NCBI GenBank assembly: GCA_010672165.1
Contig: JAAHHN010000015.1
Location: forward strand, 1 to 56,992
Direction: 5' to 3'
Origin: Spirulina sp. SIO3F2
GTDB lineage: Bacteria; Cyanobacteriota; Cyanobacteriia; Cyanobacteriales; Spirulinaceae
DNA length: 56,992 bases
The notes under the pieces are model-generated. The model had not been told where the DNA came from, ran no database searches, and saw nothing but the letters and a program-made list of their open reading frames with translations. Both the position numbers and the translations under genes were made by a program. The first letter of the stretch is position 1, and every line of letters begins with the position of its first letter. Of this stretch, positions 1 through 56,992 are shown piece by piece.

Positions 1-1
1 G

Positions 2-127
2 TTAGTGGGTTTTGCACCTTCCCAGAGGCAACCGCTACCAGGGGTCAAGGTTCTGGCTACTGCGATTGAACGTTTCTTTTTTGTCAAGCAAGGGGCTCAG
101 GCTCTTTCCAAACCCCTACAAGATTAG
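2..127 (+). CDS. C-terminal 41 codons of an unidentified protein (partial)
   Basis: A reading frame is open from the window edge to a TAG at 125-127. I do not recognise the protein. Its last residues (SKPLQD) are encoded by the start of a repeat whose other copy lies upstream of secD, at about 49190-49224. The repeat therefore seems to have supplied the present C-terminus and stop codon. It could also be a chance open frame, since only 41 codons are visible. Confidence 0.35.
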   Translation, partial: LVGFAPSQRQPLPGVKVLATAIERFFFVKQGAQALSKPLQD

Positions 128-143
128 TTCCAAGGGGGGAAGG
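110..143. repeat. Single arm of the repeat found upstream of secD
   Basis: The stretch AAACCCCTACAAGATTAG, followed by a G-rich run, matches the right arm of the inverted-repeat element at 49069-49224 (AAACCCCTACAAGGTTAG and then AAGGGGGG). Only one arm is evident here, so this is an element end or a decayed copy. Confidence 0.5.
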
Positions 144-186
144 GAGTCAGAAGTCCTTTCCCTAGGGCTACTGCTTATATATAAGT

Positions 187-228
187 TATAGGTCTATACA
201 TTTTGGCTATAGGTCTATACATTTTGGC
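187..228. repeat. Perfect 21-bp tandem duplication
   Basis: Two identical 21-bp units (TATAGGTCTATACATTTTGGC) lie head to tail at 187-207 and 208-228. It looks like slippage. Immediately downstream (about 234-303) is C/G-rich repeat debris with a CCCCC...GGGGG hairpin at 279-296. I see no gene in 128-543. Confidence 0.7.
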
Positions 229-543
229 GATCTCGCCCCCTAAATCCCCCAATTCTGAAGGATTGTGAACTCCAATCTCCCCCCAATTTTTGGGGGCCAA
301 AATGGCATTTTGAGCATATTCCCAAGATGTGTATAAGCGGTAGCTCGTTGGGAGAGGGTTGGGTGTAGAGTTATGCTCTTCTCGAAGAGTGGAGAAACAA
401 GATTCATCTTCAAAATCAGCGACATCAGTGAGACACCGCGATCGTTGGTGACAGACACAGTGTAATTGAGCACAAACGAAGCGGTGCGCGATCGGCTGGT
501 CTCAATAGAGCCGATCGCACTTTAACACCAACCCAATTCATAG

Positions 544-573
544 TTGTACCGATTCTCTAGCTTGTGATAGAAT
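544..573 (+). promoter_or_regulatory. Candidate sigma70-type promoter for rpmB
   Basis: TTGTAC at 544-549 and TAGAAT at 568-573 are separated by 18 bp. They lie about 40 bp upstream of the rpmB start codon. This is a motif match only; no other evidence is available. Confidence 0.45.
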
Positions 574-612
574 CATAGATTGCCGCTGCCAATTTATTTC
601 TGGAGGTTCCCC

Positions 613-858
613 ATGGCCCGTCGCTGCCAACTCACTGGCAAAAAAGCCAACAATGCATTTGCTGTTTCCCACTCCCATCGCCGCACCAAAAAGCTTCAAC
701 AGGCGAATTTGCAATGGAAGCGCCTCTGGTGGGCTGAGGGCGAGAGCTTTGTGCGCATCAAGCTGTCCACGAAGGCTCTCAAAACTATTCAACGTAAAGG
801 TTTAAACACCGTTGCTAAGGAGCAAGGGGTTGATTTGCGCCAGTTTGTGGTTGCCTAG
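613..858 (+). CDS. rpmB: 50S ribosomal protein L28
   Basis: This is a small basic protein of 81 residues in the large ribosomal subunit. It begins [11 protein letters not shown] and contains the characteristic segment [13 protein letters not shown], which identifies bL28. The ATG at 613 is chosen because it begins the family N-terminus and has GGAGG at 602-606 in front. An in-frame ATG at 580 would add 11 residues not found in the family. The gene stands alone, with its own likely promoter at 544-573. The length is normal for cyanobacterial L28. Confidence 0.95.
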
Positions 859-1044
859 ATCTATTCTTGCCAAGCGCGATCGTCTCCGCGATTCTAGCTA
901 GCCTCTACACATCTCAATCAGCACCATACTCAAAGTAGCGCCGCGTTAGTATGGGGTTGAGCTTCCGTATCTAGAAAACTTAGTCTGGTTATCTGGCTTT
1001 GCTTCAGAAGGTCTCATCGGTTGTGATAGTAAAGATAAATCACC

Positions 1045-1683
1045 ATGCCTAAAACCATTGGCATTATCCGAGCCATTACCAACTTGCGGGATGTTCACCT
1101 GACGTTTAACCTTGCCCCCAGTGATGACGAGGATTTTTTTCCCGAGTGGTTTCAAGACCCCTTGCCGGAGCTAACCGATGCAGAACGGCTGCGGTGTGAT
1201 CAACTCCGTGAGCGCTACCAGTATTATCAAACTGCGGGGGCAATTACGGAGAGTACCGTTAACCTGATTTTGGTTGCGCCGTTGTTGGAGTTGTTAGGAG
1301 TGTTTCAGCCGCCGTATCTGGTGCGAGGGGAGAAGTATATTAAGGTGGCGATCGAAGACCGCGATCAGATTTTGGAAGGGCTGATCGATGTGTTGGTGAT
1401 GCAGGAGCAGTTATGGTTAGTGGTACTCGAAAGTAAGCGGTATGGCTTTAGTGTGATGCAGGCGTTGCCCCAGACGCTGAGTTATATGATGGGAAATCCA
1501 AGTGATGGCGCACCTGCCTATGGTTTGATCACGACGGGGGAGGATTATTTGTTTGTGAAGTTGGATGCTCAGGGCGGTCGGTATGATCTTTCGGATAAGT
1601 TGACCCTCTCGAAGCGGCGGGAGAATGAGCTGTATCAGGTGGTGCAGGTGTTGAAGCGGTTGATTAAGTTGGGAAATGGTTGA
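1045..1683 (+). CDS. Restriction-endonuclease-like protein, PD-(D/E)XK type
   Basis: The product has 212 residues. The central part reads as a nuclease core: Asp115 in a GLIDVLV strand, then Glu129-Ser-Lys131 in VLESKR, matching the D...ExK arrangement of the PD-(D/E)XK fold. Similar cyanobacterial proteins are usually labelled type I restriction subunit R-like, but there is no helicase domain here and no methylase or specificity gene nearby. This is therefore an orphan nuclease-like protein, not a restriction system. The first 50 residues are acidic and unassigned. It lies upstream of a HEPN-like gene and the NACHT operon, which suggests a defence-related patch. The fold call is fairly firm; the biological role is inference. 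Confidence 0.7.
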   Translation: MPKTIGIIRAITNLRDVHLTFNLAPSDDEDFFPEWFQDPLPELTDAERLRCDQLRERYQYYQTAGAITESTVNLILVAPLLELLGVFQPPYLVRGEKYIKVAIEDRDQILEGLIDVLVMQEQLWLVVLESKRYGFSVMQALPQTLSYMMGNPSDGAPAYGLITTGEDYLFVKLDAQGGRYDLSDKLTLSKRRENELYQVVQVLKRLIKLGNG

Positions 1684-1806
1684 GCTATTAGCTCAAAAGC
1701 CTTAGCTGAGATTATTTCAAAAATGTAATAGGGTTTTACTCGAATATGGTAGCGTAATGCTTGTTTAGCATATTAAAGTGAATATACTATCGATTAATTA
1801 GTAATT

Positions 1807-2274
1807 ATGTCGATTCAAATACCAAAACAACGTAGAGGACTCAAAAATGTTTATGAGTCGATGTCAGAGGATGTTAGATCTTTTTTTAAAGACCTCCCTG
1901 CACTGATTGATAGCGATTTTGACTTAGACATAGCCCTAGCATATGTATTTTTTCGTATTGAAAAGGGACAACGTCAGACTCTTTACGTCGGTGCACGTAA
2001 GCTATATCGTACCGAATCTGAACTTACATGGCGTGCCATTGATCTTCATGATCTGACTCGAACTGGATTTAAAGAGTTATTCAAGACGATTTACAGCTTC
2101 CCAATCAGCCAGAAGTCAGACAAATGTCTTGTCGATGCCCAAAAGATCCGTGATGATTTAATGCATGGTCGTACAGTAAAAGATAAAGGGAAGAGAGAAG
2201 CTATTACTAAGGCTATGTATTATGCGGAAGAGATGAATGACCTAATTCAAGGAAAGAAAGATTTTTGTCCTTAA
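1807..2274 (+). CDS. Unknown protein with a HEPN-like R-x4-H motif
   Basis: The product has 155 residues and no family I can name. It is largely helical in character. Near the C-terminus, Arg115-Asp-Asp-Leu-Met-His120 fits the R-x4-6-H signature of HEPN ribonuclease domains and is followed by another helix, as in that fold. By eye the gene and its upstream spacer are distinctly AT-rich compared with the flanking genes, which suggests horizontal acquisition. It is transcribed towards the minus-strand xisI gene. HEPN proteins are commonly toxins or defence RNases, but with only the motif visible the assignment is tentative. Confidence 0.6.
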   Translation: MSIQIPKQRRGLKNVYESMSEDVRSFFKDLPALIDSDFDLDIALAYVFFRIEKGQRQTLYVGARKLYRTESELTWRAIDLHDLTRTGFKELFKTIYSFPISQKSDKCLVDAQKIRDDLMHGRTVKDKGKREAITKAMYYAEEMNDLIQGKKDFCP

Positions 2275-2343
2275 CACGTTTTATTCTGAAAGGTATGGGG
2301 TTTTCTCTGGGATGACTGTTTGGTTAGATAGTAGCAGTTACTC

Positions 2344-2688
2344 TCAGGCAACAGCATAGCCCGAATATTGACGTAGAGAGGGAGGATGAAAACCGATCAC
2401 AATATCGTCTTTAGAAATATTTTCTTCGACTAAAGCCTGAGCAATATCCCATTCCGTATTGTTGAGCTGAATCCAGATCTTTTCGTTTTTAATCTCTAAA
2501 TGGATCGAACAGCCATAAACTCGTTTCTGCTGATCCCAACCAATGCCCACAACTTGGTAGTGGTTATGTTCATCATCAAAAATGGGGTGAACTTCAATCT
2601 CACCATGAGAGGGTTTATAGGTGGCATATTGTCCAAGAAGTTGTCGAATTATCGCTCGATACATCTCAACTTTCCTTAAGTCTGCCAT
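2344..2688 (-). CDS. xisI: XisI-family protein
   Basis: The 114-residue protein has the XisI family pattern: an N-terminal helix ending in RQLLGQYA, the central VVGIGWDQQKRVYGCSIHLEI strands, and the ending DIVIGFHPPSLRQYSGYAVA. XisI was named from Anabaena, where it is one of the factors controlling excision of the fdxN element. Here there is no xisF recombinase and no fdxN, so excision control is unlikely to be its job. Its start overlaps the end of xisH by 13 bp, which indicates translational coupling. It is the last gene of the NACHT-xisH-xisI operon. Confidence 0.88.
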   Translation of the reverse strand: MADLRKVEMYRAIIRQLLGQYATYKPSHGEIEVHPIFDDEHNHYQVVGIGWDQQKRVYGCSIHLEIKNEKIWIQLNNTEWDIAQALVEENISKDDIVIGFHPPSLRQYSGYAVA

Positions 2689-3089
2689 AACACAATCTCC
2701 TCCTGATCAATATTATAAACAATTAGTTTTAGATTATTTTCAAGGACGATTCTTTGAATCAGCTCCTTCTGAAATAAGGTTTCATAAGTCGTTTCAGGCA
2801 CAGCGAGAAATAACTTCCTGGCTGAATCTTTGATACTCAGAGCAACTCTGTAGTTAATAAATTGACCGACAGCAAGATGAAGATCGTTGATTGCGGATGG
2901 GCCGATAAAACTCTTGATCTCAACCGCAATTCGTTCCCCTTCTTTTTCTGCCGCGATCATTCTTTCTGCACCCAAATCGATAAAGAATTCAACACCACCT
3001 GTCTTTACAAAATAAGGGTCATCGGTGATGTGCCAGCCTTCTTTGATTAAGCCATTTTTAACAACATCGTGAAATAGATCTTTGGCCAT
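2676..3089 (-). CDS. xisH: XisH-family protein, endonuclease-like fold
   Basis: The 137-residue protein begins MAKDLFHDVVKNGLIKEGW, which is the XisH hallmark. Asp38 and Glu57-Ile-Lys59 (VEIKSF) reproduce the D...ExK spacing of PD-(D/E)XK nucleases, so a catalytic role is possible. Known family members act with XisI in fdxN excision in Anabaena, but most cyanobacterial copies have no known function. The start lies 12 bp after the stop of the upstream NACHT gene, and the 3' end overlaps xisI, so the three genes are very likely cotranscribed. By eye, base composition is more AT-rich than in neighbouring housekeeping genes. Confidence 0.88.
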   Translation of the reverse strand: MAKDLFHDVVKNGLIKEGWHITDDPYFVKTGGVEFFIDLGAERMIAAEKEGERIAVEIKSFIGPSAINDLHLAVGQFINYRVALSIKDSARKLFLAVPETTYETLFQKELIQRIVLENNLKLIVYNIDQEEIVLWQT

Positions 3090-3101
3090 GTGTCGCTCAC
3101 C

Positions 3102-5123
3102 TCACCCACTACTCAACCGCAACATCCTTGACTCAATCTCCGCCCAAGTCTGGGGCGACACCTTCACCGCTGCCTGCTTGCACCGCACCATCAACTGATT
3201 GTTATACAGATAGGTGCGTAGATGCTGCACATCCCGATCGCTAATCTCCAAAACTGCCGCAGGAATCTGAAACGCCTGCAAACAGCGCTGCTTCAGCTTA
3301 GCCGCATCGGTCGCCTCAGCATCCAGCTTTTCCAATTGAGCGATCAGCATCTGGAGCGGCTCAGGTGTGAAAATTTCGAGGTTCTGGAGCTTCTGGGCTA
3401 GCTCCAACAGCCCTTGGGGTGACGCCTCACTATTGAGAGCTTTAATCAGGATTTTTGTGAGCGTAGGAGCCAGGGCACGAGCCAGGGATTGGGCGGGAGT
3501 GAGAGCCAAGGCCAGGGCAATTGCGATCGCCCGTTTCGCTGTCGGTTCATACTTACCTGCTTGCTCTGTGGTGATGTCACTTGCCCATTGGAGAAGCGAT
3601 CGCGGAATTTCCGAGACGGTCTGATTCAACAGCGTCAACGTCCGCTGCTCCATCGCTAAGAGCAAATCATCCGCACCGCCTCGCATCAAACCTGCGATCA
3701 AAACAAACACCTCCTGCCAAGCTGGATCGCTGAGGTGCTCTTGACTCACTTCAGTCATCAAATGGTTATCAATGATGTATTGGGCGGTGAGATATTCCTG
3801 CAACGAAAGATGAGAGAAAGAATAAACATCCTCCGCCCGCTGGACAATAATGCCCTGCTGCACCACGATCGCATTTAAGATTGACTCCCCATCTAACCCC
3901 TGCGGCGCATTGAGGTTATCAGTTAAAAATGTTTTGATCGGGTCAACCAGCTCCCGCTTTGAGAAAAAGAAATGGTTGGCTTGAAAGCCTTGATAAGCAA
4001 TTTCCGAGAGGAGAATTTCTTCAGCTTCGGTATGGAGTCCCTGGTAAATTTCATCCAGTTGAATCCGCTTCTCGGAAGCCCATTCTTCAAGCAAAATGCG
4101 CAGAGCCTTACGGTAAAGCACACTACGGTTAGTGGGGAATTTTTGGGAGCGATCGAAGACTCGACAGAGGAAAGTCAGCAATAAGGGGGTGTGGGCTAAT
4201 TCTTTAGCGGCCGCATTTTGAGACTTTTGCAATTCAGCCCAACACCGCTCGGCGGTTTCCGCTTCCTGATCACTCGCCGAACTAAACCAATTACTAATAA
4301 ACTGCTCAATTTGAGCATCATCAAAATCCGCGATTACTACATCGATAAAACGAGGGAAACTGCCCCGAATCGCGCCAGTACGGCAAGAGATCATAAACCG
4401 ATTCTGGGCATAGCGATCGACGAAATCTTGGATCTCTTCCATAATCCCATGGATCTGCTCACTGGGGACTTCATCCAAACCGTCGAGAAGCAAGAGAAAC
4501 TTTCCCTGTTCCAAGGCTTTAGCAGTGAAGTTTTCTGGCTCCGGAAAGCCGGAAATCTCGAATTCTCGGCCAATAAACGCTTCTAAACTTAACTCACCCG
4601 CGTTGAAGCGTTTGAGTTCAATAAACACAGGAATACAACCATGATCAAACTCTCCTTTTTTGCCTTGAAGTGCCTCTAAACCCACCCGTTTGAGCAAGGT
4701 AGATTTGCCCGAACCCGGCCCGCCGAGCACCAACAGATAGGGTTGAGTATCAGCGATCGCCAACCCCGCTTGGGTGGGTACATCGCTCGGGGTAAAACGG
4801 CGGTTACTCTGACGAAAATTAGCTTCTTGATCCGCTAAGGAGTCGAATTGCTGCGAGCCATCGTCCTGGAGAACCTGTACCGTGGTGTAGACCGCTTCGA
4901 GTTCAATCGGCTCCCGCATCCCCAGCACTTTAAGCGTGCCGTGGCGTTCGGTGAAGTTGGTGGTGTATTGCTCTGAGGCGCTAAAGATAAGCTGCCGGGT
5001 CTGCTCGTTAATGCCTTTACCGAAGCGATCGAGAACCTTGCCGCCCCCTTCTAAAATCGATTGAAATACTGGAACAGCAATGCCACTGACGGCGGCGATT
5101 GCTAAAGTTTGCCAAACTGTCAT
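3102..5123 (-). CDS. NACHT-domain STAND NTPase
   Basis: The product has 673 residues. Residues 1-25 form a hydrophobic N-terminal helix, possibly a membrane anchor. About residues 40-115 form a linker. Walker A is GGPGSGKS at 134-141 and Walker B is LLLLDGLDEVP at 210-220, a typical NACHT acidic pattern. Helical winged-helix-like and C-terminal regions follow. No WD40, TPR or LRR repeats are visible, so the sensor region is not a classic one. NACHT proteins are nucleotide-driven oligomerising switches, and several bacterial members protect against phage. The gene is first in an operon with xisH and xisI. A separate effector domain is not obvious, so the XisH nuclease-like protein could fill that role; this is inference. 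Confidence 0.85.
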   Translation of the reverse strand: MTVWQTLAIAAVSGIAVPVFQSILEGGGKVLDRFGKGINEQTRQLIFSASEQYTTNFTERHGTLKVLGMREPIELEAVYTTVQVLQDDGSQQFDSLADQEANFRQSNRRFTPSDVPTQAGLAIADTQPYLLVLGGPGSGKSTLLKRVGLEALQGKKGEFDHGCIPVFIELKRFNAGELSLEAFIGREFEISGFPEPENFTAKALEQGKFLLLLDGLDEVPSEQIHGIMEEIQDFVDRYAQNRFMISCRTGAIRGSFPRFIDVVIADFDDAQIEQFISNWFSSASDQEAETAERCWAELQKSQNAAAKELAHTPLLLTFLCRVFDRSQKFPTNRSVLYRKALRILLEEWASEKRIQLDEIYQGLHTEAEEILLSEIAYQGFQANHFFFSKRELVDPIKTFLTDNLNAPQGLDGESILNAIVVQQGIIVQRAEDVYSFSHLSLQEYLTAQYIIDNHLMTEVSQEHLSDPAWQEVFVLIAGLMRGGADDLLLAMEQRTLTLLNQTVSEIPRSLLQWASDITTEQAGKYEPTAKRAIAIALALALTPAQSLARALAPTLTKILIKALNSEASPQGLLELAQKLQNLEIFTPEPLQMLIAQLEKLDAEATDAAKLKQRCLQAFQIPAAVLEISDRDVQHLRTYLYNNQLMVRCKQAAVKVSPQTWAEIESRMLRLSSG

Positions 5124-5181
5124 GAATACGGTCGGGGTCTTTGCCTATCATTTTAGGGTACATCCTCCCCCATGATTGCTT

Positions 5182-5847
5182 ATGCTCTCTCGATTCTCTG
5201 GCGCGATCGCAGGTTTGTTGACCCTGAGCCTAACCAGCGGGTCTGCCCCCAGCTTCGCCATGACCCCTCTGCTTCAGCCTGTGGTTGAGGAGATTAACGC
5301 GATCGCAGCCCATTTGGTGGGAGAGATGGAAACCGTGCCCCATCCAGAGCGATCGCAGGTGCGGATGACCACTTGTGTGGTGCATCAATCCGAGTTTCAT
5401 TACGATACTTATCTGTATCAAGAGCAGGCACTGGTCAAGAAATTAGATCAGCCTTATCGACAGCGAGTTTTGTTGCTGGCTCCTGCTGTGGATTCGCTTC
5501 AGGAAGATGTGCTTCAAGTGGAGTCTCGCGCCTTTCGCCTTGAGGATCAGGCAGATTGGGCGGGGTTATGCGATCGCCCAGAGCCTGAGCGGGCAGAAGT
5601 CCTGGAGGCTTTAGGAGAGCGGGTTTGTAGTGTGTTTATTGAGCAGGTCGAACTAACTTATGTGGGTAAAACACCGCCGGAAGGGTGTCCGACGAATTTC
5701 CGGGGGGCGGTGACGATTAGCAATACGGTAATTTTGCACGAAGCGGGGATGGATACTTGGGATCGTGGTTTTGATGCCGAGGGGAATCAGATTTGGGGGG
5801 CCAAGGAGGATGAACCGTATCAGTTTCGGTGGGTTGGTTTAGAGTGA
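5182..5847 (+). CDS. CpcT/CpeT-family protein with a signal peptide
   Basis: The product has 221 residues. The family pattern is clear: YDTYLYQEQAL, then LDQPYRQRVLLL, then CPTNFRGAVTISNTVIL, then WDRGFDAEGNQIWG. CpcT and CpeT attach phycobilin chromophores to phycobiliprotein beta subunits in the cytoplasm. This copy is odd because the first 25-28 residues look like a Sec signal peptide ending SFA, so it may work in the periplasm or thylakoid lumen and not as a bilin lyase. ATG 5182 is preferred over the TTG two codons upstream. It is divergent from the NACHT gene, with a 58-bp shared promoter region. Confidence 0.8.
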   Translation: MLSRFSGAIAGLLTLSLTSGSAPSFAMTPLLQPVVEEINAIAAHLVGEMETVPHPERSQVRMTTCVVHQSEFHYDTYLYQEQALVKKLDQPYRQRVLLLAPAVDSLQEDVLQVESRAFRLEDQADWAGLCDRPEPERAEVLEALGERVCSVFIEQVELTYVGKTPPEGCPTNFRGAVTISNTVILHEAGMDTWDRGFDAEGNQIWGAKEDEPYQFRWVGLE

Positions 5848-6021
5848 TGTGATTATGAAGGTGCGATCGCCGTTATGCATTGAGAAGGTTACGGAATATA
5901 AACTTCGCCAACAGCGTCCGTGTCTCAACCCAACCCACTGCCGTGACACAGTTTAAGTAGTTATTAAATTGCGAATACGTTTGAAGAGGGGGAAATCGAT
6001 CGGCTTTAAACTGAATGCGAT

Positions 6022-7461
6022 TTAAATGTTAAATAACTGTCGTAATCGCTTACGCACCCACAACATCAAATTCTCATGCTCATCGGCTGTAATTAAGCCA
6101 ATTTCTTCGAGATATTGTTGACGGCTTTCCAGCTCAGCACGATTTTTTTGAAACTCTTCTAAAATCATGCTGCCTAGCAATGGTTGCTGCTGTAAAAGCT
6201 GCTGAAACCCCTCTTGATTAATGGTGAAAAGAATCGTATCGGTTAGGGCTTTAACCGATGCTGTTCGGGGGATGCCCAACATTAAAGCTAATTCCCCAAA
6301 AAACTGACCTCGCCCCAAGGTTTGGAGTGGGCGATTGAGTTGCTCCACAAATACCTCAACTCGACCCGAAAGAATAATATAGAATGTGTCACCCGGCTCA
6401 CCTTCTCGAAACAGAATTTCCCTAGTCGTCAACCGTTGACGATAGCCTTGTTCAATCAGTTGGCGAATTTCGATCGCGTTGAAATGCTCAAAATAGGGCA
6501 CTTGCCGAAGATAGTCATGGAGATATTGCCCCGGTTGAGGACGCCAACTGTCTCGGGTTTGTCGCAAATGTTCAGCCTCTTCTTGCCAAGCTGAGCGATC
6601 GCCCAGTAACCAAAGCGGTTTATGTTGATCAAAGCGAACCCGCTGAAAGGGAAACTCAATTCCTGCCTGACGGAGATGATATTCCGCTAAATAGTAGAGT
6701 GCACTTTCAGTGAGATAATATTTATCCATTTCCGGTGTCCAAGCCCGCAGTTCAAACACATAAGCATCCTGTTCAATTGCCTTAAACAATACTTGAGGAT
6801 TCGGGTTGATACTGATTCGGGATTCAAGGGCAGCACAGGTGAGCAAAATTTCCGTTATGATCAGCGGATCACTGCGTTCATCTACTGCAACTTTGATGGA
6901 TAGCCATCCCCCTGAATTCTGTAATGTCCAGTTGGTTAATTTGGATTCGGTGAGATAGCTATTGGGTACAATCACATCTTTGTCATAAATCGTGTGAATG
7001 ACTGTTGAACGTACAAAAATCCCCGTAATATGCCCAGAAATCTCATCAAATTCAATAAAATCTCCCACTTTAACTTTGGGATCAAGCAAGAGGGCAAAAC
7101 CACTGATCACGTCATTCACCACATTTTGCAACCCAAAACCAATACCAACGCCTAAGCTACCCACAATCAGCACCAGTGAGGAAAAGTCAAACCCAGTCCA
7201 TTGGAGCACTAAAACAAAGCCCATCATGCTGATCACATAGCTAGCAAAAGTAGCGATCGCTTCGCGGCTGCTGGAGTCAATTTGGAAGCGGGTTAGCAGA
7301 TGGTGGGTCAGAAAAGTTTTGAGCGTACGGGAGATGACCAAAACACTGACAAAGGCCAAGAGCAATTGGAACATCCACAAAAACGTGACCGTGGTGTTGC
7401 CCAAATTAAAAATGGGGTTGGTCAGGAAATCGAGCGAGATATTCTGGAAAAAAGACGACAT
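6022..7461 (-). CDS. MscS-family channel with C-terminal cyclic-nucleotide-binding domain
   Basis: The product has 479 residues from ATG 7461. An in-frame GTG at 7521, with a weak GAGG, would add 20 residues. Two to three hydrophobic N-terminal segments lead into the MscS pore helix, with the glycine-rich run LIVGSLGVGIGFGLQNVVND. The MscS beta domain follows (DKDVIVPNSYLTESKLTNW). After a linker, a cNMP-binding beta roll spans roughly residues 335-450, including LFREGEPGDTFYIILSGRVEV and the phosphate-binding cassette FFGELALMLGIPRTASV. Such proteins belong to the bCNG/MscS-like group, gated by ligand more than by tension. The downstream gap 5848-6021 holds nothing I recognise. Confidence 0.92.
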   Translation of the reverse strand: MSSFFQNISLDFLTNPIFNLGNTTVTFLWMFQLLLAFVSVLVISRTLKTFLTHHLLTRFQIDSSSREAIATFASYVISMMGFVLVLQWTGFDFSSLVLIVGSLGVGIGFGLQNVVNDVISGFALLLDPKVKVGDFIEFDEISGHITGIFVRSTVIHTIYDKDVIVPNSYLTESKLTNWTLQNSGGWLSIKVAVDERSDPLIITEILLTCAALESRISINPNPQVLFKAIEQDAYVFELRAWTPEMDKYYLTESALYYLAEYHLRQAGIEFPFQRVRFDQHKPLWLLGDRSAWQEEAEHLRQTRDSWRPQPGQYLHDYLRQVPYFEHFNAIEIRQLIEQGYRQRLTTREILFREGEPGDTFYIILSGRVEVFVEQLNRPLQTLGRGQFFGELALMLGIPRTASVKALTDTILFTINQEGFQQLLQQQPLLGSMILEEFQKNRAELESRQQYLEEIGLITADEHENLMLWVRKRLRQLFNI

Positions 7462-7664
7462 GGACGCTGGGGCGCAAAGGTCTGGGTCGGGGGAGGCACC
7501 AGTGACGGCATTGGCTCCCACAACCCTCTTTTATCCTATCGGCGCTGTGGCTTTCCGGATGGAGTGGGGGAGTCCTAGCCTATCTCGTTAGGTGATCGCA
7601 GCCTTGTTCACCCCATTCTCAAATTTTGCGCAACGACGTAATGAAGCGCGATCGCTCTTGTCTA

Positions 7665-7764
7665 AGGTCTATCGTCAGTTGGATTTCAAACGCCTGCAAA
7701 GACTGACTTACAGCCCCTTTTTCTTAGTTCTTTCAGACTTCCGATTTTAACTGACGGCACGCCC
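7665..7764. repeat. Shortened copy of miniature element A
   Basis: Flanked by TA at 7663-7664 and 7765-7766. Its left end (ATCGTCAGTTGGATTTCAAA) and right end (TTAACTGACGGCACGCCC) match the two ends of the 126-bp element A copies at 18532 and 33024, in inverted orientation. At 100 bp it carries an internal deletion. It lies in the 7.5-8.2 kb gap, which holds no convincing gene. Confidence 0.7.
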
Positions 7765-8008
7765 TAAATGTCATTGATGGGAATCCGTCTTTGATGTCTG
7801 TAAAAGACACATATTCTATAAGTTGTTGAGACTGTTTTTTGAGTTGAGGTCTATATTTCAGTCAAAAAATATATTTTTTTGTGCCTTTTTATACAGAAAA
7901 TTTATTGCCTTCTCTTAAAGATAAGATGCCAAAATTAATTTTAATTATTGGTAATTTTAATCACATGCTAATCACAATTGCTTTGCCATATTAAGAGCAT
8001 CATTGATC

Positions 8009-8179
8009 GGAAGCATCCCAGTTTAGCGGCCCTCACCCGAAATCCCTCTCCCAAGCTTGGGAGAGGGACTTTGAATCTAGCTCTCCTTCTCCCAAATATG
8101 GGAAAAGGGGTGGGGAGATGTAGCGATAGCTTCCCGAAGGGTGGGCAACGATTTAGAAATACCAAAGTGGGATGCTTCC
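8009..8179. repeat. 171-bp MITE-like element with terminal inverted repeats (element D)
   Basis: The ends GGAAGCATCCCAGTTT (8009-8024) and AAAGTGGGATGCTTCC (8164-8179) are near-perfect inverted repeats with one mismatch in 16. A 24-bp perfect palindrome lies inside at 8044-8067 (CCCTCTCCCAAG and its complement). A target duplication is not clear. It sits immediately upstream of the permease-kinase gene, so it may lie in that gene's leader or promoter region. Confidence 0.65.
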
Positions 8180-8235
8180 CCTTAATCATTCCCTTTGGCT
8201 AGAAATTTCTCACATCCACCATTGATCTTGGTCAA

Positions 8236-10476
8236 ATGACAACTACACATAAGCCGATTGTTCAAGAACGTCGTCAATATAATACTTGGGTTGCCAATGA
8301 GACCTTAGAAGACTATTCCCTTCGCTATGCCCCGCAATCTTTTCGGAAATGGTCAGGACTTTTGATTGCCAATACTGCAATTGGGGGAATTTCTTTCCTT
8401 GCATTAGAAGCAATTGGTGCCTCACTGCTGATTAGTTATGGCTTTGTGAATGCATTCTGGGCAATCCTGGTTGTTGGGGTCATTATCTTTTTAGCCGGTC
8501 TGCCTATTTCTTACTATGCTGCTAAATACAATATTGATATGGACTTGCTCACTAGAGGTGCAGGTTTTGGCTATATCGGCTCAACAATTACATCATTAAT
8601 TTATGCATCCTTTACCTTTATTTTCTTTGCCCTAGAAGCGGCCATTATGGCACAGGCATTAAAGCTCTATTTTCACTTGCCACTCTCTTGGGGATATCTG
8701 CTATGTTCATTGATCATTATCCCCCTCGTTTTTTATGGTGTGACCTTAATTAACCAATTACAGTTGTGGACACAACCCATTTGGCTATTTCTAATGGTTG
8801 TACCCTATGTTTTTGTTTTGCATAAGGAGCCAGAATCTATCAACTATTGGCTACATTTTATAGGGAGTTCAGCCAGTGGAGTAGGATTTGATCCGCTTTT
8901 GTTTGGAGCGGCGGCTACAGTTTCGTTCTCGTTGATTGCTCAGTTGGGGGAGCAGGTCGATTATTTACGTTTTTTGCCGACACAACACCCCGAAAATCGC
9001 TTTCAATGGTGGTTTGCTGTGCTGGGTGCTGGCCCCGGTTGGATTGTTTTGGGCGTTGCCAAACAGCTAGGTGGTTCTTTTTTAGCAGTACTTGCTCTGG
9101 CTCATGGTGTGAGTCTTACCGATGCTAAAGAACCCATCCAAATGTATCTAGCTGGATTTGCAGATATGTTTGCCAATCCAGATATCATACTGGCAGTTGC
9201 AACCCTATTTGTGATTATTTCGCAAATCAAGATCAATGTTACGAATGCCTACGCGGGTTCTTTAGCGTGGTCAAACTTTTTTTCCCGTTTAACCCATTCC
9301 CATCCCGGACGTATTGTTTGGCTGGTGTTCAACATTGCGATCGCGCTGTTGTTAATGGAGTTGGGTGTATTTAGCACCTTACAAGGGGTACTGGGTCTAT
9401 ATTCCAATGTGGCGATCGCTTGGGTAGGGGCCTTAGTTGCAGATTTGGTAATCAATAAACCGCTCAAACTAAGTCCCTCTTATATTGAGTTTAAGCGAGC
9501 CTATCTTTACAACATCAATCCGGTCGGGTTTGGATCGATGGCGATCGCCTCAGTCATTTCTATTTTGGCCTTTGTAGGCGTGTTTGGCGTTTATCCCCAA
9601 GCCTACGCACCCTTTTTGGCTTTAGGAATTGCGTTCATTTTGTCGCCACTGCTCGCTTGGTTTACCCAAGGCAAATACTACATTGCCCGAGAAAACCGAT
9701 TACAAACAACCGTTAATTTAAGCCCACCACTATTAACCTGCGTGATCTGTGAGCAAGACTACGAGCCTGCTGATACTGCTCATTGCCCAGTTTATGACAG
9801 CTATATTTGTTCACTGTGTTGCACATTAGAAGCCCATTGTCATGATCAATGTAAAACCTCAGAGACCCAGAACGAAAAAACAATTCTAGCTCTCTTTGAA
9901 CAAAAAGCTTTGCCGTTATTAAGCTTACGAGTTATCCGTTTTCTAGGATCTTTTCTATTCTTATCTAGTACTTTGGGTGCTGTGTTCGGACTGGTCTTCT
10001 ATTTTGGTGTGCAGAAATCTAGCCAGTTACAACCCGAAGTCATTGCAATTATTCTCAATCAGTTTTATGCACTCTACAGCCTAATTTTAGTGTTATGTGC
10101 CGTAGCAGCTTGGTGGTTTGTCTTAAGTGAAGAGAGCCAAGAACTGGTTGAGGAAGAACTTGACAAGCAAAATTTGCAACTCCAAACTGAGGTTCAAGAG
10201 CGGCAGCTGGCCCAAACTGCCCTCCAAGACTTAACCCACCAACTAGAGATGCGAGTTGAGCAACGAACGGAGGAACTCTCAGACACGTTACAAACCCTGC
10301 AACAGGCACAAACACAGCTTGTACAAACTGAAAAAATGTCCAGTTTAGGGCAGTTGGTTGCAGGTGTTGCCCATGAGATCAATAATCCAGTTAACTTTAT
10401 CCACGGTAACATCACCCATGCAACGAACTATGTTGGTGATTTACTGGCATTAATTAAAGCGTATGAAGGTGAATAA
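8236..10476 (+). CDS. NCS1-type permease fused to a sensor histidine kinase, truncated by an IS
   Basis: The preserved product has 746 residues. Residues 1 to about 480 form a complete NCS1 (cytosine/purine/allantoin permease) domain with around 12 membrane helices. Next is a Cys-rich stretch (CVICEQDYEPADTAHCP, then CSLCC and CHDQC) that could bind zinc. Two more membrane segments and a coiled coil (about 635-700) follow. The kinase dimerisation helix is VAGVAHEINNPVNF, with phospho-acceptor His713. The protein then stops after KAYEGE because an IS630-family element has inserted at TA 10474-10475, making TAA. The ATPase domain is missing and is not found beyond the IS, so autophosphorylation is impossible, although the permease part may still work. 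Confidence 0.85.
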   Translation: MTTTHKPIVQERRQYNTWVANETLEDYSLRYAPQSFRKWSGLLIANTAIGGISFLALEAIGASLLISYGFVNAFWAILVVGVIIFLAGLPISYYAAKYNIDMDLLTRGAGFGYIGSTITSLIYASFTFIFFALEAAIMAQALKLYFHLPLSWGYLLCSLIIIPLVFYGVTLINQLQLWTQPIWLFLMVVPYVFVLHKEPESINYWLHFIGSSASGVGFDPLLFGAAATVSFSLIAQLGEQVDYLRFLPTQHPENRFQWWFAVLGAGPGWIVLGVAKQLGGSFLAVLALAHGVSLTDAKEPIQMYLAGFADMFANPDIILAVATLFVIISQIKINVTNAYAGSLAWSNFFSRLTHSHPGRIVWLVFNIAIALLLMELGVFSTLQGVLGLYSNVAIAWVGALVADLVINKPLKLSPSYIEFKRAYLYNINPVGFGSMAIASVISILAFVGVFGVYPQAYAPFLALGIAFILSPLLAWFTQGKYYIARENRLQTTVNLSPPLLTCVICEQDYEPADTAHCPVYDSYICSLCCTLEAHCHDQCKTSETQNEKTILALFEQKALPLLSLRVIRFLGSFLFLSSTLGAVFGLVFYFGVQKSSQLQPEVIAIILNQFYALYSLILVLCAVAAWWFVLSEESQELVEEELDKQNLQLQTEVQERQLAQTALQDLTHQLEMRVEQRTEELSDTLQTLQQAQTQLVQTEKMSSLGQLVAGVAHEINNPVNFIHGNITHATNYVGDLLALIKAYEGE

Positions 10477-10547
10477 GTAGCCCGACCTAAAAAAGTCGAG
10501 GTATCCTGAAGTCTATCAGGAAACCAAGAGAGAGGACTTGCGTACTT

Positions 10548-11033
10548 ATGGGAATGCGTTTAAGGGTCTTTCTGAGCGCAGAGGAAGACAGGACACTGTG
10601 GGAGTTAAGACGAGCCCCAACAGTACCGCAAAGAGTAAAAGACCGTGCCGAAGTGGTACGAATGAATAGTAGAGGGGACTATGTGGAGACCATAGCGAGC
10701 TACATGAAATGGCATGTAGAGACAGTAAGAGACACGCTAAAGCGATGGAAAAAAGGAGGTTTGGGCGGATTGTGGGAAGCGACAGGGCGTGGGCAGAAAC
10801 GAACCTGGGAAGAAGCAGACCTGGAATATATCGAGCAGGTGTTACGAAGTGAGGAGCGAACGTATAGTAGTGTGCAACTAGCAGAGCGATTAAAGCAGGA
10901 GCGCCAAGTGAGCTTGAGTCCCGCCTATCTCAGACGGGTGCTCAAAAAAAGGGGATTATCTGGAAGCGAACTCGGCACAGTCATCGCCAAAAGCAAGACC
11001 CAGAACAACGAGCAATTAAGCAAGCGGACTTAG
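10548..11033 (+). CDS. IS630-family transposase, N-terminal part (frame 0)
   Basis: The product has 161 residues as read. It contains the helix-turn-helix DNA-binding half (RVKDRAEVVRMNSRGDYVETIA, then VRDTLKRWKKGGLGGL) and a second winged-helix-like segment with SPAYLRRVLKKRG. At 10944-10950 there is a run of seven A followed by G. A -1 slip there joins this frame to the catalytic half, and the joined reading (KKKGIIWKRTRHSHRQ) restores the usual family sequence. The out-of-frame tail after the slip site is therefore not the natural C-terminus. The fused reading is 1071 nt, or 356 residues. Confidence 0.85.
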   Translation: MGMRLRVFLSAEEDRTLWELRRAPTVPQRVKDRAEVVRMNSRGDYVETIASYMKWHVETVRDTLKRWKKGGLGGLWEATGRGQKRTWEEADLEYIEQVLRSEERTYSSVQLAERLKQERQVSLSPAYLRRVLKKRGLSGSELGTVIAKSKTQNNEQLSKRT

Positions 11034-11035
11034 AG

Positions 11036-11617
11036 ATGTTAGAGTTAGCGGCTGCTAACGGAGAAATTGACCTGTTGTATGGCGATGAATCGGGTTGCTG
11101 TCTCTGGAGTGACGTGGGCTACAGCTATTACTTTCGTGGTGAGCAGAAACGTCAAGAACAAACCAGAAAGCGAGGTAAACGTTTGAGTATTTGTATTTTA
11201 GGGTTATGGCAACCGTTGGTAAATTTTGTCTATGCCTTGGTGCTCGGTGGGTTCACCAGTGAAGATTACATCGCAATTATGGATGCTCAAGCTCAAGAAG
11301 CAGCTCAAGTGCTGGAGAGCACTGGGCGCATTCGGGTGATTGTCCAGGACAATGGTTCTATTCACAAAAGCAAAGTTGTCCAGGCCAAATGGCCGGAATG
11401 GGAAGCCCAAGGTCTCTATCTGTTTTTTCTGCCTCCTTATTGTTCTGAGATGAATCCGATTGAAGGTGAATGGCGGCAGCTCAAACGTGACGAGCTCGCA
11501 GGACAGATGTTTGAGCTGGAAACTGAGCTGGCTTATCATGTTGTTCTCGGTTTGGAAGCACGGGCTCAAAAGCAGGGTCACTCGACTCAATACTTTCATG
11601 TCAATTTGGCTTCATGA
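11036..11617 (+). CDS. IS630-family transposase, C-terminal DDE part (-1 frame)
   Basis: The product has 193 residues as read, but is normally expressed as the end of the frameshift fusion. The three catalytic acids are visible: Asp in LLYGDESG, Asp in VIVQDNGSIHKS and Glu in SEMNPIEGEW, the DDE triad that cuts and joins DNA at TA targets. No residue of the triad is lost, so the element may be active. The listed ATG start is internal to the fusion and probably not used. Confidence 0.85.
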   Translation: MLELAAANGEIDLLYGDESGCCLWSDVGYSYYFRGEQKRQEQTRKRGKRLSICILGLWQPLVNFVYALVLGGFTSEDYIAIMDAQAQEAAQVLESTGRIRVIVQDNGSIHKSKVVQAKWPEWEAQGLYLFFLPPYCSEMNPIEGEWRQLKRDELAGQMFELETELAYHVVLGLEARAQKQGHSTQYFHVNLAS

Positions 11618-11656
11618 AAGTTTATGTAGTCGCTTCTTTCTTGGTCAACTTACTTA

Positions 11657-11846
11657 TCAAATCTGCTCTGCCACTCTGGAGCGTTGTCGATCTGAGTGAT
11701 ATTCTCCGCCGTTTATTGGGAACAGTTTATTGGGAACATTCATTGGTTTCCTTGCCGCTATCAATGGCGTTTTAATCTTTCTCAACACGGACTATTTGAT
11801 GGCTGAACATGAAGCAGGGAAAGAGCAAAATGGAGTGAAAGACTAA
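11657..11846 (+). pseudogene. C-terminal remnant of a membrane protein, frameshifted by a 14-bp duplication
   Basis: Directly after the IS, a frame reads KSALPLWSVVDLSDILRRL and then goes out of frame. At 11712-11725 and 11726-11739 a 14-bp unit (TTTATTGGGAACA plus one base) is duplicated. Removing one copy gives a continuous reading into FIGFLAAINGVLIFLNTDY and on to a TAA at 11844-11846. The hydrophobic C-terminus resembles a membrane segment. It has no similarity to a kinase ATPase domain, so it belongs to a different gene from the one on the left side of the IS. Confidence 0.55.
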
Positions 11847-11929
11847 ATTTCAGGAAAGCTCTCGTTGTAGTGGTGAATAAAGATCCAATCACTGCCTGGG
11901 CAATTTCGATGTTAAGCGACAAACTATCC

Positions 11930-13345
11930 TCAGGTTCTAGTGGCAAGCTTGATCAGCAAGTCATTAAAAGGTTGCCAATTGTCTTCCTGAGCGATCGCTT
12001 CCCAAACTGCCTCAATCTCCGGACGCACCAAGGTGGTTTGCGGATTCACCGTTTTGAGCCGTGCTTGAATCTCCAGCATCACCTCGGGTGGATATTCGGT
12101 GAGCGCCTGGTGATACCATTGCCGCCACATCTGCCAAACTTCACTGAACTGCTCATCAGTTTGGGGCAAAATGAGTGTTGCGTCCTGTCGCCATTGAGGG
12201 TTAAACTGTCGGGCTAATCGGGCAAAAAAGCCCCCATAATCCACCTGGGTTTCGATCAATAGCTTAACCGTTGCCTTCACCAACTCATGAGCGGTTTCTA
12301 ACGGTAACGCATTCATGCCCAACCGTCGCACCATTAAGGCCCGATAGGTTTCAAAGTAATGGTTCTCAAAGCGATCCAGGGCCACCTCTAATTCTTGTTT
12401 ATCCATCACCATCCGCAACGGTACTTGCAACAACTCCAAATTCAGCCGACAAATCCCTGGCTGGTTGCCATAGCAATAACGCCGCCCATAGTCAAAATAG
12501 GCAGGGGTGAATTTTGGGTCAAAGGCGGGAATAAAGGCATAGGGGCCATAGTCAAAACTCTCACCTGTGATTGACATGTTGTCCGTATTGAGCACACCAT
12601 GACAAAACCCCGCCACCATCCATTGGGCTGCCAGGGTCGCCACCCGTTGCACTAAGGCTTGGTAAAACAAAATGTAGCGTTCCTCACCTGTGCCTGGAAT
12701 TTCGGGGTAGTAAATGGTGATGATGTGGTCGAGCAGTGGCGGAATCAGGTCAGGGCGTTGAATGTAATGCAGGCGCTCGAAGGTACCAAAACGGATATGG
12801 GATTGACTAAACCGCACCATCACCGAAGAGCGCGTTGGCGATGGCTCATCCCCCCGCCAAAGGGATTCCCCCGTTTCAATCAAACTCAAGGCTCGGGAAG
12901 TGCTCACGCCCAAGTGGTGCAGGGCTTCAGCCGCCAACACTTCGCGCACACCGCCCTTAAGTGTCAGGCAACCGTCAGCGGTGCGGGAATAGGGGGTCTG
13001 CCCTGAGCCCTTCGTGCCAAAATCGTAGAGATTACCATCATTACCCCGTACCTGCCCGTAAAGAAAGCCCCGCCCATCGCCTAAATAGGGGTTATATTCG
13101 CCAAATTGATAGCCGTGATAGCGCAGAGCCAGAAAGGGCGTCACGCTTTGGAAATAACCAAAAGCCTCAATGAAGTCCTCATCTTGCACCTGTTGGGGCT
13201 CAAGACCCAGCCGGGGCAAGAGGTCATCATTGCGAAAACGGAGGAGATGTTGGGGGAACTCAGCCGCCAGAACCCGATCGCTATAGTCTGTCCCCAAGTC
13301 TGCGATCGCGCTTTCGTAGGGCAACGTCAAAAATGGATTGGCCAT
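11930..13345 (-). CDS. selO: Protein adenylyltransferase SelO (YdiU family)
   Basis: The product has 471 residues. SelO is a pseudokinase-fold enzyme that transfers AMP from ATP to hydroxyl side chains of target proteins. Family signatures are intact: [25 protein letters not shown], the glycine-rich [12 protein letters not shown], and the metal/catalytic segment [13 protein letters not shown] followed by FDYGPYAF. Bacterial SelO usually lacks selenocysteine, as here. ATG 13345 (MANPFLTL) is chosen because it starts the conserved region; a TTG 12 codons upstream is also open. It is convergent with the IS/remnant region and divergent from crr7. Confidence 0.93.
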
Positions 13346-13415
13346 AGTGGAGCGATCGAAGTGCGTTAGGTTAAAAGACAAGTTAACAGTCTAAGCACAA
13401 TCTGGGGAGGAAACA

Positions 13416-13673
13416 ATGGCTAACAGCATCATGTATCAAGAGGATGCCTACGTGGTGCTCGATTCTGAGCAACCAGAGCAGGAAATTCTCACGGCAGAGG
13501 AATTGCATGACAAACTGAAGGTGCTGCTACCCCAGCTAGAACAGGTTCCTTACGACGTGCAAGCGATCGACTCAATTGACGCCCAAGCCCAACATCTTAT
13601 CGAAACCCATTGTGAGTTAGATCTAGGGCCAGGGCGTTATTTGCAATGGTATGTGGTGCGATTGGAGAAATGA
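13416..13673 (+). CDS. crr7: Chlororespiratory reduction 7 (Crr7) family protein
   Basis: The product has 85 residues. The family pattern is strong: it starts MANSIMYQEDAYVVLDSEQPE, has a LTAEELHDKLK helix, and ends ELDLGPGRYLQWYVVRLEK. In plants CRR7 is needed for assembly or stability of the chloroplast NDH-1 complex, and the cyanobacterial family is inferred to have a related role in NDH-1. A strong ribosome site, GGGGAGG, at 13404-13410 precedes the ATG. The gene is divergent from selO and convergent with the Ctp protease, so it is monocistronic. Confidence 0.88.
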   Translation: MANSIMYQEDAYVVLDSEQPEQEILTAEELHDKLKVLLPQLEQVPYDVQAIDSIDAQAQHLIETHCELDLGPGRYLQWYVVRLEK

Positions 13674-13682
13674 ACCCGAACC

Positions 13683-14993
13683 TTATCGAGCGATCGCCTC
13701 AATCTGCTCACCCCGACTCACCCGAACATCTTCAAGCAAAATCTCTAGCGACTCAGCAAACTGAGGATCTTCACGGGTACCAATTTTGGTGTTGTCCTCT
13801 TGCAGAGCCTCACGCTCCGCTTCGCTCATCTCTACCACCACATCCGGCATAATGCCCTCTTCATGGATATCGCGGCCGCTGGGAGTGCGGTAACGAGCGA
13901 TCGTGACCGCCAGCCCAGACCCGTTACCCAGGCGGCGTACTGACTGCACCAGACCTTTACCAAAGGTTTGCGTCCCCACCAGGGTGGCGCGATCGTTGTC
14001 TTGAAGGGCTCCGGAAAGGATTTCGCTGGCGCTAGCCGAACCCCCATCTACCAAAACCACCATTGGCTTATCGGTGAGGGCACGGTTATTTGCTTCTTGA
14101 CGATCGACTTCACCCCGGCGATCGCTGGTGGTGACGATCACGCCGCGATCGAACCACATCCGGGCAATTTCAATGCTGGAATAGAGCAAGCCACCCGGAT
14201 TAGAGCGCAAATCCAGAATGTAACCGATGACTGGTGCTTCACCATTGGGGGGCTCTTCGGCTTCGAGAATTGCCTCCCGCATATCCTCGGCAGCATTAGC
14301 ATTGAATTGGGTCAGGCGGATGTAGGCCACATTCCCCTGAGGGGTGGACTCAAAGCGGGTACGAACGGGGTGAATTTCAATCTGGGCGCGTGTGATGGGA
14401 AAGTCAATTTTACGGTTGCCCCGTTGGATAGTCAGCACCACCTCTGTGCCTTCTTCACCTCGAATCAGTTGCACAGCTTCATTGATATCCATGCCTTCGG
14501 TATCGAGACCATCAATGGCATAGATGATATCTTGAGCGATGACACCTGCCGTAAAGGCAGGGCTGTCTTCAATGGGGGCAACCACCACCAAGCGATCGCT
14601 CTCTTCATGTTTGGCAATTTGAATTCCCACCCCGGTTAGGGAACCAGAGGTGTCAATTTGCATATCCTGGTATTCTTTGGGGTCCATGAAGCGCGTGTAG
14701 GGATCTTCCAGGACACCCAGCATCTCTTCGATCGCTTCATAGGCGGCTTCTGGTTCGCTATAGGTGCGATCCAAATAGTCAGTGCGGAGCTGGCGCCAAT
14801 CCTGGCCATTAAAGGTAGCATCGACATAGTTACGGTTGATGATCTGCCACACCTCATCAATGAGTTCTTTCGGGCTGCTGTTGAGGCCGAGCATCTGCCC
14901 TTGGGAGAGGTGCAGGCCTGCACCGGTTACAGCAATTGTGGTGAGCACAAAGGCTGTTGCACTCAGTACAAGTCCGCGTTTTGCCAATGCCAT
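13683..14993 (-). CDS. ctpB: Carboxyl-terminal processing protease, S41 family
   Basis: The product has 436 residues. An N-terminal hydrophobic segment (about 7-28) exports or anchors it in the periplasm or lumen. A PDZ domain covers about 115-200 (GSLTGVGIQIA to LTIQRG). The catalytic domain contains GGSASASEI and TFGKGLVQ; by alignment with Tsp and CtpA the dyad is Ser321 and Lys346, with Asp332 also conserved. The family trims C-termini of exported proteins; CtpA matures the photosystem II D1 protein. Cyanobacteria have CtpA, CtpB and CtpC, and I cannot decide firmly between the last two. The stop is 9 bp from the convergent crr7 stop. Confidence 0.9.
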   Translation of the reverse strand: MALAKRGLVLSATAFVLTTIAVTGAGLHLSQGQMLGLNSSPKELIDEVWQIINRNYVDATFNGQDWRQLRTDYLDRTYSEPEAAYEAIEEMLGVLEDPYTRFMDPKEYQDMQIDTSGSLTGVGIQIAKHEESDRLVVVAPIEDSPAFTAGVIAQDIIYAIDGLDTEGMDINEAVQLIRGEEGTEVVLTIQRGNRKIDFPITRAQIEIHPVRTRFESTPQGNVAYIRLTQFNANAAEDMREAILEAEEPPNGEAPVIGYILDLRSNPGGLLYSSIEIARMWFDRGVIVTTSDRRGEVDRQEANNRALTDKPMVVLVDGGSASASEILSGALQDNDRATLVGTQTFGKGLVQSVRRLGNGSGLAVTIARYRTPSGRDIHEEGIMPDVVVEMSEAEREALQEDNTKIGTREDPQFAESLEILLEDVRVSRGEQIEAIAR

Positions 14994-15270
14994 AATGTCT
15001 CTGCTTTGACCAAAGAGAATGGGAGTATTCTCTTCACTCTAGCACAGGAGTTTGGGGGCTGCGATGGACGCTGTTGGAGAACAATTGCTATTACTTTACG
15101 CATAGATTGTTCATTGGGCAGGTGAAACGCAGTCATCCCTTCGGAAGGCTAAGCTAATGACTCTGCTCATAGACCACCTGCATTATGCTTTTCCCGCTAG
15201 CTCGTCCGTGGCGTGGGCAGCTTGCTCACCACCTCTACCACTTTCAATATTTGTTATCTCTGTCAGTCCC

Positions 15271-15885
15271 ATGAACATCGACTATACCGCCCGCTTGCGA
15301 TCGCGCCTCACCCAAAAAAATATCCCCAGTTTTCGCGCTTTAGCCCGTCAGGCGGGGGTTACGGATTGGTCAGTGCGTCAATTGCGTTCAGGTAAAGCGG
15401 ATCAACTCCGAGGTGGGATTTTGATTCAATTAGCGCAGACATTGGACTATTCATTACCGGAGCTATTGCAACAATTCTCAGCCATTCCAGTCGCTGATAG
15501 CGCTCTCCCACAATCAGAAACCCATCGTACAGCGATCGCCCAATCCGAACCTGAATCATCTGATGAGACGATGTTCCAAAAAAACACCCTAGATACATTG
15601 GAATCCTGGTTGCGCCAATGGCCCACCGTTGTGGCCGCGATCGCCAAAAATCCAAATCTCCCCGCCAGCCGCGTTGTGCCCTTGCTGCAACCGTTGGAGA
15701 ACTTGCTCAATCAATGGGACGTTGAAGCGATCGCCTCGGTGGGGGAGGTGCTGCCCTACGATCCCCAATGGCATCAACTCCTAAACGGAATGGCACAACC
15801 TGGAGAGCAAGTCCGGGTGCGCTATGTGGGCTATCGCCATCAAGACAAATTACTCTTTCGGGCCCAGGTTTCACCGCAAGATTGA
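15271..15885 (+). CDS. HTH protein with a GrpE-like C-terminal domain
   Basis: The product has 204 residues. Residues 1-70 form an XRE-like helix-turn-helix (SFRALARQAGVTDWSVRQLRSG). A variable linker follows, and the C-terminal 90 residues end in LPYDPQWHQL...GEQVRVRYVGYRHQDKLLFRAQVSP, which resembles the beta domain of GrpE-type nucleotide exchange factors, a combination known among cyanobacterial proteins. It may bind DNA and a chaperone partner. ATG 15271 is chosen over an upstream in-frame start at 15157, whose extra residues look non-coding. It is divergent from the Ctp protease. Confidence 0.75.
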   Translation: MNIDYTARLRSRLTQKNIPSFRALARQAGVTDWSVRQLRSGKADQLRGGILIQLAQTLDYSLPELLQQFSAIPVADSALPQSETHRTAIAQSEPESSDETMFQKNTLDTLESWLRQWPTVVAAIAKNPNLPASRVVPLLQPLENLLNQWDVEAIASVGEVLPYDPQWHQLLNGMAQPGEQVRVRYVGYRHQDKLLFRAQVSPQD

Positions 15886-16046
15886 AGAATTCGAAGTTTG
15901 GAATTTCTCCTTCGGAGACGCTACGCGAACGGAATTCAGAATTTAGGCAGAAAAGCAATCAATTCAATCACTTATTTACTTTTGGGCAGAGTCTTTAGAA
16001 TAAAGCTTGGTATGGGTTGAGTTGGGATTCTGGGTTGACTGGGGCT

Positions 16047-18431
16047 ATGTCTCGAAAAAAAATACGATTTGCCTTGTTTTCAATAGTGGTTTGTGGGCTA
16101 GTGATCTTAGGGTATTGGTGGCGGATTTCTTGGGCGGCCGTGCCTGTCACCCCTACCATAGACGCTGTTTACACGATCGCGCCCCAGGTCATTGGTCTTC
16201 AGATTAAAGAAGGTGAGCTGGAATTGGCCCAGCAGCAGCCCTACCAACCTCAGCTCGGCGATCGCCGCCTTGAAAATGAGCACAACCCCAATTACCCGGT
16301 ACGGATTCAACGACAGGGACGCGTGATCGGCTCTTTAGTGGGGCCAGAAGAAGATGTGATCTATGGCTTCGATCGCTTTGTGGGCAAACCCCTCAATCTA
16401 GAATGGGCCGACGATCGCTTTCATTATCAAATCAGTTCTCCCGACGACTCCAACTACCACACCACCCAATTTCCAACGGCAGTGTTTCGCAAGACCAAAC
16501 CCAGCGATCGGGGCGAGACGCGGCAAGGCTTAGTTTGGCCCCTGGAACATCGCCTCTATCTTGAATTGCCAACCGCTTTGCAGCCGGATAAAACCTATCA
16601 CCTCGAATTTTCTGGTCAGGTTTTACCCACTCAACGCTGGCGCTATCAACCCCAGCAACAATGGAGTGAAGCGGTGCATGTTTCACAGATTGGGTTCCGG
16701 CCTGATGATCTAGTTAAGGTGGCATTTCTGTCTGCTTGGCTAGGTAGCGGCGGGGGGTGGAACTATCCGGAGCAGCTTCCGTTTACCGTAGTTAATGATC
16801 GAAATAATAAAGTGGTGTATCGCGGCAAAGCGCAACTGAATAAACTGGCCGATGCCCCAGAAGATGCCCGCGATCGCAACTATACCCATGCTGATGTTTA
16901 TGCCTTACGTTTCGATCGTCTCCAACAGCCAGGACGTTACCGGGTTTGCGTGGCAGGGGTGGGCTGTTCTGACCCCTTTCGAATTGCAGCAGATGTCTGG
17001 CAAGATGCTTTCCAGCTCTCAATGCAGGGTTTCCTCGCCCAGCGTAGCGGTGTGGAATTCCAGCCTCCTGAAGTCGCCCAGCGCCGCCCTCGGCCGTTCC
17101 ACCCGGATGACACACCGATTTATCAGTCCACCACCTCTCTGATGCAGACCACGATGGGGATTGGCCCGCAGAACGTGTTTAAATCCCTGGCGCGGACGGG
17201 AACTCAAACGTCTGTGCCAGAAGCTTGGGGGGGCTATTTTGATGCGGGTGATTGGGATCGGCGGATTCAACACCTAGAGGCAACACGTTTATTGCTGGAG
17301 CTATTTGAACTGTTTCCCGAGCAGCTCACCACAACCCAACTCCAGATCCCAGAGGCCCGCAATTCACTGCCTGACCTTTTGGATGAAGCGCTCTGGAATT
17401 TAGATTTTTATCGACGACTACAAGAATCGGATGGGGGGATTCGCGGTGGCGTAGAGTCGGTAGATCACCCGCGTCGGGGCGAAGCCAGTTGGCAAAATTC
17501 CTTGCCAACCTATGCCTATGCTGCTGATCCTTGGTCGAGCTATCTTTATGCGGCGACCGCAGCGCAGGCCGCCGAAATATTGCAAGCCGTTAAGCCGAAG
17601 TTAGCAAAGGTCTACCGCCAGAGTGCGATCGCGGCGATGGACTATGCCGAAACCCATCCGCCCTATGCCTTGCCCAATCGCCCCCACCATATTGATGACG
17701 CACGTAATCTCGCCGCAGCGCAGCTCTATCGCCTTACCCAGGACCCGCAATATCACGAGATTTTCTTGGCAACTACAGTGTTTAAGCAACCCAGCCAATT
17801 CCCCTGGGTTTGGGGCCAGCATGGCCAAGCTGAGGCCGCATTCCTCTATGCGCGTTTACCTGATGAGCAAACCAATCTCACTGTGCAGATCCATGCCCGG
17901 AATGCTTTGCTCCGAGATGGCGATCGCGCTGTAGAAGTCGGACAAAAGACTGCGTTTAACTGGTCAAAAGATGAACCCTATCAACCTTTGGGTTGGGGAG
18001 GCTCTTTGGGAACTCCCAAGGCTATCCACCTGTTGCGTGCCCATGCCCTGACCCAAAATGAAAAATATCTCAAGGCAGCGGTACTGGCGGCGCAGTTTTC
18101 AGCCGGAGCTAACCCCATCAATATGGCGTTTACCACGGGGTTAGGCGATCGTAGCCCCCAAAACCCTTTGGTGATTGATACCCGTGTCACAGCCCAAGCT
18201 CCCCCACCCGGCATTACAGTCTATGGTCCCCTGGATGTGGTGCGCTTCCAAGACTATTGGATTTTTGAGCAATTACACCCTTATGTGTTCCCTGAGCTCT
18301 TTCAATGGCCCACCGCTGAAGCCTATTTTGACGTGTTCTTGTTTCCAGCGGCAACGGAGTTCACGATTATGGAAACGATGGCTCCAACAGCGTATACCTG
18401 GGGCTATCTTGCCCTACGTCAATCGGAATAA
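16047..18431 (+). CDS. Glycoside hydrolase family 9 protein, membrane-anchored or secreted
   Basis: The product has 794 residues. An N-terminal membrane segment covers residues 8-31. An unassigned beta-rich region extends to about 205. A CelD-type Ig-like domain follows (SEAVHVSQIGFRPDDLVKV, about 208-315), then the (alpha/alpha)6 catalytic domain. The catalytic aspartates lie in GGYFDAGDWD (399-404) and the general acid in EFTIMETMAP (near Glu771), so the active site is intact. GH9 enzymes cut beta-1,4-glucans. A cyanobacterial enzyme of this kind could remodel the cell's own extracellular glucan. ATG 16047 is preferred to a TTG at 16017 without a ribosome site. Confidence 0.87.
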   Translation: MSRKKIRFALFSIVVCGLVILGYWWRISWAAVPVTPTIDAVYTIAPQVIGLQIKEGELELAQQQPYQPQLGDRRLENEHNPNYPVRIQRQGRVIGSLVGPEEDVIYGFDRFVGKPLNLEWADDRFHYQISSPDDSNYHTTQFPTAVFRKTKPSDRGETRQGLVWPLEHRLYLELPTALQPDKTYHLEFSGQVLPTQRWRYQPQQQWSEAVHVSQIGFRPDDLVKVAFLSAWLGSGGGWNYPEQLPFTVVNDRNNKVVYRGKAQLNKLADAPEDARDRNYTHADVYALRFDRLQQPGRYRVCVAGVGCSDPFRIAADVWQDAFQLSMQGFLAQRSGVEFQPPEVAQRRPRPFHPDDTPIYQSTTSLMQTTMGIGPQNVFKSLARTGTQTSVPEAWGGYFDAGDWDRRIQHLEATRLLLELFELFPEQLTTTQLQIPEARNSLPDLLDEALWNLDFYRRLQESDGGIRGGVESVDHPRRGEASWQNSLPTYAYAADPWSSYLYAATAAQAAEILQAVKPKLAKVYRQSAIAAMDYAETHPPYALPNRPHHIDDARNLAAAQLYRLTQDPQYHEIFLATTVFKQPSQFPWVWGQHGQAEAAFLYARLPDEQTNLTVQIHARNALLRDGDRAVEVGQKTAFNWSKDEPYQPLGWGGSLGTPKAIHLLRAHALTQNEKYLKAAVLAAQFSAGANPINMAFTTGLGDRSPQNPLVIDTRVTAQAPPPGITVYGPLDVVRFQDYWIFEQLHPYVFPELFQWPTAEAYFDVFLFPAATEFTIMETMAPTAYTWGYLALRQSE

Positions 18432-18531
18432 ACTTGTACAACATCAAGCCTCAATTGTAGGTTGTGTTGAGTGTAAACGTAGCCTGTGCAGTGCATGTTA
18501 ACGAAATCCAGCACAACCCCTGCCATTATTA

Positions 18532-18657
18532 GGGCGTGTCGTTAGTTAACACCAGAAGCCTGATGGAACAAGGGATAGAACGCCCGACCCCAAAAACAGG
18601 GAAAGGGGCTGTAAGTCAATCACAGCAATAGTTTGAAATCTAACTGACGACAGCCCC
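18532..18657. repeat. Miniature element A, 126 bp, TA-flanked
   Basis: TA at 18530-18531 and 18658-18659 flank a 126-bp element with ends GGGCGTGTCGTTAGTTA and, on the minus strand, GGGGCTGTCGTCAGTTA. A same-length copy lies at 33024-33149 and a shortened one at 7665-7764. The left end closely resembles the start of the IS630-family element at 56851, so this is a non-autonomous derivative. No coding capacity is seen. Confidence 0.8.
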
Positions 18658-18699
18658 TAGATTTCATCCTTCAACCTAACCGACGAGTCAACCTGATTG

Positions 18700-18717
18700 T
18701 TAGAACTGACAGAGCAC
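18700..18717. repeat. End fragment of miniature element B forming a gene's stop codon
   Basis: 18700-18720 (TTAGAACTGACAGAGCACTA plus G) differs by a single base from the corresponding end of the 103-bp element B at 31997-32099. The rest of the element is not found here. On the minus strand, the flanking TA (18718-18719) plus the first element base form the TAG stop of the O-antigen ligase-like gene. Confidence 0.65.
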
Positions 18718-20051
18718 TAGACTGGCGTTTTCTGACGAGCCTGAGATAAGGGCACAGTCGCCTGGAGGGAACGATAGCGGTAGCGGATCGTTGGACGCTC
18801 TGGCAGTTCTTCTTGGCCACCAATGCGAACAGTTAAGGCTGTTGCCACATAATTCACCCAAAAGATATTTTCCCCGATCATCATCAAACTCTCGGTGAAG
18901 TTATACAGGGCAAAGAAGGTAAAAAAGATCAGCGGCCAAAAATCTTCCGGCGTCTCAGTAATATAGATTCGTTTAACAGTACGAGTCACCATCAATAAGA
19001 TGCTGATGAGCAGTAGACCATAACCAATCCAACCCACTTCTAAAAGCGTATCAACCGTACCATTGTGGGAATGGGGCGGACGATAGGTTGGCGTCAAGAT
19101 ACTCACTGGTGGAGCACCCACCACCGCCAGTCCTGCTTCAGCGGCATAATCGAGTTCTCGACTCCAAAAGCCACCCCGTCCATAGCCAAAATATGGTCGC
19201 TCTTCAATTTGGGTAAAGGCATATCCCCAAATGTCAGTTCGACCCGTTAACGTTGGATCTTTGCCTAAACCAATCATGATATTATCCCAATTGCCCAGAA
19301 TGACCGTAGTTACAGGAATTGCTGTACCAATGATGGTGGCAAAGATCATAATCATCAACAGGTTGCGCCAACGAATAGTTCTGAGCAAAAACAACATACC
19401 AACTAAGAAAATCATGTTGACCAAACCAGATTTAGAACCGCTCATTAATACCACAAACACACATAGGGCTAAGCCTGCTGCTGCCCAAATGCGATTGTAA
19501 TTACGGTCAAAAAGCAATACTAAATGGGTAGCACCGCCCAGGGTGATAAAAGCAGAGAGATCATTTTTGTGGGAATAGACCCCTTTCCACAAGCCCACAA
19601 ATTCTCCGCTCTGATGAATACCTTCTGCGGGCAGTGCTAAACCATAAACTGCTGAGATAAATGCAGTTATCTCCAAGCCCCAGCAGAGTAAAATGAGCTG
19701 TTCTCTGAGGTTGAAACGAGTTGCCAAGTACAGACTCAACGACACCATATAGAGAATTTCTCGGCACGCTACCTTGCTTTCGTGTGGCACTTCTGACCAG
19801 TTAAAAGAAACCAGTGAGATGAGGTTGACCAATAGAATAAACGGATCACCCTTAATTACATAGATCAACATCCGCCAACGAAAAATAATCAGGCCAACAG
19901 AGGTTAAAAACACCCCATATCGAATCAGAGAGCTCAACCCCCCCAGCGGTTTGTGCAGGGCATGACAAAAGAACAAGATGCCAGTCAGGGCAAAAACCAG
20001 TTCAAACAGTCGGATGGCTTGTTCCGTTGTGAAGGAAATGCGGAGGGTCAT
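18717..20051 (-). CDS. O-antigen ligase/polymerase-like membrane protein
   Basis: The product has 444 residues with about ten to twelve hydrophobic helices. The conserved Wzy/WaaL-type part is visible: GLWKGVYSHKNDLSAFI, GSKSGLVNM, LTGRTDIWGYAFTQIEERPYFGYG and PPHSHNGTVDTLLEVGWIG. Proteins of this family polymerise or ligate polysaccharide on the outer face of the inner membrane; the acceptor cannot be told here. No other polysaccharide genes are adjacent. The TAG stop is created by the border of a miniature element, so the natural C-terminus may have been a few residues different or longer. Confidence 0.85.
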   Translation of the reverse strand: MTLRISFTTEQAIRLFELVFALTGILFFCHALHKPLGGLSSLIRYGVFLTSVGLIIFRWRMLIYVIKGDPFILLVNLISLVSFNWSEVPHESKVACREILYMVSLSLYLATRFNLREQLILLCWGLEITAFISAVYGLALPAEGIHQSGEFVGLWKGVYSHKNDLSAFITLGGATHLVLLFDRNYNRIWAAAGLALCVFVVLMSGSKSGLVNMIFLVGMLFLLRTIRWRNLLMIMIFATIIGTAIPVTTVILGNWDNIMIGLGKDPTLTGRTDIWGYAFTQIEERPYFGYGRGGFWSRELDYAAEAGLAVVGAPPVSILTPTYRPPHSHNGTVDTLLEVGWIGYGLLLISILLMVTRTVKRIYITETPEDFWPLIFFTFFALYNFTESLMMIGENIFWVNYVATALTVRIGGQEELPERPTIRYRYRSLQATVPLSQARQKTPV

Positions 20052-20219
20052 AGGGATCGAGCAACGGGAAAGGTGAGGATGTAGAGAGAGGGATAAACAA
20101 GGCTAAAACTAAACTTCATTATAGCCAGCCGTCATCTGGACGATTGGCAGTATAGCGTCTTCTACGTTCTGGGTTGAGCTAGAGTAAAATCGGTTTGCGT
20201 TTAGTTTTGGAGGGTTGTT

Positions 20220-20882
20220 ATGGGCTTATTGCTCGGTTTAGGTGTGGCGATCGCGCTGGTGAGTTATCTGTTGGGGTCATTCCCGACGGGCTTTTTATTG
20301 ACCAAGTGGCTCAAGGGCATTGATATTCGTGAACAGGGCTCCGGCTCAACGGGCGCAACCAATGTTTTACGCACGGTGGGCAAGGGCGCGGGGGCAACCG
20401 TGTTGGTTGTGGATGCGCTGAAGGGGGCGATCGCAGTCGGTTTAGTTTTAGCCTTACCTCAATGGCTCAATTTCCCCGCAGCTTGGCAGCCCTGGCTTGT
20501 TGTGGGGGCTGGTTTGGCAGCCATTCTTGGCCATAGCAAACCGATTTGGCTTCAATTTCGCGGCGGCAAATCTGTGGCGACTAGCATTGGTGTGATTTTG
20601 ACTATGAGCCCACTGGTTGGTCTGGGAACCTTCGCAGTCTTTGGTTTGGTACTAGCGATTTGGCGGATCGTCTCCCTGGGATCAATTGTGGGTGCTGCCA
20701 CTGTGATAATTTTGATGGTTGTTTGCCAACAACCTCTGGCCTATTGCTTATTTGGAGCTGTAGCTGGTGGGTATGTAATTCTGCGTCACCGTTCAAATAT
20801 TGAACGATTACTCACAGGGACAGAGCCCCAGATTGGCAAGAAGCTCACTACGAAGGTTCAACAAGAAATGTCATCAAATTAA
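20220..20882 (+). CDS. plsY: Glycerol-3-phosphate acyltransferase PlsY
   Basis: The product has 220 residues and is an inner-membrane enzyme that transfers an acyl group from acyl phosphate to sn-glycerol 3-phosphate, the first step of phospholipid synthesis. The three conserved loops are visible: YLLGSFPTGFLL with GSGSTGATNVLRT, GHSKPIWLQFRGGKSVATS, and YVILRHRSNIERLLTGTE. A ribosome site, GGAGG, lies at 20209-20213, and TAAAAT at 20185-20190 could be a -10 element. The gene is monocistronic and of normal length. Confidence 0.95.
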   Translation: MGLLLGLGVAIALVSYLLGSFPTGFLLTKWLKGIDIREQGSGSTGATNVLRTVGKGAGATVLVVDALKGAIAVGLVLALPQWLNFPAAWQPWLVVGAGLAAILGHSKPIWLQFRGGKSVATSIGVILTMSPLVGLGTFAVFGLVLAIWRIVSLGSIVGAATVIILMVVCQQPLAYCLFGAVAGGYVILRHRSNIERLLTGTEPQIGKKLTTKVQQEMSSN

Positions 20883-20916
20883 TCATAAGGTTCTGCCACA
20901 ATTTTGACTTTAGCTA

Positions 20917-21021
20917 GTACAGAACGGCAGAAATAAGCCATCCATTCAAAATTCACAGAATGCCTGTTGTATAAGCACTTTGAACTCTGAACTTTGAACT
21001 CTGAACTCCGCATCGCGGTAC
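20917..21021. repeat. Miniature element C, 105 bp, TA-flanked
   Basis: TA at 20915-20916 and 21022-21023 flank an element with ends GTACAGAACGGC and, on the minus strand, GTACCGCGATGC. A nearly identical inverted copy is at 32102-32199. The copies differ mainly by one 7-bp GAACTYT unit in an internal heptad array. It fills the convergent gap between plsY and the glutamate channel gene. Confidence 0.8.
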
Positions 21022-21059
21022 TAGTTTTTGAGCGTCTGAAATTTTCTTGGCTGAATGGC

Positions 21060-22214
21060 TTAATCATTATCTCCGCTCGAATCGCCCAGACCTGCTGACT
21101 CAAACCAATGTTCCTTAGACTGTTGAATTGTTCCATTTTCCTTTGCCTTGATGATACTTAAATTCAAGTCATGTTCAAATTCCTCATTGTTTTGGGGAAG
21201 CACAAATGCATACGAATCTGTGGCGATTGATAAATTGGAGATCGTCAATCCAGGATAAGAATTTTGGTTGAGAAAATAAAGCAAAGCGGGTTGATGATTA
21301 GCAAAACCATCAACTTTACCCTCCACCAGGGCTTGGGCACCGTCTTCAAACGAATCGACTTCAGTGATGTCAGCGTTATAGTACTTTGCCCAGCGAGCAC
21401 TGGCGCTCCATGGAAGAACAGCTATTTTCGCATTGCGTAAATCTTCAACTGTTTCAAACTGAGCCTTAAAGTTTCCGGATAATGACACGGTAAACGCTGA
21501 TGCGAGTCCAGCTGTAATTGAGGAAACGGTAAACAGACTGGTGACCATCCATACTCCTGCCACCCAACGTCCTGCGTTGGTGACAGGGGCACGATCGCCA
21601 TACCCCACTGTTGTCATTGTCACTAACGCAAACCACATGCCGTTACCAACTCCAGGAAGATAGGCATCAGGAAAATGCTCATTGTTTTGCTTTCTCTCAA
21701 CGAGCCACATCAGATTACCAACGATAAAGATAAGACCCCCTAAAATCAATATCGAGGATAGGGCAGCAATTCCTAAAAAAGGCTTCACTCGGCTCCAAAG
21801 GCTGGGGGATTGATCCCGGATCATCAAGGTTACTCTGGCATCCTCAAAAGGTTGAGTGAAGTCAACTTGTTCTATACGCTCCAGATTAATTGAAGTTGCG
21901 CCAATGAACAGATCAATCTCGCCCTGCGCAACCGCATCAATGCCACTTTTGTAACTGGGCAGAAAAACCCATTCATATTCCCACTCCTGGTCTTTGACAA
22001 CTTCATCCCATATATCAATAACAATACCCTCTAACTCCTCTTCATCCGAGACTGACTTCATGATGTAAGGTGCAGAGCCTGGAAGGGACAGACCGACTTG
22101 TAGCTTTTGAGCATTGGCACTTAAGCTATGCCCACTCAAGAGGAGAAGTGTGAGCAGACAACTACGCTGCGCTGCCTTTATAAATCCTGATACAAATCTT
22201 GAGATCAACTTCAT
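21060..22214 (-). CDS. GluR0-type glutamate-receptor-like potassium channel
   Basis: The product has 384 residues. A signal peptide (1-35) is followed by S1 of a periplasmic binding-protein-like ligand domain, then membrane helix 1 (about 147-170), a pore loop with the potassium-type filter TVGYGD at 202-207, helix 2 (about 216-238), and S2 (about 250-370) including ARWAKYYNADITEVDSFEDGAQALV and VDGFANHQPALLYFL. This is the architecture of Synechocystis GluR0, an ionotropic glutamate receptor with potassium selectivity. There is no third membrane helix, as in GluR0. The ligand cannot be read off; the S1 RIEQVDFTQPF motif fits amino-acid binding. Confidence 0.92.
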   Translation of the reverse strand: MKLISRFVSGFIKAAQRSCLLTLLLLSGHSLSANAQKLQVGLSLPGSAPYIMKSVSDEEELEGIVIDIWDEVVKDQEWEYEWVFLPSYKSGIDAVAQGEIDLFIGATSINLERIEQVDFTQPFEDARVTLMIRDQSPSLWSRVKPFLGIAALSSILILGGLIFIVGNLMWLVERKQNNEHFPDAYLPGVGNGMWFALVTMTTVGYGDRAPVTNAGRWVAGVWMVTSLFTVSSITAGLASAFTVSLSGNFKAQFETVEDLRNAKIAVLPWSASARWAKYYNADITEVDSFEDGAQALVEGKVDGFANHQPALLYFLNQNSYPGLTISNLSIATDSYAFVLPQNNEEFEHDLNLSIIKAKENGTIQQSKEHWFESAGLGDSSGDND

Positions 22215-22380
22215 GGCTTTAGCTTTAGATGAGTACTCTTTAGATATTACAAGGTTTGTTATCGTTAGTCACAAATCTAGATCAATGAAATTGATCTTCT
22301 GGGTAAAAATAGAGATGATCTAACAAAAATGCCAAATCGATACTGTCAGAAACTTGCCATTTTCTTCTCCATTGGTTTAG

Positions 22381-22692
22381 CTAAAACGTACCAAATCCAT
22401 AGCCACTAATAATGACGCTGAATGAATGCTCTAAAACTTCTTGAGCACGGCGATCGGCTTCAATTTCATTGCTGGCGGGAACTGTATAGCAAATGAGCGC
22501 ACTATCGATATACCAAAAAAACCAACCCCGCATAAACTGAAAATCACAGCCCGGTTCCTCTTCTTGGTACCCCTTATATTCTTTACGAGCCCAAAGATCT
22601 GGCGGAACATCTAATTGCGCTGGCAAGGGTGCGGCTCCCATCAAAATCACTGCCAATATGCTCCAAACACTGAAAATACTAAATCGTTTCAT
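22381..22692 (-). CDS. Small secreted protein of unknown function
   Basis: The product has 103 residues from ATG 22692, with a signal peptide (1-25, ending PLPAQ). The mature part contains two cysteines (GCDFQFMRGW and ALICYTVPASN) that could form a disulfide. The start overlaps the TGA of the upstream gene as ATGA, so the two are translationally coupled and probably work in the same compartment. I do not recognise the family. Confidence 0.65.
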   Translation of the reverse strand: MKRFSIFSVWSILAVILMGAAPLPAQLDVPPDLWARKEYKGYQEEEPGCDFQFMRGWFFWYIDSALICYTVPASNEIEADRRAQEVLEHSFSVIISGYGFGTF

Positions 22693-23432
22693 AATCGCCA
22701 CTCCAATAAAACACTGGCCCGACTATCATTTTCCCAAGGGGAATTTTGTTTTTCAAGTTCAGTGGCCAAACGGAGCTGGGATGTTACTGCATACCCTACA
22801 GCCAAGGTCGTAATGCCCACTTCTTCAGACTGACCGAGGGACACAAAGCTCTGCTGCAAACTTAAGTCAGCTGCCCCCGTGCGCGAGAGGGCAAACTGCA
22901 CCTTAACCCCCAAATTGACCCCTTCCGTCTGTTGACCTTCCGTTGTGATATGCCGATAGCCCACAACGGGAGCAACATTTACATAACTCCCTAAGGGTTG
23001 GAGATAGTAGCGCAAATCACCGCCCCAAGTGGCGCGATCGCCATCTCCAGTGCTCTGGTAATGTCCACTCACAGTCAGGGGCGTTTCTCCAACAATTACA
23101 TCTTCGACACCAATGAGCCAGCCGCTTTGATCATTGGTGGCAGGAAACTCAGCATAGCCAACCCGGAATCGGGGGGCAAACGCGGGGTCAGCGCGGATGC
23201 TCTGGCGCACATCAGGAATTGCCTCTAGCCAGTCCTGAAGTAAAGGGCTGTTTTCAATAATCTCAGGTGCGAGATCTAAAGATTCTTCAGGAGGAATTGG
23301 CTGGGCGGAAGCTGGCATAACTGCTAGGGAAAGCAGGCAAGCAAGGAAACCAGGGTGATTAAGAGTGATAGGAATGGGGTTGACCATACGGATAGGAGTG
23401 CTATGGCGTTTTACTCTGGCAGTTTTAGTCAT
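22689..23432 (-). CDS. Exported beta-rich protein, possibly outer-membrane
   Basis: The product is up to 247 residues. ATG 23387 (MVNPIPITL) would give a cleaner signal peptide ending ASAQ. The mature region alternates short hydrophobic and polar residues (LTVSGHYQST, RYYLQPLGSYVNVAPVVGYRHI, LGVKVQFALSRTG) and ends in an aromatic-rich strand (VLLEWRL), as outer-membrane beta barrels do. No named family is recognised. It shares ATGA with the small secreted protein downstream, forming a two-gene operon. Confidence 0.7.
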   Translation of the reverse strand: MTKTARVKRHSTPIRMVNPIPITLNHPGFLACLLSLAVMPASAQPIPPEESLDLAPEIIENSPLLQDWLEAIPDVRQSIRADPAFAPRFRVGYAEFPATNDQSGWLIGVEDVIVGETPLTVSGHYQSTGDGDRATWGGDLRYYLQPLGSYVNVAPVVGYRHITTEGQQTEGVNLGVKVQFALSRTGAADLSLQQSFVSLGQSEEVGITTLAVGYAVTSQLRLATELEKQNSPWENDSRASVLLEWRL

Positions 23433-23588
23433 TGTGCTGTTCTATGGCAAGGCTAGACGCAGTTCAAACATTTGATGAAAGCTGCATTCCTCTGCTGATG
23501 AGCAATGACCCCCTGAGGCGATATCTGTAGCATCTTGTTCCGCATGATTCTAGCAATTGTGTCGTTCTGGCAATCTGAGAATGTGAGG

Positions 23589-23777
23589 CTAACGTTCGAG
23601 ATCTTGGCGATCGCCCAAACACCAAATGCCAAAGCCCAAAATCCCTAAGCCCAAAAGAATCCAAATCCCCGTTCCAATTGTTCGCAACCATGCTAGGGGC
23701 CAAAGTGAGCCCAGTTGAGACCCAAACCAATTGAGAGTAAAGAACAGCAAAATGACAACTAAGACAGGCACAAGCAA
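23589..23777 (-). CDS. Small two-helix membrane protein
   Basis: The product has 62 residues from a TTG at 23777. It reads as two hydrophobic helices (LVPVLVVILLFFTLNWFG, and WLRTIGTGIWILLGLGILGFGIW) with a short polar tail. The hydrophobic pattern supports a real gene, but there is no ATG start and no family is recognised. Confidence 0.45.
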   Translation of the reverse strand: MLVPVLVVILLFFTLNWFGSQLGSLWPLAWLRTIGTGIWILLGLGILGFGIWCLGDRQDLER

Positions 23778-23956
23778 TCAGCGAGTAATAACAATGGGTT
23801 TGCCTGCTCTATCCTAACCTCAAGCTGTGTCACCCTAGAGACTGTCCTGCCCAATTTCTATTCACCAGCGTGCGAGTTAGGATAAATGTAAAGCCTGAAT
23901 TTTCTTGCCCAGCAAGGAACAACGGGCTAATCAACTGTGTTTCAGGGTAAAGACTC

Positions 23957-24433
23957 ATGGTTAACAAACGACAAAACATTCTTTTTCTACTCACCTCCAT
24001 ATTACTGGCGACAGCCGTACCAGTAATGGCTCAAAACGCCACACTCGACCTCTCTCCCGGCTTCGATCGTGCTCAAGCCAGCCGTTTGGGCAATACCGGG
24101 AGCGATCTCCTTTTAACTGATCTTGCGGCTGACCTCAGCACGAATGTGCCAGCAGCCTGTCGCATTGAGGAGCGCTATAGCAGCCAGCAACCTGATCACC
24201 TCCTGAATTTGCCTCAAGAGTTAGTGGATTTGCGGTTAACTGTTAACAGCAATGGCAAACCCACAACCCTGATGGTGCAAGATCCCCAAGGCCGTCTCTA
24301 TTGTGGTCAGCCCGGTTCAGGCTTCAATGAAGACTCTGTGCTCAACCGTACCCATTGGGATGCTGGCGAATATAAAGTTTGGGTGTCTGGTGCCGATGCT
24401 GGACAGCAGTATCGTCTCTCGGCACGAGAATAG
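23957..24433 (+). CDS. Secreted protein of unknown function
   Basis: The product has 158 residues. A signal peptide covers 1-25 (ending PVMA-Q). The mature domain is beta-rich, with PTTLMVQDPQGRLYCG, then NRTHWDAGEYKVWVSGADAGQQYRLSARE, a pattern like the bacterial pre-peptidase C-terminal beta sandwich and related cyanobacterial exported proteins. Two cysteines (ACRIEE and LYCGQ) may pair. It is followed by a likely factor-independent terminator at 24524-24557. The function is unknown. Confidence 0.75.
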   Translation: MVNKRQNILFLLTSILLATAVPVMAQNATLDLSPGFDRAQASRLGNTGSDLLLTDLAADLSTNVPAACRIEERYSSQQPDHLLNLPQELVDLRLTVNSNGKPTTLMVQDPQGRLYCGQPGSGFNEDSVLNRTHWDAGEYKVWVSGADAGQQYRLSARE

Positions 24434-24523
24434 CAGTTTGTTGGTTTTGGGTAATCTTTGCTCTCTTGCTACAATTGCATCCTTTCCCACTTGATGGTTG
24501 TCTAGTTGGTAACTTCTGGATTG

Positions 24524-24557
24524 CCGTCGTCTCTAATGCAATAGAGGCGGCGGTTTT
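24524..24557 (+). terminator. Hairpin terminator after the secreted-protein gene
   Basis: CCGTCGTCTC (24524-24533) pairs with GAGGCGGCGG (24544-24553), with G-U wobbles, around a 10-nt loop and is followed by TTTT. The rest of 24434-24853 shows no convincing gene. Confidence 0.6.
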
Positions 24558-24853
24558 GTGTATTTGGATAAGGGATATTTGCGCTGCTACTGATGGGTGA
24601 ATCGGCTAGCGATCGCATCGTTGCATTCTGTTGGTAATCAGCCACAAAACGCTGTCGGGGTTACAAGAGCAGGTACAATGGACTTAATAGGACAACGCAG
24701 TTCCAGGTTTACACTACTTCTATACGCTGTTGAGCCATCGTTGGGTGCTCCCATTGAACTCCCGTTAATATCCCGATTCTTCTAATTGCAGAGCGGGGTT
24801 GATCATCGTTAAGTTTGCGTTTCGTCCGCTTAAATCCACACTATACATTTGCA

Positions 24854-25306
24854 ATGGTCGCTCTTCCGAGTCTGCCTTTAATTGGTTGGCAAGAATACAT
24901 TAACTTTACTCACCTTCCCCTTCCCCCCGTCAAAGCCAAAATTGATACTGGTGCTGACTCTTCGGCACTCCATGCGATCGCCATCACCTATGAACATCGC
25001 AACGATAGGCTATGGGTTCGTTTTGTTACGCACCCTCACCCTGATGCCACGACTCCAGCCGTCATTTGTTCAGCTCCCGTCATTGATCAACGCACGGTGC
25101 GGAACTCTGGTGGTGAGAGTGAGTTGCGTCCAGTAATTCGGACACCGGTTCAGCTTGGGGGACTAACCTGGTCTATTGACCTCACCTTAACTGCTCGCAC
25201 CGAGATGCGGTTTCGGATGCTACTGGGGCGAGAAGCGATCCGGCAACGATTCTGGGTTGAACCCAGCCAAGCCTATTTGCAAAGTCGGCTATCTGTATTG
25301 TCGTAG
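24854..25306 (+). CDS. RimB/ATP-dependent zinc protease family protein (aspartic-protease-like fold)
   Basis: The product has 150 residues. The pattern VKAKIDTGADSSALHA, then VRNSGGESELRPVIRT, then LGGLTWSIDLTLTARTEMRFRMLLGREAI, identifies the family long called ATP-dependent zinc protease (DUF785). Its DTGA motif is that of retroviral-type aspartic proteases. In proteobacteria members are linked with RimK and glutamate-tail processing, but no rimK is seen here. ATG 24854 starts the conserved region; an upstream in-frame start would add 13 residues without family support. Confidence 0.85.
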   Translation: MVALPSLPLIGWQEYINFTHLPLPPVKAKIDTGADSSALHAIAITYEHRNDRLWVRFVTHPHPDATTPAVICSAPVIDQRTVRNSGGESELRPVIRTPVQLGGLTWSIDLTLTARTEMRFRMLLGREAIRQRFWVEPSQAYLQSRLSVLS

Positions 25307-25318
25307 TGCTACAGAGAG

Positions 25319-25849
25319 CTACCCCTCCTCTAATCGCACATCGATAATACTGCCCTTGAAGTTATAGGTGTTGCCATCAATTTCAATTCCTGTTCCTATC
25401 TTCATTTGGCTTTGTTTAATAACTGGGCCAGCATCCGTGATTTGGGCTTTGCCTGCAAGGGTAATGAGGATATCTGTGCTTAATCCTTCAACCATTCGTG
25501 GCTCTGGCACCGCTTTGACGGTTCCGTCCGGTTGCGGAACCAAGACCTGGCGTTCCAAAATTTTTACGGCAGTGATGTCTAGGGAGCCACTGGGCTGGTT
25601 ACGCACAATCACATCCGTTTGCTCATTGGCTTTGAATTCTGCAAGGAGTGTATCGGGCTCGCGTAGGCTCAATCCCCGCACCAATACATCCACCTCAATG
25701 GGTTGGGTATCGCTCACCTGAGCGATCGAGCCAGATGTACCTGGAAAAAAGAAGATGCCGATGACGACGAGGACAAGAACTAATGCAGCTCCCACATCCA
25801 GAAGACTAAGTTTGCCAAAGAGTCGCCCTTTTGAATCCAGAATTGTCAT
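25319..25849 (-). CDS. DUF4330 family membrane-anchored protein
   Basis: The product has 176 residues. It begins MTILDSKGRLFGKLSLLDVGAA, the usual start of DUF4330 proteins, then a membrane helix (about 20-38) and a soluble beta-rich domain with VDVLVRGLSLREPDTLL and EIDGNTYNFKGSIIDVRL. The family is widespread in cyanobacteria with no established function. The ATG at 25849 is chosen from the conserved N-terminus. It is convergent with the protease-like gene (12 bp apart) and divergent from the PotD-like gene. Confidence 0.8.
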   Translation of the reverse strand: MTILDSKGRLFGKLSLLDVGAALVLVLVVIGIFFFPGTSGSIAQVSDTQPIEVDVLVRGLSLREPDTLLAEFKANEQTDVIVRNQPSGSLDITAVKILERQVLVPQPDGTVKAVPEPRMVEGLSTDILITLAGKAQITDAGPVIKQSQMKIGTGIEIDGNTYNFKGSIIDVRLEEG

Positions 25850-25957
25850 GAGATCAAAGCTTTGCAAGCAGAACAGCTTTGATTGTACTGTGCAAGGGTT
25901 CAGCCTTACGGGAAGTTTAAAGGTTTTGGTGTTGGAAGATTTGGATTAGGACACATT

Positions 25958-27127
25958 ATGCTCAATCGTCGTTCTTTTTTGCAGGCTGGGGGGGCGATCG
26001 CTCTCTCCACACTGACCACCAGTTGTCGAGGCGGCTCAGCCGAAACGACCCAGATCTACCTGCTCGATCGCACGCTGCCTCTAGCCCTCGTTCGAGAATT
26101 TCGCAACCAAAGGGGGATCAGCCCCAACTTTCGCCGTGAAACAAGCCTGAAGGCTATTGCAGAACTTCTGGAGCAATGGCGTAGCGACAAAAAAATGACC
26201 AATCGCTGGTCTTGGGTACCGATTATCGGCCGCAAAGCCAAGCCCCGTGGCCATCTTGTGAGTTTGGGGGATGCTTGGTTGAGTGAGGCCATTCGTGAAC
26301 GTTGGCTTCAGCCGATTGAGACTGAAATGTTAACCCAATGGCCACAACTGCCAACCCGTTGGCAAAACTTGATGCGGCGCAACAACCAAGGGCAGCTTGA
26401 TCCCAACGGACCGGTGTGGGGCGCACCCTACCGCTGGGGGTTGACGCTTATCGTTTACAATCAACAGGTTTTCCAAGAGTTGGGGCTAGCCCCCCCACAA
26501 GACTGGGCCGATCTCTGGCGACCGGAATTTCAGGGGCGCATTGCGTTAGTGGATCAACCCCGAGAAGTCATTGGCCTGACACTCAAGTCCCTCGGCCAGT
26601 CCTACAATACCTCTGATCTGAAAGCAGTTCCCGACCTAGAGCCCCGTTTACTGACGCTGCAAAAAAATGTTCGCTCCTATAGTTCCCAACATTATCTGCA
26701 ACCCCTGTTGCTCAAAGATGCCTGGATTGCCGTAGGTTGGTCAAACGATATTCTGCCAGCCCTGCGTAACTATGGCCAGCTCCGGGCAGTCGTCCCGAAG
26801 TCTGGAACTGCTCTGTGGGTTGATTTATGGGCGCAGCCTGCGGCGATCGCTGCCTCTCCAATCGCCGCCCAATGGATTGATTTTTGTTGGCAGCCTCACG
26901 CCATCCAGCGGATTTCACGCTTCACCGATGGTCTTTCGCCCTTGCTGGCAGCAGACAATGAAATCCCCTTATCTCAAGACAATATACAAACCCCATTATT
27001 GCAGTCGGGTACGGAGATCTTGACCCGCAGTGAGTTTCTTGAACCCCTGCCAAGCGTAACCCGGAAACAATATGATACAGTGTGGCGCAGAGTGCGTTCT
27101 GCCCTATCCACCCCAACCCCAGAGTAG
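25958..27127 (+). CDS. PotD-like solute-binding lipoprotein
   Basis: The product has 389 residues. The N-terminus NRRSFLQAGGAIALSTLTTSC combines a twin-arginine motif with a lipobox cysteine, so it is probably a Tat-exported lipoprotein. The mature part has the type-2 periplasmic binding fold: GPVWGAPYRWGLTLIVYNQQVF, WADLWRPEFQGRIALVDQPREVIGLTL, and the late IAASPIAAQWIDFCWQP. Related proteins bind polyamines or similar small solutes for ABC importers, but no permease or ATPase gene is adjacent. ATG 25958 is chosen because it gives the signal sequence. Confidence 0.82.
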   Translation: MLNRRSFLQAGGAIALSTLTTSCRGGSAETTQIYLLDRTLPLALVREFRNQRGISPNFRRETSLKAIAELLEQWRSDKKMTNRWSWVPIIGRKAKPRGHLVSLGDAWLSEAIRERWLQPIETEMLTQWPQLPTRWQNLMRRNNQGQLDPNGPVWGAPYRWGLTLIVYNQQVFQELGLAPPQDWADLWRPEFQGRIALVDQPREVIGLTLKSLGQSYNTSDLKAVPDLEPRLLTLQKNVRSYSSQHYLQPLLLKDAWIAVGWSNDILPALRNYGQLRAVVPKSGTALWVDLWAQPAAIAASPIAAQWIDFCWQPHAIQRISRFTDGLSPLLAADNEIPLSQDNIQTPLLQSGTEILTRSEFLEPLPSVTRKQYDTVWRRVRSALSTPTPE

Positions 27128-27132
27128 ATCCT

Positions 27133-28200
27133 ATGGCCCTCATTGACCTAAGAACCGACTTTGCCTTTAAGCGTGTCTTCGGCTCGCCAGACAGCCAGTC
27201 CCTACTCCAAAGTCTGCTCAATGCCTTACTTTACGATGGTGCGAATGAGATTGAAGCCATTACGTTGCAGCAGTCCTACCGAGCCGCTCAAATGCCTGGG
27301 GTCCAACAGGTTCCCCTCACCGTACGTGCCCAGTTAGCGAATCAGAAGAGTTGTATTATTGAAGTTCAACTCTTGAGCCTGCCCACGTTAGGGAAGCGCG
27401 TATTATATAACGCTGCGAAGAGCTATAGTTTTCAGCTCTCCCGGGAAACTAACCAGCGGGAGATTCTGCCGTTGCTTACGCTCAACATTACTGATTTTGA
27501 GATGTTTGAGGGGCAAAGCCATTATGTCTCCCATTTTGCCCTTCGGGAACAAGCCCAGGGGTTTGAGTACCCTAACAATGATCTGAATTTGGTGTTTGTC
27601 GAATTGCCCAAGTTCAATAAACGCAATGAACAGCTTGAAACTGTAGCCGATCAGTGGATTTATTTTATTAAGCATGCCCATCAGATTACGCAACTCCCCT
27701 CGGGTGTAGCTCAAATAGCTGAGTTACAGCAGGCCTATGAGTTGGCCCGCGAAGACCGCTTAAACCGCGAAGAATTTGATATCTTACAGCAGCAACTCTT
27801 CTTTATCGCTGATCAACGCCAATCCCTTTCCTTCGGCCGAGAGGAGGGTTTACAGCAGGGCATTGAAACGGGTAAACAGCAGGGGATTCAAGAAGGGATG
27901 CAACAGGGCCGAGAAGCCGGAATTCGTGAAGGGGTACAACAGGGCCGAGAAGCAGGTTTCCAAGAGGGGATCAAGCAAGGCCAGCAAAAGGGTTTACAAC
28001 AGGGGCGCAGTGAAGGGGTGTATCTGGGGCAACGTGGTATTGTTCTACGATTGTTGGCTCGTCGGTTTGGTAAGCTAGAGCCCACGGTACAAGCCAAGAT
28101 TCAGGAGTTACCGGGCGATCGCCTTGAAGCCCTCGCTGAGGCTGCCTGGGACTTTATTACAGATATTGAATTGAGTGATTGGCTAGATGAACAATTCTGA
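27133..28200 (+). CDS. Rpn-family PD-(D/E)XK nuclease with DUF4351 tail
   Basis: The product has 355 residues. The N-terminus RTDFAFKRVFGSP is the signature of Rpn/PDDEXK_2 recombination-promoting nucleases, and IIEVQLL supplies the E-x-Q pair of the active site. A middle region of about 60 residues is a run of xxxG units (QQGIETGKQQGIQEGMQQG and on), a likely coiled or flexible linker. The last 60 residues (GIVLRLLARRFG to IELSDWL) match DUF4351. Rpn proteins cut DNA, stimulate RecA-independent recombination and are abundant in cyanobacteria. The start is 5 bp after the upstream stop. Confidence 0.88.
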   Translation: MALIDLRTDFAFKRVFGSPDSQSLLQSLLNALLYDGANEIEAITLQQSYRAAQMPGVQQVPLTVRAQLANQKSCIIEVQLLSLPTLGKRVLYNAAKSYSFQLSRETNQREILPLLTLNITDFEMFEGQSHYVSHFALREQAQGFEYPNNDLNLVFVELPKFNKRNEQLETVADQWIYFIKHAHQITQLPSGVAQIAELQQAYELAREDRLNREEFDILQQQLFFIADQRQSLSFGREEGLQQGIETGKQQGIQEGMQQGREAGIREGVQQGREAGFQEGIKQGQQKGLQQGRSEGVYLGQRGIVLRLLARRFGKLEPTVQAKIQELPGDRLEALAEAAWDFITDIELSDWLDEQF

Positions 28201-28360
28201 GCTGCAACATTCAACCTCAAACGAGCCAGTGCTCCCTGCTCAAGCTTCACAACCACCATTACCCGCAAGCGTATCGGCTGCCATCATCAAGGTATTGGTT
28301 ACGCGAGTTCGTGCTGCGCAGACATCCACATCTAGCCCTTCATCTTGAGTTTGGATTATC

Positions 28361-29463
28361 TTGAGCACTGAAGTAGCACAATATGCAGACTTCTCGCAAT
28401 TGCGGTACGCCCAATGTTGGGAAGATGCAGATGTACTTTTACAAGCCTTAAAGATCGAACCCCACCATCATTGTTTAGCGATCGCCTCAGCCGGAGATAA
28501 CACCTTGGCAATGGCGGCTCAGGGGCCTCAAAAGGTGATCGCAGTGGATCTCAACCCTGCTCAAATTGCTTGCTTAGAGTTGCGGGTTGCAGCGTATCGT
28601 CGTCTCACCCATACTCAGTTATTACAATTACTTGGCTCTGAGCCGACGGATTCCCAAACCCGCCAGCAGCTCTACAACCGTTGTCGTTTTCAACTCACGG
28701 CTGCGGCTCAAGCCTTTTGGGACTTACAAACGGATGCGATCGCTCTAGGGTTTGGAGCGGTAGGACGATTTGAGCGATATTTGCAACAGTTTCGGCGTTG
28801 GGTGTTGCCACTAATTCATTCGCCTCAGGTAATTGAGCAGCTTTTAGCACCGCGATCACATTCCGAACGTCAGCAGTTCTATGACCAAGTCTGGTGTAAT
28901 TGGCGCTGGCGACTCCTGTTTCAGTTTTTTTTTCAGCAGCTTGGCAAGGTCGCCTTGGCCGTGATCCCAGCTTTTTACGTTACGCTCCCAACGAGATTAG
29001 CAAACTATTGCTGCAACGCACAGCTAAAGCACTCACTCAACAAAATCCTGCCACTAATCCCTATCTGCAATGGATTGTGACGGGTTATCACCCCAGAAAT
29101 CGTCCCTATGCCCTCCGAGCAGAAAATTTCGCTGCCATTCGCGCCAATCTGGATTGTCTGGAATGGCATTGCTGTAGTTTGGAATCATTTCTCACCCAAG
29201 CTCAGAGCCAAGTTTTCGATCGCTACAACTTGAGCAATATTTTTGAATATATGTCTCCAGCGGCTTATCAAGCGGTGTTGGGGCAAATCTGCGATCGCAG
29301 TTGTTCTGGCACACGATTGGTCTATTGGAACCTGTTTGCCCACCGTCAGCACCCCAGCGCATTGGCCGAGCGGTTGCGATCGTGCTCTGAACTCCAAACA
29401 CAACTGAATGAACAAGACCAAGGTTTTTTCTACCAAACCATTGTTGTAGAAGAAGTCAGCTAA
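28361..29463 (+). pseudogene. DUF3419/BtaA-like aminocarboxypropyl transferase, frameshifted
   Basis: Two overlapping frames together give one DUF3419 protein. The first (from TTG 28361) has RYAQCWEDADVLLQAL, the SAM-binding IASAGDNTLAMA and IAVDLNPAQIACLEL; the second resumes with WQGRLGRDPSFLRY and runs to 29463. The switch is at a run of nine T (28925-28933). Ten T would restore a continuous reading. BtaA moves the 3-amino-3-carboxypropyl group of SAM to diacylglycerol in betaine-lipid synthesis, but no BtaB domain follows. It may be a true mutation, a homopolymer sequencing error, or slippage-dependent expression. The 3' end overlaps the convergent kinase gene by 8 bp. Confidence 0.78.
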
Positions 29464-30574
29464 TCAAACCTGCCATCACCGTCTCGTTCGGCAAATTAAT
29501 ATAGAACGTTGTACCTTTGCCTGGTTCAGTTTCAAAGTGAATTCGGCCTTTATGAGCATCAATGATAGATTTGGCGATCGCGGTTCCCAGCCCCGTCCCT
29601 CGCTTCTTGCCGTGGGTTACAAAGGCCTCAAAGAAATTCTCCTGGATATGTTCAGGGATACCCGGCCCATTGTCTTGAATCGCAATCTGAACTTCATGGG
29701 ACGCTTGGGTCACCACCAGATGAATCTCACCACCCTGACCCTGCATCGCTTCCACCGCATTGACCACTAAATTCTGAAATACCCGCATCAGCTTATATTC
29801 ATCCGCCAATAGCATCAGGCTGGGTGGGCAATCAATGATCAGTGCCACCTTCGACTGCTGGAGATAAATCCGATTGAGTCGCTCAAAGCGGATCAATACT
29901 TTCGCAAGATTAATTGTGTTCCAATTTAAGTTGGAGCCACCCCGTGCAAAATCCAGCAATTCTTCTGCCATTGCGGTCATACGAGTGGCTTGCTCTTGAA
30001 TGAGCTCACACCATTCCATCGTGTCCTCATCATCGGCATACATTTCCCGTAACATACTCCCCGAAAGGTGAATACTGCTGAGGGGACTTTTGAAGTCATG
30101 GATGATGGTGTTCATCATCTCGCCGAGGAGTACCATCTTCTGTTTATGGGCGACCTGCTTGACATATTCGTCCGTGGTAATTCGCAGGCGTTGCACAATG
30201 AAATGGAACAGCTGCAACACTGACTCCCCCTTAGCATTGTTGAGGAGTTCCATCAACACGTTGCGAGGAATGCGAGCTAAGGTTGCGCCCTCATGCACGA
30301 CGGCTTGAGCGCTCCGGGGTTGGCCATCCAAAATACCAAACTCACCAAAGAAATCGTTGGTTTTTGCCTGGCCCACCACTTGGTAATGCCCTTGGGCTGT
30401 GGGCTTACGGAAGAAGACTTCGCCATCAAGAATCAGATAGAGGAAGTCTGGCACTTCTCCTTCTTCAAAGATGACCGCATCATCGGCAAAGGTCTCAATA
30501 ACTGCTTGTTGTGACAGTTGCATCGCTTGCTCTGCATCGAAGAGAGCAATGAACTGGTGCTCATGAATGTCCAT
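29456..30574 (-). CDS. Sensor histidine kinase with N-terminal cyclic-nucleotide-binding domain
   Basis: The product has 372 residues and is soluble. A cNMP-binding domain covers about 10-130 (FEEGEVPDFLYLILDGEVFF, then FFGEFGILDGQPRSAQAVV). The HisKA helix carries His159 in IIHDFKSPLSSIHLSG. The HATPase domain has the N box (VFQNLVVNAVEAM), G1 (DNGPGIP) and G2 (GTGLGTAIAKS), all intact. No response regulator is adjacent, so the partner is unknown. It probably adjusts kinase activity to cAMP or cGMP. It is divergent from the sugar kinase gene at 30664. Confidence 0.92.
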   Translation of the reverse strand: MDIHEHQFIALFDAEQAMQLSQQAVIETFADDAVIFEEGEVPDFLYLILDGEVFFRKPTAQGHYQVVGQAKTNDFFGEFGILDGQPRSAQAVVHEGATLARIPRNVLMELLNNAKGESVLQLFHFIVQRLRITTDEYVKQVAHKQKMVLLGEMMNTIIHDFKSPLSSIHLSGSMLREMYADDEDTMEWCELIQEQATRMTAMAEELLDFARGGSNLNWNTINLAKVLIRFERLNRIYLQQSKVALIIDCPPSLMLLADEYKLMRVFQNLVVNAVEAMQGQGGEIHLVVTQASHEVQIAIQDNGPGIPEHIQENFFEAFVTHGKKRGTGLGTAIAKSIIDAHKGRIHFETEPGKGTTFYINLPNETVMAGLIS

Positions 30575-30663
30575 AGAACGTTGCCGACATGGTTGAGATG
30601 CAGCGTGGTTTAATCATATCCTAGCTGGGTTAGCATCAAGCGCCTCCCACCCCCCTTACCAAC

Positions 30664-31911
30664 ATGAATTTTTACATTGGCTTGGATTTTGGTACCTCTG
30701 GTGCAAGGGCCACGGTGATTGATGACGCCTGTTTGATTGTTTCAGAGGGACAAGTTGCCTTTCCGGACATTGCGGATTGGACAATGGTTTGGCCGGAGGC
30801 GTTGAATAGTCTGTTGAATGGAATTCCACTCTTATTACGGCAGCACACCCGTCGGATTGCCATCAATGGCACTTCTTCTACTGTACTGCTCTGTGAGGAA
30901 GATGGGGGGCCAGTTGTTGCGCCGTTGCTCTATAACGATACGCGAGGACGATCTGCCTTAAGCGAAGTTGAGGCGATCGCGCCCCCTGAGCATGTGGTGC
31001 GCAGTGCCACCTCTAGTCTCACGAAGCTCTTGTGGTGGCAGCAGCAGCGACGGACGCAATATGCCCACGTGCTGCTGCACCAGGCTGATTGGTTGGGTTT
31101 TTTGCTGCATGGTCAAATTGGCATGACGGATTATCATAATGCGCTGAAATTGGGCTATGACGTGGAACAGCTCGAATACCCAGACTGGCTTATGTCCCTT
31201 GATTGTTCCCCACTTTTACCTCGGGTTGTGCCCCCTGGAACCCCAGTGGGAACGGTAACTTCCAGTAGTTGCGATCGCTTTGGCCTACCAGCCGATTGTG
31301 TGGTTTGTGCAGGCACGACCGATAGTATCGCGGCGTTTATTGCCAGTGGCGCTAGTCAACCTGGTCAAGCCGTCACCTCCCTCGGCTCAACACTGGTGCT
31401 CAAACTCTTGAGCCAAACCCCGGTTAATGAAAGTCAATCGGGGGTCTATAGCCATCGTTACGGTAATCTGTGGCTCACAGGCGGCGCATCTAATACGGGC
31501 GGGGCAGTGCTCAAGCAATTCTTTTCTGCTGAGGAGTTAATCGCTTTGAGTGGGCAAATTGATCCCAGCCAAGACAGCGGTCTGGACTATTATCCACTGT
31601 CCCAGCCAGGAGAACGTTTCCCAATCAATGAGCCCAATCTTGAACCCTGCCTAGAACCGCGTCCGTCTGAAGCTCAGAACTTTTTGCATGGCCTTTTGGA
31701 AAGTATGGCCCGCATTGAACGCCAAGGTTATGAACGGCTTGTAATGTTGGGTGCAACACCTGTAGGAACAGTTTGTACCGCAGGTGGTGGGGCAAAAAAC
31801 AAAACCTGGCAGCAAATCCGTCAGCGCATCTTACAAGTTCCTGTGTTGGCATCTCCCCAAACTGAAGCGGCGTTTGGAACAGCGATGCTGGCGAAGAAGC
31901 AAGGTGTGTGA
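30664..31911 (+). CDS. FGGY-family sugar kinase, D-ribulose kinase-like
   Basis: The product has 415 residues. Family features: YIGLDFGTSGARATVID (phosphate 1), INGTSSTVLLC, CAGTTDSIAAFIASGA, SLGSTLVLKLL, and the adenosine loop GGGAKNKTWQQIRQ. The length and the SGARATVID start match the short cyanobacterial and plant XK-1-type enzymes shown to phosphorylate D-ribulose, better than xylulokinases of about 490 residues. It would form D-ribulose 5-phosphate for the pentose phosphate network. There is no operon partner. Confidence 0.85.
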   Translation: MNFYIGLDFGTSGARATVIDDACLIVSEGQVAFPDIADWTMVWPEALNSLLNGIPLLLRQHTRRIAINGTSSTVLLCEEDGGPVVAPLLYNDTRGRSALSEVEAIAPPEHVVRSATSSLTKLLWWQQQRRTQYAHVLLHQADWLGFLLHGQIGMTDYHNALKLGYDVEQLEYPDWLMSLDCSPLLPRVVPPGTPVGTVTSSSCDRFGLPADCVVCAGTTDSIAAFIASGASQPGQAVTSLGSTLVLKLLSQTPVNESQSGVYSHRYGNLWLTGGASNTGGAVLKQFFSAEELIALSGQIDPSQDSGLDYYPLSQPGERFPINEPNLEPCLEPRPSEAQNFLHGLLESMARIERQGYERLVMLGATPVGTVCTAGGGAKNKTWQQIRQRILQVPVLASPQTEAAFGTAMLAKKQGV

Positions 31912-31996
31912 GTTTAGAGTTCAGAGTTAAAGGTTCAAAATCGGTCAATACATGGGTCTAGCAAATTCGAATCGAAATTGCCCAAGGAATAGCCTA

Positions 31997-32099
31997 GTGC
32001 TCTGTCAGCTCTAATTTTGTGTGTTATCTATCGATAGCACTATTGCCGAGTAAGTGATGTGGAAACGAACAACTCACAGTTTTAAGCTTGACGCTGCAC
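31997..32099. repeat. Miniature element B, 103 bp
   Basis: TA at 31995-31996 and 32100-32101. It is an inverted copy of 33257-33359, with only two differences by my alignment. Ends are GTGCTCTGTCAGC and, on the minus strand, GTGCAGCGTCAAGC. It shares its right TA with element C. Confidence 0.85.
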
Positions 32100-32101
32100 T
32101 A

Positions 32102-32199
32102 GTAACGCGAGGCGGAGTTCAGAGTTCAGAGTTCAAAGTGCTTGTACAACAGTCATTCTGTAAATTTTGAATGGATGGCTTATTTCTGCCGTTCTGTAC
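32102..32199. repeat. Miniature element C, 98 bp, abutting element B
   Basis: TA at 32100-32101 (shared with element B) and 32200-32201. It is an inverted near-copy of 20917-21021, lacking one 7-bp internal unit. It was probably inserted at the TA bordering element B, or the reverse. Confidence 0.82.
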
Positions 32200-32263
32200 T
32201 AGGAATTGTCTCAAGTAAAACGCTTTGTTGCGTTTTTGAATTTTGAATTTTGGACTTTGAGTC

Positions 32264-32440
32264 TCAGACAAGTTCCAAAATGCCGTGACGCACGCCATAA
32301 AGCATTCGCTTGGCTAAGGCAACATCGTGATCACTGAGTTTTTGGCTGCCTAACATTTTGGCGATCGTCTCGTGCTGTTCTCGAGAGATAGAAAAAGTGG
32401 AGAGGGCTTGGGTGGCAGTCTCAATGATGAAAGCGTTCAT
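32264..32440 (-). CDS. 58-residue protein, tandem paralog 1
   Basis: This small gene encodes a 58-residue protein with MNAFIIETATQALSTFSIS at the start and AKRMLYGVRHGILELV at the end. It is closely similar along its whole length to the product of 32666-32842, which is strong evidence that both are real. The pattern suggests two amphipathic helices without a membrane segment. I do not recognise the family. A palindrome and a CRP-like site lie upstream at 32536-32598, matching those upstream of the paralog. Regulation by a CRP-family protein is therefore likely. Confidence 0.75.
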   Translation of the reverse strand: MNAFIIETATQALSTFSISREQHETIAKMLGSQKLSDHDVALAKRMLYGVRHGILELV

Positions 32441-32535
32441 GGCTCTGGCCTTGCGTGATGCGTATAACAGTCTGATTGCAATACTTAATAGTTTTGCTGA
32501 TTTTTACCAACTTTCCCGTGATGGGGCCAGATCAA

Positions 32536-32598
32536 CTCCGTGATTTTACGGAGAAATTTATGCGATAAAGATCAATACTACTCCGTGATACGGATCAC
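32536..32598. promoter_or_regulatory. Palindrome plus CRP-like site upstream of paralog 1
   Basis: CTCCGT-GATTTT-ACGGAG at 32536-32553 is a perfect inverted repeat. GTGATACGGATCAC at 32585-32598 fits the GTGA-N6-TCAC core of CRP/SyCRP1 sites. The two sites begin 49 bp apart, exactly as in the second copy at 32922-32984. Confidence 0.6.
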
Positions 32599-32665
32599 AG
32601 ACTTCTGAGTGTTCCAGGAAAAGATGTCTAATTGCCGAATTCCGACTTCTTAATTCCGACTTCTC

Positions 32666-32842
32666 TTAAACCAGCTCCAAAATGCCGTGGCGCACACCAT
32701 AGAGCATCCGCTTTGCTAAGGTTTGGTCACTGTCGTTAAGGCAATGGCTACCCAGCAGTTGCGAGATCATCTCGTGCTGTTCTTGGGAGATAGAAAAAGT
32801 GGAGAGGGCTTGGGTTGCGGTTTCAGTGATGAAGACGTTCAT
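32666..32842 (-). CDS. 58-residue protein, tandem paralog 2
   Basis: This is the second copy of the tandem pair, also 58 residues (MNVFITETATQALSTFSIS... to GVRHGILELV). ATG 32842 is chosen because it aligns exactly with the start of paralog 1; an upstream in-frame extension of 15 residues is not conserved. The centre differs most (EMISQLLGSHCLNDSDQT against ETIAKMLGSQKLSDHDVA), and the ends are almost identical. It has its own copy of the palindrome and CRP-like site, so the whole gene plus control region was duplicated. Confidence 0.78.
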   Translation of the reverse strand: MNVFITETATQALSTFSISQEQHEMISQLLGSHCLNDSDQTLAKRMLYGVRHGILELV

Positions 32843-32921
32843 TTTTGGGCTCAGTGCTCTGGGTTCGACAATTACAGTGTCACCCAATAGCCAAGGATTT
32901 TCTGTGATGGGATAAGAATGA

Positions 32922-32984
32922 CCCCGTGATTCTACGGAGCTTTTAGAGCAATCATCGTCAGACCACTGTGGTGATGGGGATCAC
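32922..32984. promoter_or_regulatory. Palindrome plus CRP-like site upstream of paralog 2
   Basis: CCCCGT-GATTCT-ACGGAG at 32922-32939 (one mismatch in the arms) and GTGATGGGGATCAC at 32971-32984, again GTGA-N6-TCAC. Their starts are 49 bp apart, as in the first copy. Confidence 0.6.
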
Positions 32985-33023
32985 GATATCGATATACATC
33001 TTCAATCCTGTCATCTGGGCTTA

Positions 33024-33149
33024 GGGCGTGTCATCCATTAACACCAGAAGCCTGATGAGACAAGGGGTAGAGCACCCAAACCAAATAATAGAGAAAGGGG
33101 TTGTAAGCCAGTCTCTGTAAGCGTTGGAAGTCTACCTGATGGCAGCCCC
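33024..33149. repeat. Miniature element A, 126 bp, first of three abutting elements
   Basis: TA at 33022-33023 and 33150-33151. It has the same length and ends as the copy at 18532-18657 (GGGCGTGTCATCCATTA on the left, CAGCCCC on the right). It shares its right TA with the next element. Confidence 0.82.
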
Positions 33150-33151
33150 TA

Positions 33152-33254
33152 GTGCAGTGTCAACTCTAAGATGTGGGGTAGGTGTTTTCTGAAGCTCTTG
33201 AATAACAAGTCTTTCCAAGGTCAGCAACCCCTCTTTTTAATTGAGACGCTGCAC
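33152..33254. repeat. Miniature element B-prime, 103 bp
   Basis: TA at 33150-33151 and 33255-33256. Ends are GTGCAGTGTCAACTCTAA and, on the minus strand, GTGCAGCGTCTCAATTAA. The length equals element B but the interior differs, so it is a diverged member of the same group. Confidence 0.72.
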
Positions 33255-33256
33255 TA

Positions 33257-33359
33257 GTGCAGCGTCAAGCTTAAAACTGTGAGTTGTTCGTTTCCACATC
33301 ACTTACTCGGCAATAATGCTATCGATAGATAACACACAAAATTAGAGCTGACAGAACAC
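33257..33359. repeat. Miniature element B, 103 bp, inverted copy of 31997-32099
   Basis: TA at 33255-33256 and 33360-33361. It differs from the reverse complement of 31997-32099 at only two positions by my reading. The pair brackets the two 58-residue protein genes. Confidence 0.85.
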
Positions 33360-33421
33360 TAGTCCAAAACATCTCGAACCGAATCACTATATTTGCCAAA
33401 CGTATCCGATAGTGCATCAGC

Positions 33422-35221
33422 CTAGTTATTTTGAGCAGAACGGATATGCAGACTGTTTTGATGTTCCACCTGAATCGCATGGGGATGGGGTGAGGCTGTG
33501 CCCTTTTGCTTGAGAAGCATAGCTAAAAGGGTCTTGGCGTTTTGCTCGGCTTGATGCTGCTCGGTTCCGTCGAACCAATAACATTGCTCTGGAAAACTAG
33601 GAAACTGCACCAAGTACTGCGCTTGTTCTGGTGACCACAGGATGATGCTCCTGTATTGTCGGGGCTGAGGCTGGCCCGTTTTGGCATCTACAAAATTGTT
33701 TTTCCCCGCTTCTCGGAGGGCATCTACATCCGCTGCCCGTGAAACCGAAAGGGGCACTGTGGATTCAATTTCAGTTACCAACAGATCGGTGTCCAACCGT
33801 TGCCGGAGAGAAAGCGCACGATAGAGCGCCGAGACGATCGCCTGTTCGATTTCAGCCCCGCTATAGCCTTGAGTCACTTGCACCAAACGGTTGAGATCAA
33901 ATTTATCAGGAGCTTGCTGATGCGATCGCAAATGGATCGTCAAAATTGCAGCACGATCCTGCTCATCGGGCAAATCCACAAAGAAAATCTCATCAAATCG
34001 TCCTTTCCGTAGTAACTCTGGCGGAATTTGGCTGAGATCGTTAGCTGTTGCTACCACAAACACCTCTTCGGACTTCTCTTGTAGCCAGGTTAAAAACGCC
34101 CCAAACATGCGGCGACTCAGGCCGCCATCACTCCCCCCGCCGCCGGATGCACCGAAACTTTTCTCAATTTCATCAATCCAAAGCACGGTTGGTGCCATCG
34201 ACTCTGCTAAGGTCATCGCCCGCCGAAAATTCCGCTCCGACTCGCCCACATATTTGTCGTAGAGGCGGCCCGCTTCAAGCTTAATCAAGGGTAAACGCCA
34301 TTCTCGGGCGATCGTCTTGGCCGCCAGGGACTTACCACACCCCTGTACCCCCACAATCAAAATGCCCTTGGGTGGGGGTAATCTTAACTCTCGCGCTTCG
34401 GCGGAAAACCCGACCCGTGCCCGTTTGAGCCACTGCTTTAGGCCCACAAACCCCCCTAAATTTGCCTGATTTTCTGAGGCAGGGAAATATTCTAACAAGC
34501 CATCTTCTTGGATCACTTGGGCTTTGCGGTGCAGAATGCTATCGATATCATCAGCCGTGAGTTTGCCATCATCAAGGGCGGCATAGGCCACCACTTGTCG
34601 AGCTTGGGTGAGGGTCATGCCGCTCAGGGCTTGCACCAGTTGCTTAAGTTCTTGGTCTTGTAGTTGCACTTGAACCCGTTGGCTCCGCTGATTGAGCGAT
34701 CGCACTACCTCCGAAACAACTTTGTAGAGTTCGTCGCGGCCAGGGAGTTTGAGGTCGTAATAAACCGTCTCGTGGGCGATCGCACTGGGAATTTCTAGGG
34801 AACTTGCGGTTAGCACCAATGCCCCGCGATTGTGTCGGAAAATCCGTGCCAGCTCACGTACTTGACGCGAAATCTCATCATCTTTGAGATAGTAGCCAAA
34901 ATCTTTGAGTAGGAATACCGCTTTCCGGTTGAGCTTTTCGATGTAGCGGAGGGCATCAAGGGGTTTTTGGGTGCCATCGTAAGTGGTGGCTTGTTTAGCA
35001 TTAACCGGGGCAGACATATCCATTTGCGGTGCAAATTTGCTGCCAGGTGAAAGGTAAAGTCCCCGACTCACTGTCCATTCAAACAGCGGAATCTTCATCT
35101 CACCCGTAGCAGATTTAAGCAAGTTCTCCACCCGTTCTTCTTCAACGGTTTCGATCGCAATAATCGGATGAAACGATTGAATTAGGGTCTTGATCTCATA
35201 AACGCTGGTGGCTAGGCTCAT
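33422..35221 (-). CDS. Ycf46-like AAA+ ATPase
   Basis: The product has 599 residues. An N-terminal helical domain of about 250 residues (IIAIETVEEERVENLL, then AVFLLKDFGYYLKDDEI) precedes a single AAA+ module. Walker A is GVQGCGKS at 291-298 and Walker B VLWIDE at 346-351, followed by a glycine-rich loop (SGGGGSDGGLSRR) and the arginine-finger region LLRKGRFDEIF. This is the layout of plastid Ycf46 and its cyanobacterial relatives. It is longer at the C-terminus than typical members of about 500 residues; the extra part holds FPSFPEQCYWFDG. The substrate is unknown. Confidence 0.88.
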   Translation of the reverse strand: MSLATSVYEIKTLIQSFHPIIAIETVEEERVENLLKSATGEMKIPLFEWTVSRGLYLSPGSKFAPQMDMSAPVNAKQATTYDGTQKPLDALRYIEKLNRKAVFLLKDFGYYLKDDEISRQVRELARIFRHNRGALVLTASSLEIPSAIAHETVYYDLKLPGRDELYKVVSEVVRSLNQRSQRVQVQLQDQELKQLVQALSGMTLTQARQVVAYAALDDGKLTADDIDSILHRKAQVIQEDGLLEYFPASENQANLGGFVGLKQWLKRARVGFSAEARELRLPPPKGILIVGVQGCGKSLAAKTIAREWRLPLIKLEAGRLYDKYVGESERNFRRAMTLAESMAPTVLWIDEIEKSFGASGGGGSDGGLSRRMFGAFLTWLQEKSEEVFVVATANDLSQIPPELLRKGRFDEIFFVDLPDEQDRAAILTIHLRSHQQAPDKFDLNRLVQVTQGYSGAEIEQAIVSALYRALSLRQRLDTDLLVTEIESTVPLSVSRAADVDALREAGKNNFVDAKTGQPQPRQYRSIILWSPEQAQYLVQFPSFPEQCYWFDGTEQHQAEQNAKTLLAMLLKQKGTASPHPHAIQVEHQNSLHIRSAQNN

Positions 35222-35352
35222 GTGTTGCTCCTACATACAGTCTGCGATCGCTGGCCGTTGACATCGTACTGCCGTGACACACCTTAATCAGTGTATCCAA
35301 AAATCCCTGAAACTCTGACTTGGCGGGCAGTGTTCACTCTACGCGATATATT

Positions 35353-36462
35353 CTAATTATTATCAGGCACTGGCCCGCGCACCACTAAATAAGGTGCCGG
35401 ATCAATCGCTTTGCCCTGCTGTCGCAACTCAAAATGCAAATGGGGGCCAGTAGAGAGACCTGTTGACCCCACCTCACCAATCAGCTCACCGCGCCGAATG
35501 GGTTGGCCTTCCACAACGGTAATCGCGTTGAGATGACAATAGAGCGTTGTAAGGTCATCTCCGTGGGCGATCGCCACAGTTTTGCCATAGCCGCCATACC
35601 AATTGGCGAAAATCACCACACCGCTATCGGCCGCCTTAACGGGGCTGCCATAACTACCTTTGAAATCCACCCCCGTATGCAGGCGTTTGCCCCCTAACAC
35701 CGGATGGCGACGGGGGCCAAACAGACTGGTGACTTCTCCTGCATGGGGTGCAATCAGTTGCCCTGTCCCTGTTACTGCCAGCACCTCTGAGGACAATTTC
35801 CGCTGTTGCAGTAGTTGTTCGATACTGGCTGCATCTCGGCTGAGTTGGGTTTGGGCGGCTTTAATTTGGTCTTGAGTGCTGCCTCGGGCCAAGATTTGCT
35901 GCTGTAATTTAAGCTGGGCTGCAAGATCTTGCTTTTGGGTGCGGATCTGCTGGGTAAAGCGTTCAATTTCAGTCTGTTTGGTTTCGATCGCGCTTTTTTG
36001 GCGCTGAATTTCAATGGCTCTGACCTGGAGGGTTTCGAGACGTTCACGGTCAGCTTGGTAGAGTTGGCGGAGGCGATCGCGGCGATCGAAAAACTCATTG
36101 AGGTTCTCGCTGTTGAGCAGCACATGCCAGCCCTGGCTACTAAAGGACTGCTGTTGCAAAAAGCGTAGTCGTGCTACTGTCGCGGCAATCTGGGGGGCGT
36201 AGGTTTTGCGTTCTTTACTGAGAGCCGCTTCCAGTTCCTGCAATCGCTGATTCGCGTCCTGGAGTTGCTCACTGTAATACTTCAGTTGCAAGTCCATCAC
36301 CTTACTGTTTTGGTTCAGGCTCTGGATATATTCAGTGGCGGTGGTGGGGGGCGCAGGTGCAGAACTGGGCAAGGGATTGGCGAAGGTGACTTGAGCAAAG
36401 CTCAGGGAGCACCACACCACTAAAACCCTCACAAACACAAAAATTTGCCTTTGTCGCCTCAT
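35353..36462 (-). CDS. EnvC/NlpD-like M23 peptidase (murein hydrolase activator)
   Basis: The product has 369 residues. A signal peptide (about 1-28, ending TFA) is followed by a long coiled coil (about 45-225) rich in Q, E and R, then an M23/LytM domain: RLHTGVDFKGSYGSPVKAA, LTTLYCHLNAI and GPHLHFELRQQG. The zinc ligands (H-x3-D, HLH) are present, so it may be an active endopeptidase; in EnvC the site is degenerate. It likely acts on septal peptidoglycan. It is separate from the AAA gene by 131 bp. Confidence 0.9.
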   Translation of the reverse strand: MRRQRQIFVFVRVLVVWCSLSFAQVTFANPLPSSAPAPPTTATEYIQSLNQNSKVMDLQLKYYSEQLQDANQRLQELEAALSKERKTYAPQIAATVARLRFLQQQSFSSQGWHVLLNSENLNEFFDRRDRLRQLYQADRERLETLQVRAIEIQRQKSAIETKQTEIERFTQQIRTQKQDLAAQLKLQQQILARGSTQDQIKAAQTQLSRDAASIEQLLQQRKLSSEVLAVTGTGQLIAPHAGEVTSLFGPRRHPVLGGKRLHTGVDFKGSYGSPVKAADSGVVIFANWYGGYGKTVAIAHGDDLTTLYCHLNAITVVEGQPIRRGELIGEVGSTGLSTGPHLHFELRQQGKAIDPAPYLVVRGPVPDNN

Positions 36463-36614
36463 CGATCACACTGCTACATTTCCCCACAAGTTTAAGACTA
36501 AACTGGGACTGGCGTTTATTCCACACAGCAAGTGCTTCTAGGCAGGGTTTATATTGGGGAATCGAAAAGCTGTTATGGCTCTCAAAATAATTGCTATCCT
36601 TTTACCAGAGAACT

Positions 36615-37475
36615 CTAATCATCGTCATCCCAAAGCATTTCAACCTCGCTAATGGGCTTGAGGCTATTAGATCGAATGCTAAGGCAAAGCTGACATTGAC
36701 ACAAACGTGTTTCTTTCAGTCTCATGAGCTGATGAAGTCCATCTGTCGAAATTGAATACTCATCTTGTAGGATTCCCCATAGCTCATCATCATACAGACA
36801 AAAAACATCCTCATCCAAGACTGCAAAGATCACATTATCGTTAAAGTATTGACGGTCAAGAACCCAAATCCCTCGCTCTAAGCTTTGTTCGAGGTGATTA
36901 TCCATTAGTTTGTATAGCTGCTTTAAATCCTCATGTGATATGGAATGATCCCCATTCCTGAATCGGCACATCAGAGGATGATTATCTGTTAACAAAACTT
37001 CCTTGCCAATAATAATAAATAACTCATCTTGACATGAATTATTTGATTCATAGTAAATCACTAAAGCATCATCACCCATACATTCAGATCTGATTCCATC
37101 AATATGCTCAAGACCTAGGGGTATAAATATTGGATAAAAACCACAGACTTTAAGTAGCTCACAAATTTTCTCTTGACATTCAGGGATCGCCAGCATTGTT
37201 CGATACCAATGTATACCCAAGCTATCCCAGCCTCCAACGTGACCACTGAACATAAATTTAATCCAATCTTGGTTGTAATCACATTTGCCGTCCATAATGC
37301 AGTCGATATCTTCCGCATAGCCTATCTCTTGCTCACGACTCATTTGAGCGATGAGATATTGATGTAAAAAGCCATAGACCTTGGCAACTTGTTCATCAAA
37401 GCAATATTCATCACAAGAAGCATCAAGCTCTTCACTCAAACGAGTGATCGGTAAAGAAAATCCGAACGTGCCCAT
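36615..37475 (-). CDS. Unknown protein, tandem paralog with CxCxxC motif (copy 1)
   Basis: The product has 286 residues, is acidic and soluble, with no family I recognise. It shares most of its length with the gene just upstream (37513-38388): an N-terminal QVAKVYGFLHQYLIAQMSR, the middle WDSLGIHWYRTMLAIPECQ, LEHIDGIRSE, and the C-terminal DELWGILQDEYSISTDGLHQLMRLKETRLCQCQLC. The CQCQLC motif may bind metal. It lies 37 bp downstream of copy 2 in the same direction. By eye it is AT-rich compared with the neighbours, suggesting acquisition. Confidence 0.7.
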   Translation of the reverse strand: MGTFGFSLPITRLSEELDASCDEYCFDEQVAKVYGFLHQYLIAQMSREQEIGYAEDIDCIMDGKCDYNQDWIKFMFSGHVGGWDSLGIHWYRTMLAIPECQEKICELLKVCGFYPIFIPLGLEHIDGIRSECMGDDALVIYYESNNSCQDELFIIIGKEVLLTDNHPLMCRFRNGDHSISHEDLKQLYKLMDNHLEQSLERGIWVLDRQYFNDNVIFAVLDEDVFCLYDDELWGILQDEYSISTDGLHQLMRLKETRLCQCQLCLSIRSNSLKPISEVEMLWDDDD

Positions 37476-37512
37476 AAACTATTAACCTCCAGTCATACAA
37501 TCTATCTAGACT

Positions 37513-38388
37513 TTAAACGTAATCCTTCCAGTTAACTTCAATCTCCTTGAGAGGCTTGAGACTTTTGGAACGGATACTATGACAAAGCTGACATTGACAT
37601 AAGCGTGTTTCCTTCAATCTCAATAGCTCACGAAGACTTTCAGTTGAGATTGAATATTCATCCTCTCGAATTCCTCGTAGTTCATCATCTCGCCTGAGTA
37701 AAAAGATATCCTCATCCAAAACTGCAAAGACGATGCTGTAGTCACTAAAAGGTTTATAAGCAAATGTCCAAAACTCTTGATCTGGATTCTGCTCTAGATA
37801 ATTAGAAAATTCATCATCTTTCCATTTGGGCAAAACTCGAAAACCCTCTTTAGAAATAAAATGCTCACCTTCTGGGAGTTGCTGAAAGTAGTCACAGTTT
37901 CCAACGTGTGTAAGATGATCTTCTTTTATGCCGAAAAGATCATTCCTCGCTGTGAAAGGTTTGTACTTTGAGAGCCAGACAGGTTGATCGATCAATTCAG
38001 GTCTAATTCCATCTATATGTTCTAAGGTTAGGGGCGAGAATAGAGGACGGAGACCACATGGCTTGAGGAGCTTACTGATTTGATTCTGGCATTCAGGAAT
38101 AGTGAGCATCAACCAATACCAATGCAGACCAAGATCGTCCCAGCCTGGAACGTAGTCTTTGAAACCAAAATAGATTTCATGCACACTATATCTGTGATAC
38201 ATCCACATAATTTCATCGATCCCTTCTGCCCAGTAGACTTCTTGCTTACGACTCATTTGAGCTAAAAGATAAGTCTCTAGAAACCCGTATAATTGCGCAA
38301 CCTGTTTATCAAACAAATCCTCATCAAAGGGAATCCTAGAATCTTTTTCAAGCGGAATTATCTTTAGGGAAAAGCCAGTTCCACCCAT
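37513..38388 (-). CDS. Unknown protein, tandem paralog with CxCxxC motif (copy 2)
   Basis: The product has 291 residues. It is paralogous to 36615-37475, with the same blocks: QVAQLYGFLETYLLAQMSRKQE, WDDLGLHWYWLMLTIPECQNQI, LEHIDGIRPE, and ELRGIREDEYSISTESLRELLRLKETRLCQCQLC. The centre (about 140-215) is the divergent part, which suggests specificity or partner choice there. It is first in a two-gene operon. No immunity, export or nuclease signature is visible. Confidence 0.7.
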   Translation of the reverse strand: MGGTGFSLKIIPLEKDSRIPFDEDLFDKQVAQLYGFLETYLLAQMSRKQEVYWAEGIDEIMWMYHRYSVHEIYFGFKDYVPGWDDLGLHWYWLMLTIPECQNQISKLLKPCGLRPLFSPLTLEHIDGIRPELIDQPVWLSKYKPFTARNDLFGIKEDHLTHVGNCDYFQQLPEGEHFISKEGFRVLPKWKDDEFSNYLEQNPDQEFWTFAYKPFSDYSIVFAVLDEDIFLLRRDDELRGIREDEYSISTESLRELLRLKETRLCQCQLCHSIRSKSLKPLKEIEVNWKDYV

Positions 38389-38579
38389 GGTTGACCTCTA
38401 GTTCTACAGCTCACCCGAACTATAGCACATGAGTGCGAACTAATTTACTAAAAAAATGTCCGCTGACGCCGCCACCCCAATAGCCAAGCATTTGGCCTAT
38501 GGCAAGATTTAAACCACAAGCACTAGCGTCTTCTGAGGTCAGACTCTGATATCTACTATCTACCCACAGCCCATAATCA

Positions 38580-38912
38580 TCATCCCTCATCCACCAAATC
38601 CTCTGCCGTCAATGGGGCTTGCCGACTGCTCCGCACATGCAAAATAAACACCACATCTGTACGCACCACAAACAAAATCCGATAGGCTGACCGACGTTTC
38701 CCATGCAGAAGCTGTCGCACCTCCTCTGAGAACACATCATTCTCAATCGCCAGAGCACAACGCTGAGGCTGCTTCTGCAACGTTGCCAACTTATTCATCA
38801 AACCCCGAAACCAGCGATCTGCGTAGTCAGCAGAATTCCATTTTCGTAGCCACCGATAGGCTGTTTCAATTTCAACTTCAGCCTGCTGTGTAATCCGAAC
38901 CTGGAATATCAT
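38580..38912 (-). CDS. ParE/RelE-type toxin
   Basis: The product has 110 residues. The pattern QAEVEIETAYRWL...WFRGLMNKLATLQKQPQRCALAIEN...RQLLHGKRRSAYRILFVV...VFILHVRSSRQ is the RelE/ParE superfamily. It follows a Phd/YefM-like antitoxin gene, overlapping it by 35 bp, in the usual antitoxin-first order. Targets of the family are ribosomal mRNA or gyrase; ParE-like is favoured by the AYRILFVV core, but this is not certain. Confidence 0.85.
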   Translation of the reverse strand: MIFQVRITQQAEVEIETAYRWLRKWNSADYADRWFRGLMNKLATLQKQPQRCALAIENDVFSEEVRQLLHGKRRSAYRILFVVRTDVVFILHVRSSRQAPLTAEDLVDEG

Positions 38913-39186
38913 ATTTGTGCTGCATGTCCTGCTGAAAATCTTGGAGTGAACGAGTTCGTCCCGCTTCCACGTCTGCCAAACCTTGCTTAATTCCGGTGAC
39001 GGCCTCTAAATACTCAATCGTCTCTAACAATTTCTGATAAGCGGCGGCATCTTGCACCACTAACTCCGCTTGACCATTCACCGTCAAAACCATCGGTGCT
39101 CCGGTCTCTTTCATCTGATCAATAAACTCGGATGTGCGGCGCTTAAAGCTAGACAGGGATTGAATATCACGGGCCAGATTGAGCAT
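38878..39186 (-). CDS. Phd/YefM-type antitoxin
   Basis: The product has 102 residues. The N-terminal half (SFKRRTSEFIDQMKETGAPMVLTVNGQAELVVQD, then AYQKLLETIEYLEAV) matches the Phd/YefM DNA-binding domain. The C-terminal half (GLADVEAGRTRSLQDFQQDM) would wrap the toxin. It likely autorepresses the operon. It overlaps the toxin gene. Confidence 0.87.
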   Translation of the reverse strand: MLNLARDIQSLSSFKRRTSEFIDQMKETGAPMVLTVNGQAELVVQDAAAYQKLLETIEYLEAVTGIKQGLADVEAGRTRSLQDFQQDMQHKYDIPGSDYTAG

Positions 39187-39263
39187 AGTTTAAATCTGCA
39201 TCTAATTTGCATTTAATTGAATGTTAGCACATGGGTCTATGGGCTCAATTCGGCGATCGCCCC

Positions 39264-40481
39264 CTAAGCCAACGTCCCAATTACCAACCCCAAAACCGCC
39301 CCGGCTGGAATCAACGACCAAGTCGGGGTTTTATATTTGATCAGCGCTACCAATGCCGCCGCCATAATCGCGCTGGTTGCCACCGAGACCCAGACTGTCG
39401 GCTGAAGCAACGCCGTTTGTGCTAACGGAATCGCTGCCGCTGCGATCGCACCCAAGACTGCTGGCGTAACGCCCTGCAAGAACGCCTTAATCCAAGGATT
39501 TTTGCGGATGCGTAGCAATAGCGGTGTGGCCAACAGGATGAAGGCAAACGAAGGGGTGAAAATGGCGATCGCTGAAACCAATGCTCCTAGCACTCCCGCC
39601 ACTTTATAGCCCACAAATGCCGCCGTTAGCACCACCGGCCCTGGCGAAAGCTGCCCGATCGCTACTCCATTAATAAACTCCGTGCGCGTCAGCCAATGCA
39701 ATTGCTCCACCACCTCAAACTCCAACAGCGGAATAATCACTAAACCGCCGCCGAAAATAAAGCTACCGACTTGTAAGAAAAACACGGCTAAGGGCAGAGC
39801 ATACGCACCGATACGTTCTAAACCCCAAACACTGGAAAGGGCCAATGTTTCCGCTGGGAGATTGGCTAGTAATAAAGGGAGCGGTGGGAACAGTAAGCTT
39901 TGGATGGGCGGCTTCTCTTTAGTTGATGGCGGTTGGAAAGCGAAAAGACCAACTAAACCTGCAAGGACAAACAGGAGCAGAATATTGATAGGGGAGAAGG
40001 TTAGCAAGGCGAAAGCTGCGATCGCAATAACCACTTGCACCCAACCCTTTAGTGACTTTTTGCCCAGCTTCCAGCAGAAGGCCAGAATAATCGCCGTCAC
40101 TACCGGCGAAACCCCCAGAAACAAGTCCGTCAGTTGGGGCACGCCCTGAAACCGGAAATAGCCCCAGGAGAGCGCCACCACAATCACAAAGGCGGGGGCA
40201 ATAAACGAGAGACCCGAGACCAATGCGCCAATCATGCCCGCGCGAACATAACCAATATAGATGCCCAGTTGTGTCGAAGCGGGGCCAGGCAGCATCTCAC
40301 ACATCGCCAGGCCGGTGGTGAATTCTTCTTGGGTGAGCCATTGGCGCTTTACAACTACTTCATCGTTTTGCATGGCCATATGGGCCTGGGGGCCGCCAAA
40401 GCCCACTGTGCCTAGTCGCAGGAAGATTTGAGCCAGTCCACGCAGGCGCTGGGGCAGAGGGTCGGAGGCGGGATCGTTCAT
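39264..40481 (-). CDS. chrA: Chromate transporter ChrA
   Basis: The product has 405 residues with about twelve membrane helices in two homologous halves. The ChrA signature appears twice: FLRLGTVGFGGPQAHMAM with EMLPGPASTQLGIYIGY in the first half, and FLQVGSFIFGGGLVIIPLLE with GQLSPGPVVLTAAFVGY in the second. It exports chromate, a sulfate analogue. ATG 40481 (MNDPASDPLPQ) is preferred over an upstream alternative start. Confidence 0.93.
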   Translation of the reverse strand: MNDPASDPLPQRLRGLAQIFLRLGTVGFGGPQAHMAMQNDEVVVKRQWLTQEEFTTGLAMCEMLPGPASTQLGIYIGYVRAGMIGALVSGLSFIAPAFVIVVALSWGYFRFQGVPQLTDLFLGVSPVVTAIILAFCWKLGKKSLKGWVQVVIAIAAFALLTFSPINILLLFVLAGLVGLFAFQPPSTKEKPPIQSLLFPPLPLLLANLPAETLALSSVWGLERIGAYALPLAVFFLQVGSFIFGGGLVIIPLLEFEVVEQLHWLTRTEFINGVAIGQLSPGPVVLTAAFVGYKVAGVLGALVSAIAIFTPSFAFILLATPLLLRIRKNPWIKAFLQGVTPAVLGAIAAAAIPLAQTALLQPTVWVSVATSAIMAAALVALIKYKTPTWSLIPAGAVLGLVIGTLA

Positions 40482-40879
40482 GGGAGCTATTCGCAAGGTT
40501 GTGGGTCTGGTGGTTGGAGCAGCCCGCCACCAGTCCTCAATGAATCACATTATTCGATTTATGCAAGCCATTTGAAGCTTCAGTTTGTGGTTTCTCCTCT
40601 GGAGAGATGCGAATGCATTTATCGTTTGCTGGCATCTTGACCGCTGGCAGGCTGGAAGCCTGCGCTACGGAACATAACGGCAGCAAAATTTGTAAATCTT
40701 GTTGATTTCAGGGTCAATTCTAGTTATACTAAAGTGAGTTGAATAAATAAGCAATGAGCTGACGCACCCTCATTTCACCTCTTTGTGCCCAGCGATCGCT
40801 CCCAACTCAACTTTCTGTGTCCCTGTACGTCAGGGGCAATTGTTGTGCTGTTTTTTCTCCCAACCCATCAATTTTCGCC
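40482..40879. other. Divergent intergenic region, about 400 bp
   Basis: No convincing gene. It holds the chrA and PARP upstream regions and, at about 40650-40675, a short palindromic repeat (GCAGGCTGGAAGCCTGCGC). An in-frame start at 40817 could extend the PARP gene by 21 residues but lacks family support. Confidence 0.5.
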
Positions 40880-42172
40880 ATGACCACTGTTGCTACCGCA
40901 CCCACTGCTACCCAGCCCATCGCCAGTTGCACCCTGATTTACGTTGAAGTCGATGAAAACTCTAACAAAGTCTGGAAAGGCTTTCTCTGGCCCGACAACA
41001 CATTTGAAGCGCAGTGGGGACGGGTGGGGAAGAAGCTCCAGTGCAAAACCTATCAATTTAGTTCACTCTACATGGCACAACTTAAGTTTGAATCCATGAA
41101 ACGCGCCAAGCTGCGCAAGGGCTACACTGAAGCTCAAGTGGTTACAGAAGCCAATGTAGCCGTCTCGTTGAGCAACCGAGAACTCAAGGCGATCGCAGCC
41201 AAACAAATCCATCACGGCCGCGATCCCCGTGCCAAGCTACTGATCCAATATCTCGTCGAACAAAATATTCACCAAATTCTGTCCCAGACCCAGATCACCT
41301 ACAACAGCACCACGGGAACCTTTAGCACCCCCCTCGGTTGTGTCACCCCGAGCGCGATCGCCCAAGCCCGAGACTATCTTTGGCGGATTGCCTGTGCCCG
41401 CCGCAAAACGACCGACACGTTCCGGCAGTTGGTCAGTCAATATCTGCGCCTGATTCCCCAAGATATGGGTCACAAGCTAGATGCGGCGGTATTTCACAAC
41501 AAAAAAGAAATCCGGCGTCAGCATGATATTTTGGATGCCCTGGATGCGGCGGTGGAGGTGACGTTGCCTAAAGATGCCAAGCAGGATTTGTTCCATTGCA
41601 CAATCAATCGAGTGCCGGGCAGCACACCCGACGGCCGCCAAACCTTCCGCTGGATTCGCAAGCTCTATCAGTCCACGCTGAATCCGAACCATTACGCAGC
41701 AGATTACCAACTCTCGCGGGTGTATGAGGTGGAGATTCCTTCGATGGCTCAGGCGTTTGAAGCAAAAGCGGAGCAATTGGGGAATGTGAAGCTCCATTGG
41801 CATGGCACGAAAGCGGGCAATCTGTTAAGCATTTTGCACAAGGGGCTAATTATTCCGCCGCCGAGTGCGTCCCATTGCACAGGGCGGATGTTTGGCAATG
41901 GGATTTATGGGTCGGTGCAGTCAACAAAGTCGCTCAATTATGCAACGAATTATTGGTACGATTCGGGGGAGGATGAGCAGCGAATTTTTATGTTGTTGTG
42001 TGATTTTGCGTTGGGTAAATCGTATCGTCCGAAAACCTGGAGTCGATCGTTTCCGGTGCCGGGTTACGATAGCACAGTGGTGGAGCCAGGGGATGCGAAT
42101 GTGATGAATCAGGAGAGTATTGTCTATCAGGTTTCGCAGGTGAGTATTCGGTATTTATGTGAGTTTGTTTGA
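40880..42172 (+). CDS. WGR-domain PARP (poly/mono ADP-ribosyltransferase)
   Basis: The product has 430 residues. Residues about 15-90 form a WGR domain (VWKGFLWPDNTFEAQWGRVG, then QLKFESMKRAKLRKGY), which in eukaryotic PARPs binds DNA ends. A helical regulatory-like region covers about 100-270. The catalytic domain follows: LHWHGTKAGNLLSILHKGL, GRMFGNGIYGSVQSTKSLNYA and NQESIVYQVSQVSIRYL. These give the triad His308, Tyr343, Glu412, so NAD binding and even chain elongation are plausible. No macrodomain or glycohydrolase gene is seen nearby. The function is probably DNA-damage or phage related. Confidence 0.88.
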   Translation: MTTVATAPTATQPIASCTLIYVEVDENSNKVWKGFLWPDNTFEAQWGRVGKKLQCKTYQFSSLYMAQLKFESMKRAKLRKGYTEAQVVTEANVAVSLSNRELKAIAAKQIHHGRDPRAKLLIQYLVEQNIHQILSQTQITYNSTTGTFSTPLGCVTPSAIAQARDYLWRIACARRKTTDTFRQLVSQYLRLIPQDMGHKLDAAVFHNKKEIRRQHDILDALDAAVEVTLPKDAKQDLFHCTINRVPGSTPDGRQTFRWIRKLYQSTLNPNHYAADYQLSRVYEVEIPSMAQAFEAKAEQLGNVKLHWHGTKAGNLLSILHKGLIIPPPSASHCTGRMFGNGIYGSVQSTKSLNYATNYWYDSGEDEQRIFMLLCDFALGKSYRPKTWSRSFPVPGYDSTVVEPGDANVMNQESIVYQVSQVSIRYLCEFV

Positions 42173-42250
42173 GCCTCAAAATACCCGATATAATCTCACT
42201 ATGCCTGTAATCCGCTTGTCCTGATCCAGATAGCGTTTTAGCCCAATATC

Positions 42251-42514
42251 ATGACACCACTGTCTGCCGATACCCCAATCACGACGCTCACGTTCGGCGA
42301 TCTTGAAACCTTGATCGCCCAAATTGTGCAGCAGGAACTGCAACAGTACCGGCCGCCTGAACCGTCAACCTTCTTGGTCATCCCTGAGCAGACTTACGAC
42401 GAAACAGCGCCCTCTATTTTGCAAATCTTCGCTGATGCGGCTACCCAAGTTCCTGATGAAGATTGGGATGCAGTTCCTCAAGATGCCTCAGAGAGGTTTG
42501 CCCATGAAATATAA
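42251..42514 (+). CDS. Small acidic protein, possibly antitoxin-like
   Basis: The product has 87 residues. The N-terminus (ITTLTFGDLETLIAQIVQQELQQY) is a helix seen in several cyanobacterial small antitoxin-like proteins; the C-terminus is acidic (DEDWDAVPQDASERFAHEI). It overlaps the next gene by 11 bp, so the two are coupled. The toxin-antitoxin idea is a guess, because the partner is not a known toxin. Confidence 0.6.
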   Translation: MTPLSADTPITTLTFGDLETLIAQIVQQELQQYRPPEPSTFLVIPEQTYDETAPSILQIFADAATQVPDEDWDAVPQDASERFAHEI

Positions 42515-42965
42515 TCTCAGTTTCTCGCTGGATCTGAAGCAAGATGAGCAGGCGAATATGATCTACGAGCCAGAAAGCTTTATTGAAAAACCGATCTCTA
42601 TCTCTGTGCCCGATATCATTGCTAGCTTTGAAGACTTCATCCAGTCTTTTGATCATGTGTGTTTGGTTGAGCAACACTCCCATGATGCTTCACGGAAACT
42701 TCAGGGACTATCGGGGGATGTTTATTTCTGTTGGGCAAAAGAGCTAGATAAGACTGCTTTAGCAAAGCTCTGTGAAGATCTCGTCCATTATTTCAAGAAG
42801 TTCAATCTGAGCCTATCATCAGAGAAGTTTCTAGATAGTGAAGTGTCGCCACAGTTCTCGGGTTTACAGGAGGTGATTACTTTGCGTAATTATTTGGCGA
42901 GATATGCCAAGAGTGCAAAGAAGATGTATAAGAATGGCTATGTTTATGTTACGCCCATTGGTTAA
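42504..42965 (+). CDS. Unknown protein coupled to the small acidic protein
   Basis: The product has 153 residues from ATG 42504, chosen because the 60 codons upstream in this frame are a shadow of the preceding gene. The sequence mixes beta strands and helices (KYNLSFSLDLKQDEQANMIYEPE, VPDIIASFEDFIQSFDHVCLVEQH, ALAKLCEDLVHYFKKFNLSLS). No family is recognised. It is AT-rich by eye. The 3' end overlaps the convergent gene at 42962 by 4 bp. Confidence 0.65.
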   Translation: MKYNLSFSLDLKQDEQANMIYEPESFIEKPISISVPDIIASFEDFIQSFDHVCLVEQHSHDASRKLQGLSGDVYFCWAKELDKTALAKLCEDLVHYFKKFNLSLSSEKFLDSEVSPQFSGLQEVITLRNYLARYAKSAKKMYKNGYVYVTPIG

Positions 42966-43657
42966 CGTAACTCTTGCTCCCAACTTTCGATTGCAGCAAC
43001 AACACATTTTCCAATAAGGCTAGATTTCAAGGCTTCCAACGCTACACTCTTGGCTGCACGAATCGCTTTCTGTTTCCAAGCAGGTTTAGCTTCAATTTGC
43101 TCAACTGCTTGAATCGCCAAATTCATTTCTTCAATGGTTGTTATAGGAGGATTAGCATCAATCAACTGTTGCACTAATTCCTGTATTTCAGCAATAGCTT
43201 CATTCAAATCAGGATTATGAATATTACCAAAGTTCTGTACAGAGTTACGTGAATCAATATCTTTACCTGCTAAATTACCCTGAAAGTCACCACCAACGGA
43301 AATGCTGTTATCCACTGTCAAGCTTACAGGTGATTGTTGCTCATCTGTCATGGACTCGATTAAACGGATTCCTCGGCTTTCAAGGCGCACGTAACTAATG
43401 TGAGAAATCCAAAAATCAGGTACTCCAATATCTGTTGTTTCTTGGATTATTTTTTCTCCTTTGAGGGACGAACAAATATCTGCGACATCTTCTTTTGTCC
43501 ACTGTAAATCTGTACTCTGCTTTCTTAAATCCTCGTATAAAGTTTCGATTGGGATCTGTTTGTATATACTGCCACCTGACTGATAATACATCTCTAATAA
43601 GAGAGCTTGGCGTTTGGCTTTCTTTTGAGCAATGAACTGATGACTAGATTGGTTCAT
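42962..43657 (-). CDS. Unknown protein with winged-helix-like N-terminus and beta linker
   Basis: The product has 231 residues from ATG 43657 (MNQSSHQF); earlier in-frame codons look non-coding. Residues 1-110 resemble a winged-helix domain (KRQALLLEMYYQSGGSI, then VADICSSLKGEKIIQETT). Then comes a short strand-rich linker, VDNSISVGGDFQGNLAGKDI, of a type common in cyanobacterial signalling proteins, followed by a helical C-terminus (EAIAEIQELVQQLID...). It is possibly a regulatory or conflict-system protein. It is AT-rich by eye. I do not assign a function. Confidence 0.6.
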   Translation of the reverse strand: MNQSSHQFIAQKKAKRQALLLEMYYQSGGSIYKQIPIETLYEDLRKQSTDLQWTKEDVADICSSLKGEKIIQETTDIGVPDFWISHISYVRLESRGIRLIESMTDEQQSPVSLTVDNSISVGGDFQGNLAGKDIDSRNSVQNFGNIHNPDLNEAIAEIQELVQQLIDANPPITTIEEMNLAIQAVEQIEAKPAWKQKAIRAAKSVALEALKSSLIGKCVVAAIESWEQELR

Positions 43658-43850
43658 ATTGATTACATGTCTCACGATGAAGAGTCTTTCAGTATTATAG
43701 CCCTTCTGTTCTTTGAGTGCATCTCTACTTATACACTTAATTCTATGATCTTGAGTCAATGCTGAGTGGGCATTGCTCACCAATCAGAGTATCGGGCATT
43801 CTTAGATTGACACTAACTTTTAGACGTGTCACGACCTTAGTAACTGCTAG

Positions 43851-44111
43851 TCAAGGCGCACGATAAACATCACGGCGATGAGCAACACGACGAATTGTCA
43901 CAACTTGAGCCGCATCATCAATATCGTATAACACCCGATAGTCTCCAACCCGCAAACGATATCCCTCACTATTTTTCATCTTGATTGCATTGCCAAACCG
44001 AGGCTGCTCTTGCATTTGTCGTAGACTATCCAAAATTCGCTGTCGAGTCGGCTCTTTAAGCTTTTGTAACTGTTTTTGAACAACTTTGGGGATGCGAATC
44101 TGATAAGTCAT
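43851..44111 (-). CDS. relE: RelE-type toxin
   Basis: The product has 86 residues. It matches the RelE family along its full length: MTYQIRIPKVVQKQLQKL, then GNAIKMKNSEGYRLRVGDYRVLYDI, then VVTIRRVAHRRDVY, with the basic residues used for ribosome-dependent mRNA cleavage. The antitoxin gene lies 12 bp upstream. Confidence 0.9.
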   Translation of the reverse strand: MTYQIRIPKVVQKQLQKLKEPTRQRILDSLRQMQEQPRFGNAIKMKNSEGYRLRVGDYRVLYDIDDAAQVVTIRRVAHRRDVYRAP

Positions 44112-44123
44112 AACCCAACCCCA

Positions 44124-44345
44124 TCAAGCCTTGAGATACTGCTCCAGAGTTAAAAAATCCCCCGCTGCAATTTCAGTTTCTGTTTCTATAACTGCCTGTT
44201 GATAGCCTTGCTGACAACGTAACTCATCTAACTCAGTCAATAAATCTTGATACGTTTGCAAATCCAACACGATCGCCACCTCGTTCCCCTGAGCATCCGT
44301 TAAATATTGGGGTAGTGAGGTGAGTGGCAATTTAGAGAGTTCCAT
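44124..44345 (-). CDS. Antitoxin partner of RelE
   Basis: The product has 73 residues. The pattern YLTDAQGNEVAIVLDLQTYQDLLTELDEL is typical of the short Phd/RelB-like antitoxins paired with RelE in cyanobacteria. The C-terminal part is acidic. It is first in the operon, with the toxin directly downstream. Confidence 0.8.
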   Translation of the reverse strand: MELSKLPLTSLPQYLTDAQGNEVAIVLDLQTYQDLLTELDELRCQQGYQQAVIETETEIAAGDFLTLEQYLKA

Positions 44346-44616
44346 ACAGCATCAGATTACGAAATGATGACCCCCATTCTAGCGTAGGTCATAGTAGGGA
44401 GCGCTGAGTGCTCCTAAACCAGTCCTCCCCACCAAACCCAGACTTAAATTAAGTTAACTTAAGCGATCGGCTCGGTCTTAGACAGGGTGATTAGACTGAA
44501 GCCATCACCCTCAAATCTGCCATCTAGAATGATTGGGTTGGGCATTTGCCATTGAATAGCCTCAATTAAAAACTGAGCCAGACCATGAGGAAAGATTAGC
44601 GATCGCGGAGGAGACC

Positions 44617-44979
44617 ATGACAACCCCAGATACTGGCTGTTCACTTGCACCCTACTTCAAAGTCAATCCTGGCCAACTTGAAAACTTCAAAGCCCTATGT
44701 CAGCAATTTGTGGATAAGACCCATGAGGAACCAGGCTGCCTCTACTATGGATTCAGTTTTAACGGTGACCAAGTGCATTGCCGTGAAGCCTATCAAAACG
44801 CTGACGCGCTCTTAGCCCATCTCAACAACGTAGGTGCGCTCCTAGAAGAATCCTTGCAAATTGCCGAACTCACTCGCTTAGAGATTCACGGGCCAGAAGC
44901 AGAACTGGCAAAACTACGGGAGCCCCTTGCACAACTCAAGCCCGAGTTTTTCACCTTGGAATATGGCTTCCGCCGTTGA
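44617..44979 (+). CDS. Antibiotic biosynthesis monooxygenase (ABM)-fold protein
   Basis: The product has 120 residues. YFKVNPGQLENFKALCQQFVDKTHEEPGCLYYGFSFNGDQVHCREAYQNADALLAHL is the dimeric ferredoxin-like ABM pattern. Members oxidise quinol-like compounds or degrade haem, and many are uncharacterised. A strong ribosome site, GGAGGAG, at 44607-44613 fixes the start. It is monocistronic. Confidence 0.82.
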   Translation: MTTPDTGCSLAPYFKVNPGQLENFKALCQQFVDKTHEEPGCLYYGFSFNGDQVHCREAYQNADALLAHLNNVGALLEESLQIAELTRLEIHGPEAELAKLREPLAQLKPEFFTLEYGFRR

Positions 44980-45057
44980 ATCAAAAGACAGTCGATATTT
45001 TGGGCAAACAGGGTGATGCAACGATCGCAAGTTAAAGCTTAAATTTGAGGAGCACCG

Positions 45058-46239
45058 ATGGCTGGGCATTTTTACTTAAAGCCCTATTCTTACTACAACC
45101 ACCATGCCAAAAAGTGGTTAGAAGATTTGCTCGTCGTGGATGCCGAATCAGAAACCATTTTGGGTTTCTTTATGGAACCTCAACCCGGTGAAGTGTACGG
45201 TCAAACCTATGACCCGAGCGAACTTCAGAATCTGGCAGATTTCCCTCAATATCGTAATATCCGCTTTTTCTCGATTTATCCCCACGGCTTAGAACCCGCC
45301 TGGCAAGACCTAGGCTTTACTGTTGAAGATGCCCTGCGCTGGAAAGGAAGCGCTCAACTCAAACCTGATATCGCCCTCACCTGGCAACAAGCAGGCTTTT
45401 CACCCCATGAGGTTAGAGCTTGGCGGCAAGGTAGAAATAGCACTCAAGATGCCGCGATCGCTCGTCAACTGCTCAATGCAGGCATTCAAGCCGAGGCTCT
45501 CAAACAATGGTCAATTAAACCCGAGCAGATTGTGGCTTGGGTAGAACAGGGATTTGATGCCCCGTCTGCGAATCGCTGGCAGCAATTTAAAGCACCTGAT
45601 GCTGCCATTGCCCGTCAACTGCGCGATCGCGGCTATCTCCCCAAAGATCTAACGCGGTGTAACCTCAAGAAGCTGCCCTTCCAAGAAATTTGGGACTGGC
45701 TAGAGCAAGGCTTCGAGCTTGACCAGATCCGAGTGTGGCAACAATATGATATTCGTCCCGCCGAAGCAAAGGGCTGGCAACAATTGGGCATCAAACCCCA
45801 AGACGCTGCCCAACGCCGTCAGCAGGGCATTACTCCAGCCAAGTTACAGGCATTACAAATTGATGGACAGTTACCGGATTTCTTAACCGCTCCACCCACA
45901 CCCCAAAACCTAGCGATTCTCTTCTGGGGTTTTGATTTTCCCGAACCCGATCGCCCCCCCGTTGATGAAGCTTTGATTGGTCAGATTAGCGACTCTGGCT
46001 GCAAGGTCGATTTCTACGGTAAACCCGTAAACATTCGTTTTTTCTATGTCACAGTGGTGGCAGCCGAATGTCAGATGGTCTGGTCTGGGCAACCGTCCTG
46101 GGGTAATCGCATTGAGCGTTTGGGACAGCCTCCCGTGCAGCCCGATTGGGCAGAGCGTCTGGCTGCCTTCTGTGTTGCCCATGAGATTCCGTGGCAGGAG
46201 CCACGCTGGCATGTGGCAACCCGTTGGGTATCGTCATAA
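45058..46239 (+). CDS. Protein with Trp-anchored helical repeats and a C-terminal domain shared with its neighbour
   Basis: The product has 393 residues. Residues 1-90 form an unassigned N-terminal domain. About 95-285 contain seven or so helical units of the form A-x2-W-x2-x-GF (TWQQAGFSPHEVRAWRQG, AWVEQGFDAPSANRWQQF, DWLEQGFELDQIRVWQQY). The last 95 residues (LFWGFDF to IPWQEPRWHVAT) are homologous to the protein at 46252. Similar helical repeats are known from several bacterial groups without known function. It is a likely protein-interaction scaffold. Confidence 0.72.
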   Translation: MAGHFYLKPYSYYNHHAKKWLEDLLVVDAESETILGFFMEPQPGEVYGQTYDPSELQNLADFPQYRNIRFFSIYPHGLEPAWQDLGFTVEDALRWKGSAQLKPDIALTWQQAGFSPHEVRAWRQGRNSTQDAAIARQLLNAGIQAEALKQWSIKPEQIVAWVEQGFDAPSANRWQQFKAPDAAIARQLRDRGYLPKDLTRCNLKKLPFQEIWDWLEQGFELDQIRVWQQYDIRPAEAKGWQQLGIKPQDAAQRRQQGITPAKLQALQIDGQLPDFLTAPPTPQNLAILFWGFDFPEPDRPPVDEALIGQISDSGCKVDFYGKPVNIRFFYVTVVAAECQMVWSGQPSWGNRIERLGQPPVQPDWAERLAAFCVAHEIPWQEPRWHVATRWVSS

Positions 46240-46251
46240 GGGGAGGGAGTT

Positions 46252-46641
46252 ATGGGATTTGATTTTGATGCGTTAGTGTTTTATGGCTTTGTGGTGGATG
46301 ATGTCCAGTCTGAGTCTGAGTTGTGGCAAGGGGGGGCTGATGTGAGCCCTGGCGAGGACTTTGTGGCGCGGTTTCGACGACGGTTGGCTGCCCTTGAAAA
46401 CCCCCCTAATCTAGCGCTTCATGAAGTGGGGATTGAGCAGCGCGGTGATGAGGGCTTACCACCGGGTTCCGTTTACGTTTATGTACGGGAATCAGTCACG
46501 ATGGGGTCAATGGGCCAAGCACGTGCCCTTGATTTTGAGGTGCCAACCGTTTGGGCACAAAAAGTTCAGCAGTTTTGCACGGTGATGGAAATTCCTTGGC
46601 AAGAACCAACGTGGCATTGGTTTGCAACTGCATCAGCGTAA
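46252..46641 (+). CDS. Stand-alone copy of the neighbour's C-terminal domain
   Basis: The product has 129 residues, matching the C-terminal domain of the preceding gene: ALVFYGFVVDD at the start against ILFWGFDFPE, and FCTVMEIPWQEPTWHWFAT at the end against FCVAHEIPWQEPRWHVAT. It lies 12 bp downstream, so the two genes form an operon and one probably arose from the other by partial duplication. The function is unknown; binding to the repeat protein or a common ligand is possible. Confidence 0.7.
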   Translation: MGFDFDALVFYGFVVDDVQSESELWQGGADVSPGEDFVARFRRRLAALENPPNLALHEVGIEQRGDEGLPPGSVYVYVRESVTMGSMGQARALDFEVPTVWAQKVQQFCTVMEIPWQEPTWHWFATASA

Positions 46642-46730
46642 ACTGTGCAGTGTCTGCAAAACTTACACATGGGTCATATCGGTTATGTTCTTACTTGTTT
46701 GTCCATAACTGCACGTATCAGGGAAATTGT

Positions 46731-47345
46731 ATGAACAGCGCGATCGACTCCCGTTCTATCCTTAAAATCACCCATCGAACCTTCGATGAATTGCATCTCG
46801 AACTCGGGTTCGGTAGCTTTGCTGAAGGTTTACGTTATGAATTTCGAGAAGCACAGCAGACTATCGGTGTGTTGGGCATCTTGGGATTTTTGGGCTTGCT
46901 CGGCGCTCAAATAGCCCCAATTCTCAGAGATGCGTTTGCTGAAAACCCAGTAGAGGGTTGGATACTCTTGGGTTTCGCATCTTTTTCACTATTGGCAGTA
47001 GCTATCGGTTGCATTGTCGGTTATACCTATGCCCAAAGTTGGATGTTTGAGCGCTCCACAGACACCTTACTGTGGACGCAAAAGTTTTTACTTGGTAGCC
47101 GAACCAAACGATATCGACTGGAACGATTTTTTGATGTGGCAGTTCTCAATCCCTCCCTACAAAAATTTCCTGGTCAATGTCAACTTGCTTTAGTACGGCA
47201 GGGCTGGCATCTCTTTCCATCGGGTAAATACCTCCACCTGATCAAAATTGGCTCTAGGGATACACCCCACTTACAAGCACGAATCGCCCATTATCAGCAT
47301 CTTTCCCAAGAAATTGCCACATTTATGAGTTGGCCAGCAGATTGA
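46731..47345 (+). CDS. Two-helix membrane protein of unknown function
   Basis: The product has 204 residues from ATG 46731. Two adjacent membrane helices (about 46-65 and 78-105: GVLGILGFLGLLGAQIAPIL and WILLGFASFSLLAVAIG) lie between a soluble N-terminus and a basic C-terminal domain (TKRYRLERFFDVAVLNPSLQ). No family is recognised. The stop is 10 bp from the convergent acetyltransferase. Confidence 0.65.
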   Translation: MNSAIDSRSILKITHRTFDELHLELGFGSFAEGLRYEFREAQQTIGVLGILGFLGLLGAQIAPILRDAFAENPVEGWILLGFASFSLLAVAIGCIVGYTYAQSWMFERSTDTLLWTQKFLLGSRTKRYRLERFFDVAVLNPSLQKFPGQCQLALVRQGWHLFPSGKYLHLIKIGSRDTPHLQARIAHYQHLSQEIATFMSWPAD

Positions 47346-47355
47346 GCAATCCGGG

Positions 47356-47934
47356 TCACTGGTCTTGATGCCAGCGCTCAGCCGACAACCGATACAGACA
47401 ATGCTCCCGCAACGGGCTCCCCAACGGTACATGGGGATGCATAAAGGTGTCCTGATCGCGCACCATCTCCAACCGTTCCATCACTGCCTGCGATCGCCGA
47501 TTCTCCAACGCCGTAAACGAAATAATCTTGGGTAATTCAAGCTGTGTAAATCCCACCCGTAACGCTGCTCGCGCTGCTTCTGTTGCATAACCTTGACCCC
47601 AAAACCCCAACGCCAACCGCCAGCCAATCTCAATCCCTGGCGCGATCGGCAAATTAACCGGGGGAATATTCAAGCCTACAAACCCGATAAACGCCCCACC
47701 TTGAAGTAACTCCACCGCCCAGAGCCCCCAACCCCGTTCTGCAATGCCACGCTCAATCCGATCCGCCAACGCATCGCTGCCTGCGCGATCGAGCACCTGG
47801 GGAAAAAACTGCATCACCTGTGGATCAGCATTGAGCTGGGCAAAGGGAGCGCGATCGCTGGGCTGCCATTGCCGCAAGCGGAGGCGATCGGTGGTTAATT
47901 CCAGCGGTGGATTGAATGTTCTCAGGTCAGACAT
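47356..47934 (-). CDS. GNAT-family N-acetyltransferase (RimJ/RimL type)
   Basis: The product has 192 residues. [33 protein letters not shown], then [28 protein letters not shown] with the acetyl-CoA loop, then [16 protein letters not shown], define the RimJ/RimL-type GNAT group. Substrates include protein N-termini or small amines. It is divergent from pdhB, 90 bp apart. Confidence 0.9.
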
Positions 47935-48024
47935 CAGCAAAAGAAAAGAAATAGCGAACAGCGAAATGATACGATCGCATTTGCTGTGATTTTGAACTTG
48001 TTATTAAGTCAAGTATTTAAGCCA

Positions 48025-49014
48025 ATGGCCGAAACCCTATTCTTTAATGCGCTACGAGAAGCCACGGACGAAGAGATGGCGAGAGACGGGACAGTCTTTG
48101 TCTTAGGCGAAGATGTCGGGCATTACGGCGGCTCTTATAAAGTTACCAAAGATCTCTATAAGAAGTATGGCGATTTGCGGGTGCTCGATACCCCTATTGC
48201 TGAGAACAGTTTCAGTGGGATGGCGATCGGCGCAGCGATGACAGGTTTGCGCCCGATTATTGAAGGCATGAATATGGGCTTTTTGCTCCTTGCCTTTAAC
48301 CAAATTTCCAATAACGCAGGCATGTTGCGCTACACCTCTGGTGGTAACTTCAAAATCCCCGTTGTGATCCGAGGCCCCGGCGGTGTGGGGCGTCAATTGG
48401 GTGCAGAACATTCCCAACGCCTCGAAGCCTATTTCCATGCCGTGCCCGGTTTGAAGATTGTGGCCTGCTCCACCCCCTACAACGCCAAAGGCCTGCTCAA
48501 AGCCGCGATCCGCGATGACAACCCAGTTCTCTTCTTTGAACATGTGTTGCTCTACAACCTTAAAGAGAATCTGCCGGAACATGACTATATTTGCCCCCTC
48601 GACAAAGCCGAAGTGGTTCGCCCCGGCTCCGATGTAACGCTTCTAACCTATTCTCGGATGCGCCACCATTGTCTGCAAGCGGCTCAACTGCTAGAGAAAA
48701 AGGGCTTAAGCCATGATCCGGAAATCATTGACCTGATTTCCCTCAAGCCGTTTGATATGGAGACGATCGCCGCCTCCATTCGCAAAACCCATCGGGTGGT
48801 CATCGTTGAAGAATGCATGAAAACGGGCGGAATCGCTGCTGAGTTGAGTGCCCTGATCACCGAGCAACTCTTTGATGAACTGGATGCCCCAGTTATCCGA
48901 TTGTCGTCCCAAGATATTCCCACACCCTATAACGGCAAGTTGGAATATCTCACGATTATCCAGCCGCCCCAGATTGTTGAGGCGATCGACAAGTTAATGA
49001 CCGACCAGGTTTAG
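48025..49014 (+). CDS. pdhB: Pyruvate dehydrogenase E1 component, beta subunit
   Basis: The product has 329 residues. It is the E1 beta subunit of the pyruvate dehydrogenase complex, which with the alpha subunit and TPP decarboxylates pyruvate and passes acetyl to lipoyl E2. Signatures: [75 protein letters not shown] 48025 begins the conserved [13 protein letters not shown]; a start at 47986 would add 13 unsupported residues. No pdhA is adjacent, as usual in cyanobacteria. Confidence 0.95.
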
Positions 49015-49068
49015 CATACGAACAGAACATCAGATATCCCAAAGCCATCCCAGCCGCTTGCGGCGTCA

Positions 49069-49224
49069 CCCCCCTTATATAAGGCTAATCCTGTAGGGGT
49101 TTCAAATCGCTCCCTTGATTTTGCTAGGGTTCAGCGGTTCAGCCCTCAAAAGTGCGTTCGCAAGATCCTTGCTGTGAGGGGGGTCTGCAAAACCCCTACA
49201 AGGTTAGTATATAAGGGGGGAGGG
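49069..49224. repeat. Inverted-repeat element between pdhB and secD
   Basis: The left arm (about 49069-49102, CCCCCCTTATATAAGGCTAA then CTGTAGGGGTTT) and right arm (about 49189-49224, AAACCCCTACAAGGTTAG then TATATAAGGGGGG) are imperfect inverted repeats of some 33 bp around about 85 bp. An arm of the same family is at 110-143. It lies within the secD upstream region. Confidence 0.65.
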
Positions 49225-49287
49225 GGGGATCAAGGCCCTGGATAGTGTTTTTTTAGGAGTATTTTTAAAGGAAAAGCAAAAGAGCTG

Positions 49288-50694
49288 ATGCAAAAACACC
49301 GTCTCACGTTTACCGCAATTCTAGTTTTGGTGGTGGCCGCCATTGTGCTCCTGGTGCTGCTGCCGCTCAACCAGGGTCTTGACCTCAAAGGGGGCGCTCG
49401 CCTCACCCTCCAAGTGCAACCCACGGAGGAGGTCAAAACGATCACCCCCGAGAATTTGGCTGATGCCAAACAGGTAATTCAAAATCGGGTGGATGGCTTG
49501 GGGGTGTCTGAGCCTCTAATTCAAACGATTAACCCCGACAAAATTGTGGTGCAATTGCCAGGGGTAAGCGACCCGGAACAGGCAGAGACGGTGCTGGGTG
49601 AAACCGCACAACTGGAGTTTCGGCCCCAAAAACAAGGTACAGAAGCCCAGCTTGCGGTGGAGCGGCAAGTGCAAGCCCAAGCACTGATTGAGCTGAATGC
49701 TTTGCGGCAAGACCCGGATGCTGATCCAGAGAAACTAGAAGAGGCTCAAGCAAGAGTGACAGCGGCCGATGAAGTGATCGCGAATCTCTTTGAAAAAACT
49801 GACTTCAAAAGCACCAGTCTCACCAATGCTGTCGCCTCACCCATTAATAATGACGCCTGGGAAGTCATGGTCTATTTTGATCAGACTGGCGGACAACAGT
49901 TTGCCGACTATACCAAGGCGGTGGCAGGCACAGGCAGAGGTCTGGGAATCTTCCTCGATAATGTGCTGATCAGTTCGCCTACGGTTAGTGCTGAATATGC
50001 TGCTGCGGGGATTGAAGGTGGCCGTGCTTCAATTAGCGGTGGCTTTGACCTTGAAGGGGCAAATAACCTAGCGATTCAGCTACGAGGTGGGGCGCTGCCC
50101 TTCCCGGTGAAGCTGGTGGAAAACCGAACCGTTGGGGCGACGCTTGGTAAAGACAGTGTGAATCGGAGCTTGATTGCGGCAATCTCAGGGCTGGCGCTCG
50201 TATTGGTATTTATGGTGCTCTATTACCGTCTACCAGGGGCTTTAGCAGACGTTGCCTTAGTAATCTATACCGTCTTAACGCTGGCCTGCTATAGCTTGGT
50301 AGGCGTGACGCTGACCTTGCCTGGTATTGCTGGTTTCATCCTTAGTATTGGGATGGCAGTGGATGCCAATGTGCTGATTTTTGAGCGTACCCGTGAGGAG
50401 TTACGGGCGGGTAAAACCCTCTACCGGGCAGTGGAGTCCGGCTTCTTCCGGGCCTTCTCCAGCATTCTTGATAGCAATGTTACGACTCTGATCGCCTGCG
50501 CGGCACTCTTTTGGCTAGGCTCGGGTTTGGTGAAAGGCTTTGCTTTGACGTTGGCGATCGGCGTGGGGGTGAGTATGTTTACGGCGCTCACCTGTAGCCG
50601 GACGTTGTTGTTGCTCGTGGTGTTGGGCGTGGCGGGGGTGCGTCAGAAGCCAGAGCTGTTCTGTCCAGGGATTCAGCCTGTGGAGCGGGTTTAG
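49288..50694 (+). CDS. secD: Protein translocase subunit SecD
   Basis: The product has 468 residues. An N-terminal helix (about 8-28) is followed by the P1 base (GLDLKGGARLTLQVQ, VIQNRVDGLGVSEPLIQTI, IVVQLPGVSDPEQA), an acidic/glutamine-rich insertion (about 110-165), and five C-terminal membrane helices with LRGGALPFPVKLVENRTVGATLG and GMAVDANVLIFERTREEL. With SecF it uses the proton gradient to drive late protein translocation. The full set of family motifs is present. secF follows after a 215-bp gap that contains a repeat. Confidence 0.95.
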   Translation: MQKHRLTFTAILVLVVAAIVLLVLLPLNQGLDLKGGARLTLQVQPTEEVKTITPENLADAKQVIQNRVDGLGVSEPLIQTINPDKIVVQLPGVSDPEQAETVLGETAQLEFRPQKQGTEAQLAVERQVQAQALIELNALRQDPDADPEKLEEAQARVTAADEVIANLFEKTDFKSTSLTNAVASPINNDAWEVMVYFDQTGGQQFADYTKAVAGTGRGLGIFLDNVLISSPTVSAEYAAAGIEGGRASISGGFDLEGANNLAIQLRGGALPFPVKLVENRTVGATLGKDSVNRSLIAAISGLALVLVFMVLYYRLPGALADVALVIYTVLTLACYSLVGVTLTLPGIAGFILSIGMAVDANVLIFERTREELRAGKTLYRAVESGFFRAFSSILDSNVTTLIACAALFWLGSGLVKGFALTLAIGVGVSMFTALTCSRTLLLLVVLGVAGVRQKPELFCPGIQPVERV

Positions 50695-50742
50695 ACGAAT
50701 GTTGATAACACCTAAGAAACAAATCCTGGATTGGCAATCTAA

Positions 50743-50852
50743 ACCCAACCCACCCCGGTCGGTGCTACGCTTGACCACCCCTCCCAAGAGGGGATTTCCT
50801 ACTTTGAATCTCCTCCTGGGAGGAGTACCCGTAGGGGGAGGTGGGTCGGCCC
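50743..50852. repeat. Repeat element between secD and secF
   Basis: The sequence is palindrome-rich: CCCTCCCAAGAGGGG, then CTCCTCCTGGGAGGAG, with outer arms CCCAACCCACCCC and GGAGGTGGGTC. It shares the stretch CTACGCTTGACC with CCCTCCCAAGAGG with repeat debris at 55195-55240. Hairpins here could affect secF levels. Confidence 0.6.
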
Positions 50853-50909
50853 ATTACGCTGAGCGAAGAACGTTCTTTGAACTGGTAACTGCGAACTTCA
50901 AACAAACCC

Positions 50910-51872
50910 ATGCAACTCAACATTAATCAGCAACGCAACTTGTGGTGGGGAATCTCCCTGGGAGCGATCGCCCTGAGCCTGGTGGCGATGGTCTTCTCCT
51001 TCCAACAGTTTGGTGTCCCCATCCGTCCCGGTCTCGACTTTATCGGCGGCACACGGTTGCAGCTTGCCCTTGAATGTGTTGAAGACCAAAGCTGCGAAAC
51101 CCCCATTTCTCCCGCCGAGGTGCGGGACATTCTTGCGAGCCAGGAGCTAGAAAACAGCTCGATTCAGGTAGTTGAAGACTATACCCTCTCGATTCGCACT
51201 AAAACCCTAGAACCAGAAGAGCGCACCGCGTTGCAAACTGCGCTGACCGAGGAGATTGGCGCATTTGATCCCAAAACGCTGCAAATTGATACGGTGGGGC
51301 CGACGATTGGGGCGGAACTGCTGGATGCAGGGGTTAAGGCACTGGCAGCCTCATTTTTTGGCATTATTGCCTACCTGAGTTTCCGGTTCCAGTTTGACTA
51401 TGCCATCTTTGCAATCATTGCCCTGTTTCATGATGTGCTGATCACTGCTGGGGTGTTTGCATTGCTGGGGCTAACGCTGGGCAATGAAATCGATAGCTTG
51501 TTTTTGGTAGCGCTGCTGACGATTATTGGTTTTTCCGTCAATGATACAGTGGTGATTTACGATCGCATCCGGGAGAACCGCGAAAACAGCGACGCCAGCT
51601 TCTCCATTCTAGATGTGGTGGATGCGTCGGTGAATCAAACCCTGACGCGATCGATCAACACCACGGTAACAACCACGCTGCCGTTGTTTGCCATCTTTCT
51701 TTTCGGTGGTGATACGCTGAAGTTCTTTGCTTTGGCTTTGATCATTGGCTTTATTTTGGGATCGTATTCCAGTATTTTCATTGCCAGTACACTCCTGGGC
51801 TGGTGGCAAGCCCGTCAGGGGAAACCGGAGGAGATTTTGCCGACTGATGACCCCACCCCAGATGAAGTTTGA
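50910..51872 (+). CDS. secF: Protein translocase subunit SecF
   Basis: The product has 320 residues. Helix 1, then [85 protein letters not shown] and [16 protein letters not shown] are the SecF hallmarks, with six membrane helices. It works with SecD. It is closely followed (14 bp) by two conserved cyanobacterial genes and ygfZ. Confidence 0.95.
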
Positions 51873-51886
51873 GGAAGCACAGCTCT

Positions 51887-52282
51887 ATGGCTTCTCATCT
51901 ACCTGAGCCCGATCCCACTGATCCGCAGCGTATCGAGCAGTTGCGATGTACCTTGATCCGGCTACGGTGGGTAGTGGCGGGTGTATTGTGGGTCTTGATT
52001 TTGCCTTGGGCAGCCTGGGTGCTACGGGATGAAGTAGCGCTGCTGTATGAATATTTCACTTGGGCGGCATTGCGCTACGCGATCGTTGATAACTTCAAAG
52101 TGACGTTGGCTTTAAGTCTGTGCTTGGGGGTTACGACCAGCACATTGGTGCGGCAAAGTTGGACAATTCTCTTTGGTTTGACACCCAAAGAACAATATCG
52201 TCTCGGCCAATTGCTCGCGGAGATCGATCGCCAAGGTCGCAAACATCCCCTCTGGCGTTGGGTTCATCCCAAGTCTTCCTAG
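51887..52282 (+). CDS. Small membrane protein downstream of secF
   Basis: The product has 131 residues. Two membrane helices (about 28-45, VAGVLWVLILPWAAWVL, and 68-90) lie between polar ends. ATG 51887 (MASHLPEPDP) is used; an alternative start overlaps secF. No domain is recognised, but the tight spacing on both sides marks it as part of the secF operon. Confidence 0.7.
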   Translation: MASHLPEPDPTDPQRIEQLRCTLIRLRWVVAGVLWVLILPWAAWVLRDEVALLYEYFTWAALRYAIVDNFKVTLALSLCLGVTTSTLVRQSWTILFGLTPKEQYRLGQLLAEIDRQGRKHPLWRWVHPKSS

Positions 52283-52292
52283 AATAATGATT

Positions 52293-52712
52293 ATGAGTAA
52301 ACCTGAATCCCCATTGCCCAAACCCAAATTCCGCAGCAACGATGATTGGGAACTGGCCCAAATTCTGATGCAACCGTCTTTGATTCGGATTGTGGATAAT
52401 CTCACCCGTTTTTTGCAAGACTCAGCTTGGCAAGGGGAGTTTGAAGAGACCCAAGTGCCAGAACCCGGATTTATTTTGGTTTTAAATCAAGACGGGCAAC
52501 CCAGCCAACAGGTGTTGTTGTGGGAGTTGTGCTTTCGGGTCTGTTTTACAGACTATCCTCCCCCAGAGGCGAATCCCAATCCTCTCGTTACAGTCGATCG
52601 CCAATTTCTTGAATCGGATGGAGATATTGCCTGGTCTCGTCTAGATCAAAAAACCGATCAAGTGTTGACTGAATTTTTTGCCCAGTTACCCACAGGAACT
52701 GCTAATGAATGA
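52293..52712 (+). CDS. Conserved cyanobacterial protein of unknown function
   Basis: The product has 139 residues, soluble, beginning MSKPESPLPKPKFRSNDDWELAQILMQPSLIRIVDNL. It reads as a cyanobacteria-type conserved protein without a known domain. The start lies 10 bp after the upstream stop, and its last 8 bp overlap ygfZ. A functional link with YgfZ or SecDF is possible but unproven. Confidence 0.7.
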   Translation: MSKPESPLPKPKFRSNDDWELAQILMQPSLIRIVDNLTRFLQDSAWQGEFEETQVPEPGFILVLNQDGQPSQQVLLWELCFRVCFTDYPPPEANPNPLVTVDRQFLESDGDIAWSRLDQKTDQVLTEFFAQLPTGTANE

Positions 52713-53763
52713 GCTGCAAACCTTACAAGCCAGTCAAGGCGCAACATTTGAAACAATATCTGGCCAGACGATCGCGCAATCCTTTGGCAACGATGCAGCA
52801 GCCTACACAGCAGCCCAGCAGGGTTTAGCTCTGTGCGATCGCTCCCATTGGACGCTCTTGCGCCTTACTGGAGATGATCGCCAACAGTTTTTGCACAACC
52901 AAACCACCAATCAGATCCAGTTGCTGCAACCGGGTCAGGGCTGCGAGACGGTCTTTACCAATTCCACAGGGCGAACCCTAGATTTAGCTACGGTTTGTAC
53001 TGGGTCTGAGGCGCTGGAAGTCATCGCATCGCCGGGTCAAGGCGATGCCCTGATGACCTGGCTCGATCGCTATCTATTCCCGGCCGATCGCGTCGAACTC
53101 CACAATCTCACCGGGGAATTTGCGCTCTTTTCTATATGGGGTCAACCGGATACTCTAGATGGGATCAATCTCGACTCTACCCAGGTGGGTCAGCATTGCC
53201 AATGGGAAATCGCAGGCGTCACTGTAACGGCGATCACAGGCTCAGGCTTGAGTCTCCCCGGCTATACCCTCAAAGTCCCCCAGGCTGACGCTGCGGCTGT
53301 GTGGCAATCACTAACCCAAGCGGGTGCTGTGCCGCTCGGTCAAACTGTTTGGGAGCAGCTCCGAATTCAGGACGGCCGACCCATGCCAGGAGATGAGCTA
53401 ACACTGGATTACAATGCCCTCGAAGCGGGGTTGTGGCGAGCGATTTCGTTTACGAAGGGCTGCTACATTGGCCAAGAAACGATCGCCCGCCTGAACACTT
53501 ATCAAGGGGTCAAGCAACGCCTCTGGGGCGTTCAGCTCACTCAGGCTGTAGATGTTGGCACAGCGATTGAGATGGCGGGTAAAGCTGTAGGGCAAATTAC
53601 CTCGGTGAGTTCAGGGCTAGTGGCAGAGGGCGCGATCGCGCTGGGCTACCTCAAAACCAAGGCAGGGGGTATCGGTTCCCAAGTGCAAGTGGGGACTACT
53701 CAAGGCACAATTCGTGCAGTCCCCTTTGTGAGTCATGACTATTACGAGCCAGACTCAGCCTGA
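52705..53763 (+). CDS. ygfZ: YgfZ/IbaG-type folate-binding protein (CAF17 family)
   Basis: The product has 352 residues. The fold is that of the GcvT aminomethyltransferase, but the diagnostic motif KGCYIGQE (251-258) identifies YgfZ. YgfZ uses tetrahydrofolate to support maturation or repair of certain 4Fe-4S proteins. Other typical segments are LCDRSHWTLLRLTGDDRQQFLHNQTT and EQLRIQDGRPMPGDE. It is last in the secF gene cluster; the end is 122 bp from the next start. Confidence 0.9.
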   Translation: MNELQTLQASQGATFETISGQTIAQSFGNDAAAYTAAQQGLALCDRSHWTLLRLTGDDRQQFLHNQTTNQIQLLQPGQGCETVFTNSTGRTLDLATVCTGSEALEVIASPGQGDALMTWLDRYLFPADRVELHNLTGEFALFSIWGQPDTLDGINLDSTQVGQHCQWEIAGVTVTAITGSGLSLPGYTLKVPQADAAAVWQSLTQAGAVPLGQTVWEQLRIQDGRPMPGDELTLDYNALEAGLWRAISFTKGCYIGQETIARLNTYQGVKQRLWGVQLTQAVDVGTAIEMAGKAVGQITSVSSGLVAEGAIALGYLKTKAGGIGSQVQVGTTQGTIRAVPFVSHDYYEPDSA

Positions 53764-53884
53764 GTTTGACCCGTTGACTAAGTTCAGTAAACTGCCCATT
53801 CTCAGGCTACAGCCCCTCCCCTATAATGATGAACTGACAGCAATTGAAATACCGAGACTCACATTATTTGCAGGAGGATGCAGT

Positions 53885-54286
53885 ATGGAGAAGCAATTGA
53901 TCAATGTCACATTGCTACTGGTTAAAGAGGATATTGAACCAATCCTTGCTGAGCAGCCTACTACAGTCCAGTCCCGCTTTCGAAGTCTCGATCTCTACGA
54001 TGAATTAACAGCCTATGTGCTGAGTCGCATTCCCAATTCCCATGTAGTTGTTCCGCGTGCAAAAGCCGCCAATGTACGACAACATCTCGTCCAGGAATCA
54101 GCGGAACGCCAACTGCGTCGTGAACGATTTATCCGGGAAGGCATTTATTGGGTACTCGAAAAAGGCATGGCCACCCCCCGCGATCGCCAAAATGCCTCAG
54201 CTCAATTATCTGATACCTCGATTCGTACACCTGTTACTTCCGGTCGCCCCATCACTTCAAATCGTGGTGTAAAGTCTACTTACTGA
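53885..54286 (+). CDS. ComFB-like (late competence) protein
   Basis: The product has 133 residues from ATG 53885, which has a good ribosome site (GGAGG at 53872-53876). The segment LINVTLLLVKEDIEPILAEQ, then LYDELTAYVLSRIPNSHVVVP, fits the ComFB pattern of a conserved N-terminal helix followed by a D/E-x3-AYxLxRxP core, though the CxxC cysteines are absent. ComFB-type proteins bind c-di-AMP or c-di-GMP in some bacteria. The tail is disordered. The upstream in-frame extension over ygfZ is rejected. Confidence 0.6.
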   Translation: MEKQLINVTLLLVKEDIEPILAEQPTTVQSRFRSLDLYDELTAYVLSRIPNSHVVVPRAKAANVRQHLVQESAERQLRRERFIREGIYWVLEKGMATPRDRQNASAQLSDTSIRTPVTSGRPITSNRGVKSTY

Positions 54287-54300
54287 ATAAATTTCGTATA

Positions 54301-54346
54301 AAAATGAACGGCTGACTTGAAACCCCAAAGTCAGTCGTCCATTTTT
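54301..54346. terminator. Bidirectional terminator hairpin
   Basis: AAAATGAACGGCTGACTT (from 54301) pairs with AAGTCAGTCGTCCATTTT (to about 54345) around a short loop, with A and T runs at both ends. It sits between the convergent genes ending at 54286 and 54384, so it can stop both. Confidence 0.8.
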
Positions 54347-54383
54347 AAAGTGAGATCTAAACGATAATGGGTTTAATTCTAGG

Positions 54384-54707
54384 TTAGCTAGGTGAAGCGG
54401 ATGGTTTGGGTGTAGATTCGCTGGGGCGCTCCAAGGAAAAGCGAGGCGCCGATTCTTCTTCCTCAAGGGGAATAAACTCAATGCGATTGAGTAGAGTGGT
54501 GACGAATGCAAAGACCAAAAAGGGCAACGAAATCACCAGCACAATCCCCAGCGTCAAAAACGCAAAGGGCTGACGTGTGCTGCTCCAAATCGCCAGCGTG
54601 GTGGCCAGAGCAATAAAGATGACAATCAGCCAAACAATGATCTGACCATAGACATCCCCGAAGGTTAACGTGCAATTCATCCGATATTTGGGGAGTTCGT
54701 TATCCAT
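54384..54707 (-). CDS. Two-helix membrane protein
   Basis: The product has 107 residues from ATG 54707, which has GGAG seven bases upstream; a second ATG at 54713 is too close to it. Two membrane helices (about 22-42 and 49-75) precede an acidic, proline/serine-rich tail. It is unrecognised. Convergent with the ComFB-like gene. Confidence 0.65.
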   Translation of the reverse strand: MDNELPKYRMNCTLTFGDVYGQIIVWLIVIFIALATTLAIWSSTRQPFAFLTLGIVLVISLPFLVFAFVTTLLNRIEFIPLEEEESAPRFSLERPSESTPKPSASPS

Positions 54708-54953
54708 AAGCATCTCCTAGAGGGAAAAAGTGAGTTGTTCTATCTTAGGGGTCTATTTTCCTTGTAGACGATTATTTTGACTTTCACAAAGACTCTTAAA
54801 ATGTCTTTACGTTCTGTGAGGTGGGGTCAAGTTATGTGAAGCAAATCAAAGCTGTAGGGGGATAATGCAGTTTATGAAAGAAGTGCTTGCGATTGATTAG
54901 GGTGCAGCTCTAAAACTAAACTGGATCGCAACTCTGTTATCTAAAAGTCCATT

Positions 54954-55145
54954 ATGACCACTCATTTCATTACCGCTGAAGTTGATTTGCAAGCCACCCC
55001 CATCGCTCTCCAAAAAGAGGTTGAAGCAGAACTTAAAAAGCAGGGTCAGCCCCTTCGTTGGGCTATTACTGCAGTGGATGCCGAGGCCCAAACAGCACAG
55101 GTAGAGGCGATCGTCACCCAGGAGACTGGTGCGACAAAGAGCTAA
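54954..55145 (+). CDS. Small conserved cyanobacterial protein
   Basis: The product has 63 residues: MTTHFITAEVDLQATPIALQKE, then LKKQGQPLRWAITAVDAEAQTAQVEAIV. The alternating pattern and helix-strand order look like a folded small domain, and similar short cyanobacterial proteins exist. The function is unknown. The 246-bp gap upstream shows AT-rich promoter-like sequence only. Confidence 0.65.
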   Translation: MTTHFITAEVDLQATPIALQKEVEAELKKQGQPLRWAITAVDAEAQTAQVEAIVTQETGATKS

Positions 55146-55194
55146 ACTTTCCCTGAGCAACTTCCACCAAGAAACTAAAGTTGCATTGGCGGCT

Positions 55195-55480
55195 TAAACT
55201 CACTCCGGTCTACGCTACGCTTGACCCCCCCCTCCCAAGAGGTAGGGCTGTTATCTGTTGACCAGGGAAAATTCTAGATCTGCTGTAGGGGCTCGGTTTC
55301 CGTGCCCCCACGTAACCTTTAACACCATCCTGCCAATTAGTTGGGTGGCAGGGCTGCGTTTCGCTGTCCCTACCTGAGAACCATTGGGTTTGCTTTTTTC
55401 TTTCAGGAACATAAAACAGCCCCCCTCCCAAGACGGGATTTCTCGCAGGAAATTTCTGATTGGGAGGAGGTGTGTGGAGT
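55195..55480. repeat. Repeat debris in the gap before cruG
   Basis: Several C-rich palindromic pieces (CCCCCCTCCCAAGAGG, CCCTCCCAAGACGGGATTTC, GATTGGGAGGAGG) are related to the repeat between secD and secF. No gene is seen in 55146-55675. Confidence 0.6.
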
Positions 55481-55675
55481 GAAGTATTGTTCAGTACCTT
55501 AGCTGAGGGGTGTTGAAATGCTACGTCAATGCGCCTCAGCCCCTACCTGAAAAAATATTTCTGCCCTTATGCTCTCCAGCGGAAAAGGGCTTTGATAACG
55601 ATGCAGGCAAGAATCATCCGTTTGCACCGATGCAATGTTGCAATATCCCCATTCGTTGATCAGAAACAATAACCC

Positions 55676-56851
55676 ATGTCCGACGTTGCCGTAACGATCA
55701 GCGCGATCGCCCTCCTCTATCTCCTCCTTAGTCTCCCGTTTGTGCTAATTCTGCTCACCCGTTTGTTGCAAGGGGCTAAGCGGCGTGCGCCGATCGCGCC
55801 CCAAACCACAGCACCAGAAGCGGCAGGCTCCGTGACTGTCGTTGTGCCGACGCTTAACGAAGCCCAGCGAGTTGGCCCTGGTCTGGCAGGTTTACAGCAA
55901 CAGGGGTCTGAACTGCACGAAGTCCTGGTTGTGGATAGTCGCTCCCAGGATGGGACTGCTGATGTGGTGCGAGCCGCGAGTGCACAAGATGTTCGTATCC
56001 AGTTACTCACCGATGACCCTTTACCCCCGGGCTGGGTGGGTCGCCAATGGGCGTTGGATTTTGGTTTTCGTCAGAGTGACCCGGAGAGTGAGTGGATTTT
56101 AGGCATTGATGCCGATACTCGACCTGCACCAGGCTTGATTGCTGGATTGCTGACGGTCGCGATCGCAGAGAACTATGATGTGGTTTCCCTCTCGCCCCAA
56201 TTTATTCTGGAGTTTCCGGGGGAATGGTGGTTGCAACCTGCTTTATTGATGACGTTGCTCTACCGCTTTGAATCATCCGGCGTGGATGCCACCAATCCAG
56301 AACGGGTGATGGCGAATGGGCAATGTTTTTTATGTCGGCGCTCAGTGCTGGTGGCGATGGATGGCTACACCGTGGCGCAAGGCTCGTTTTGTGATGATGT
56401 GACCCTGGCGCGAGCGATCGCGGCACAGGGCTATAGAGTCGGGTTTCTGGACGGACAACGGGTGCTGCAAGTGCGAATGTATGAGGGGCTACGCGAAACT
56501 TGGGTGGAATGGGGGCGATCGCTCGACCTCAAAGACGCAGCTAGCCAGGGGCAGGTCTGGAGCGATCTATGGCTATTGATCTGTACCCAAGGTTTACCCC
56601 TCTGGCTGGTGTTGCTCAGTGGCTTCTGTTGGCAATCGGAGATTCAGACGCTGCCGATCGCTGTTCTGGGTGCGGTGAATGGATTGTTACTATTGATCCG
56701 AGTGGCGTTGCTGGGGGCGATCGCACCATCCTACGCAGGCCGAAAACCCATTTGGTTCTGGCTCTCGCCGCTGGCGGATAGTTTAGCGGTGTTGCGCATC
56801 TGGCTCTCGTCGAGTCGGCAGCCAACACAATGGCGAGGGCGGCAATATTAG
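55676..56851 (+). CDS. cruG: CruG-like carotenoid 2'-O-glycosyltransferase (GT2 family)
   Basis: The product has 391 residues. An N-terminal membrane helix (about 5-27) is followed by a GT-A domain: VVVPTLNEAQRVGPGL, VVDSRSQDGTADVV and ILGIDADTRPAPGLI (DxD-like), then MANGQCFLCRR with a following DDVTLARAIAAQGYRVGFLDG, and two to three C-terminal membrane helices. CruG glycosylates the 2'-hydroxyl of myxol-type carotenoids. CruC/CrtX-like proteins are the alternatives. The TAG stop is made from the target TA plus the first base of the following IS. Confidence 0.78.
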   Translation: MSDVAVTISAIALLYLLLSLPFVLILLTRLLQGAKRRAPIAPQTTAPEAAGSVTVVVPTLNEAQRVGPGLAGLQQQGSELHEVLVVDSRSQDGTADVVRAASAQDVRIQLLTDDPLPPGWVGRQWALDFGFRQSDPESEWILGIDADTRPAPGLIAGLLTVAIAENYDVVSLSPQFILEFPGEWWLQPALLMTLLYRFESSGVDATNPERVMANGQCFLCRRSVLVAMDGYTVAQGSFCDDVTLARAIAAQGYRVGFLDGQRVLQVRMYEGLRETWVEWGRSLDLKDAASQGQVWSDLWLLICTQGLPLWLVLLSGFCWQSEIQTLPIAVLGAVNGLLLLIRVALLGAIAPSYAGRKPIWFWLSPLADSLAVLRIWLSSSRQPTQWRGRQY

Positions 56852-56992
56852 AGCGTGTTGTCAGTTAATACCAAATCGAATAAAGAGAGCTACAGATAGT
56901 AGAATAGGAAAGCAGAATCCAAAACAGATGCCATGACAGGAGTCTATCGACTAGAGATAAAAGAGAGTGTAGAGGAACTGAAAGGATTACTG
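56851..56992 (+). mobile_element. Left end of a second IS630-family element (truncated by window)
   Basis: It begins directly after TA at 56849-56850 with GAGCGTGTTGTCAGTTAATA, which matches the left end of miniature element A (GGGCGTGTCGTTAGTTAACA). A transposase gene starts 81 bp in. The right end is outside the window. Confidence 0.75.
56932..56992 (+). CDS. IS630-family transposase, N-terminal fragment (runs off window)
   Basis: Twenty codons are visible, MTGVYRLEIKESVEELKGLL, a start typical of cyanobacterial IS630 transposases that continue into a helix-turn-helix. The 3' part lies beyond the window end. Confidence 0.7.

What the first reader, a model, noticed from the sequence alone, without database searches (positions are those of the whole stretch)
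40880..42172. Bacterial WGR-PARP with a complete H-Y-E triad
Seen: a WGR domain joined to a PARP catalytic domain with His308, Tyr343, Glu412, the same triad as eukaryotic PARP1. Known: PARPs are sporadic in bacteria, and Glu at the third position permits chain elongation. No ADP-ribose-removing enzyme is adjacent. Inference: DNA-break-triggered ADP-ribosylation, perhaps a stress or abortive-infection response.
Basis: partly seen in the sequence, partly recalled or inferred. Interest (0 to 1): 0.72.

Follow-up and report, generated by a model that had tools for sequence, protein, structure and literature searches.

The report
Cyanobacterial PARP with a stress-type promoter
A cyanobacterium carries a compact version of the enzyme that human cells use to flag broken DNA; the enzyme type is already known from bacteria, but its relatives appear to share a control switch with DNA-repair and stress-sensor genes, which suggests when it is turned on.

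Summary
In detail: window 40880-42172 (+) encodes a 430-aa WGR / helical-domain / PARP-catalytic protein with His308, Tyr343 and Glu412. Its AlphaFold model aligns to DNA-bound human PARP1 over 372 residues. It is a new member of a known kind. Cyanobacterial PARPs are in print, and the triad is not special: it is intact in 102 of 102 aligned sequences, itself included. No eraser is adjacent, but the genome encodes a PARG with an intact signature elsewhere.

The new part is the promoter. All 13 cyanobacterial-type copies with a readable upstream region carry TTGA-N8-TCAA overlapping the -35 box (random windows: 4.3%). In relatives the same pattern lies upstream of XRE-repressor/IrrE-type-protease pairs in 5 genomes (7 of 53 non-PARP sites), of recA in one and of an ATP-dependent DNA ligase in another. 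I read the gene as a DNA-break-activated ADP-ribosyltransferase under an XRE-IrrE (DdrO/PprI-like) stress regulon.

Limits: the window's own site is weak (rank 39 of 55), the pattern is hardly commoner overall than its reversed control (55 against 45), and the XRE-IrrE pair could not be sought in this genome. Abortive infection is not supported. No activity was measured.

The parts
40880..42172 (+). WGR / helical regulatory / PARP catalytic protein, 430 aa
40925..41137 (+). WGR domain (residues 16-86)
   Evidence: Pfam WGR E 3.9e-9; G47 identical in 102 of 102 aligned sequences, R48 in 97 of 102
41216..41569 (+). helical regulatory (HD / PARP_reg-like) domain, about residues 113-230
   Evidence: Pfam PARP_reg below cut-off; helices in the model and structural match to PARP1/2 from residue 108-113
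41639..42163 (+). PARP catalytic (ART) domain, residues 254-428
   Evidence: Pfam PARP E 1.3e-26
41801..41803 (+). codon of catalytic His308
   Evidence: aligned to the PARP1/2 WHG motif; 102 of 102
41906..41908 (+). codon of catalytic Tyr343
   Evidence: 102 of 102
42113..42115 (+). codon of catalytic Glu412
   Evidence: 102 of 102
40702..40730 (+). predicted sigma-70-type promoter TTGATT-N17-TATACT
   Evidence: a consensus match, not above chance on its own; arrangement conserved in cyanobacterial-type loci
40702..40717 (+). predicted operator palindrome TTGA-N8-TCAA overlapping the -35 box
   Evidence: only such palindrome in the window

Best explanation
The gene encodes a PARP1/2-type ADP-ribosyltransferase reduced to its core. 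The WGR domain binds a broken DNA end, the helical domain is displaced, NAD+ enters, and the protein ADP-ribosylates itself and probably neighbours at the break; a PARG elsewhere in the genome could remove the mark. In the cyanobacterial copies, transcription starts from a sigma-70-type promoter whose -35 box lies inside a TTGA-N8-TCAA palindrome. I infer that an XRE-family repressor binds the palindrome and that an IrrE-type (M78) protease relieves it under DNA damage or a related stress, as DdrO and IrrE/PprI do in Deinococcus, so that PARP is induced with recA-type repair genes. Shown here: the domains, the triad, the fold, the conserved palindrome, and the same pattern at XRE-IrrE, recA and ligase genes of relatives. 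Inferred: DNA activation, product, promoter use, identity of the repressor, and the inducing signal.
For: Domains, triad and fold. Related bacterial PARPs are DNA-dependent polymerases and pair with PARG (PMC5966428; PMC4245714; passages). PARG of the own genome carries GGG-X7-QEE. Promoter: TTGA-N8-TCAA in 13 of 13 cyanobacterial-type loci and 0 of 1 phage relative; control 4.3%; spacings 6, 7 and 10 in 0 of 14, spacing 9 in 1 of 14. Among seven divergent loci, pairwise identity is 0.59 in the 29-bp element and 0.32 and 0.30 in the 30 bp on either side. Absent from 13 of 13 phage and plasmid PARP genes tested. The strict pattern has 1 match in the own 7.3-Mb genome, at this gene (reversed control 1). 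In 39 genomes it has 55 matches. All 53 not at PARP were examined: 7 upstream of XRE genes followed by an IrrE-type peptidase gene in 5 genomes, 3 of KTSC genes, 2 of DUF5131 genes, 2 of coiled-coil-like genes, 1 of recA, 1 of an ATP-dependent DNA ligase (Pfam). A matrix trained on 11 PARP promoters ranks the held-out G003 PARP site 5th of 55 and the best XRE-IrrE site 10th.
Against: The window's own site is degenerate (TTGATTTCAGGGTCAA): rank 39 of 55 with the matrix and 4 of 8 dyad pairs. XRE-IrrE genes with the site were seen only in relatives without a PARP match; no search was left to look for the pair in the PARP-bearing genomes. The strict pattern has 55 matches against 45 for its reversed control in the same 39 genomes, so most single sites may be chance; of the 53, 14 lie inside frames of 150 aa or more (one of the KTSC sites among them) and 15 more have no gene of 80 aa or more within 350 bp downstream. 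recA was hit in 1 of 39 genomes. No operator upstream of PARG in G000 or G003, nor in the 12 macrodomain and ADP_ribosyl_GH loci held, of 18 such matches. The other XRE-IrrE sites rank 18 to 42. The only studied cyanobacterial regulator of this kind that I saw (NsrX/Alr1976 of Anabaena) is a FurC target reported to modulate nitrogen genes; the passages do not report a DNA-damage test (PMC12584617).
Confidence: 0.55

Rival explanations
1. A constitutively transcribed, horizontally acquired DNA-repair PARP: the enzyme is a break-activated ADP-ribosyltransferase, but the promoter palindrome is only a strong -35 region or the site of an unrelated regulator.
For: PARPs are sporadic: the family matched over its cut-off in 5 of 386 genomes of the phylum, and the full-length protein in 3 of 39 relatives, the own genome included. 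No conserved gene neighbour. The window's own palindrome is weak, and the pattern is barely commoner than its reversed control (55 against 45).
Against: The right arm TCAA lies in the promoter spacer, where sigma-70 makes no demand (recalled), yet is kept in 13 of 13 loci at one spacing; the same arrangement recurs at XRE-IrrE pairs in five genomes.
Confidence: 0.27
2. Abortive infection: phage-inflicted DNA breaks trigger runaway NAD+ consumption that kills the infected cell.
For: Enzyme chemistry permits NAD+ depletion; no eraser was seen next to the gene; toxin-antitoxin-type genes lie within a few kilobases.
Against: PARG, macrodomain and ADP_ribosyl_GH genes are in the genome; only a weak PADLOC match; no conserved neighbour in 15 loci; 141 viral stretches and 15 phage records encode relatives of the enzyme, which would be odd for a phage-triggered suicide gene.
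Confidence: 0.07
3. A mono-ADP-ribosyltransferase, or a transferase that marks DNA or RNA ends rather than making protein-linked polymer.
For: The stretch between the ALG strand and Glu412 is about 28 residues shorter than in PARP1 (33 against 61, read), in a region that in PARP1 forms the acceptor-site loop (recalled). In large phages PARP genes lie near DNA and RNA ligases more often than chance. The catalytic part of PARP4, a mono-transferase, matches with Z 25.4 over 279 residues, level with PARP1 catalytic chains.
Against: Characterised relatives HaPARP and CdPARP make polymer on DNA (PMC5966428, passages); Glu412 and Lys350 are invariant in 102 of 102.
Confidence: 0.11

Closest known systems
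Bacterial WGR-PARP_reg-PARP_cat enzymes, clade 2.4 of Garcia-Saura et al. 2018 (Pleurocapsales, Pseudomonadales, Vibrionales); HaPARP and CdPARP as characterised relatives
   Same: Same domain order and triad; the closest named hits here are Xenococcaceae, Pleurocapsa and related cyanobacteria at 58-63%, then Pseudomonas and Vibrio megaplasmids at 34-37%. That the window protein falls in clade 2.4 is inferred from these hits, not from that paper's tree.
   Different: A different cyanobacterium; activity not measured. The shared promoter palindrome is not in the passages and section read.
Human PARP1/PARP2 core (WGR-HD-CAT)
   Same: Fold over 372 residues (Z 26.8) and H-Y-E.
   Different: No zinc fingers and no BRCT; about 28 residues fewer before the catalytic Glu.
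DdrO-IrrE/PprI radiation and desiccation response of Deinococcus
   Same: XRE gene followed by an M78/IrrE-like peptidase gene; recA (one genome) and a DNA ligase (one genome) downstream of the same type of site.
   Different: Different operator sequence (Deinococcus RDRM recalled, not compared by a call); no cleavage or damage induction shown; the pair was not looked for in the own genome.
NsrX (Alr1976) and Alr1977 of Anabaena sp. PCC 7120
   Same: Cyanobacterial XRE regulator in a predicted operon with an IrrE-domain protease (PMC12584617, passages).
   Different: Reported role in nitrogen metabolism; its sequence was not compared here; a palindromic site is not described (the word stem 'palindrom' occurs 0 times in the main text).
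Phage and megaplasmid PARPs (e.g. BBA65562.1 of phage XacN1)
   Same: One place covers at least 80% of the query in 13 of 15 phage records and 15 of 27 plasmid records. Phage PARPs are noted in PMC7824862 and PMC4245714 (passages).
   Different: They lack the cyanobacterial promoter palindrome (0 of 13).

Membership tests
DNA-dependent PARP (PARP1/2/3-like, H-Y-E) | PARP catalytic domain | tested here: met
   Pfam E 1.3e-26, over cut-off
DNA-dependent PARP (PARP1/2/3-like, H-Y-E) | His-Tyr-Glu triad | tested here: met
   H308, Y343, E412
DNA-dependent PARP (PARP1/2/3-like, H-Y-E) | WGR domain | tested here: met
   Pfam E 3.9e-9, over cut-off
DNA-dependent PARP (PARP1/2/3-like, H-Y-E) | helical regulatory domain | tested here: met
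   Pfam just below cut-off, but the structural alignment to PARP1/2 catalytic fragments starts at residue 108-113
DNA-dependent PARP (PARP1/2/3-like, H-Y-E) | activity that depends on DNA breaks; poly(ADP-ribose) product | not testable with these tools
   needs purified protein
XRE-IrrE (DdrO/PprI-like) regulon | operator shared with the XRE-protease operon | tested here: inconclusive
   Met for the cyanobacterial PARP promoters as a set; the window's own site is a weak version (rank 39 of 55) and the pattern is barely commoner than its reversed control
XRE-IrrE (DdrO/PprI-like) regulon | XRE-protease pair present in the same genome | not tested
XRE-IrrE (DdrO/PprI-like) regulon | induction by DNA damage through proteolysis of the repressor | not testable with these tools
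   needs an experiment
LexA/SOS regulon | LexA-type box upstream | tested here: not met
   0 of 12 upstream regions for each of four recalled box patterns
Abortive-infection / known defence system | match to a known defence family, or conserved defence neighbours | tested here: not met
   PADLOC only WGR_XIII at E 0.0057 for the protein, nothing for four neighbours; no conserved neighbour in 15 loci; toxin-antitoxin-type genes nearby in the window are not shared

The most novel reading that the evidence does not exclude
Cyanobacterial PARP is an effector of an SOS-independent stress response run by an XRE repressor and an IrrE-type protease, whose operator is TTGAYT-N6-TCAA overlapping the -35 box and whose members include, in different genomes, recA, an ATP-dependent DNA ligase, KTSC and DUF5131 genes. 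This would be a bacterial PARP with a predicted physiological trigger: a host-tamed version of an enzyme otherwise common in large phages, where it lies near nucleic-acid ligases.
Probability: 0.5. Interest if true: 0.78.

Novelty: new member of a known kind. Interest (0 to 1): 0.52.

Why it matters
What PARPs do in bacteria is an open question: at least two enzymes have been characterised in vitro, and the 2014 survey calls the bacterial enzymes catalytically active orthologues of unknown function (PMC5966428, PMC4245714, passages). A conserved operator shared with a putative repressor/protease stress pair turns this into a direct test with one gel shift and one induction experiment. It would also link PARP to an IrrE-type response outside Deinococcus. 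That large phages carry the same enzyme near ligases gives a second route to its function.

Tried and rejected
LexA boxes: none in 12 upstream regions with four recalled patterns. Conserved neighbours: apart from frames inside the PARP gene itself, the widest family is in 3 of 15 loci (several loci have short flanks). Rfam: no match in 40497-42330. Leader fold: z -1.34, unremarkable. Recent transfer into the window: GC3 of the gene (0.594) is like that of chrA (0.599) and the pdhB-like gene (0.589), while the genes at 36615-38388 and 42962-43783 are at 0.33-0.37, so recent acquisition is not indicated. PARG co-occurrence: 2 of 3 PARP-bearing genomes against 8 of 386 in the phylum sample, which includes the own genome; too few, and two of the three are in one family. 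A macrodomain as a genomic partner in phages: 1 of 15 records within 10 kb, 1.47 expected. A single-protein scan of viral contigs with P0001 found no relative; the alignment scan did. NrtR as regulator: no usable motif in the listing. A tree with eukaryotic PARPs was not built; the direction of transfer between phage and host is open. The phmmer search with one XRE protein against solved structures did not list DdrO, and the protease had no match; neither decides anything.

Full report
OBSERVATION. The open frame at 40880-42172 (+) codes for 430 residues. Pfam finds the PARP catalytic domain (1.3e-26), WGR (3.9e-9) and, just below the curated cut-off, the PARP regulatory helical domain. PHROGs matches residues 27-429 to a phage family annotated 'polymerase' (3.9e-51). 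phmmer aligns the protein to human PARP2 and PARP1 from the helical domain onward; H308 and Y343 fall on the WHG and GKGIY motifs and E412 on NEYIVY. AlphaFold (28-row alignment; mean pLDDT 83.6) gives a WGR/helical/ART model, which aligns to DNA-bound human PARP1, 4dqy_C, over 372 residues with Z 26.8 and rmsd 3.4. H308, Y343, K350, Y354 and E412 are identical in 102 of 102 aligned sequences, the window's own included. In print it is intact in 27 of 28 bacterial PARPs (PMC4245714, passages).

DISTRIBUTION. The own genome has one PARP match. A full-length relative is in 3 of 39 relative genomes including the own one (two further genomes match in WGR only). PF00644 passes its cut-off in 5 of 386 genomes of the phylum (16 of 386 at E up to 0.001). 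In named genomes the nearest are Xenococcaceae, Pleurocapsa, Hydrococcus, Hyella, Waterburya, Zarconia and Prochloraceae at 58-63% identity (17 of 85 candidate stretches confirmed, five of them over the N-terminal, WGR-bearing part only). Elsewhere it is found on plasmids (27 records), most of them large, and phages (15 records; 141 of 183 IMG/VR candidate stretches, best 80 kept). In a tree of 81 proteins the 12 cyanobacterial-type rows form one supported clade (100/99). Its sister is a phage-borne PARP (L069, set among head genes by my reading) plus an acidobacterial MAG. Row L152 is labelled Gracilibacteria but is nearly identical to Hydrococcus and is probably mis-binned. Sampling is biased to viruses, and the root is a midpoint. 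Cyanobacterial PARPs were already in print: Stanieria (PMC4245714, passages) and Pleurocapsales in clade 2.4 with Pseudomonadales and Vibrionales (PMC5966428, section 5).

ERASERS. The own genome has one PARG_cat_microb match with the signature GGG-X7-QEE, four Macro matches (one partial) and three ADP_ribosyl_GH matches, all on other contigs. A possible writer-eraser pair is therefore present, though not adjacent.

PROMOTER. Upstream of the gene lies TTGATT-N17-TATACT (40702-40730). As a promoter hit this is not above chance. But TTGA-N8-TCAA, whose left arm is the -35 box, occurs upstream of 13 of 13 cyanobacterial-type loci (window, G003, G015 and ten named-genome loci, L152 among them) and not of the phage relative L069. 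Random 350-bp windows of the same loci have it in 4.3%; spacings 6, 7 and 10 occur in 0 of 14 loci and spacing 9 in 1 of 14. The 13 are not independent: several are close relatives. Among seven divergent loci the element is 59% identical pairwise, the 30 bp on either side 32% and 30%. None of 13 phage and plasmid PARP genes has it, and it is the only such palindrome in the 57-kb window. In the own genome the full pattern TTGAYT-N6-TCAA-N7-TANNNT has one match, this one; the reversed control also has one. The G015 PARP promoter has the palindrome but not the strict spacing to the -10 box.

REGULON. The full pattern has 55 matches in 39 genomes, against 45 for its reversed control, so the counts alone say little. 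I fetched all 53 sites not at PARP (the first 18 regions chosen by eye). Fourteen lie inside frames of 150 aa or more, and 15 more have no gene of 80 aa or more within 350 bp downstream. But seven lie upstream of a small XRE gene in five genomes (G008, G020, G031, G032, G037; two sites each in G020 and G032), each XRE gene followed by a gene with the HEIGHW motif and the Pfam IrrE N-terminal-like domain. Three lie upstream of KTSC genes (G001, inside an open frame; G015; G032), two of DUF5131 genes (G020, G032), two of coiled-coil-like genes similar by eye (G032, no Pfam match; G037, divergent from the XRE gene, not scanned), one of recA (G035) and one of an ATP-dependent DNA ligase (G013, Pfam 1.3e-7). 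With a simple model of 20 XRE genes per genome and 100-bp upstream windows, 7 of 53 has P about 2e-16 (the gene number is my assumption, and paired sites are not independent). A matrix trained on 11 PARP promoters ranks the held-out G003 PARP site 5th, the XRE-IrrE sites 10th, 18th, 24th, 32nd, 33rd, 38th and 42nd, recA 20th and the window's own site 39th of 55. The window's copy is therefore the weakest part of the argument, although some XRE-IrrE sites score as low.

READING. XRE-IrrE pairs are described as repressor-protease switches; in Deinococcus the protease IrrE/PprI cleaves DdrO after DNA damage and repair genes such as recA are induced (starts of abstracts). In Anabaena the pair NsrX-Alr1977 is predicted to be an operon; NsrX is reported to modulate nitrogen genes and the role of the protease is unknown (PMC12584617, passages). 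I infer that the cyanobacterial PARP is repressed by such an XRE protein and released under stress, most likely DNA damage. Searches of the held library for PARP in cyanobacteria and for this regulon listed no paper whose title or abstract start states this; they listed 10 of 1,493, 12 of 32, 8 of 598 and 10 of 87 papers, and subscription papers are not held, so absence from print is not shown.

PHAGE CONTEXT. In 40 viral records chosen from the 80 loci, DNA ligase is within 10 kb of PARP in 7 of the 17 that have one (1.92 expected, P 0.0014) and Rnl1-type RNA ligase in 7 of 14 (1.45 expected, P 0.00016), but a macrodomain in only 1 of 15 (1.47 expected). With one record per PARP cluster the median P is 0.037 and 0.017, the mean 0.061 and 0.026, so the signal is modest. 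General clustering of nucleic-acid genes in phages is an alternative. It agrees better with a role at nicks or ends than with abortive infection.

VERDICT. The gene is an ordinary new member of a known enzyme kind. The operator evidence is new to me and makes the function testable. Confidence: enzyme identity high; DNA activation good; XRE-IrrE control of the clade moderate; of the window's own copy lower.

Noticed in passing
L027 (G015 C37) 10328-11219: Two further head-to-tail copies (about 446 bp apart) of the last third of the PARP gene follow the intact gene; each keeps the whole H-Y-E half. A real tandem duplication or an assembly effect.
   Followed up: partly
L025 4965-5768 (Leptolyngbya boryana plasmid pLBX): A 267-aa WGR protein matching P0001 residues 14-226 only (WGR plus helical domain, no catalytic domain), downstream of DUF1257, DUF2997, AAA ATPase and Ycf34 genes.
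   Followed up: no
L081, L082, L086-L089, L091, L092, L111, L118, L122-L124, L126, L128, L130-L133, L138, L140, L142, L143 (viral contigs): In 23 of 93 viral, phage and plasmid loci the three ligase queries find a DNA or RNA ligase gene within the few kilobases held around PARP; a test on 40 whole records found closeness above chance.
   Followed up: partly
G415 (L079) 34773-35129: A macrodomain gene 1.3 kb from the phage PARP, the only one within 10 kb among 15 such records.
   Followed up: no
L060 7400-7993 (Pseudomonas sp. FeN3W plasmid): An RNA 2'-phosphotransferase gene, another NAD-using enzyme, is annotated directly after the PARP gene.
   Followed up: no
L158 6007-7286 (Hyella patelloides): The PARP gene is interrupted: two separate ORFs of 157 and 143 aa.
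   Followed up: no
L152: A PARP contig labelled Candidatus Gracilibacteria is nearly identical to the Hydrococcus copy and is probably mis-binned.
   Followed up: no
L182, L190, L197 (KTSC); L184, L201 (DUF5131); L181, L183 (coiled coil); L180 (BacA/UppP): Genes of unknown or other function with the XRE-IrrE-type promoter pattern in cyanobacteria: candidates for the same regulon.
   Followed up: partly
window 36615-38388: Two neighbouring similar low-GC genes (286 and 291 aa) without a Pfam match, beside Phd-like antitoxin and ParE-like toxin genes at 38580-39186.
   Followed up: no
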